From assembly GCF_006175995.1 (NCBI RefSeq), contig NZ_VDMB01000001.1, positions 421,946 to 455,160 on the forward strand: a DNA stretch of 33,215 nt. Reading direction: 5' to 3'. Of this stretch, positions 1 through 33,215 are shown in pieces. A model generated the notes under the pieces. The model saw nothing but the letters and a program-made list of their open reading frames with translations. It made no database searches and had not been told where the DNA came from. How positions within the stretch are numbered: the stretch's first letter is position 1; each line of letters opens with the position of its first letter. The translations under genes and the position numbers were made by a program. Origin of the DNA: Desulfobotulus mexicanus. Its GTDB lineage: Bacteria > Desulfobacterota > Desulfobacteria > Desulfobacterales > ASO4-4.

Positions 1-71
1 TTTGCCAGAGCATCATGGGGGTTGCTCTTCAGGAGATCATCCAGATAAGTGTCCTGCTTTTTCTTTTTCAT
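1..71 (-). CDS. Possible 5' end of an unidentified gene, cut by the window edge
   Basis: An ATG on the minus strand at 69-71 opens a frame that stays open to the left edge of the window. It encodes a lysine-rich start (MKKKKQDTYLDDLLKSN) followed by about seven more residues. No clear Shine-Dalgarno sequence lies just upstream, and too little is visible to name a family. It lies downstream of, and on the same strand as, the ATPase repeat region. It may be a real gene or a chance frame. Confidence 0.3.
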   Translation of the reverse strand, partial: MKKKKQDTYLDDLLKSNPHDALA

Positions 72-172
72 GGAAATTAGAATAGCAGGAGCTTTGGGGG
101 ATGAAAAGAGGGGCTGTGTAAAATTTCTGTTTCATGTGGAAGCCATGAAAATTCTTGTAAGGCAAAGGGGTG

Positions 173-472
173 TTAAGATCTGGAACCTTGCCGCAGGCAG
201 GTCGTGGGAATGCTCCGGCTGATATCATGTCTTGCCGCCTGGGCTGCTTCAATATTGGCATAAAGGGCCGTGTACTAGTTTCTTTCATTTATAAACTGAA
301 TGATTTCAAGGATTGTGGAGGTTTTTCCCGTCTGCCTTGGGGCATGGAGAATAAAGTAGCGTTTGGTGTGGATAAGATCCTGTATATTTTCCCAGTCGAT
401 GCGTGTGAGGGGAGGAATGCAGTAATGATCTTCTTTGATCATGGGACCTGCTGTGCTGAAGAATTTATGCAT
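173..472 (-). pseudogene. AAA-ATPase-like (PF09820-type) gene, broken by an in-frame TAG
   Basis: The product starts MHKFFSTAGPMIKEDHYC, after a GGAGAGG ribosome-binding site. It continues through IPPLTRIDWENIQDLI and an FILHAPRQTGKTS Walker A motif, which is the characteristic N-terminus of the AAA-ATPase-like family often found in anaerobes. An amber codon (minus strand, 275-277) interrupts the frame. Translation of the same frame beyond it gives YTALYANIEAAQAARHD, the expected continuation of the family, so this is a nonsense mutation and not the true gene end. The frame closes at a TAA at 173-175, and family resemblance fades shortly before that. The Walker B and C-terminal parts are missing. 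An upstream in-frame ATG at 511 exists, but the 472 start has the ribosome-binding site and matches the other two remnants. Confidence 0.8.
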
Positions 473-514
473 GGAGCCTCTCCATTTTTGTTTTCTTTGT
501 TTGCCTGCCATTAT

Positions 515-2074
515 TCATGGAATTGCTGGTTTTTCCACGGTGAAATTTTTGATGTTGCGCTCTTTTTCAGAAAACTCCACGGCAATGAGATAGATGCAGG
601 TACCCTCTTTGGCGTATTTGCGGTGGTACTGTTTTTTATGGAGCTGCTCCATGGCAGAGCCTTTGGTGCTGTTTTCTATCACCTTGAATTCAAAAATATA
701 CACGGTATCTTTGTAAAAAACACTCATGTCCATGCGTCCATGACTTGTGGCATCTTCTGCCTTCACATCAAATCCTGATGCTGCAAAGTAACAGTAGAAA
801 ATGCTGGCATAGTATCCTTCATAGCCAGCCAGCTGGTTTTTTCTGTACCAGTCGTGGGGGATGGATGCAAAAAAGCTCTGGAACAGATCCTTCATGGCCT
901 CTGGATTTTCCTGTTCAAAACAGGTGTAGAGGCTGCTGCGGATGATTTCTTTTTTTCGGTAGTCCTGAACCAGATAGTTTAAAAAATAATTGGTGAGGCT
1001 GTATTTGACCTCAAGGTTGGGGTATCCCATCCTGAAGCGGATCATGCCTTCTCCGGGCATTTTTTCCTTGATGGTGAGATATCCCGTTTGAAAGAGCAGG
1101 TTTTCCACATAGATCATGTCCACATCAAGGGAGCCGATGAGCTCTCTTCCCAGCACGATGTCTTCCATGGAAGGAACAAAATACTGCTGCTTTCCCATGA
1201 GCTGAATGAGGAAGGTGGGCGTTGCGGTTTCAAACCAGTAGGGCTGAAATTCCTTTTTGTCGAAAAAAAGCAGCACATCAAAGGGGTTGTACACCTTTTC
1301 TCCCAGCCAGGCATAGCCGTTGTACCAGGCCCTGAACTTTTCTCTGTTTACAGAAATCATCTGATCTTGGAATACCTCTTCCACCTCATCATGGGTGTAG
1401 CCACATATATGGCTGTATCGGGCATCCAGGGTGATATCATTGAGGTTATTCAGCCCACTGAAAAGGGAAACCTTGGAAAATTTGCTGACTCCTGTAATGA
1501 AAACAAACTTTAAGTGGGCGTCTGCATCCTTGAAAACAGAGTATAGGTTTTTGAGTTCTTCCCGGATTTTTACGGCAAGCTCTTTGTTTTCAATGCAGTC
1601 CAGGATGGGTTTGTCGTATTCATCCACCAGCACCACAACCGGCTGCTGTGTAGTTTTGTGAAGCTTTTCAATCAGGTCAAGGAATTTGCCTCTAAGGCTT
1701 GGCGCTTCTGGCAGGGAAACGCCATTGTCCCGGCAGTTTCTTACAAGAATTTCTTCCTGAGCTTCCTTGAGTTCTTCTAATGACCTGAAAACACCGGAGC
1801 CGAAGCTGATGCGGATGACGGGATATGAAGTGTTCCAGTCCCAGTTGTTTTCAAGGAAAAGCCCTTTAAAATATTCTTTTTTCCCTAGGAAGGCCTGCCT
1901 GAGGGTGTCCAGAAAAAGACTTTTGCCAAAGCGTCTGGGTCTTGAAAGAAAATAATAACCGCCCCCCTGAAGGCAAAGTTCCTTCACAAATGAGCTTTTG
2001 TCCACGTAGTAGTATTCTCCGGGATTTTCTCTGATTTTTTCAAAGCTCTGGATGCCAATGGGGAGTTTTTTCAT
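515..2074 (-). CDS. AAA-ATPase-like / PD-(D/E)XK nuclease-like protein, copy B
   Basis: This 519-residue protein has the architecture of the AAA-ATPase-like (PF09820) plus PDDEXK_9 (formerly DUF1703, PF08011) family, which is expanded in Bacteroidetes and sulfate reducers and has no established function. The N-terminus (MKKLPIGIQSFE, then YYVDKS) is typical. A Walker A-like loop SRPRRFGKS lies at about 44-52 (K51) and a Walker B VVVLVDEYD at about 146-154 (D151, E152). Near the C-terminus a D449...E462-F-K464 pattern (GRMDMSVF...FEFK) matches a PD-(D/E)XK core. It looks intact. It is nearly identical to the gene at 2359-3906 except at residues ~13-38 and ~100-147. The leader just before the ATG (AAAGGGCTATCCC) is shared by both copies. 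Confidence 0.9.
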   Translation of the reverse strand: MKKLPIGIQSFEKIRENPGEYYYVDKSSFVKELCLQGGGYYFLSRPRRFGKSLFLDTLRQAFLGKKEYFKGLFLENNWDWNTSYPVIRISFGSGVFRSLEELKEAQEEILVRNCRDNGVSLPEAPSLRGKFLDLIEKLHKTTQQPVVVLVDEYDKPILDCIENKELAVKIREELKNLYSVFKDADAHLKFVFITGVSKFSKVSLFSGLNNLNDITLDARYSHICGYTHDEVEEVFQDQMISVNREKFRAWYNGYAWLGEKVYNPFDVLLFFDKKEFQPYWFETATPTFLIQLMGKQQYFVPSMEDIVLGRELIGSLDVDMIYVENLLFQTGYLTIKEKMPGEGMIRFRMGYPNLEVKYSLTNYFLNYLVQDYRKKEIIRSSLYTCFEQENPEAMKDLFQSFFASIPHDWYRKNQLAGYEGYYASIFYCYFAASGFDVKAEDATSHGRMDMSVFYKDTVYIFEFKVIENSTKGSAMEQLHKKQYHRKYAKEGTCIYLIAVEFSEKERNIKNFTVEKPAIP

Positions 2075-2095
2075 GGGATAGCCCTTTATTTCAAT
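515..2095 (-). repeat. Tandem duplication unit, copy B
   Basis: The segment repeats at 2359-3926 in the same orientation. Block 1 (515-1630) matches 2359-3474 base for base in length (1116 nt) with only scattered substitutions. Then 139 nt (1631-1769) are unrelated or strongly diverged. Block 2 (1770-~1955) matches 3611-~3796. A second diverged stretch covers roughly 1956-2039, and block 3 (about 2040-2095) contains the start codon and leader. Similarity also continues past the stop codon into the following ATPase remnant (GGAGAGGCTCCATGCA at both). Confidence 0.9.
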
Positions 2096-2173
2096 TCTTA
2101 ATGCTCAATTATTTTAGTATCTCCAGATTTTAATCTGCTGATTTTCAAGACTGGCCGTTTTATGCCATATCTT

Positions 2174-2296
2174 TTAATCTCGCGGAACTTCAGGGCTTCG
2201 GTTGAAAATCACGAGGTGCATTTCTTCTGATCCGACTAATTGGCAGTAATTATCTTCTTTGATCATGGGGCCTGCTGTGTTGAAGAATTTCTGCAT
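2174..2296 (-). pseudogene. Truncated remnant of the KFFNTAGP-type AAA-ATPase-like gene
   Basis: After a GGAGAGG ribosome-binding site, the frame starts MQKFFNTAGPMIKEDNYC, nearly the same as the beginning of the remnant at 173-472. Homology then stops abruptly. The remaining 22 codons (from QLVG to a TAA at 2174-2176) show no family resemblance. No Walker motif is left. It sits just downstream of the copy A ATPase/nuclease gene, the same relative place as the 173-472 remnant behind copy B, so it belongs to the duplicated unit. A 40-residue peptide could still be translated, but function is unlikely. Confidence 0.75.
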
Positions 2297-2358
2297 GGAG
2301 CCTCTCCTGTTTTGTTGTTTGCCTGCTCAGGCCGGGTGATGTGATTGCCTCCCATTGT

Positions 2359-3906
2359 TCATGGAATTGCTGGTTTTTCCACGGTGAAATTTTTGATGTT
2401 GCGCTCTTTTTCAGAAAACTCCACGGCAATGAGATAGATGCAGGTGCCCTCTTTGGTGTATTTGCGGTGGTACTGTTTTTTATGGAGCTGTTCCATGGCA
2501 GTGCCTTTGGTGCTGTTTTCTATCACCTTGAATTCAAAAATATACACGGTATCTTTGTAAAAAACACTCATGTCCATGCGTCCATGACTTGTGGCATCTT
2601 CTGCCTTCACATCAAATCCTGATGCGGCAAAGTAGCAGTAGAAAATGCTGGCATAGTATCCTTCATAGCCAGCCAGCTGGTTTTTTCTGTACCAGTCGTG
2701 GGGGATGGATGCAAAAAAGCTCTGGAACAGATCCTTCATGGTTTCTGGCTTTTCCTGTTCAAAACAGGTGTAGAGGCTGCTGCGGATGATTTCTTTTTTT
2801 CGGTAGTCCTGAACCAGATAGTTTAAAAAATAATTGGTGAGGCTGTATTTGACCTCAAGGTTGGGGTATCCCATCCTGAAGCGGATCATGCCTTCTCCGG
2901 GCATTTTTTCCTTGATGGTGAGATATCCCGTCTGAAAGAGCAGGTTTTCCACATAGATCATGTCCACATCAAGGGAGCCGATGAGCTCTCTTCCCAGCAC
3001 GATGTCTTCCATGGAAGGAACAAAATACTGCTGCTTTCCCATGAGCTGAATGAGGAAGGTGGGGGTTGCCGTTTCAAACCAGTAGGGCTGAAACTCCTTT
3101 TTGTCGAAAAAAAGGAGCACATCAAAGGGGTTGTACACCTTTTCCCCCAGCCAGGCATAGCCGTTGTACCAGGCCCTGAATTTTTCTCTGTTTACAGAAA
3201 TCATCTGATCTTGGAATACCTCTTCCACTTCATCATGGGTGTAGCCGCATATATGGCTGTGCCGGGCATCCAGGGTGATATCATTGAGGTTATTCAGTCC
3301 GCTGAAAAGGGAAACCTTGGAGAATTTGCTGACTCCTGTAATGAAAACAAACTTTAAGTGGGCGTCCGCATCCTTGAAAACAGAGTATAGGTTTTTGAGT
3401 TCTTCCCGGATTTTTATGGCAAGTTCTTTGTTTTCAATGCAGTCCAGGATGGGTTTGTCGTATTCATCCACCAGAATGACCACATTCAGGCCGGTTTTTC
3501 GGGTAATTTTGACAATTGCTTCCATGAGGCGGTCGTTGACGGCTGTTTTTTCATATTCGATTTGAAATTCATTTTTGATATCCATGAGAATGGAATCGAT
3601 TTTTGTTCTTAGTTCTTCTAATGATCTAAAAACACCGGAGCCGAAGCTGATGCGGATGACGGGATAAGAAATGTTCCAGTCCCATTTGTTTTCAAGGAAA
3701 AGTCCTTTAAAGTATTCTTTTTTTCCAAGGAAGGCCTGCCTGAGGGTGTCCAGAAAAAGACTTTTGCCAAAGCGTCTGGGTCTTGAAAGGAAATAGTATT
3801 TTCCAGTATCCATTAGTTTTTTTATGAAAAAGGTTTTGTCCACATAGTAATGGGGTTCCGAACGTATGGCTTCAAAGCTCTGGATACCAATGGGAAGTTT
3901 TTTCAT
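2359..3906 (-). CDS. AAA-ATPase-like / PD-(D/E)XK nuclease-like protein, copy A
   Basis: This 515-residue paralogue of the 515-2074 product has the same layout: MKKLPIGIQSFE start, SRPRRFGKS Walker A at ~41-49 (K48), VVILVDEYD Walker B at ~142-150 (D147, E148), and D445...E458-F-K460 near the C-terminus, consistent with a PD-(D/E)XK fold. From residue ~147 to the end the two proteins differ at only a handful of positions. At residues ~13-35 (AIRSEPHYYVDKTFF) and ~100-143 they differ strongly, and both versions look like normal family sequence. It appears intact. Its ATG overlaps the stop of a small upstream frame (ATGA, 3903-3906). Function is unknown; a role in nucleic-acid transactions is only inferred from the domains. 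Confidence 0.9.
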   Translation of the reverse strand: MKKLPIGIQSFEAIRSEPHYYVDKTFFIKKLMDTGKYYFLSRPRRFGKSLFLDTLRQAFLGKKEYFKGLFLENKWDWNISYPVIRISFGSGVFRSLEELRTKIDSILMDIKNEFQIEYEKTAVNDRLMEAIVKITRKTGLNVVILVDEYDKPILDCIENKELAIKIREELKNLYSVFKDADAHLKFVFITGVSKFSKVSLFSGLNNLNDITLDARHSHICGYTHDEVEEVFQDQMISVNREKFRAWYNGYAWLGEKVYNPFDVLLFFDKKEFQPYWFETATPTFLIQLMGKQQYFVPSMEDIVLGRELIGSLDVDMIYVENLLFQTGYLTIKEKMPGEGMIRFRMGYPNLEVKYSLTNYFLNYLVQDYRKKEIIRSSLYTCFEQEKPETMKDLFQSFFASIPHDWYRKNQLAGYEGYYASIFYCYFAASGFDVKAEDATSHGRMDMSVFYKDTVYIFEFKVIENSTKGTAMEQLHKKQYHRKYTKEGTCIYLIAVEFSEKERNIKNFTVEKPAIP

Positions 3907-3926
3907 GGGATAGCCCTTTTTTCAAT
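2359..3926 (-). repeat. Tandem duplication unit, copy A
   Basis: Partner of the repeat at 515-2095. The blocks are 2359-3474, 3611-~3796 and about 3870-3926. The intervening 136-nt segment (3475-3610) and the segment near 3797-3869 differ from the other copy. Intergenic spacing has also drifted: behind copy A there is an extra ~25-nt stretch between the stop codon and the next GGAGAGG. Confidence 0.9.
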
Positions 3927-4019
3927 TATCAGTTTTCCGGCTTTTTCAGCATCCAGCTGGTCCAGGTGTGTGGCCCGTGACTGGAACAGTCTTTCCCCTG
4001 CCTTGCGGTAGCGTTCCAT
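3903..4019 (-). CDS. Small frame upstream of copy A, unidentified
   Basis: A frame starting at an ATG at 4017-4019 encodes MERYRKAGERLFQSRATHLD and 18 more residues. Its TGA overlaps the ATG of the downstream ATPase/nuclease gene (ATGA), as in a translationally coupled pair. Upstream the frame stays open without a start codon for about 40 more codons (reading ...KITRKDKKARKIISLTID), so it may be the 3' end of a decayed gene. There is no clear ribosome-binding site and no family was recognised. Confidence 0.2.
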   Translation of the reverse strand: MERYRKAGERLFQSRATHLDQLDAEKAGKLIIEKRAIP

Positions 4020-4033
4020 ATCAATGGTAAGGC

Positions 4034-4183
4034 TTATAATTTTTCTGGCTTTTTTATCCTTACGGGTGATTTTCCTTGCCAGGGCAGGCCTTTTGTATCT
4101 TCCCGGTTGATGCGCAAAAGGGGAGGAATGCAGTAATGATCATTTTTGATCATGGGGCCTGCGGTGTTGAAGAATTTCTGTTT
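4034..4183 (-). pseudogene. Third remnant of the KFFNTAGP-type AAA-ATPase-like gene, start codon lost
   Basis: Read from 4183 on the minus strand, the sequence encodes KQKFFNTAGPMIKNDHYC followed by IPPLLRINRED, again the N-terminal signature of the AAA-ATPase-like family. It then runs into unrelated residues and a TAA at 4034-4036. Where the other two copies have CTCCATG after GGAGAGG, this one reads TATTAAA, so the ribosome-binding site survives but the ATG does not. The Walker A region is absent. The remnant begins about 30 nt beyond the end of the SDR gene. Confidence 0.75.
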
Positions 4184-4212
4184 AATACCTCTCCTTATTT
4201 ATATAAAAAAAA

Positions 4213-5028
4213 CTACTCCACGCCTATGGGCATTGGTGGAACCCTGTCTCCGCCAAGGATATAACCGCCGTCAAGGCGCAGGATGCTGCCGGTCATGAAG
4301 GGGGCATCCATAACAAGAAAGCGGACAGCCCGGACCACGTCTTCCAGCAGGCCTGTGCGGGCCAGAAGGGTGTGGTCTGTGAGGGCTTTCTGCTGTTCCG
4401 GGCTTAGTAGTCCCCATCCTCTGGTTTTGGGTCCGTGGCGGGTTTCCACAAGGCCAAGCATAAGCTCATTGACCCGTACCTCAGGCGCTCCCATTCTGGC
4501 CCAGGTTTCCGTGAGGATGGAGATTCCCCGGTTTGCCGCAGCATAGCCCTCATTGAATAGCAGGCCTGCCGGTCCCGAACGTCCAGTGAGGGCTGCAATG
4601 GAAGAGATGTTGATCAGGCAGCCTTCTCCGGAAGCTTTGAGCAGGGGAAGGGCCGCTTCTGCCAGCCACTGCTTGGCCCGAAGGGTGGTTTCCTGTTCCA
4701 GATCCCACTGCTTTTCTGTGTATTTTCCATGTACTACTGGCATACCGCCCCGCTCGATATTGTTGATGAGAATATCCAGTCGGCCGAAGTGGGAATGAAT
4801 TTCCTGTATGAGACCAGTAATGGCACCAGTACTGCGCAGGTCAATGTTAAAAATCCGAAAAGGAGTGCCGATCCTGGCAAAGTCCGCCTCCATCTCATGG
4901 AAGTTTTCGGGCCAGTCAAAGCGGGTCAGAGCCAGGGAAGCTCCCCGGGTGGCAAGATCCAGGGCAATGGCTTTGCCGATCCCCCGTACCGAGCCGGGAA
5001 CAAGGGCAACTTTTCCTTTCAGGTTCAT
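4213..5028 (-). CDS. SDR-family protein with an atypical active site
   Basis: This 271-residue protein has the short-chain dehydrogenase/reductase fold: a Rossmann glycine motif (VALVPGSVRGIGKA, residues ~7-20), an NN segment (DILINN ~85-90), a catalytic-serine strand (INISSIAAL ~139-147) and a C-terminal PFMTGSILRLDGGY typical of FabG-like enzymes. Three key places deviate. The usual TG at the start of the glycine motif is PG (P11), NNAG is NNIE, and the YxxxK catalytic pair reads Y162-A-A-A-N166, so the lysine is lost. The Ser-Tyr spacing is also longer than usual. It may be a non-catalytic or specialised SDR. The codons leave no sign of a frameshift. The start at 5028 has AAAGG about 9 nt upstream. 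No substrate can be assigned. Confidence 0.85.
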   Translation of the reverse strand: MNLKGKVALVPGSVRGIGKAIALDLATRGASLALTRFDWPENFHEMEADFARIGTPFRIFNIDLRSTGAITGLIQEIHSHFGRLDILINNIERGGMPVVHGKYTEKQWDLEQETTLRAKQWLAEAALPLLKASGEGCLINISSIAALTGRSGPAGLLFNEGYAAANRGISILTETWARMGAPEVRVNELMLGLVETRHGPKTRGWGLLSPEQQKALTDHTLLARTGLLEDVVRAVRFLVMDAPFMTGSILRLDGGYILGGDRVPPMPIGVE

Positions 5029-5141
5029 GGATTTAGCCTTTCAGGGAGGTGGTAAGGGTATTTTATAAAAATTGAAGTACCATATATACCCGTCTGTGGT
5101 GAAGTATTGGTTTTCGGGTAGATTTAGTCCCGGAAGTGGTA

Positions 5142-5882
5142 TTAAAGAGCTGTGCCAAAGAGGCGGTGGCGGACCCAGTCCATGGCTAGCAGCAGGAGTT
5201 CTTCCTCGCTGTTTTCTGCGCCAGTCAGCCGCTGATGCGGGAAAATTCCCTGCAGCTCTCCGCTTTCATAGACTGCCTTGCGGAAGTCATCGAGGTTGTA
5301 GCAGCCCAGTATGAAAATATGTCTCTGCTCCGGCTGGAGAGCACCGGGCATCAGCCGGTTTTTCAGGCTGATCAGGGGCATCATGGCATCATTCATTCTG
5401 TCATAGATTTCCATTTCCTGGCTTGCAATCCATTCTTTGAGTGTATTGTTTTTTTTGGATTCAAAGCCTTTGCACACAGGGTCAGGAATACGGGCATAGT
5501 GGGCCTGAAGGCTTCCTGTTGCCCTGTCACGCACCAGCCCCCGTGCAAGGGGGAATATTCTGCAGGCTGCCGGGCGGTCTTCGTATACGCAGCAGCCATT
5601 TTCCCCAAGAAAGGGGCAGGCATGTTGATTGGACTCGTCCAGCTTGAGGGAAACAACCGGAAGGCCGCTGCTTTCTCCGTCATGGATGGTGCAGTAGCTT
5701 GCAAGGAAATCAGACGTCTTTATATTGAGATTTTTTTTGAGGCGGAGAATGTCATATGGATAGAGAAACTGGCTTATGTCACGGCAGCACTGGTTGAAGC
5801 AGGGCTGTCCTGCGTGGCAGTCAAAACACAGGAGCTGGTCAGGAGCGATGGGCTGCAGGCTGCCGCTGGAGTTTTCATTCAT
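5142..5882 (-). CDS. YkgJ-family cysteine-cluster protein
   Basis: This 246-residue cytoplasmic protein has the cysteine pattern of the YkgJ (CxxCxxCC) family, annotated as zinc- or iron-chelating. CFDCHAGQPCFNQCC lies near residues 19-33, followed by QFLYPYDILRLKKNL. Then CPFLGENGCCVYEDRPAACRIFP carries the second cysteine set near residues 90-112, and an additional C follows in DPVCKGFE. The family is thought to bind a metal or Fe-S centre, but its role is not established. The ATG at 5882 is preceded by a TAAGG element at good spacing. It is on the same strand as the SDR gene 113 nt downstream, and divergent from aprB. Confidence 0.85.
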   Translation of the reverse strand: MNENSSGSLQPIAPDQLLCFDCHAGQPCFNQCCRDISQFLYPYDILRLKKNLNIKTSDFLASYCTIHDGESSGLPVVSLKLDESNQHACPFLGENGCCVYEDRPAACRIFPLARGLVRDRATGSLQAHYARIPDPVCKGFESKKNNTLKEWIASQEMEIYDRMNDAMMPLISLKNRLMPGALQPEQRHIFILGCYNLDDFRKAVYESGELQGIFPHQRLTGAENSEEELLLLAMDWVRHRLFGTAL

Positions 5883-6158
5883 TTTAAAAGCCTTATGGTT
5901 ATGTTTAATAAAAAGTAAAATTCAAACAATCTTTGTACGACGCTTAAACCTGTTTCGCCAAGACAAAAAAAATATCGCAAAACTAATCAGGGAGATGTCA
6001 GGGCTGTGGTCAGATTTTCCGGCAGTATTCTTTGACCGCTCGTTTGCTATGGGAACAATGTTTCTTTTGTTGCTGGCTGACTCCTGTATATTGTTTCACC
6101 TTATTGTCTATGTTGCACATATTGTGTTTTTCTGCATATTTTTTTGTCTTTTAAGGGG

Positions 6159-6174
6159 ATGAGGAAACCCTCAT
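6159..6174. promoter_or_regulatory. Short perfect inverted repeat upstream of the aprBA promoters
   Basis: ATGAGG (6159-6164) and CCTCAT (6169-6174) form a 6-bp inverted repeat with a 4-nt centre. It lies 11 nt before a TTGACA hexamer at 6186-6191. The position would suit an operator or a small RNA hairpin. A 6-bp repeat can arise by chance in 650 nt, so support is weak. Confidence 0.2.
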
Positions 6175-6416
6175 GGAGAATTTGCTTGACAAATCTACTT
6201 TACAGGTGTTAACTTCGCAATTCAATTGGTCTTGATGTATCTTATTGATATAAAAGCAAAAAGTATTTTGAGTCTTATTTTTACAGTACTTTGCAGGGAA
6301 TATGATTGCTTTCCGGTTTTTTATCGGAAATGGTGTTCTTTATGATGTGTGCTGATGTTCTGCTCATTGATGGTCAGGGATGATAGTCGGATTTTTTTCC
6401 GTATATTCCTCCCGGA

Positions 6417-6443
6417 TTGTTTCTGGGCTGCATAGGGTATAAT
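6417..6443 (+). promoter_or_regulatory. Candidate sigma-70-type promoter for aprBA
   Basis: A consensus -10 hexamer TATAAT stands at 6438-6443. The best -35 match is TTGTTT at 6417-6422 with a short 15-nt spacer, so the -35 is weak and activator help is plausible. Transcription would start near 6450, giving an ~87-nt leader before the strong AGGGAGG ribosome-binding site of aprB. A second candidate, with a perfect TTGACA at 6186-6191 but a poor -10, lies further upstream. Confidence 0.4.
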
Positions 6444-6536
6444 AAAGGTTTTTGGTCTCCGGTATGGTATGTGTGCCGGCCGGATTGTTTATCGTTAGGA
6501 GTTTGGTTCAACGTACAACTTAGGGAGGTATTGTAA

Positions 6537-6986
6537 ATGCCAAGCTTTGTAATCGCAGAAAAATGTGACGGATGCAAAGGCGGAGAGAAAACTGCTTGCA
6601 TGTACATCTGCCCCAATGACCTTATGGTGCTGGATCCCAACGCCATGAAGGCCTACAACCAGGAGCCGGATGCATGCTGGGAGTGTTTCTCCTGTATCAA
6701 AATTTGCCCGAACCAGGCCATTGGCGTTCGCGGCTATTCTGACTTCGTTCCCATGGGTTCCGATCTTGTCCCCATGATGGGTACCGAAGACATTATGTGG
6801 ACCTGTAAGTTCCGGAACGGCGTTGTGAAGCGCTTCAAGTTCCCCATCCGGACTACTGCTGAAGGTACTGCCAATGCATACGAAGGTGCCAAGGGCAAGG
6901 ATCTTGATTCTGAATTCCTGTTCACGGAAGAGGAAACCGGATTCAAGCAGGCTGCTCCAGAAGCACCTCCTGTATGGAAATCCTGA
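6537..6986 (+). CDS. aprB: Adenylylsulfate reductase beta subunit AprB
   Basis: AprB is the iron-sulfur subunit of dissimilatory APS reductase. It passes electrons to the FAD of AprA for reduction of APS to sulfite and AMP in the cytoplasm. The 149-residue product shows two [4Fe-4S] motifs: C10-x2-C13-x7-C21-x3-C25 and C47-x2-C50-x2-C53-x3-C57 (CWECFSCIKICPNQ). The C-terminal part, with FKFPIRTTAEGTA and a tail ending near APPVWKS, resembles the arm that wraps AprA in known structures. The start is fixed by AGGGAGG 9 nt upstream. It lies 70 nt before aprA and is clearly co-transcribed with it. Codon use is strongly biased, as expected for a highly expressed enzyme. Confidence 0.97.
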   Translation: MPSFVIAEKCDGCKGGEKTACMYICPNDLMVLDPNAMKAYNQEPDACWECFSCIKICPNQAIGVRGYSDFVPMGSDLVPMMGTEDIMWTCKFRNGVVKRFKFPIRTTAEGTANAYEGAKGKDLDSEFLFTEEETGFKQAAPEAPPVWKS

Positions 6987-7056
6987 TCTGAAAAAGACTG
7001 GGGTTATCGTATTTAAACATCATTCCTTAACTAGAATCGTTTAGGGAGGCTATACA

Positions 7057-9033
7057 ATGGCATTGCCGAATCAGCCCGCGGGCGAACTGAAATGCGTTGA
7101 AAATCCTGAGATCATCGAGAAAGAAGTTGATATCCTTCTCGTTGGTGGTGGCATGGCTAACTGCGGTGCTGCTTTTGAAATTAAAAAATGGGCCGATGAT
7201 AACACCAGTATTCTTCTGGTGGACAAGGCGGCTCTGGAGCGCTCCGGTGCCGTTGCACAGGGTCTTTCCGCCATCAATACCTATATTGGTGATAATAAGG
7301 TTGATGACTATGTGCGCATGGTCCGTAACGACCTTATGGGTATTGTTCGTGAAGACCTTATCTTCAACCTGGGCCGCCACGTGGATGACTCCGTTCATCT
7401 GTTCGAGGAGTGGGGTCTGCCCATCTGGAAAAAAGATGCCGAAAACAAGAACCTTGATGGTAAAAAAGGTCTTAAAATCGGTCTTCTGAAGGATGGTGCC
7501 AAGCCCGTACGTACCGGTAAATGGCAGATCATGATCAACGGTGAGTCCTATAAGCGCATCGTTGCTGAAGCTGCTAAAAAAGCCCTTGGCGAAGAAAACA
7601 TTCTTGAGCGCGTATTCATCGTTGAACTGCTCCGTGACAAGAATGATCCCACTCGCATTGCCGGTGCCGTTGGTTTCTCCACCCGTGAGAACAAGGTATA
7701 CTACATCAAGTGCAACACCATGCTGGTTGCCTGTGGTGGCGCTGTAAACATCTATCAGCCCCGCTCCGTAGGTGAAGGTAAAGGACGTGCATGGTATCCC
7801 GTATGGAATGCCGGCTCCACCTATACCATGGCTCTTCGTGCCGGTGCTGAGCTTTCCATGATGGAAAACCGCTTCACGCCTGCCCGTTTCAAGGACGGTT
7901 ACGGTCCTGTTGGTGCATGGTTCCTTCTGTTCAAAGCCCATCTTGAAAACTCTCTTGGTGAAAACTATGCAGCTTCCCAGGATGCCAAGGACGAGCTGGC
8001 CAAGTACGCTCCTTACGGTACTGCGCCCATTACTCCTACCTGTCTGCGTAACCACCTTCTGATGAACGAAGTGAGGAACGGTCGTGGTCCCATCATGATG
8101 GTTACCTCCAAGGCTCTTCAGAAGCTTGGTGAAACCATGGACAAGAAGGAACTCAAGCATCTGGAAGCAGAAGCATGGGAAGACTTCCTGGATATGACCT
8201 GTGGTCAGGCTAACCTGTGGTGCGCCACCAACACCGAACCTGAGAAAAAAGATTCTGAAATTCTGCCCACAGAACCCTACCTTCTTGGTTCCCACTCCGG
8301 CTGCTGCGGTATCTGGGTTTCTGGTCCCAACGAAGACTGGGTTCCCGAAGATTACAAGTGGGGCGACAATGGTGTTATCTACAACCAGATGACCACCGTT
8401 AAAGGTCTCTTTACCGCTGCCGATGGCATTGGCTGCTCCGGTCACAAGTTCTCTTCCGGTTCCCATGCTGAAGGCCGTATTGCTGCCAAGATGATGGTAA
8501 AATGGGTTAAGAACCATGCTGATTATAAGCCTGAGCCAGAAATGACACCTCAGGAAGCAGCAGATCTTGTATGGAAGCCCGTTAAAACCTGGTTTGCACA
8601 CAAAGATTATTCCACAGACAAAGACGTCAACCCCAAATTCTGCAAGCCTGCGGGTATGACCATGCGTCTGATGAAAGCCACCAACGAGTATGGTGGTGGT
8701 GTTGGATCTTACTACTGCCTCAATCAGTCTTCTCTTGAGACCCTGATGGAACTCTTCCAGATGATGCACGAAGACTGTGAGCATCTGGCGGCTGGTGACC
8801 TTCACGAACTGATGCGCTGCTGGGAAATCTTCCACCGTATTTATACGGTAGAAGCCCATACACGCCACATCATGTTCCGTAAGGAAACCCGTTTCCCCGG
8901 CTTCTACTACAGAACAGACTTCATGGGTCAGGACGATGAGAACTGGTTCTGCTTTGTTAACTCCACGTACAATAAAGAAACCAAAGAGTGGAGCATGAAG
9001 AAAGTTCCTTATCACCGCATCATCCCGATGTAA
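7057..9033 (+). CDS. aprA: Adenylylsulfate reductase alpha subunit AprA
   Basis: AprA is the FAD-containing catalytic subunit of APS reductase. The 658-residue length is normal for sulfate reducers. The N-terminal dinucleotide motif DILLVGGGMANCGAAFEI (about residues 25-42) is followed by the fumarate-reductase-like fold, including RSGAVAQGLSAINTYIG, the conserved MMENRFTPARFKDGYGPVGAW stretch, and the second FAD-binding segment GLFTAADGIGCSGHKFSSGSHAEGR. The C-terminus ends near YHRIIPM. The start has a strong GGGAGG element. A strong terminator follows 37 nt after the stop, so aprBA can form its own transcript. Confidence 0.98.
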   Translation: MALPNQPAGELKCVENPEIIEKEVDILLVGGGMANCGAAFEIKKWADDNTSILLVDKAALERSGAVAQGLSAINTYIGDNKVDDYVRMVRNDLMGIVREDLIFNLGRHVDDSVHLFEEWGLPIWKKDAENKNLDGKKGLKIGLLKDGAKPVRTGKWQIMINGESYKRIVAEAAKKALGEENILERVFIVELLRDKNDPTRIAGAVGFSTRENKVYYIKCNTMLVACGGAVNIYQPRSVGEGKGRAWYPVWNAGSTYTMALRAGAELSMMENRFTPARFKDGYGPVGAWFLLFKAHLENSLGENYAASQDAKDELAKYAPYGTAPITPTCLRNHLLMNEVRNGRGPIMMVTSKALQKLGETMDKKELKHLEAEAWEDFLDMTCGQANLWCATNTEPEKKDSEILPTEPYLLGSHSGCCGIWVSGPNEDWVPEDYKWGDNGVIYNQMTTVKGLFTAADGIGCSGHKFSSGSHAEGRIAAKMMVKWVKNHADYKPEPEMTPQEAADLVWKPVKTWFAHKDYSTDKDVNPKFCKPAGMTMRLMKATNEYGGGVGSYYCLNQSSLETLMELFQMMHEDCEHLAAGDLHELMRCWEIFHRIYTVEAHTRHIMFRKETRFPGFYYRTDFMGQDDENWFCFVNSTYNKETKEWSMKKVPYHRIIPM

Positions 9034-9069
9034 TCACGTTTTATCTGTGATGTAGTCGGATAGTACTTG

Positions 9070-9107
9070 CCTCCTGGTCTCCGGAATCCCGGGGCCAGGA
9101 GGTTTTT
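9070..9107 (+). terminator. Rho-independent terminator after aprA
   Basis: CCTCCTGG (9070-9077) pairs perfectly with CCAGGAGG (9095-9102) and is followed by TTTTTGTT. It separates aprBA from qmoABC, so the qmo genes need read-through or their own promoter. Confidence 0.85.
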
Positions 9108-9150
9108 GTTAACATCCCCTTTATAAGGGTTTTGTGGTTTTTTCGGGTAT

Positions 9151-9208
9151 GTGCCCAATTATCCGAGGGCTTCAGGCATAAAAATGAAGCCTTGGGATAT
9201 GTGGGCAC
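9151..9208. repeat. 58-nt near-perfect inverted repeat between aprA and qmoA
   Basis: The outer arms are GTGCCCA (9151-9157) and TGGGCAC (9202-9208). A 3x3 element (ATT/ATG) follows. The inner arms are ATCCGAGGGCTTCA (9161-9174) and TGAAGCCTTGGGAT (9185-9198), which pair with one G-G mismatch and one G-T wobble around the 10-nt loop GGCATAAAAA. No T-tract follows, so it is not a standard terminator. It starts 43 nt after the aprA terminator and ends 79 nt before qmoA. It could be an RNA-processing or stabilising hairpin, an operator, or a mobile repeat. Confidence 0.8.
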
Positions 9209-9287
9209 TGAGCATGGCAGGCAGCCTGTTCGCCCGTGCCACTGTTAGAGATTATTTCTGGGATCGAATAAATCACGGAGGGAAAGC

Positions 9288-10556
9288 ATGACGTTGGAAC
9301 AATCAGCCCCTGCTGGCAGCATTTTGGTAGTCGGGGGGGGGATCAGCGGTCTTACCACGGCCCTCGAAGCCGCCGAAGTCGGCTATGACGTGTACATTGT
9401 GGAAAAAACAGCTTCACTGGGCGGACGTGTAGCTCAGCTGAATCAGTATTTTCCGAAACTCTGTCCACCGACCTGTGGCCTTGAAATCAATTACAAAAGA
9501 ATTCGTGACAATGCCCGTATCAAGGTTCTGACCCTTGCTGAGGTGGAAAGCGTAACCGGTACGCCCGGTGCTTATTCCGTTCAGGTCAAGGTGAACCCCC
9601 GCTATGTCAATGAAAACTGTACCTGCTGTGGAGAATGCGGCACAGCCTGCGCATCGGAAATTGATAATGCCTTTGATTTTGGCATGTCCAAAACCAAGGG
9701 AGCTTATCTTCCCCATGGTATGGCTTTTCCCCAGCGCTATGTAATAGCGCCGGAAATCATCGGAACCGATGATGCAGCCAAGGCGGCGGAAGCCTGTAAG
9801 TATGGTGCCGTGGACCTTGCCATGCAGCCGAAAACCCTGAACCTGATGGTAGGTTCCGTTGTATGGGCCACGGGCTGGCAGCCCTATGATGCTGCAAAAA
9901 TTGATAATCTCGGTTTTGGCCGTTACCCCGACATCATCACAAACATGATGCTGGAGCGCATGGCGTCTAAAAACGGTCCTACGGAAGGCAAGATTGTCCG
10001 TCCTTCCGACGGAAAGGCTCCCGAGACAGTTGCCTTTGTTCAGTGTGCAGGCTCAAGGGATGAAAATCACCTGTCCTACTGCTCTTATATCTGCTGCATG
10101 GCTTCCCTCAAGCATGCCACCTATCTCCGCAGCCAGTATCCCGATGCGGAAGTCTACATCTATTATATTGATCTGCGGGCTCCCGGCTATCGTTATGAGA
10201 AGTTTTACAAGATGCTAAAAGATGATCCCAAGGTCTTTTTCATCAAGGGCAAGGTAGCGGAAGTGGCTGAAGAGGACGGCAAAATTCTTGTCACCGCTGA
10301 GAATGCCGTGACCGGTGAGAAAAGCAGCCGCGCTGTGGATATGGCCGTACTTGCCACGGGCATGGAGCCCAGTCTGGCGGGTGCGAAACCCAAGGCGGAT
10401 CTGGTATTCACCGAAGATGGCTTCATTGTGAATGATTATACCAGGGGTGGTCAGTTCGCCTGTGGCTGTGCCAACAAGCCGGCGGACGTGGTCTCCAGCA
10501 ACCAGAATGCAACGGGTATGGCGCTCAAGGCGATTCAAACCCTGGTGAAGCGGTAG
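9288..10556 (+). CDS. qmoA: Quinone-interacting oxidoreductase subunit QmoA
   Basis: QmoA is an HdrA-like flavoprotein of the QmoABC complex, proposed to link the menaquinone pool to APS reductase. The 422-residue product begins with an FAD-binding motif SILVVGGGISGLTTALEAA (about residues 11-29) and the HdrA-type GGRVAQLNQYFPKLCPPTCG. A CxxCxxCxxxC pattern (C111, C114, C117, C121) is present, as in HdrA-like proteins, but the usual proline after the last cysteine is Ala. The ATG is preceded by CGGAGGGAAAG. The gene lies 254 nt behind aprA and 12 nt ahead of qmoB. Confidence 0.95.
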   Translation: MTLEQSAPAGSILVVGGGISGLTTALEAAEVGYDVYIVEKTASLGGRVAQLNQYFPKLCPPTCGLEINYKRIRDNARIKVLTLAEVESVTGTPGAYSVQVKVNPRYVNENCTCCGECGTACASEIDNAFDFGMSKTKGAYLPHGMAFPQRYVIAPEIIGTDDAAKAAEACKYGAVDLAMQPKTLNLMVGSVVWATGWQPYDAAKIDNLGFGRYPDIITNMMLERMASKNGPTEGKIVRPSDGKAPETVAFVQCAGSRDENHLSYCSYICCMASLKHATYLRSQYPDAEVYIYYIDLRAPGYRYEKFYKMLKDDPKVFFIKGKVAEVAEEDGKILVTAENAVTGEKSSRAVDMAVLATGMEPSLAGAKPKADLVFTEDGFIVNDYTRGGQFACGCANKPADVVSSNQNATGMALKAIQTLVKR

Positions 10557-10568
10557 GAGGGAGACATC

Positions 10569-12905
10569 ATGCAGAAGAAATATGGCGTATACATCTGTAC
10601 CGGATGCGGTATCGGTGAAATGCTGAATGTGGAAAAACTTGAGGCTGTTGCCGCAGAAAAACGCTTTGACTGTAAAAATCATCCCTGCCTCTGTGGCGAG
10701 GAAGGTCTGAAGCTGATCAAGGCGGATATTGCTGAAGGTACTAATGCTCTGGCCATTGCCGCCTGCTCCCGCAGGGTCAATTTTGATATTTTCAAGTTTG
10801 ACGGTTGTGTGGTGGATAGGGTGAATCTCCGTGAAGGGGTTGTCTGGAGCCATAAGCGGGAAGAATTCCCCGGGCCTGTCACAGACGATGAAAAGGCCGA
10901 TGAGTATTTTCTGGACCGTATTCAGCAGATGGCGGATGACTACATCCGTATGGGAATGGCCCGCATAGAAAAGATTGCCATTCCTGAGCCCTATCAGCTG
11001 GAAAACTTCTCCAAGAAGATTCTGGTCATAGGTGGTGGTGTAACAGGCATGGGTGCTGCCCTGGATGCGGCTGCTGCCGGTTACGAAGTGACCATTGTGG
11101 AAAAAGATGATGTGCTGGGTGGTTATGCGGCAAAAATGCGTAAGCAGATGCCCGTACAGATGCCCTTTGAGTCTCTGATTCCGCCCGTTGCAAGTGATCA
11201 GATCAAGGCCGTGGAAGCATCTTCTAAAATTGATGTGAAAACGGGAACCGTAGTTGCCCGTATTGCGGGTCAGCCCGGTGATTTCACCGTGACCTTTAAA
11301 AAGCCCGGTGAAAAAATTGAATTTGACGTGCCTCTGGCCGTTCCCGAAGCCCAGCGTTACGATGAAAACGGCAAGGCCCTGGATGTGGATCAGATCCGTG
11401 AGATTTATGTAAAAATCAATGAGGGTCGTGCCGATGTTCTGCAGTTTGATCCCAATGGCACCAAGTACGGAGCCGTTATTCTTGCTGCGGGCTGGCGTCC
11501 TGCGGAACTGGATGCCGATGCCTTTGCACATCTGGGAGTGGGTAATGCAGATGTCATCACCAACCATCAGTTTGAAATGATGGCCAAAGAAGGCAAGGTG
11601 GTTCGTCCTTCAGACGGGCGTCCTGCCAAGAATGTGGTCTTTGTCCAGAGTCCCGGTAAGGATGGGGATGATACTGACTTTGATTACTGCGGTTCCGTCA
11701 CCTCCATGGTGGCCCTTAAGCAGGCCAAATATGTCCGGGAAGACTATGCCGATGGTAAGGCCTATGTGATCTACCAGCACATGCGCACCCCCGGTCTTCA
11801 GGAGAATTTCTATAAATCCATGCAGCAGGATCCCGGCGTCTTTATGACCAAGGGAGAAGTGACTGCTGTGGAAAGTGCTGCCGATGGCCTTGTGGTCACA
11901 GCCGCCAATACCCTTCTGGGTGAAGAAATTCAGATAAAAGCCGACCTTGTGGTGCTTGCCGCTGGTATGGTTCCTGCTACCAAAGATGATCCTGTTGTTA
12001 ACCTTGCCTATCGTCAGGGTCCCGGTTTCCGGGAAATTAAATCCTTTGACGGATATGCTGACTCCAACTTCATCTGCTTTCCCTATGAAACCCAGCGTAC
12101 CGGTGTGTATGCCGCAGGTGCCATCAGGAGAAGCCAGACCATTGAAGAGTCTATGGAAGATGCAACGGGTGCTGCCCTCAAGGCCATCCAGTGCGTGGAG
12201 TCTTCCAACCGCGGTATGGCAGTCCACCCCCGTTCCGGCGACATGACCTTCCCGGACTTTTTCTTCCAGCGCTGTACCCAGTGCAAGCGTTGTACGGAAG
12301 AGTGTCCCTTTGGTGCCCTGGATGATGATGAGCGCGGTACGCCCAAGCCCAATCCCACCCGTTGCCGCCGCTGTGGTACCTGTATGGGTGCCTGCCCTGA
12401 ACGCATCATCGGTTTTGCAGACTACTCCATTGATTCCGTTGGTTCCATGGTAAAAAGTGTCTGGGTTCCTTCGGATATGGACTTTGATGAGCCTCCCATG
12501 CGTATTCTGGGTTTTGTCTGTGAAAATGACGCATATCCGGCTCTGGATATGGCTGCTATGAATCGCCTTTCCTATCATGCGGATGTGCGTATTATTCCGG
12601 TACGCTGCCTGGGTTCCGTCAACGTCATCTGGATTAAAGATGCCCTTTCCCAGGGTATGGACGGCGTATTCATGATGGGATGCAAACATGGTGACGACTA
12701 TCAGTGTCACTTTATCAAGGGTTCCGAGCTGATGGATGTGCGTTCAAGCAAGATGGGGGATACCCTCACAAGTCTTGGTCTTGAAGATGAGCGCATTGCC
12801 CAGTTCGAGATTGCCATTGATGAGTATGACAAGGCACCGGAGCTGATAAACAAGTTTGTGGCAAGAGTTGAAGAAATGGGTCCGAACCCCTTCAAGGGCT
12901 TCTGA
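10569..12905 (+). CDS. qmoB: Quinone-interacting oxidoreductase subunit QmoB
   Basis: QmoB joins an HdrA-like flavoprotein to an MvhD-like electron-transfer domain. The 778-residue product has an N-terminal cysteine-containing segment (YICTGCGIGEML), an FAD motif KKILVIGGGVTGMGAALDAA around residue 155, and two ferredoxin-type [4Fe-4S] motifs near residues 569-609 (CTQCKRCTEECPFG and CRRCGTCMGACPE). The MvhD-like domain runs from about residue 644 (MRILGFVCENDAYPALDMA) to the end, with further cysteines in RCLGSV and GCKHGDDYQCHF that fit a [2Fe-2S] site. It is encoded between qmoA and qmoC in one operon. The start has GGAGGGAGA directly upstream. Confidence 0.95.
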   Translation: MQKKYGVYICTGCGIGEMLNVEKLEAVAAEKRFDCKNHPCLCGEEGLKLIKADIAEGTNALAIAACSRRVNFDIFKFDGCVVDRVNLREGVVWSHKREEFPGPVTDDEKADEYFLDRIQQMADDYIRMGMARIEKIAIPEPYQLENFSKKILVIGGGVTGMGAALDAAAAGYEVTIVEKDDVLGGYAAKMRKQMPVQMPFESLIPPVASDQIKAVEASSKIDVKTGTVVARIAGQPGDFTVTFKKPGEKIEFDVPLAVPEAQRYDENGKALDVDQIREIYVKINEGRADVLQFDPNGTKYGAVILAAGWRPAELDADAFAHLGVGNADVITNHQFEMMAKEGKVVRPSDGRPAKNVVFVQSPGKDGDDTDFDYCGSVTSMVALKQAKYVREDYADGKAYVIYQHMRTPGLQENFYKSMQQDPGVFMTKGEVTAVESAADGLVVTAANTLLGEEIQIKADLVVLAAGMVPATKDDPVVNLAYRQGPGFREIKSFDGYADSNFICFPYETQRTGVYAAGAIRRSQTIEESMEDATGAALKAIQCVESSNRGMAVHPRSGDMTFPDFFFQRCTQCKRCTEECPFGALDDDERGTPKPNPTRCRRCGTCMGACPERIIGFADYSIDSVGSMVKSVWVPSDMDFDEPPMRILGFVCENDAYPALDMAAMNRLSYHADVRIIPVRCLGSVNVIWIKDALSQGMDGVFMMGCKHGDDYQCHFIKGSELMDVRSSKMGDTLTSLGLEDERIAQFEIAIDEYDKAPELINKFVARVEEMGPNPFKGF

Positions 12906-12952
12906 TACATTTAACCCAAATTGCCCAATCTTAATTCTGAGGAGGTAGGTCG

Positions 12953-14134
12953 ATGACACAGAAATATATGGTAGAGCCGGATTTAGGCTTTATCAACGAG
13001 GTGGTGGGCCTCGGCGGGGATACCCTGAAAAAGTGCTTTCAGTGTGCCACCTGTTCCGTAGCCTGTCCCATATCCCCGGAGGAAAAGCCTTTTCCCAGAA
13101 AGGAAATGATAGCTGCTTCCTGGGGCTTGAAGGATAAACTGGTTGGCAGTTCTGATATCTGGCTTTGCCACCAGTGCGGAGATTGCAGCACCATGTGCCC
13201 GAGGGGCGCTGCACCCGGTGATGTGCTGGGAGCTATCCGTTCCTATGCCATTAGCGAGTATGCCCAGCCTAAGTTCATTGGAAAGATGGTGAATGACCGT
13301 AGCAAGCTTGGTATTCTGACGGCTGTTCCCGCTGCTATTTTTGCTTTCTTTGCTTTCCTGACGGTATTTGGTCATGGGTTTTTTGCAAAGATCTTTGGCG
13401 GAGAAATGTGGTATCATACCCATGATGGTCTTCCCGTTCCGGGCATTGCTGCTTCCAACTTTATCTCCAGCTGGTTTGTGGATATTGTTTTTGTTCCTCT
13501 TGCTCTGGCTGTTGTGATTGTTTTTGGTCTGGGTTTAAAACGCTTTGTGGCGGACATGCACGCCAATGCCATCCTTGAAGGAAAAACCAGAAGGACGGAT
13601 CTGGACTGGGTGGAATATGCAAAGTCCATCTGGCAGATACTGCCCACCATCGGCAAGCACAGGAAGTTTTCCGAGTGCGGTGAGAACCGTGAGCGGGCAA
13701 CGGCCCATATGATGGTGCTTTTCTCCTTCATTGGCCTTGCCATTGTAACGGGTCTTGTTTTCATCGGTGTTTACTTTCTGCATCAGGCAACGCCCTACAG
13801 CCAGCTTAACCCCATCAAGTGGGTGGCTAATGTTTCCGGTGTGGCCCTGATCATTGGTATTGCACTGATGATGAAAAACCGTCTGGCCAGAAAGGATCAG
13901 AAATCCGCCTATAAAGACTGGTATATTCTGGGCGTGATAATGGTTGTTGCCGTGACGGGGATGTTTACCCAGATGTTCCGTCTGGGGGGCGTGGCTTTCC
14001 TGAGCTATCTTTCCTATTACATCCACCTCATTGCCATTTTTCATCTCTTTGCCTATCTTCCCTTTTCCAAGATGGCCCATCTGGTTTACCGGACGGCTGC
14101 CATGGGATATCAGGCATACAGCGGACGGAAGTAA
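12953..14134 (+). CDS. qmoC: Quinone-interacting oxidoreductase subunit QmoC, membrane anchor
   Basis: QmoC fuses an HdrC-like iron-sulfur domain to a NarI-like heme b membrane domain. It is the part expected to exchange electrons with menaquinol. In the 393-residue product, two [4Fe-4S] motifs occur at C28-x2-C31-x2-C34-x3-C38 and C72-x2-C75-x2-C78-x3-C82. From about residue 115 there are roughly six hydrophobic segments with several histidines that could ligate heme. A GAGGAGG element precedes the ATG, 47 nt after qmoB. A hairpin pair including a good terminator follows. Confidence 0.95.
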   Translation: MTQKYMVEPDLGFINEVVGLGGDTLKKCFQCATCSVACPISPEEKPFPRKEMIAASWGLKDKLVGSSDIWLCHQCGDCSTMCPRGAAPGDVLGAIRSYAISEYAQPKFIGKMVNDRSKLGILTAVPAAIFAFFAFLTVFGHGFFAKIFGGEMWYHTHDGLPVPGIAASNFISSWFVDIVFVPLALAVVIVFGLGLKRFVADMHANAILEGKTRRTDLDWVEYAKSIWQILPTIGKHRKFSECGENRERATAHMMVLFSFIGLAIVTGLVFIGVYFLHQATPYSQLNPIKWVANVSGVALIIGIALMMKNRLARKDQKSAYKDWYILGVIMVVAVTGMFTQMFRLGGVAFLSYLSYYIHLIAIFHLFAYLPFSKMAHLVYRTAAMGYQAYSGRK

Positions 14135-14145
14135 ATGTATAAATT

Positions 14146-14168
14146 ACCACTTTTGTTAAAAAAGTGGT
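14146..14168 (+). other. Hairpin after qmoC
   Basis: ACCACTTTT (14146-14154) and AAAAGTGGT (14160-14168) form a 9-bp stem with a 5-nt loop, 11 nt after the qmoC stop. It lacks a T-tract and is probably a 3'-end stabilising structure ahead of the main terminator. Confidence 0.5.
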
Positions 14169-14177
14169 TCAGGTATT

Positions 14178-14217
14178 AAAAAAGCGGTGGTCCGGCATGG
14201 TTCGGACCGCCGCTTTT
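14178..14217 (+). terminator. Rho-independent terminator of the qmo operon
   Basis: AAAGCGGTGGTCCG pairs with CGGACCGCCGCTTT across an 8-nt loop, with one G-T wobble, and ends in TTTT. The symmetric A/T flanks could let it work in both directions. Confidence 0.85.
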
Positions 14218-14370
14218 CTGTACGGAAACCCTGTTGGGTTCATGTTTTTTTCTCCGCTGATGCTGACATGTCACCGGGCAGGTCTGGGGTTCATGTGGCT
14301 TTAACAAAACATCTGTCCATTGCATGGCTTTGAAATTCTGTGGCTTTTTGGGTCTTATTAAAATGAAGGA

Positions 14371-14399
14371 TTGACCCCATCTCCGGGATGGCGTATAGA
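14371..14399 (+). promoter_or_regulatory. Sigma-70-type promoter for the rplU-gpmI run
   Basis: TTGACC (14371-14376), a 17-nt spacer and TATAGA (14394-14399) give a good match to the housekeeping consensus. Transcription would begin around 14406, about 39 nt before the membrane-protein gene that leads the cluster. The 14218-14370 stretch between this and the qmo terminator shows nothing else. Confidence 0.6.
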
Positions 14400-14444
14400 T
14401 ACCCGGTGTTTTTTATGTGAAATCCAGCCTTTTGGGATGGGAAA

Positions 14445-15218
14445 ATGGACGATGATCATGTAAGAAAATATCGATCAAAACAGAGCTTTTCCGGTATGGC
14501 CCGTCTTTTTTCAAAGGATGAGGTCAAGGTTTTTTTCAAGAAGTTTGTTTATCTGGTCATGTTTATTGAGGTGGCTATTTTTATAGCTTGCTGGATGTTT
14601 CAGCTGGGGCTTCTGGGGGAAGGGCGGCAGGAGCATGGAACCCAGCCCTTTCCATGGAAAACCTATCTTCTTTTTGCTTTTCTTGCCCCCCTTGCCATGA
14701 CCTTTCTTTTGGGTATTGTGGTAAGTGCTTTTAATCTTTTTCTTTTCGGTGAGGAATCCCTGAAGTCAAAGTCGGCTTCCGGGGAAAGCCCCGGATGGTT
14801 GCACACCCTTTTGCAGATCCCTTTTCTTTTTATGATGCTTTTTCTGGGGCTTGCGGCAGGGGCGCTGTATCGTATGGATGAGATTCTGTTTTTTCTGGAT
14901 CATGCGGGTACTGCCTTTCTGGATGTATTCAGGGTGGTGGGTATCCTCCTTGTGATTTGTGGCACTGCAGCCGGGATTCTGTGGATGATTCTTGGCTACA
15001 GGCTTAAAATAAAGGCATTGGAATACCAGTATAAGGCCGAGGTATTGCAATGTCTGCCGTTCGCAGAAGATGATGCGGCGGGTGCTGTTCTGTTACCCAG
15101 GAATTTTTCGGAGCCATCCGCTGTGGCACCGCCGGCCCCAGGGAGGCAGCCGAAAGAGGGTTTGAAGGAAAAACGGACAGTAGTAAGTGAAGTTAAAAAG
15201 GTCTTGAATGCATTATAA
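14445..15218 (+). CDS. Uncharacterised four-helix membrane protein
   Basis: This 257-residue protein belongs to no family I recognise. Hydrophobic segments at about 36-57, 73-103, 121-142 and 161-185 suggest four transmembrane helices. A charged N-terminus (MDDDHVRKYRSKQSF) precedes them, and a proline-rich, lysine-rich soluble tail of about 70 residues (PSAVAPPAPGRQPKEGLKEK) follows. The tail ends only 18 nt before rplU, and the gene sits behind the only visible promoter for the ribosomal-protein genes, so it is probably co-transcribed with them. The start has GGGATGGGA upstream. Confidence 0.75.
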   Translation: MDDDHVRKYRSKQSFSGMARLFSKDEVKVFFKKFVYLVMFIEVAIFIACWMFQLGLLGEGRQEHGTQPFPWKTYLLFAFLAPLAMTFLLGIVVSAFNLFLFGEESLKSKSASGESPGWLHTLLQIPFLFMMLFLGLAAGALYRMDEILFFLDHAGTAFLDVFRVVGILLVICGTAAGILWMILGYRLKIKALEYQYKAEVLQCLPFAEDDAAGAVLLPRNFSEPSAVAPPAPGRQPKEGLKEKRTVVSEVKKVLNAL

Positions 15219-15236
15219 TATGAAGGAGATACACCC

Positions 15237-15551
15237 ATGACGTATGCTGTGGTTGCAACGGGCGGCAAGCAGTACAAGGTAGTTGAAGGGGAAACCCTCA
15301 GGGTTGAGAAAATTGCCGGAGAGGTTGGTACCGAAGTCGTGCTGGATTCTGTTCTGCTTGCCAGGATTGAGGATGCACTGAAAATCGGTCAGCCCATCCT
15401 TGAAGGTGCAGCGGTTCACGCCACCATCGTGGAGCAGGATAAAGCCAAAAAAGTGCTGGTTTTCAAGTATAAGCGGAGAAAGCGTTACCGCAGGATGCAG
15501 GGGCATCGTCAGCCCTATACCTCACTGCGTATTAACCGCATTGAAGCCTGA
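15237..15551 (+). CDS. rplU: 50S ribosomal protein L21
   Basis: The 104-residue product starts MTYAVVATGGKQYKVVEG and ends in YKRRKRYRRMQGHRQPYTSLRI, the hallmark of bL21, which binds 23S rRNA in the large subunit. Length is normal. The ribosome-binding site AAGGAG is 10 nt upstream. The order rplU-rpmA-obgE is conserved widely in bacteria and supports the call. Confidence 0.98.
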   Translation: MTYAVVATGGKQYKVVEGETLRVEKIAGEVGTEVVLDSVLLARIEDALKIGQPILEGAAVHATIVEQDKAKKVLVFKYKRRKRYRRMQGHRQPYTSLRINRIEA

Positions 15552-15599
15552 TCAAAAATTTTGCGTGAATCTCTTTGAAGATGATAAGGAGCATGTCAG

Positions 15600-15854
15600 A
15601 TGGCACATAAGAAGGCAGCCGGATCTACCCGGAACGGTCGTGACAGTAATGCTCAGCGCAGGGGCGTAAAACGCTTTGGCGGTGAGCTTGTGAAGGCGGG
15701 AAACATTATCGTCCGTCAGGTTGGAACAAAAGTTTATCCTGGTGAGAACGTGGGTATGGGCAAAGATTACACCTTGTTTGCCAAGGCAGACGGAAGGGTG
15801 ACCTTTGAACGCTACGGTCGTGACCGGAAGAAAGTCAGCGTATACCAAGCGTGA
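15600..15854 (+). CDS. rpmA: 50S ribosomal protein L27
   Basis: This 84-residue bL27 protein starts [20 protein letters not shown], continues with [14 protein letters not shown], and includes [16 protein letters not shown]. The N-terminal tail reaches toward the peptidyl-transferase centre in known ribosomes. The start has AAGGAG 8 nt upstream. Its TGA overlaps the GTG of obgE (GTGA). Confidence 0.98.
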
Positions 15855-16855
15855 AATTTGTAGATGAAGCAGAAATTACCGTTGAATCCGGCCACGGCGG
15901 TCGTGGCTGTGTGAGTTTTCGCAGGGAGAAGTTTATTCCCAAGGGAGGCCCCGATGGCGGGGACGGGGGAGACGGTGGTGATGTGATTCTGAAAGCGTCC
16001 GATGCTAAACGGACGCTTTACCGTTTCCGCCACAGGGAACACCATGCTGCGGAACGGGGACGGCCCGGAGAAGGGTCCAACTGTTCCGGCCGCAGGGGGC
16101 AGGATCTGGTCCTTGAGGTGCCCACGGGTACCGTGGTCTGGAACAATGAAACCGGTGAGCGGATCTGTGATCTGGACACCCATGACGGGACCTTCCTTCT
16201 TGCCAGAGGTGGCAGGGGCGGTAAGGGAAACCGTCACTTCATGACATCAACCCATCAGGCTCCCCGCTTTGCCCAGCCAGGCACGGAAGGGGAATACCTT
16301 TTTCTGCGCCTTGAGCTGAAACTTATAGCTGATGTTGGAATCATAGGATTTCCCAATGCAGGTAAAAGCACTCTGATCAGGGCCATTTCCGCAGCAAAAC
16401 CCAAGGTGGCGGACTATCCCTTTACTACCCTTGTGCCCAATCTCGGCGTTGTGAATCCCCCTTGGGGAGAGCCCTTTGTGGTGGCTGATATTCCGGGACT
16501 CATAGAAGGTGCCCATGAGGGTGTGGGGTTGGGGCATCGTTTTCTGCGTCATGTGGAGAGAACCCGTATACTTGTCCATGTGATTGATGCCATGGAGATG
16601 GATGAGGAAAATCCTCTGCATGCTTTTGAAACCATAAATCGTGAGCTGAAGCTTTACAGTGAAAAGCTTGCCGAAAAGCCGCAGCTTGTGGTGCTCAATA
16701 AAATGGATATACCGGAGGCCCGGGAAAAGGCTCTTCGTTTCAAAGACCTTTTTTCTCCATACAGGGTTGTGGGGATTTCTGCAGCCACAGGTAAAAATCT
16801 GGATACCTTTCTTGAGCTTCTGACCCGAGAGATTAACAGCGAAGATGACGGATAG
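15851..16855 (+). CDS. obgE: GTPase Obg (ObgE/CgtA)
   Basis: This 334-residue GTPase is involved in 50S assembly and stress control. The glycine-rich Obg fold fills residues 1-158 ([29 protein letters not shown]). The GTPase domain has the P-loop GFPNAGKST at about 166-174, a [12 protein letters not shown] switch region near 213, and NKMD. The C-terminal extension seen in E. coli is missing, as in many relatives. The start is a GTG that overlaps the rpmA stop by 4 nt with no good ribosome-binding site, so translational coupling is likely. Confidence 0.97.
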
Positions 16856-17981
16856 ATCCCAATGCTTTGCAAAGGCCAGGCGGGTTGTGGTCAAGGTGGG
16901 CAGTAATGTCCTGACCGCTTCCCGTGGTTTGAATGTTGAAGTTTTACGCTCCATCAGTCAGCAGATCCATGGGCTGATGCAAGGGGGGCGTGAAGTGATT
17001 CTCGTTTCTTCCGGTGCCATGGCTGCAGGGATGCGGCGTCTGGAGCTTACCTCAAGGCCCGTTGAAATTCCAAAGCGCCAGGCCACTGCAGCCGTAGGTC
17101 AGGCAGGCCTCATCATGGAGTATGAGCAGGTTTTTGAAACCTTTGGCAAATCCGTGGCTCAGGTGCTGCTGACCCAGGAAGATCTTTCCAACCGCAGGCG
17201 TTTCCTCAACGCCAGAAATACCCTAAATACCCTCATCGACTGGGGTGTTCTTCCCATCATTAATGAAAACGATACTGTTGCCGTTGAAGAGATCAAGTTC
17301 GGGGATAACGACAATCTTTCCGCAATGATTACCCTGCTTATGGATGCGGATATCCTGATCAACTTAACGGATATGGATGGGCTTTTCACCAAGGATCCCA
17401 GAACCAGCAGCGATGCCGAACTCATTCCCGAAGTCAGATCCATTACGAAAAAAATTGAAGCGCTGGCAGGTGATATTCCCGGTGCCCTGGGTACAGGCGG
17501 TATGGGAAGTAAGCTCCGGGCTGCCAAAAAAACCATGGTGGCGGGTATTCCCATGGTGATTGCAAGGGGAACCCGGCCTGAGGTTCTTACGGATCTTTTT
17601 AAGGGTAAAGATCTGGGTACCTTTTTTGTTCCAGGAACTGTAAAACTTCGGAGCAGAAAGTGCTGGATCGCCTTTAATCTCAAGCCCAAGGGAAACCTTG
17701 TGCTGGATAGTGGTGCTTCTGATGCCGTACTCAGGCGTGGGAAAAGTCTGCTGCCAGGTGGCATTGTGGGAGTTGAGGGTGAGTTTTCCATGGGAGCTCC
17801 CGTACGCCTGATGGATACGGAGGGGGATGTGATCGGAGTAGGGCTCTGCAATTATGCCTCCGCCGATGTCAGAAAAATCATGGGCCTGAAAACGGCACAG
17901 ATCCGTGGGGCGTTGGGATACAAACCCTATGACGAGGTGGTGCACCGGGATAATCTGGCCATTACATCCGATGAAAAATAA
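16845..17981 (+). CDS. proB: Glutamate 5-kinase
   Basis: ProB phosphorylates glutamate to glutamyl 5-phosphate, the first step of proline synthesis. The 378-residue product has the amino-acid kinase domain (RVVVKVGSNVLTA near residue 9, VSSGAMAAGMRRL, INENDTVAVEEIKFGDND, GTGGMGSKLRAAK) and a C-terminal PUA domain from about residue 280 (RKCWIAFNLKPKG...). The first 11 nt overlap the 3' end of obgE, so the two are coupled. It is followed by proA. Confidence 0.97.
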   Translation: MTDRSQCFAKARRVVVKVGSNVLTASRGLNVEVLRSISQQIHGLMQGGREVILVSSGAMAAGMRRLELTSRPVEIPKRQATAAVGQAGLIMEYEQVFETFGKSVAQVLLTQEDLSNRRRFLNARNTLNTLIDWGVLPIINENDTVAVEEIKFGDNDNLSAMITLLMDADILINLTDMDGLFTKDPRTSSDAELIPEVRSITKKIEALAGDIPGALGTGGMGSKLRAAKKTMVAGIPMVIARGTRPEVLTDLFKGKDLGTFFVPGTVKLRSRKCWIAFNLKPKGNLVLDSGASDAVLRRGKSLLPGGIVGVEGEFSMGAPVRLMDTEGDVIGVGLCNYASADVRKIMGLKTAQIRGALGYKPYDEVVHRDNLAITSDEK

Positions 17982-18014
17982 CCCTGAAGTATTCTATGGG
18001 TGAAGGATATATTA

Positions 18015-19265
18015 ATGGAAAAAATCATTCAGGATATGGCGCTGAAAGCCAGAAAAGCGTCCAGAAAAACAGCAGCAGCCGGTACAGCTGTAAAAAACCG
18101 GGCCTTAGAACTACTTGCTGAACATCTTGCTTCAGGCAGGGATGCTATTCAGAAGGAAAATCTCAAAGATGTGGAGGCTGCCAGAGCACGGGGGCTTTCT
18201 GTAGCCATGGTGGACCGGCTGACCCTTTCGGACAAGGTCATGGATGCCATGATTCAGGGTGTCCGGGAAGTGGCGCAGCTGCCTGACCCCGTAGGAACCA
18301 TGGGAGATGTCCGTTTGCGGCCCAGTGGCATACAGGTGGGGAAAATGCGTATTCCCCTGGGTGTCATTGCCATGATCTATGAATCCCGGCCCAATGTGAC
18401 CGTGGATGCTGCAGCCCTCTGCCTGAAAGCCGGTAATGCCGTTATTCTCAGGGGTGGTTCCGAGGCTTTTCATTCCAATATGGCCCTTGCAAAAACGGTG
18501 CAGGCAGCCCTTGAAGGGGCAGGTCTTCCTGCCGAGGCGGTTCAGGTGCTTCCCATGACGGACAGGGAGGCTCTGCCTTTTCTGTTGCAGCAGGAAGAAT
18601 CCATAGACCTTGTCATTCCCCGTGGTGGTGAGGGTTTGATCCGTTTTGTGACGGAAAACTCCAGAATCCCGGTTTTAAAACATTATAAAGGGGTTTGCCA
18701 TATATACGTGGATGTGGATGCGGATATGGAAAAGGCACTGGCCATTATATTGAACGCCAAGTGTCAGCGGCCCGGTGTATGCAATGCCCTTGAGACTCTT
18801 CTTGTGCATGAAAAGATAGCGGACTCCTTTCTGCCTATGGTAGCTGAGGCCCTTGAAGGAGCAGGTGTTCTTCTGCGGGGCTGCCCGAGAACCTGTACTT
18901 TGGTAAAAAATACAGAGCCTGCGACGGAAGGGGACTGGCCAGCGGAATATCTGGATCTGATCCTTGCCGTGAAGGTGGTGGATTCTCTGGATGATGCCAT
19001 GGATCATATAAGTCTTTATAATTCAGGTCACACGGAAAGCATTATCACAGAAAACTGGAGCCGGGCCTGGCGCTTTATCCGGGAGGTGGATGCTTCGGCT
19101 GTAATGGTAAACGCTTCCACCCGATTTAATGATGGTGGGGAGCTGGGGCTGGGCGCTGAAATCGGTATTTCAACATCCAAGCTCCATGCCTATGGTCCCA
19201 TGGGACTTGTGGAGCTGACCACGGAAAAATTTGTGGTATTCGGAGACGGGCAGGTCCGTGCCTGA
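18015..19265 (+). CDS. proA: Gamma-glutamyl phosphate reductase
   Basis: ProA reduces glutamyl 5-phosphate to glutamate semialdehyde with NADPH, the second step of proline synthesis. The 416-residue product shows the aldehyde-dehydrogenase fold (PLGVIAMIYESRPNVTVDAA, the ILRGGSEAFHSN region) and the catalytic Cys256 in CQRPGVCNALETLLV. I prefer the ATG at 18015, which has AAGGA 7 nt upstream. An in-frame GTG at 18000 would add five residues but lacks a ribosome-binding site. Its TGA overlaps the nadD start by one base. Confidence 0.97.
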   Translation: MEKIIQDMALKARKASRKTAAAGTAVKNRALELLAEHLASGRDAIQKENLKDVEAARARGLSVAMVDRLTLSDKVMDAMIQGVREVAQLPDPVGTMGDVRLRPSGIQVGKMRIPLGVIAMIYESRPNVTVDAAALCLKAGNAVILRGGSEAFHSNMALAKTVQAALEGAGLPAEAVQVLPMTDREALPFLLQQEESIDLVIPRGGEGLIRFVTENSRIPVLKHYKGVCHIYVDVDADMEKALAIILNAKCQRPGVCNALETLLVHEKIADSFLPMVAEALEGAGVLLRGCPRTCTLVKNTEPATEGDWPAEYLDLILAVKVVDSLDDAMDHISLYNSGHTESIITENWSRAWRFIREVDASAVMVNASTRFNDGGELGLGAEIGISTSKLHAYGPMGLVELTTEKFVVFGDGQVRA

Positions 19266-19909
19266 TGCCTGCAGTACGGGAGAAGACAGCCATATTCGGC
19301 GGAACCTTTAACCCGATCCATATGGGACATATTCGTATTGCCCATGAGGTTATGGAAAAAGGGGGGCTGGATCGGGTGCTTTTTGTGCCTGCTGGGGTTC
19401 CTCCATGGAAGTTCTCTAATAAGGATCTGGCCTCCGCTGAGGATCGTCTCCATATGGTTTCTCTGGCCCTTGAAGGGGAGCCTGGTCTGAAGGTAACGGA
19501 TCTGGAGCTTTGCCGCAAAGGCCCTTCCTATACCCTGGATACGGTCAGAATACTTCAGCAGGAAAATCCGGAGCAGGATTTCTGCTTTCTTCTGGGTATG
19601 GATGCCATGGCAGGCATTCGGAGCTGGCATGGCTGGGAAGAACTTCTTTCTCTGATTTCATTCTGGGTCATGACAAGGCCCGATACCCCGCCGGGTATTC
19701 TGGAAAGGATTTTGCCGGAATATAGCTGCGAGGAAAACCGTTTTTTTTGTTCCGGCCGACCGGAGATCCGCAGGATTTCCGTCAGCCCTTTTACGGTGAG
19801 CGCAACGGAGATCCGTCTGAGGATTTCTGAAGGGCTACCCGTCACCGGTTTGGTTCCGGACAGGGTTGATGCCTATATCCGAAACCGAGGATTGTATGCC
19901 CATGTATGA
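19265..19909 (+). CDS. nadD: Nicotinate-nucleotide adenylyltransferase
   Basis: NadD adenylates nicotinate mononucleotide in NAD synthesis. The 214-residue product has the nucleotidyltransferase signature GGTFNPIHMGH (about residues 10-20), the FLLGMDAMAGIRSWHGWEEL region, and a C-terminal VSATEIRLRISEG corresponding to the ISSTxIR motif. The ATG overlaps the proA stop (TGATG). The 3' end overlaps rsfS by 14 nt. This nadD-rsfS pairing is common. Confidence 0.96.
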   Translation: MPAVREKTAIFGGTFNPIHMGHIRIAHEVMEKGGLDRVLFVPAGVPPWKFSNKDLASAEDRLHMVSLALEGEPGLKVTDLELCRKGPSYTLDTVRILQQENPEQDFCFLLGMDAMAGIRSWHGWEELLSLISFWVMTRPDTPPGILERILPEYSCEENRFFCSGRPEIRRISVSPFTVSATEIRLRISEGLPVTGLVPDRVDAYIRNRGLYAHV

Positions 19910-20372
19910 AGATAGTGAAAAAAGTCTGATTCCTTTTCTTGAAGCGGCCTGTGCCCGTAAAGCCGAAAATATAGTCGCCATGGATCTGGGAAACCTTGTC
20001 TCCTATGCCGATACCTTTCTTGTGATGAGCGTGAATTCCACGCGCCAGGCAAGGGCCGTGGCAGATCACATGAGACGAAAGCTCAAAGAGGTTCATATCA
20101 AGCCTCTGGGCATAGATGGGGTGGAAGAGGGTCAATGGGTGCTCATGGATTATGGAGATGTTGTGATTCATATTTTCCATGAGCCTGTGCGTTCTTTTTA
20201 TGATCTGGAAGGTCTCTGGGCAGATGCCCCCCGCTTTGCCGAAGAACTCATTGCCAGCATGGCGGAAAAAGCACTGGAGACTCCGGATCCCGAGGCAGAG
20301 CAGGAAGTCTTCTGGGAATGGGAAGATGATGAGGCTCCTGCCTTGGATGATGAAGGGGAAGAGGATGCCTGA
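19896..20372 (+). CDS. rsfS: Ribosome silencing factor RsfS
   Basis: RsfS (YbeB/Iojap) binds ribosomal protein L14 and blocks subunit joining under starvation. The family core is visible in the 158-residue product: ARKAENIVAMDL, SYADTFLVMSVNSTRQARAVAD, GVEEGQWVLMDYGDVVIHIF, and a DLEGLWADAPRF segment. The C-terminal ~45 residues are an unusually acidic extension (WEWEDDEAPALDDEGEEDA). The ATG at 19896 has GAGG at 5-nt spacing; in-frame ATGs at 19866 and 19902 are less well placed. It overlaps gpmI by 8 nt. Confidence 0.94.
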   Translation: MPMYEDSEKSLIPFLEAACARKAENIVAMDLGNLVSYADTFLVMSVNSTRQARAVADHMRRKLKEVHIKPLGIDGVEEGQWVLMDYGDVVIHIFHEPVRSFYDLEGLWADAPRFAEELIASMAEKALETPDPEAEQEVFWEWEDDEAPALDDEGEEDA

Positions 20373-21918
20373 GGTTAGGCCTTGTCTTCTTATGATCCTT
20401 GATGGATGGGGTGTTGCGGATGCGGGTCCGGGTAATGCCGTACGGTCTTCCTGCACACCTGTGCTGGAAAGCCTCATGGGAGAGTTTCCGGTCACCACCC
20501 TTGCCTGCAGCGGGCCTGATGTGGGGCTGCCCGAAGGCATTATGGGCAATTCCGAAGTGGGGCATCTGAACCTTGGAGCCGGGCGTATTGTTTATCAGGA
20601 TCTCCTTCGCATCGACAGATCCATAGAGGATCAGACTTTTTATGGGAATCCTGTGCTGACGGGTGCCATGGATGCGGCCAGAGACAGAGGTGCCACCTGT
20701 CATTTCATGGGACTGCTTTCCGATGGGGGTGTGCATTCCAGAATCTCCCATCTCAAAGCCCTGATTTCCATGGCAGGAAAAAGGGGGCTGTCTAAGATTG
20801 CCCTGCATCCCATCCTTGATGGCAGAGATACTCCTCCCATGGCAGGATCTGCTTATCTTAAAGATCTGATGGATTTCATAGCACCCATGCCGCAGGTTTT
20901 TGTTTCCACCCTCTGTGGGCGTTTTTATGCCATGGACAGGGATACCCGCTGGGAGCGTACCAGCCGTGCCTTTGACCTTTATACCCAGGGCGAGGGCAGT
21001 CTCAGACAGGACGCTGTTGCCGCCGTGGAAGGGGCCTATGCCTCAGGGGTGACGGATGAGTTTCTGGAGCCTGTGAAAATAGGTAAAGTACAGGAGGGGC
21101 TGATCCGCAATGGAGATCTTGTGGTTTTTTTCAATTTCCGTGCAGACCGTGCCCGCCAGATCACCCGTGCCTTCAGTGACAGAGACCTTGATACCTTTAC
21201 CCGTAAAAGCATGCCTGAAGTGGACTGGGTCTGCATGACCCGTTACGATGCCTCCTTTGATCTCAAGGTTGCCTTTGGTCCCCAGGTTTTGACCGATCTT
21301 CTGGGTGAGGTGGTCAGTGCGGCAGATTTTTCTCAGCTGCGCATTGCTGAAACGGAAAAATATGCCCATGTCACCTATTTTTTCAATGGTGGGGAAGAAA
21401 GGGCCTTTCCCGGAGAGGAAAGGGTACTGGTTCCTTCGCCACGGGATGTGGAAACCTATGATGAAAAGCCTGAGATGAGTGCCGATCTTGTGGCGGATAC
21501 TTTTCTGGAAAAATTTTATTCCGGCAGTTATGCCCTGATGGTTCTGAATTTTGCCAACATGGATATGGTGGGTCATACGGGAAAGATGGATGCCGCATGC
21601 AGGGCCTGTGAGGCAGTGGACCGGAATGTGGGCCGCATTGTGGAGATCATGCGTCAAAATAATGTCCCTGTGGTTATAACTGCGGATCACGGCAATGCCG
21701 AGCAGATGCAGGATGCTGAGGGAAAGGTGCATACTGCCCATACATGTAATCCCGTTCCCCTGCTGCTGGTGGATGAGAAGCTGAAAAACTGCCGACTGCT
21801 TCCGGGGCGTCTCGGGGATGTGGCACCTACGGTGCTGGAGATCATGGGACTTGGGATTCCCGCTGCCATGACAGGGACAAGCCGCATAGGAAAGCCGGAG
21901 ACGCTTGCAGGCAGGTGA
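20365..21918 (+). CDS. gpmI: 2,3-bisphosphoglycerate-independent phosphoglycerate mutase
   Basis: GpmI interconverts 3- and 2-phosphoglycerate using two manganese ions and a phosphoserine. The 517-residue length is typical. Key residues are visible: D13 in MILDGWG, the nucleophile S63 in MGNSEVGHLNLGAGR, HPILDGRDTPP, the FFNFRADRARQ segment, NFANMDMVGHTGK, and TADHGNAEQM for metal binding. The frame is open further upstream, but the ATG at 20365 starts the known N-terminus (MPEVRPCLLMILDGWG) and has GGGGAAGAGG in front of it. Confidence 0.97.
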   Translation: MPEVRPCLLMILDGWGVADAGPGNAVRSSCTPVLESLMGEFPVTTLACSGPDVGLPEGIMGNSEVGHLNLGAGRIVYQDLLRIDRSIEDQTFYGNPVLTGAMDAARDRGATCHFMGLLSDGGVHSRISHLKALISMAGKRGLSKIALHPILDGRDTPPMAGSAYLKDLMDFIAPMPQVFVSTLCGRFYAMDRDTRWERTSRAFDLYTQGEGSLRQDAVAAVEGAYASGVTDEFLEPVKIGKVQEGLIRNGDLVVFFNFRADRARQITRAFSDRDLDTFTRKSMPEVDWVCMTRYDASFDLKVAFGPQVLTDLLGEVVSAADFSQLRIAETEKYAHVTYFFNGGEERAFPGEERVLVPSPRDVETYDEKPEMSADLVADTFLEKFYSGSYALMVLNFANMDMVGHTGKMDAACRACEAVDRNVGRIVEIMRQNNVPVVITADHGNAEQMQDAEGKVHTAHTCNPVPLLLVDEKLKNCRLLPGRLGDVAPTVLEIMGLGIPAAMTGTSRIGKPETLAGR

Positions 21919-21933
21919 TAGAAGGAGAGCACC

Positions 21934-22458
21934 ATGGACACCCTTTGTGATTATGTAACAGGAAGAGAAGTTCCCAATGTGGGCGCTGAGGAAAACAGGC
22001 AGTTTGTGGAAAAGTATCTGGTGAATACCAAGGGATATCCCAAAGGATCTATAGCCGTTGATTATCCCCTTGCACTGGATCTTGATGGTGAAGTCTATGA
22101 AACGGAGCTGGATCTTGTTCTGTCCGTGGATGGGCTTCCCCTTGCAGTGATCAAATGTGCTGCTGCTTCTCTGGATTCCAGGGTGCGTGAGGCAGTGGCT
22201 GCGGCCCGCATCATGTGTTCTTCCCATCAGATCCCCTTTGCAGCGGTTTCCGATGGTGTTACAGCCCTGGTGCATGATGGCATATCAGGTAAAAAAATTG
22301 GCGAAGGTCTTTCTTTTCTCCCCTCCTTTGATGAGCTTGTTGCATGGAAAAATTCAAATACCCTTACACCTCTTCCCGAAGACAGGAAGCTGCGTCAGGG
22401 TCTTGTGTTCCGTACCTATGATTCCCTGAATGTGAATGTGCAGCGTCATACAGGCTGA
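21934..22458 (+). CDS. HsdR N-terminal-like (HSDR_N_2-type) domain protein
   Basis: This 174-residue stand-alone protein resembles the N-terminal domain of type I restriction enzyme R subunits (PF13588 type). It shows GREVPNVGAEENRQFVEKYLVNTKGYPKGSIAVDYPL early, then YETELDLVLSVDGLPLAVIKCAA. In nuclease members the last part is an ExK catalytic motif. Here the aligned stretch reads V-I-K-C, so it is unlikely to cut DNA. SLDSRVREAVAAARIM follows. No hsdM or hsdS gene is nearby; it sits 15 nt behind gpmI with its own GAAGGAGAG and appears to be the last gene of the run. Function unknown. Confidence 0.75.
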   Translation: MDTLCDYVTGREVPNVGAEENRQFVEKYLVNTKGYPKGSIAVDYPLALDLDGEVYETELDLVLSVDGLPLAVIKCAAASLDSRVREAVAAARIMCSSHQIPFAAVSDGVTALVHDGISGKKIGEGLSFLPSFDELVAWKNSNTLTPLPEDRKLRQGLVFRTYDSLNVNVQRHTG

Positions 22459-22495
22459 GGATATGGAAATCTGAAAATATATACGTTCAAAAATA

Positions 22496-22538
22496 AAGGG
22501 CCGTTTCCCTTATGGAATGCGGCCCTTCATATTTTTTA
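22496..22538. terminator. Bidirectional terminator between convergent genes
   Basis: AAGGGCCG (22496-22503) pairs with CGGCCCTT (22520-22527). On the plus strand it is followed by CATATTTTTTATT, and on the minus strand by a TATTTTTG tract, so it can end both the gpmI run and the zinc-ribbon gene. Confidence 0.8.
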
Positions 22539-22568
22539 TTAGCTTTTGTTCTTAAAATTCCGAAACTC

Positions 22569-23246
22569 TTATACTACAGGGTCAACGTCCTTGCCGCAGT
22601 GCTTGCAGGTGTTGGCCCTTCTTTTGATGATTTCCATGCAGAAGGGGCATTCCCTTGTAAAGCAGCGTTTGTGTATTTTTTCTATGGCTTCCTGAATGGC
22701 TTCTTTCATTTTTTCGTTGTAGGGAGATATGTTTCGCATGGGCTCAATGACTTCGTCGGTGTCACAGATATCCCCCAGCATTTCAACGGCTTTAAACCGT
22801 ACCCTAACAGGCTCATTGTGGTCCGAAAGCATGGATACAATTTTAATGATATCCTGATTCACATAGCAGTCTGCCAGAATGGAAAAACCTGTTTTTATGG
22901 CTTCTTTAAGCTGTTCCTGCTCATCCAGGGAGTTTTGTGTGATAAGTCCTTCGGTACCGCCCTCTCTGCCGAAAACGGTCATTAGTTCAAAACGGTCCTC
23001 AAAGGGATAGCGCAGGCAGCGGTAGGAGGATTTATGGCCAAAATTTGCTTCAATTTCTCCCCAGCCTTCGGTAAATGCAGGGCAGAGGTCATTAAAACAT
23101 ACATAGACATAGGGAGATCCCCACCCAAGGCCGTCACTGAAGGTGTAGGGAGGCACTTCCCATATGTTCATTTCTTTTCCGCAGTGGGGGCAGAGGGGTT
23201 TGGCCTGTTCCATCATCTGCGCTAGAAATTCTTCTCTGGTTTCCAT
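22569..23246 (-). CDS. Zinc-ribbon / HEAT-like repeat protein, uncharacterised
   Basis: This soluble protein of 225 residues has a cysteine pair at each end. At the N-terminus it has CPHCGKEM and, about 30 residues later, CFNDLCP, which together could bind one zinc. At the C-terminus CPFCMEIIKRRANTCKHCG is a classic zinc ribbon. The middle (about residues 115-190) is helical with a HEAT-like repeat (NEPVRVRFKAVEMLGDI). The start at 23246 is preferred over an in-frame ATG at 23294 because it has AAGGA 6 nt upstream and because the promoter at 23307-23334 would begin transcription near 23300. It may be a protein-interaction or nucleic-acid-binding factor; no specific role can be given. Confidence 0.75.
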   Translation of the reverse strand: METREEFLAQMMEQAKPLCPHCGKEMNIWEVPPYTFSDGLGWGSPYVYVCFNDLCPAFTEGWGEIEANFGHKSSYRCLRYPFEDRFELMTVFGREGGTEGLITQNSLDEQEQLKEAIKTGFSILADCYVNQDIIKIVSMLSDHNEPVRVRFKAVEMLGDICDTDEVIEPMRNISPYNEKMKEAIQEAIEKIHKRCFTRECPFCMEIIKRRANTCKHCGKDVDPVV

Positions 23247-23306
23247 GAATATCCTTCTTTCTTGCTGGTTTTGATGGTTTGAATATACCACCATAAAATA
23301 TGCTCC

Positions 23307-23334
23307 ATAATAGGACGCATTTTTTATCTGTCAA
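23307..23334 (-). promoter_or_regulatory. Sigma-70-type promoter for the zinc-ribbon/HEAT gene
   Basis: On the minus strand, TTGACA (23329-23334), a 16-nt spacer and TATTAT (23307-23312) form a near-consensus promoter. Predicted initiation near 23300 gives a ~54-nt leader. Confidence 0.6.
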
Positions 23335-23598
23335 TTGAATACACCATATGAACTCTCCCGTCAGGATTCGTGTCCGTGCAGGGTGGTCAGGTGTGAAAGA
23401 CATTGCTGCTGCAAAAATCAAGATACTGTGATGTCTGTTTCTTGACGCTCGTCGGGAAAACGACGCTCTGGCATGATTCTGAAAGCCATTTTTTATTTGT
23501 GATGGCCTTTAATTCAAGGTTTTTTAATATGGCATTTCATTTGCATGTGTGAATTTCCAAGTTTGATTTATTTACAGCTGCAAGACTAAGGAGGCCAT
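23335..23598. other. Intergenic stretch upstream of the diguanylate cyclase gene
   Basis: Together with the divergent promoter it makes a ~350-nt gap. It contains a small stem, CGTCG and CGACG around GGAAAA (near 23449-23464), just after a TTGACG. There is no T-tract and no good -10 at the right distance. No gene is seen. A clear ribosome-binding site, AAGGAGG, precedes the next gene. Confidence 0.4.
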
Positions 23599-24618
23599 AT
23601 GAAAATCCATCCCGTTTCCCAGATGACAGTAAAAAACAGCATGAAGGCCTTAGGGCGGATGCTGGGGTGGGTTCAGAATAAGGACTATCGTCTTTTGAAT
23701 GAGCATCTGCTGGCCATGCAGGAAAAAGAGGATCTGGACGGTCTGCTGGCCGAAGTTTCTCACTGCCTGTCAGAGATGCTTAATTATCGTCTCTTTGCCT
23801 TTGTGATACGGGATGAAACCGGTGTGGATGTATGGATTGATCCTACCATGTTCCGGGATGCCTTTTCCCGTATTGTGACCGAAGATCTCGGACTTGATCC
23901 CGGGATGAATATCCGCTTTATGGGTAATATTGAAGAAGCCGTGGAGCAGAGGTCCATTTCCAGAGATGATATGGAAGTCCGGAGTTTTAAAGAATCCAGT
24001 TTCACGGCCCACCTTTATCTTGCTACGGGACGCAGAATGCTTTCTCACCACAATGATATTCTGGAAAGTCTTCTTGCAGGGCTGAGGGTATCTTTGATCA
24101 ATCATGTCCGTATTCGAAGTCTGCAGGGAGCAGTTTCTGAAGATGCCTTGACAGGATGCTATAATCGCAGGGAATTTGATCGTCAGCTGGAGCGCCATCT
24201 GGCCGCAGTGAAGCGTCATGGGAAGGATTTTGCTCTGGTTTTTTTTGATCTCGATCATTTCAAGGCTGTGAATGACACCTACGGACACCTGGCAGGGGAT
24301 GCCGTATTAAGAAACGTTGCCATGGAGGTTCGCCGGAAAATCCGCACAGGAGATCTGCTCTGCCGTTATGGTGGAGAAGAGTTTGCCCTTCTTCTTCCCG
24401 AGACCGATGGAGAAAAGGCTGCTGATCTGGCAGAACGTCTCCGCATTGCCATTGAAGGGCTTCAGGTTGATGCAGGGGATGGCCTTAAGTTACAGGTTAC
24501 GGCCAGCTTTGGCGTGGCTGAGGCGGATGCGGCAATGGGCAGTGACAATTTGGTGGCAGAGGCTGACACCATTTTATACCGTGCCAAGAATCAGGGCCGC
24601 AACTGTGTTGCATTTTAG
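23599..24618 (+). CDS. Diguanylate cyclase (GGDEF domain)
   Basis: This 339-residue soluble protein makes c-di-GMP from GTP. The GGDEF domain fills about residues 175-339: DALTGCYNRREFD, FFDLDHFKAVNDTYGHLAGDAVL, and an intact GGEEF active site at 258-262. An RxxD inhibitory site (RTGD, 249-252) lies five residues before it, so product feedback is likely. The N-terminal ~170 residues have no membrane segment and probably form a GAF-like sensor domain, although this was not recognised with confidence. It sits just upstream of the che cluster but is separated from it by a terminator. Confidence 0.93.
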   Translation: MKIHPVSQMTVKNSMKALGRMLGWVQNKDYRLLNEHLLAMQEKEDLDGLLAEVSHCLSEMLNYRLFAFVIRDETGVDVWIDPTMFRDAFSRIVTEDLGLDPGMNIRFMGNIEEAVEQRSISRDDMEVRSFKESSFTAHLYLATGRRMLSHHNDILESLLAGLRVSLINHVRIRSLQGAVSEDALTGCYNRREFDRQLERHLAAVKRHGKDFALVFFDLDHFKAVNDTYGHLAGDAVLRNVAMEVRRKIRTGDLLCRYGGEEFALLLPETDGEKAADLAERLRIAIEGLQVDAGDGLKLQVTASFGVAEADAAMGSDNLVAEADTILYRAKNQGRNCVAF

Positions 24619-25098
24619 GTTTTCAGGCAGACCGGGCCTGTGATCTGGGTGTGGATATAGCGCAGATTTTCAGGCTATAATGATCTTGCCTGTGAATAGA
24701 ATTGCTGGTGATAAAGAAATACAGATAAAAAACCATAGTAAATATGTGTCGTACCTGTTCCGTAAGGAAGCCATCTAAGGCTGTCATTGAGGCTTAACAG
24801 GAGCATGGTGAATGTCTTTTCCGGGTTGAGTAACGCCTTTCCTTTGAGGAAGGCGTTTTTATTTTTGGTGGCGGACTTGCAATTTCAGCATAAAAATATT
24901 TTAATGACTATCATCTTTGATCCAGAATCCGGCTTATAGTAAGGTCTGGTTCTTATTCTCTCATAATTTCTGCGTTTTTTTATTATGTTTGTAAACCTTG
25001 TGTTTTTGTCGGATATCTTCCTTACTCTGTTACGGGGTTTGCCTTGAAAAATCGGGTTCTGGATTTCCGGCTCTCCCGCCACCTAATAATGGGGCATT
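24619..25098. other. Intergenic region between diguanylate cyclase and cheR
   Basis: This ~480-nt gap has a terminator at 24832-24867. No convincing gene was found; short frames here lack support. No good sigma-70, sigma-54 or sigma-28 promoter for cheR could be defined by eye, and cheR has only a weak ribosome-binding site. Confidence 0.5.
24832..24867 (+). terminator. Rho-independent terminator downstream of the diguanylate cyclase gene
   Basis: AACGCCTTTCCT (24832-24843) pairs with AGGAAGGCGTT (24847-24857) with one bulged T, followed by TTTATTTTT. It lies 213 nt after the GGDEF gene and 231 nt before cheR. Confidence 0.8.
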
Positions 25099-25941
25099 AT
25101 GTCTGGTATTCCTTCGTTTGATTTGAGTGATAGAGATTTCAGTTTTTTCAGCCGTCTTGTGTATGAAAAATGCGGAATTTCTCTGCATGATGGAAAAAAG
25201 GAACTGGTGCGCTCCCGTCTTTCCAAGCGTCTCAGAGAACTGCACTTTTCCGGTTTCTCCCAATACCTAAAATACCTTCAGTCACCGGACGGTGAAGATG
25301 AGCTGATTCTGATGCTGGATGCCATTTCCACCAACCTCACCAGCTTTTTTCGGGAAAAACGGCATTTTGATTTTCTTGAAAAAGAGGCTTTGGAAAGCAT
25401 TACTGCTCAGATGAAACGGGAGAGCCGACGGGAGCTGAATATTTGGAGCGCTGGTTGTTCCACCGGAGAAGAGCCGTATACGCTGGGAATATGTCTTTCA
25501 GAAGCACTGGGGGCATCCTCCGGCCTGAAGGTGAAAATTCTGGCGACGGATCTTTCCACCCGTGTTCTGGATACGGCTCAGTCGGGTATTTATCCCAGTG
25601 CCAGGGTGGCAGGGCTCCCGCAGGATCTTCTCAAGCGTTATTTTCTTAAGGGAAGGGGAAAAAGGCAGGGGCAGGTGCGGGTGAATCCTGAAATCCGCAG
25701 TATGATTACTTTCCGCCGTTTCAATCTTATGGACCCGTTTCCTGCAGGTGTCCGTTTTGATGTCATATTCTGTCGCAATGTGATGATTTACTTTGATAAG
25801 CCTACTCAGGAAGTTCTTGTGGGAAAATTTCATCAGTCACTTAGGCAGGGGGGGTATCTCTTTATCGGTCATTCCGAAAGCCTGATGGGTATAGAGCATC
25901 GTTTCCGCTATGTCCAACCGACCATTTACCTTAAAAGCTGA
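25099..25941 (+). CDS. cheR: Chemotaxis protein methyltransferase CheR
   Basis: CheR methylates glutamates of chemoreceptors with S-adenosylmethionine. The 280-residue product has the helical N-terminal domain (FFSRLVYEKCGISLHDGKKE, RLSKRLRELHFSGFSQYLKYL) and the catalytic domain with the SAM motif IWSAGCSTGEEPYTLG (near 115-130) and DVIFCRNVMIYFDK followed by GHSESL. It is the first gene of the che cluster, 21 nt ahead of cheA. No C-terminal pentapeptide-binding or TPR extension is present. Confidence 0.96.
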   Translation: MSGIPSFDLSDRDFSFFSRLVYEKCGISLHDGKKELVRSRLSKRLRELHFSGFSQYLKYLQSPDGEDELILMLDAISTNLTSFFREKRHFDFLEKEALESITAQMKRESRRELNIWSAGCSTGEEPYTLGICLSEALGASSGLKVKILATDLSTRVLDTAQSGIYPSARVAGLPQDLLKRYFLKGRGKRQGQVRVNPEIRSMITFRRFNLMDPFPAGVRFDVIFCRNVMIYFDKPTQEVLVGKFHQSLRQGGYLFIGHSESLMGIEHRFRYVQPTIYLKS

Positions 25942-25962
25942 GTCTTTTTAAGGGAGGTTTTT

Positions 25963-28224
25963 ATGGAAAAAACGGCATCTGGCATTCAGGCCGTTCTTGA
26001 TGAAGTGGCTTTGAAGGTTGTCATGCTTGAGGCAGATGACATTCCGGGGCTGGGTATTCTGCTTTCTGATCTGGATCGTCTTGGTTCTTCATTGGCAGCT
26101 TCGGATCTGCCGGAATCTGCAGGTCAGCTTCTTTCTTCTGTGCGGATTTTTACTGAGCGTCTTATTCTTGGCGAAGTTAGCGATACTGTCCCTTTGGAGA
26201 ACAGTATTACTCTTTTGCAGGAAATGGACAGAGCCTCTACACGGGGGATCAGCTGGGACGGGGATATTTCTTCTCTTGTTAATGAGCTGAAGGGGACCTT
26301 GCCTTCGGATCAGCCTCAGGCTGAAGAAACCTGCAATAAGAAAGCTTCTTTATCTGCAGATACTGAAAGTGGCGGTTTTGACGGTGACAGAAGTTATAAG
26401 GATCAGGATCTTGAAATACTGGCGGATTTTGTGGTGGAATCCCTTGAAAGTCTTGAAAACATTGAAGTACGTTTGATTGATCTGGAGGAAGACCCTGGGG
26501 ATGTGAAAATACTCAATGATATTTTCCGCCCCTTTCATACAATTAAGGGAGTTTCGGGTTTTCTGGATCTTTTTGAAATAAATCGTCTTGCCCATAGTAC
26601 GGAAAATCTTCTGGACAGTGCCAGGGAAGGTAAACTCGGGCTTAGCCAGGAATTTATTGATCTTATTTTGAGTTCAGTGGATACCCTGAGGGAATTGATC
26701 GGTTGCGTGCGTGGCAGCCTCAGTGAGGGCGGCAGAATGAAAGGCTGTGGCGTGGATATTCATCCACTCATGGAGCGCATGGATCAGTATAAGGACAGCC
26801 CTGTATCCGGCAGGCTGGGAGAAATTCTTGTAAAACGGGGCCTTGTCGATGAACAGGCTATAGAGGATGGCCTGAAGAAACAGGAGGCCTATGGAAAGCC
26901 TCTGGGCGAAATTCTGATTTCAGAAAAAAAAGTGAGTCCAAAGGATGTGGTTTCCGCCCTAAGGGATCAGAAGCGGGGAAGGCAGAACGGTAACGGCAAA
27001 GGGGCTGCCCTGCAGGTAAAGGTGGATACGGCGAAGCTCGACAACCTTGTGGATCTCACGGGTGAACTGGTGATTGCCCAGGCTATGCTCCGGCAGCAGG
27101 CTCTGGATAAGGCCAGGGATTTTTCCCAGAATATGGGGCGTCTCGGGCAGATCGTTTCGGATATTCAGCGTCTGGCCATGGGGATGCGCATGGTGCAGAT
27201 TGGCAATACCTTTCAGAAGATGCACCGTCTTGTACGGGAACTTGCCAAGGCGGGAGGAAAGCAGGTTGTTCTGGAAATGTCGGGTCAGGATACGGAAATT
27301 GACCGCAATGTCGTTGAAACCCTTTATGAGCCCATGGTGCATATGATCCGTAATGCCGTGGATCATGGGCTGGAAACGCCCGAAGAAAGACTGGCTTCTG
27401 GAAAGCCGGAGAGGGGTACGATTTTTTTGAAGGCCTACCATAAGGGTGGCAGTATTGTTATTGAGATGTCCGATGATGGTCGCGGACTGGATGCGGAACG
27501 AATTTTAGCTAAGGGCGTTGAGCGGGGGATAGTTTCTCCGGATGCCCATCCCACAAAGCAGGAGATTTTTGAGCTGATCTTCCATCCCGGTTTTTCAACG
27601 GCTGCAGCCATTACCGATGTTTCCGGCAGAGGTGTTGGTATGGATGTGGTGAAAAGGGTACTGGAAACTCTGAGGGGGCGTCTGGATATCCATTCAGAGC
27701 CAAAGAAGGGGACAACCTTTGTTCTGGCCCTTCCCCTGACCATGGCCATCATTGACGGTATGCTGGTCCGGGTTGGCAGGGAACGTTACATTATTCCTGC
27801 CATTGCCATTTTAGAATCTTTTCGCCCGGCAAAAAAGGATGTCTTCACCGTCGCCAATCATGGTGAAATGGTCATGGTTCGGGGATCTTTGGTACCGCTT
27901 ATCCGCCTTGGTCAGATCTGTGATGTGCCAGAAGACAGGACGCAGCCATGGGAAGCTCTGGTGGTGGTTGTGGAAAACAAGGAACGAAGACGGGCCCTGC
28001 TTCTGGATGAGCTTTTGAGTAAAGAGGAGTTTGTCATTAAAAGTATGGGAGAAACCTTCTGTAAGCTGGGTTTTCTTGCGGGGGCTGCGATTCTGGGGGA
28101 CGGTTGTGTGGGCTTGATTCTGGATATGGCAGGCCTTTTTGACATGACAGAGAATCTGGTGCCAACTGAAATGAAAAGCCGGAATTCAGAAATGATTACC
28201 GAAGGGCAAGAGGAGGGCCGGTGA
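25963..28224 (+). CDS. cheA: Chemotaxis histidine kinase CheA with an inserted MshEN-like module
   Basis: This 753-residue kinase starts with a helical extension (1-110) without a phosphorylatable HxxKG. An Hpt domain follows at about 148-250 with the phosphorylation site H192 (FHTIKG). Next comes an insert at 284-336 made of two 24-residue motifs five residues apart. The first, R284-L-G-E-I-L-V-K-R-G to Q307, fits the MshEN c-di-GMP-binding consensus; the second (P313-L-G to Q336) is partly degenerate. Then come the dimerisation helices (~353-420), the ATPase domain (HMIRNAVDHGLE, DDGRGLD, GRGVGMDVVK) and a CheW-like domain (~595-735). There is no separate P2 domain. The 3' end overlaps cheD by 4 nt. 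Kinase identity is certain; ligand binding by the insert is inferred. Confidence 0.96.
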   Translation: MEKTASGIQAVLDEVALKVVMLEADDIPGLGILLSDLDRLGSSLAASDLPESAGQLLSSVRIFTERLILGEVSDTVPLENSITLLQEMDRASTRGISWDGDISSLVNELKGTLPSDQPQAEETCNKKASLSADTESGGFDGDRSYKDQDLEILADFVVESLESLENIEVRLIDLEEDPGDVKILNDIFRPFHTIKGVSGFLDLFEINRLAHSTENLLDSAREGKLGLSQEFIDLILSSVDTLRELIGCVRGSLSEGGRMKGCGVDIHPLMERMDQYKDSPVSGRLGEILVKRGLVDEQAIEDGLKKQEAYGKPLGEILISEKKVSPKDVVSALRDQKRGRQNGNGKGAALQVKVDTAKLDNLVDLTGELVIAQAMLRQQALDKARDFSQNMGRLGQIVSDIQRLAMGMRMVQIGNTFQKMHRLVRELAKAGGKQVVLEMSGQDTEIDRNVVETLYEPMVHMIRNAVDHGLETPEERLASGKPERGTIFLKAYHKGGSIVIEMSDDGRGLDAERILAKGVERGIVSPDAHPTKQEIFELIFHPGFSTAAAITDVSGRGVGMDVVKRVLETLRGRLDIHSEPKKGTTFVLALPLTMAIIDGMLVRVGRERYIIPAIAILESFRPAKKDVFTVANHGEMVMVRGSLVPLIRLGQICDVPEDRTQPWEALVVVVENKERRRALLLDELLSKEEFVIKSMGETFCKLGFLAGAAILGDGCVGLILDMAGLFDMTENLVPTEMKSRNSEMITEGQEEGR

Positions 28225-28700
28225 GAGTGATTGTTGGCGTTTCCGATATGAAAGTCAGCGCAAATCCGGGTGATGAACTGGTTACCTATTCTCTGGGTTC
28301 CTGTATTGGCATAGTTATCTATGACCCGGTGGCCAAGGTTGGGGGGATTCTGCATTATATGCTTCCGGAATCATCACTGGATCCGGAAAAAGCCAGAAAG
28401 AATCCTTATATGTTTGCTGATACAGGAATTCCTGCCCTTTTTAAAGCAAGCTATGCTTTGGGGGCTAAAAAACAGCGCATGAAGGTTGCCATTGCAGGAG
28501 GAGCTCAGATTCTTGATCAGCAGGGTTTTTTCAATATCGGTAAAAGAAACCATATGGCAGTAAAGAAAATGTTTTTCCGCAACAATGTTATTGCAAATCA
28601 TGAGGATGTGGGTGGCAATGTTAACCGTACTGTCCGGTTGAAAATTGTCTCCGGAGATATTCATATAAAAGTTGGCGGAGAAGGGGAGAAAAAGCTATGA
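28221..28700 (+). CDS. cheD: Chemoreceptor glutamine deamidase CheD
   Basis: CheD deamidates receptor glutamines and in some systems works with CheC/CheX-type phosphatases. In the 159-residue product the catalytic pair is visible: C28 in YSLGSCIGIVIYD and H45 in GGILHYMLPE. AIAGGAQIL and a DVGGNVNRTVRLKIVSG segment follow. I use the GTG at 28221 (GTGA overlap with the cheA stop), which has GAGGAGG upstream. An internal ATG at 28248 would cut the conserved start. Confidence 0.95.
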   Translation: MRVIVGVSDMKVSANPGDELVTYSLGSCIGIVIYDPVAKVGGILHYMLPESSLDPEKARKNPYMFADTGIPALFKASYALGAKKQRMKVAIAGGAQILDQQGFFNIGKRNHMAVKKMFFRNNVIANHEDVGGNVNRTVRLKIVSGDIHIKVGGEGEKKL

Positions 28701-29545
28701 GCGCTATTTCGGAACTGATCCGTGAAATTGACGGTTTAAAGCCCATGCCCCAGATTGCTCAGCAGGTTCTGGCACTGGCGGAAGATCCCATGGCGGATAC
28801 TCAGAAAATTGCCGAGCTGATTCGTTTTGATCCTTTTATTACGGCAGATCTTTTGAAAATGTGCAATTCCGCATACTTTGCAAGAAGCCGTACCATTGAC
28901 TCCGTTCATGATGCCATCAATATTTTAGGGATGAACCGTATTGTGGATCTTGTGGTTATGAAATGCGGGGCAGGCAATTTTTCAGGGGAACAGCAGGGCT
29001 ATGGTCTGGATGAGGGAGCTTTGTGGAAAAAAGCGGTAAGCTGCGCCATTATTGCAAGGGATCTGGCTGTCAGAGTAGGACTTGCAGACCGGCATCTGGT
29101 TTTTACTGCGGGTCTTCTCAGGGATATAGGCAAGGTGATTCTAAGCCGTTTTGTGGGAGAGCGCTTTGGGCGTATTCAGCAGTTGGTGGCTGAGGAGAAT
29201 TACAGTTTCCGGGAGGCGGAAAAGAAAATCCTCGGTGTGGATCAGTCTGAACTCTCCGGCATTGTAGCCAAAAAATGGGGCTTCAGTCCCCGTTTGCAGA
29301 CCCTGATACGTAACTCTCATATGCCCGAAGGCGTCGGATTTTCCGATCATGCCGTTAATGTTGTTTATGTGGCAGATCAGGTCTGTATCATGCTGGGTAT
29401 AGGTGTGGGGCTGGATGGTCTGGCCTATCGCTTCCACAGGGAGGCTTTAAAGGTTCTCGGCCTTGGGGCAAGGGATCTGCAGGAAATTATTGCCGGCTTT
29501 GGAGATAAGATTCGGGAAGTTGAAGATCTTATCGGATCTTTTTGA
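28697..29545 (+). CDS. HDOD-domain signalling protein
   Basis: This 282-residue protein has an HDOD domain across most of its length: LKPMPQIAQQVLALAEDP, IAELIRFDPFITADLLKMCNSAYF, and VHDAINILGMNRIVDLV. The motif that would be HD in true phosphohydrolases reads LLRDIGK (R142-D143), so metal-dependent catalysis is unlikely, as in most HDOD proteins. The domain is common in two-component and c-di-GMP networks but its activity is unclear. The gene overlaps cheD by 4 nt (ATGA) and sits between cheD and cheY, so it is a fixed member of this chemosensory operon. Confidence 0.9.
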   Translation: MSAISELIREIDGLKPMPQIAQQVLALAEDPMADTQKIAELIRFDPFITADLLKMCNSAYFARSRTIDSVHDAINILGMNRIVDLVVMKCGAGNFSGEQQGYGLDEGALWKKAVSCAIIARDLAVRVGLADRHLVFTAGLLRDIGKVILSRFVGERFGRIQQLVAEENYSFREAEKKILGVDQSELSGIVAKKWGFSPRLQTLIRNSHMPEGVGFSDHAVNVVYVADQVCIMLGIGVGLDGLAYRFHREALKVLGLGARDLQEIIAGFGDKIREVEDLIGSF

Positions 29546-29947
29546 AAAAGCTCACAAGGGGGATATTCATGGCTTATAAAATGCTGGTGGTGGATGATTC
29601 CCAGCCCATGCGTTCTGTAATTAAAAAAACAATCCGTGCTGCGGGGTATGGGGATGCTGATTTTCTGGAGGCTTCCAATGGAAGGGAGGCTTTGGCCCTT
29701 GTGGGAGAAAGCTGGCTGGATCTTGTGGTTACGGATTACAATATGCCGGATATGAACGGTATGGAAATGATAGAAGAATTTAAAAAAGATGCTGTTCTGG
29801 CAGGAATCCCAGTGCTGGTTGTAACAACGGAGGGAAGCCTTGAAAAAGTTGAGGCTTTTTTACAGATGGGCGCTGCGGGATATATAAAAAAGCCTTTTAG
29901 TCCGGAACAGATAAGGGAGAAAATAGTCGCCATATTAGGAGAACCCC

Positions 29948-31484
<1,537 letters not shown>

Positions 31485-31895
31485 GATGTTCCGCCGCAGG
31501 CGCATAGCCACCCAGGCAATTTGTCTGTGACGTGATCTTAGTCTTATAGCTTTTTGTCCTGTGTTGAAGCGGCAGGCTTGCCTCCACAGATAGAATGAGC
31601 TTTTTTGCTTGCCATAGCAGGCTTGAACACGCTGTTATTTTGTCGGTTCATACAGCTTGCTGTTTTTATTAGAACTCCGTCATTCAAGCTTGAAAAGGCT
31701 ATATTGTTTGCATCATAGATTTTAGGTTTATGGTTTGAGTGCCGGAATCCGAAACGATTGCAAGTCACTGGCAAAGATTCAGGGTGCTTTGCAATGGTAT
31801 GAAACTGCTGAAATCATAGCTTTGGAATTTCGGAATAAAATTGTGCTGATCAATTACTATTCGTCTTTTTAATTTTTTTATTTGAGAGGGGTTCT
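31485..31895. other. Intergenic region between cheB and the thioredoxin-fold gene
   Basis: About 410 nt of low-complexity, A/T-rich sequence. No convincing gene, clear terminator for the che operon or clear promoter was found. A minus-strand 76-codon frame at 31544-31774 has no ribosome-binding site and reads as low-information sequence. The next gene has GAGAGGGG ahead of its ATG. Confidence 0.4.
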
Positions 31896-32810
31896 ATGAA
31901 GGTGTTTTCCAGGGGTCTTTTTTTTGTTTTGATTTTTTGCGTTTCTCTTTTTCCTTTTCTTGCCTTTGGCGGGGTGCCTTCAGAAGAGATTGTCTCTTTA
32001 AATGTGGAAAATCTGAAAAAAAGTATTGCCCAGCGTACTGTTCTTTCATGGGGGCAGAAGGATGAGCGCTTTCAGAGTTTTGGTCCAGATCAGGTTCGGG
32101 TGGATCAGCAGATTCCCATAAAGTTCAAAGACAGTGTTCTCTTTGCAGTGAAAGTCGCCCTGATCCTGCCTCCACCTGAGAATAAAGAGGAAGTTCTTCT
32201 TCTGGTGGTGGATGCTGGAGGCCAGATGCAGTTTACCGATATTCAGGATCTGGCTTCGGGCCGCAGCCTGTTTGAAGAGCCCATGTCTGTTCTGAGGCGC
32301 ATAGAAAAGCTCCCTGCAGATTTTGGAAAACAGCTTTTTCAGGGTAGCGGAATGAATGAGCTTGTTGTGGTTTCTGATCCTTTCTGTCCCTATTGTCGTC
32401 AGGGATGGGCTTTTTTGAAAGGCCAGAGGGAAAAGATGAAAAGCCTCCGTCTGGTTCATTTCCCTTTGAACCGGATTTCAGAACTTGTCTGCATGGCTCT
32501 GGCGGATGCCGAGGCCAGAGATTTTAAAGTGCTTGAGATGACAGATTTTGTATATGGAGAGCTTCATTATATTCAGGATCCTAAGGCCATTGTTAATCAG
32601 TTTATGAAGGCATTTCCTGAGCTTAAAAAGAACTGGGGTGAAGATGCCGATTCCGCACTGAACTATCTGGAATCAAAATATGCCGACAAAGTGAGAAAGG
32701 AAAGGATGGATGCCCAGGCGCTGGGTATTCAGTCTACCCCCATCTTTTTTGTTAATGGATATATGGTGGAAGGTTTCAGGGCTGATAAGCTGGGCGAGTT
32801 GCTGAAGTGA
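31896..32810 (+). CDS. Exported thioredoxin-fold protein with CPYC motif (DsbC/DsbA-like)
   Basis: This 304-residue protein begins with a signal peptide (MKVFSRGLFFVLIFC, hydrophobic to about residue 24, likely cut near AFG-G). Residues ~30-150 form a domain without a recognised family that could serve for dimerisation, as in DsbC/DsbG. From ~154 there is a thioredoxin-like fold with the redox motif C164-P-Y-C167 (VVSDPFCPYC) and a cis-proline loop QSTPIFFVNG (P282). It probably acts as a periplasmic disulfide isomerase or oxidase. CPYC is found in DsbG-type and some other Dsb proteins, so the exact role stays open. Confidence 0.85.
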   Translation: MKVFSRGLFFVLIFCVSLFPFLAFGGVPSEEIVSLNVENLKKSIAQRTVLSWGQKDERFQSFGPDQVRVDQQIPIKFKDSVLFAVKVALILPPPENKEEVLLLVVDAGGQMQFTDIQDLASGRSLFEEPMSVLRRIEKLPADFGKQLFQGSGMNELVVVSDPFCPYCRQGWAFLKGQREKMKSLRLVHFPLNRISELVCMALADAEARDFKVLEMTDFVYGELHYIQDPKAIVNQFMKAFPELKKNWGEDADSALNYLESKYADKVRKERMDAQALGIQSTPIFFVNGYMVEGFRADKLGELLK

Positions 32811-32816
32811 AAAAAG

Positions 32817-32851
32817 GTTTCCTTCCTCTCGCTCACCGGGAGGGGGGAAAC
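32817..32851 (+). terminator. Hairpin after the thioredoxin-fold gene
   Basis: GTTTCCTTCCTC (32817-32828) and GAGGGGGGAAAC (32840-32851) pair over 12 positions, counting two G-T wobbles, 6 nt after the stop. No T-run follows, so it may be a weak terminator or a stabilising hairpin. Confidence 0.5.
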
Positions 32852-33000
32852 ATTGCCTGCTTTCGGCGTATATTCAGTCCCGGAAAGATTCTTTAATCTA
32901 CTTCCTGCATTAAGTTTATAAACCCCGATTCTTTTTTTGCTGAATAAGTTCTGTTTTTAAAGGCTGTTACAAAAAAAATAAAAAGGTATGAAAAAAGTCG

Positions 33001-33029
33001 TTGACAGACAGGTCCTGAATCGATAGTTT
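33001..33029 (+). promoter_or_regulatory. Candidate ribosomal RNA promoter
   Basis: A perfect TTGACA stands at 33001-33006. Likely -10 sequences are TAGTTT (33024-33029, 17-nt spacer) or GATAGT (33022-33027, 15-nt spacer). A long A-rich stretch just upstream (32971-32998) resembles an UP element, as expected for an rrn operon. The 16S gene starts about 120 nt downstream. Confidence 0.5.
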
Positions 33030-33152
33030 GCGCCTCGTTGCTCACGGAGCGGCGGATCGAAAGAAATCGATCTTTGAAAATCAGATAGTGAAAGATAAAG
33101 AACATGCCCCTTTAGTATCCCGCCTTTTTAAGGTGGGGGTAGTACCAGAGAT
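33030..33152 (+). promoter_or_regulatory. 16S rRNA leader with boxA-like antitermination site
   Basis: GATCTTTGAAAA (33069-33080) resembles the boxA element of rRNA leaders. A GATCG/CGATC pair lies just before it. A hairpin around 33118-33139 (TCCCGCCTT and AAGGTGGGGG) could be one side of the RNase III processing region. Confidence 0.5.
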
Positions 33153-33215
33153 TCAACGGAGAGTTTGATCCTGGCTCAGAATGAACGCTGGCGGCGTGCT
33201 TAACACATGCAAGTC
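33153..33215 (+). rRNA. rrs: 16S ribosomal RNA, 5' end only
   Basis: AGAGTTTGATCCTGGCTCAG begins at 33160 and corresponds to E. coli position 8, the classic 27F primer site. GAACGCTGGCGGCGTGCTTA and ACACATGCAAGTC follow. The window ends within the gene. The exact mature 5' end is estimated from the E. coli numbering. Confidence 0.97.

Follow-up and report, generated by a model that had tools for sequence, protein, structure and literature searches.

A putative MshEN-type c-di-GMP-binding module within a chemosensory CheA kinase

The CheA kinase encoded in the window (the whole 33,215-nucleotide stretch of DNA analysed here) carries, ahead of its dimerisation domain, a module which is probably an MshEN_N c-di-GMP-binding domain, and which would tie chemosensory output to the cellular second messenger. 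Both the sequence and the predicted fold of the module point to this identity, and we regard binding of c-di-GMP by the module as quite likely. Putative direct control of the kinase by c-di-GMP is the best explanation of this arrangement, and it is the position of the module that suggests it. A sequence-only reading of this DNA had proposed such sensing. MshEN homology, as it had claimed, was supported, and so were the fold and a strong constraint on the ligand contacts, and because of these direct c-di-GMP sensing is the best reading; its claim of novelty, its description of the module as inserted, and its use of a neighbouring cyclase gene as evidence were not sustained.

The kinase and its two-motif module

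The following features of the window are referred to below, with the domains and motifs of CheA given by residue number:

23599..24618, + strand: diguanylate cyclase (GGEEF; RxxD I-site by eye; PF00990, 1.4e-45)
24832..24857, + strand: terminator-like hairpin, 10 pairs and a T-rich tail, in the gap between cyclase and cheR (consensus match only)
25099..25941, + strand: cheR (Pfam CheR)
25963..28224, + strand: cheA, 753 aa (Pfam Hpt, H-kinase_dim, HATPase_c, CheW)
26413..26694, + strand: P1/Hpt domain of CheA, residues 151-244 (Pfam)
26812..26970, + strand: MshEN_N-type four-helix module, CheA residues 284-336 (NF053729; AlphaFold2 model with Foldseek and VIA-align matches to MshE and PilF)
26812..26883, + strand: motif I, residues 284-307; R284, L285, G286, I300, L304 and Q307 align with MshE contacts
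26899..26970, + strand: motif II, residues 313-336; L314, G315, V329, L333 and Q336 align with contacts; P313 in place of Arg, K322 in place of Gly
27016..27183, + strand: P3 dimerisation domain, residues 352-407 (Pfam)
27331..27741, + strand: P4 kinase/ATPase domain, residues 457-593 (Pfam)
27757..28146, + strand: P5 CheW-like domain, residues 599-728 (Pfam)
28221..28700, + strand: cheD (Pfam)
28697..29545, + strand: HDOD gene (Pfam)
29542..29991, + strand: cheY-like receiver (Pfam Response_reg)
29948..30409, + strand: cheX phosphatase (Pfam)
30372..31484, + strand: cheB (Pfam)

As judged from its sequence, the window CheA is a P1-P3-P4-P5 histidine kinase with a phosphorylatable His and ATP-binding boxes; His192, Lys195, Gly196 and the N- and G-box residues show no variation in 18 orthologues. 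The earlier placement of the module between Hpt (151-244) and P3 (352-407) agrees with the Pfam domain boundaries. No P2 model of Pfam matched the window CheA at E<=1, and the gap between Hpt and the module is 39 residues. Residues 1-110 (25963-26290), which precede Hpt, are predicted to form an N-terminal helical domain with five helices. Pfam gave nothing for this region at E<=1; its mean site rate is high (1.39, 81 CheAs), and it is possibly a degenerate second Hpt. The host is taken to be a sulfate-reducing member of the Desulfobacterota, on the basis of an APS reductase beta-subunit gene and the nearest named relatives. Elsewhere in the window, two neighbouring minus-strand genes at 515-3906 both belong to the AAA-ATPase_like/PDDEXK_9 family, and the start of a 16S rRNA gene (33153-33215) is truncated by the window end.

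Residues 284-336 consist, as had been claimed, of two 24-residue MshEN motifs separated by a 5-residue spacer (308-312). Motif I fits the published motif at every specified position, given that Ile or Val is accepted at positions 17 and 21 (position 17 is I300 instead of Leu). When the CheA sequence was shuffled 20,000 times, the strict motif arose in none of the shuffles and the relaxed motif of Wang et al. in 20. Motif II retains L2, G3, L6, I7, V12, V17 (for Leu), L21 and Q24. Loss of its central Gly (K322) had been recognised, but the extent of the change was understated, as Arg1 (P313) and the hydrophobic residue at position 11 (K323) are gone too, and at positions 10 and 11 motif II departs even from the relaxed motif.

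The expectation that the module would match an MshEN profile was borne out by one of two models. NF053729 (NCBIfam, MshE-related c-di-GMP-binding domain), a curated model of 53 positions with a cut-off of 38 bits, matches CheA with 51.9 bits (E 4.7e-14) over positions 1-53 of 53, and the module scored 56.6 bits in the genome-wide search. On the other hand, PF05157 (Pfam MshEN) gave no match at E<=1, and a PF05157 match was likewise absent from ten other module-bearing CheAs. In several reading frames the NF053729 match stops where that of PF05157 starts (e.g. G007:C239), so that PF05157 appears to model the region downstream of the motif pair. All 18 CheAs of the orthologue alignment A1 match NF053729 at E<=1e-6, at least 15 of them above the cut-off among the matches listed; of ten further CheAs scanned, seven scored above it and three below, at 28-30 bits (Actinoplanes L093, Pseudomonas L134 and Methylobacter L110). 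Searched against PDB with phmmer, the window module sequence alone found PilF (7.7e-14) and MshE (6e-4), and a profile of 18 orthologous modules found PilF (7.1e-29), PilB (4.8e-10) and MshE (6.5e-9).

Structure prediction returned the anticipated MshEN-like four-helix bundle. In the AlphaFold2 model based on the module alignment, helices span CheA residues 285-291, 297-310, 314-320 and 326-342, and pLDDT averaged by blocks is 90-94 across most of the helical part. The top Foldseek row is MshE with c-di-GMP (5htl_B; 0.8 Å over 53 columns, 38% identity, probability 1.00, E 0.004), and rows 1-16 are all N-terminal domains of MshE, PilF or PilB. VIA-align gave Z 10.7 for this same MshE chain, 5htl_B (rmsd 2.0 over 58), the first unrelated row standing at Z 6.9. 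Helical bundles are prone to high chance scores in structure alignment; therefore, the sequence evidence outweighs the structural one. The model of the whole CheA (pTM 0.39, mean pLDDT 74.6) contains the same four helices, with pLDDT below 50 at 340-367; it leaves the module unplaced with respect to the rest of the kinase.

Ligand contacts and their conservation

In the account of MshE given in the text of Wang et al. 2016 (PMC5013675), as far as it was available, Arg1 provides the stacking on guanine, and a hydrophobic clamp consists of Leu2, Leu17 and Leu21; backbone hydrogen bonds come from Gly3 and the following non-conserved residue, and Gln24 is bonded to ribose and phosphate. When the 12 conserved contact positions are compared, nine are identical in the window CheA, two are conservatively changed (I300 and V329) and one is replaced (P313). 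The residues of the polar contacts, Gly3 and Gln24, are all four present across the two motifs. The stacking Arg is found in motif I (R284) and, motif II having P313, not in both motifs. According to the portions of the PilF study (PMC11731258) at hand, GSPII-B has the two Arg exchanged for Lys and Leu, its affinity for c-di-GMP being 6 nM, and GSPII-C binds it despite Pro335 at the position equivalent to P313. Since these subdomains bind without the Arg of motif II, binding by the CheA module is compatible with P313. A second report, likewise consulted in extract (PMC12002112), describes a poor motif II and no binding in GSPII-A, and abolished binding after an Arg-to-Ser change in a mutated PilF subdomain; thus, the tolerance of motif changes is context-dependent.

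Conservation was followed in 189 CheA reading frames, picked by similarity to the window CheA and therefore not a census. Two HMMs of the module, made from 18 and 17 of the frames, found it in 135 of the 189. These modules comprise 81 distinct ones of the window's class (and three duplicates), 24 with a mostly 1-residue spacer, 11 of a 'PRIGD' type, six proteobacterial ones (with a long spacer in four, by eye) and ten others left out of all counts. Within the window's class, Gly3 is present in both motifs of every member (81/81 and 81/81) and Gln24 in 76/81 (motif I) and 80/81 (motif II), counts that lean this way as the motif-placing script rewards Gly3 and Gln24; MAFFT alignments made without such a reward, a smaller one included, single out the same four positions. 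Gly10 occurs in 64/81 and 5/81 of motifs I and II, respectively, and Lys or Arg occupies position 1 in 16/81 and 77/81. Each of the 81 modules has Lys or Arg at this position of at least one motif, and in 69 of them one motif only has it. The idea that the basic residue at position 1 acts as compensation was abandoned, as three of the four motif-II exceptions belong to one genus, which leaves only about two independent events. Absence of the contact Arg from close homologues had been named as telling against binding. Arg1 of motif I is kept in all three genomes of the genus, yet in only 10/81 CheAs of the class (motif II, 12/81); however, this objection carries little weight, given that PilF GSPII-B, a 6 nM binder, has neither Arg.

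By maximum-likelihood site rates (MAFFT, 81 CheAs), no position among the 53 of the module evolves more slowly than Q336, Q307, G286 and G315. Their counterparts in MshE are the conserved residues which form polar contacts with c-di-GMP, and a retained ligand is therefore favoured. The chance of exactly these four being slowest, 1 in 292,825, is indicative only, as the smaller alignment had flagged the columns beforehand. Taken together, the 12 contacts have lower rates than the remaining 41 positions (Mann-Whitney p 9e-4, 81 CheAs). L318, a core position, follows closely on the top four, and ten contacts (position 1 excluded) showed no significant slowing relative to eight core positions (p 0.15); the conservation signal is thus partly structural. 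Packing alone could conserve Gly3; folding by itself does not, to judge by these rates, account for the part of the signal that lies in the ligand-face Gln residues. Among 22 CheAs with the 1-residue spacer, these four positions take ranks 1, 4, 5 and 8 of 49. Modules of the PRIGD type have lost Gln24 of motif I in 9/11, which indicates that the fold can outlast an intact site. As a control, 13 frames found by the CheA-module HMM among 35 PF05157 loci had Gln24 in 9/13 and 6/13 and Gly3 in 12/13 and 9/13 of motifs I and II, in a set of limited size which was chosen for its likeness to the CheA module and contains at least one visibly misplaced row (L005). Another control, with 34 PF05157 domains, was rejected since the alignment had landed on the post-motif region.

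Distribution and genomic setting

The survey of CheA homologues suggested earlier does reveal the module in CheAs of several phyla. It was found in 31 of 80 named loci, many carriers being metagenome bins. Carriers include Desulfobacterales, Syntrophales, Desulfofervidaceae, Desulfuromonas, Nitrospira and Nitrospinia, as well as Planctomycetota, Auribacterota, Actinoplanes, Gemmatimonadota, Magnetococcales and Pseudomonas. Carriers of the module group together strongly on the CheA tree (187 rows; 14 changes, compared with 47 on average after shuffling), a quick tree in which 57 of 184 inner branches are weak; the module has therefore mostly been inherited with the kinase. Well-supported branches require at least nine gains or losses. 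The description of the module as an insertion thus gives way to inheritance within this CheA lineage.

A second CheA class of the order (18 loci, L038-L055) has the 1-residue spacer, frequently a basic residue (Arg or Lys) at the start of each motif, and the module placed after an extra conserved segment of about 85 residues. This segment was considered as a P2 domain and the assignment was not confirmed: no CheA P2 chain was found, and Pfam P2 appeared only at E 0.084 and 0.098 (L134 and L110). One contig of G017 encodes two module-bearing CheAs, one per class, no more than about 12 kb apart (L060 and L046). In Pseudomonas (L134 and L143) the CheA module is divergent, with a spacer of about 10 residues and with Gly3 and Gln24 present in both motifs; frames resembling cheW, cheR, cheD and cheB lie downstream of CheA in L143 (by eye).

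The GGDEF gene (23599-24618) and the HDOD gene (28697-29545) lie where they had been reported. The proximity of the cyclase had been offered in support of c-di-GMP sensing, and this argument did not hold. A hairpin of ten pairs precedes cheR (24832-24857; terminator-like sites numbered 4, against 3.6 in shuffles), and a cyclase homologue adjoins CheA in 5 of 15 testable loci, the window included (BLAST 1e-8; 17 fetched loci less L062, L069 and L072, with under 1 kb upstream, plus the window). Three of the five are from one genus, the others being L064 and L065 at 37-40%. The hairpin and the 5/15 adjacency weaken the cyclase as a functional partner, and the genome has 20 GGDEF matches in all; the neighbouring cyclase is a possible source of c-di-GMP. 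All of cheD-HDOD-cheY-cheX-cheB stands beside cheA in 11 of the 17 loci fetched, some others ending at contig edges. No c-di-GMP riboswitch was detected in the window at Rfam gathering scores. The genome also has 31 MCP-signal matches, some of which are fragments of one gene.

In this genome (98% complete) NF053729 scores above its cut-off only in the window CheA, and three other places reach 26-27 bits. One of the weak matches, at 26 bits and below the cut-off, lies in a FapA-like protein (PF03961; L244, C20:32250-32405). Five PF05157 proteins of the genome (L001-L005) are T2SSE-type ATPases with no NF053729 match at 1e-5, and these ATPases may not bind c-di-GMP. Above-cut-off matches, many of them outside CheA, occur in at least 54 of 58 genomes (the host's own included); the sole match is therefore a feature of this genome and not of the order.

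Sensing of c-di-GMP by CheA, its alternatives and known systems

If the module works as in MshE, it would bind a single molecule of c-di-GMP, or possibly of another cyclic dinucleotide, with a guanine in each motif and the stacking Arg in motif I only (R284), in resemblance to Thermus PilF GSPII-C. The bound ligand could then stiffen the module or shift it on the flanking linkers, which the model puts at about 278-284 and 342-355. The reach of P1 to the kinase domain or to response regulators would be altered, with a change in P1 mobility or in the P1-P4 contact and so in kinase or transfer activity. Chemosensory output would thereby be coupled to the cellular level of c-di-GMP; the sign of the effect is not readable from the sequence. 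The 20 GGDEF matches of the genome and the lone above-cut-off NF053729 match in CheA also speak for this reading. What counts against binding is motif II, devoid of Arg1, the turn Gly and one hydrophobic residue.

The same erosion of motif II would fit a substitute for P2, that is, an MshEN-derived docking domain for CheY, CheB or CheX which has lost nucleotide binding. The module occupies the usual place of P2, for which the window CheA has no model match at E<=1, and PRIGD-type CheAs retain the fold with a broken site. We nevertheless consider docking unlikely, as the nearly fixed ligand-face Gln24 residues would demand additional assumptions, and the other CheA class has the module plus the separate segment of about 85 residues before it, so that the module is not a simple stand-in.

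It is also conceivable, at a still lower probability, that the ligand is a different cyclic dinucleotide, e.g. 3',3'-cGAMP, or another small molecule. A section of Wang et al. 2016 is headed 'MshEN can also bind cGAMP' (PMC5013675; the heading is what we rely on). K322 and K323 do alter the turn of motif II; however, every residue aligned with a c-di-GMP contact is kept or conservatively changed, bar Arg38. Moreover, the neighbouring cyclase carries the Asp of FKxxND, which we take to be the GTP-selective form. Marginally less probable again is a purely structural spacer devoid of ligand. Its appeal lies in the mean site rate of the module, which evolves faster (0.96) than P1, P3, P4 and P5 (0.47-0.60, 81 CheAs), but the very slowest sites are ligand contacts, and the linkers are far faster (1.63-3.29) than the module.

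With c-di-GMP sensing thus preferred, a wider proposal may be put forward, towards which, taken as a whole, we lean slightly. Many CheAs, an overlooked large group from several phyla, would have c-di-GMP as a direct allosteric ligand. The site would have turned asymmetric, most members having a basic guanine-stacking residue in one motif only, and in some species of this group the CheA module would be the only canonical MshEN-type motif pair. The known links between c-di-GMP and chemotaxis, in the literature as excerpted here, act via separate proteins, e.g. MapZ on CheR1. A receptor within CheA would let c-di-GMP act on the kinase itself, and, if this is true, the messenger of the motile and sessile states feeds straight into chemosensory kinase output. 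As the domain has about 60 residues and two point changes should blind it, a direct input to CheA is readily testable.

Such an input had been presented as not known to be described. The text of Wang et al. 2016 (PMC5013675), in the part consulted, already lists CheA among MshEN-associated proteins, and the architecture, with its occurrence in CheA named there, is not new. A functional test of an MshEN-CheA was not found in the open-licence PMC literature. What is new is the description of this member, the constraint on contact residues across 81 CheAs, and the finding that it holds the sole above-cut-off MshEN motif pair of its genome.

Among characterised relatives, MshEN_N of Vibrio cholerae MshE (PDB 5HTL; NF053729) shares with the CheA module the two 24-residue motifs, the 5-residue spacer and the four-helix bundle. 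The CheA module differs in being embedded in CheA with no PF05157 match after it, and in a motif II that is devoid of Arg, the turn Gly and one hydrophobic residue. Thermus thermophilus PilF GSPII-C, the best-scoring stretch of PDB, likewise has Pro at position 1 of motif II; in contrast, it is part of a traffic ATPase, has Gly10 in motif II, and has a spacer of 7 (counted on the alignment). The association of CheA with MshEN in Wang et al. 2016 (PMC5013675) is the same domain pairing, present as a mention in the available part of the text. In Caulobacter ShkA (PMC7010744, in the portion consulted) and CckA, c-di-GMP also acts on a histidine kinase; these systems employ other binding domains and another type of kinase, and neither is a chemosensory CheA.
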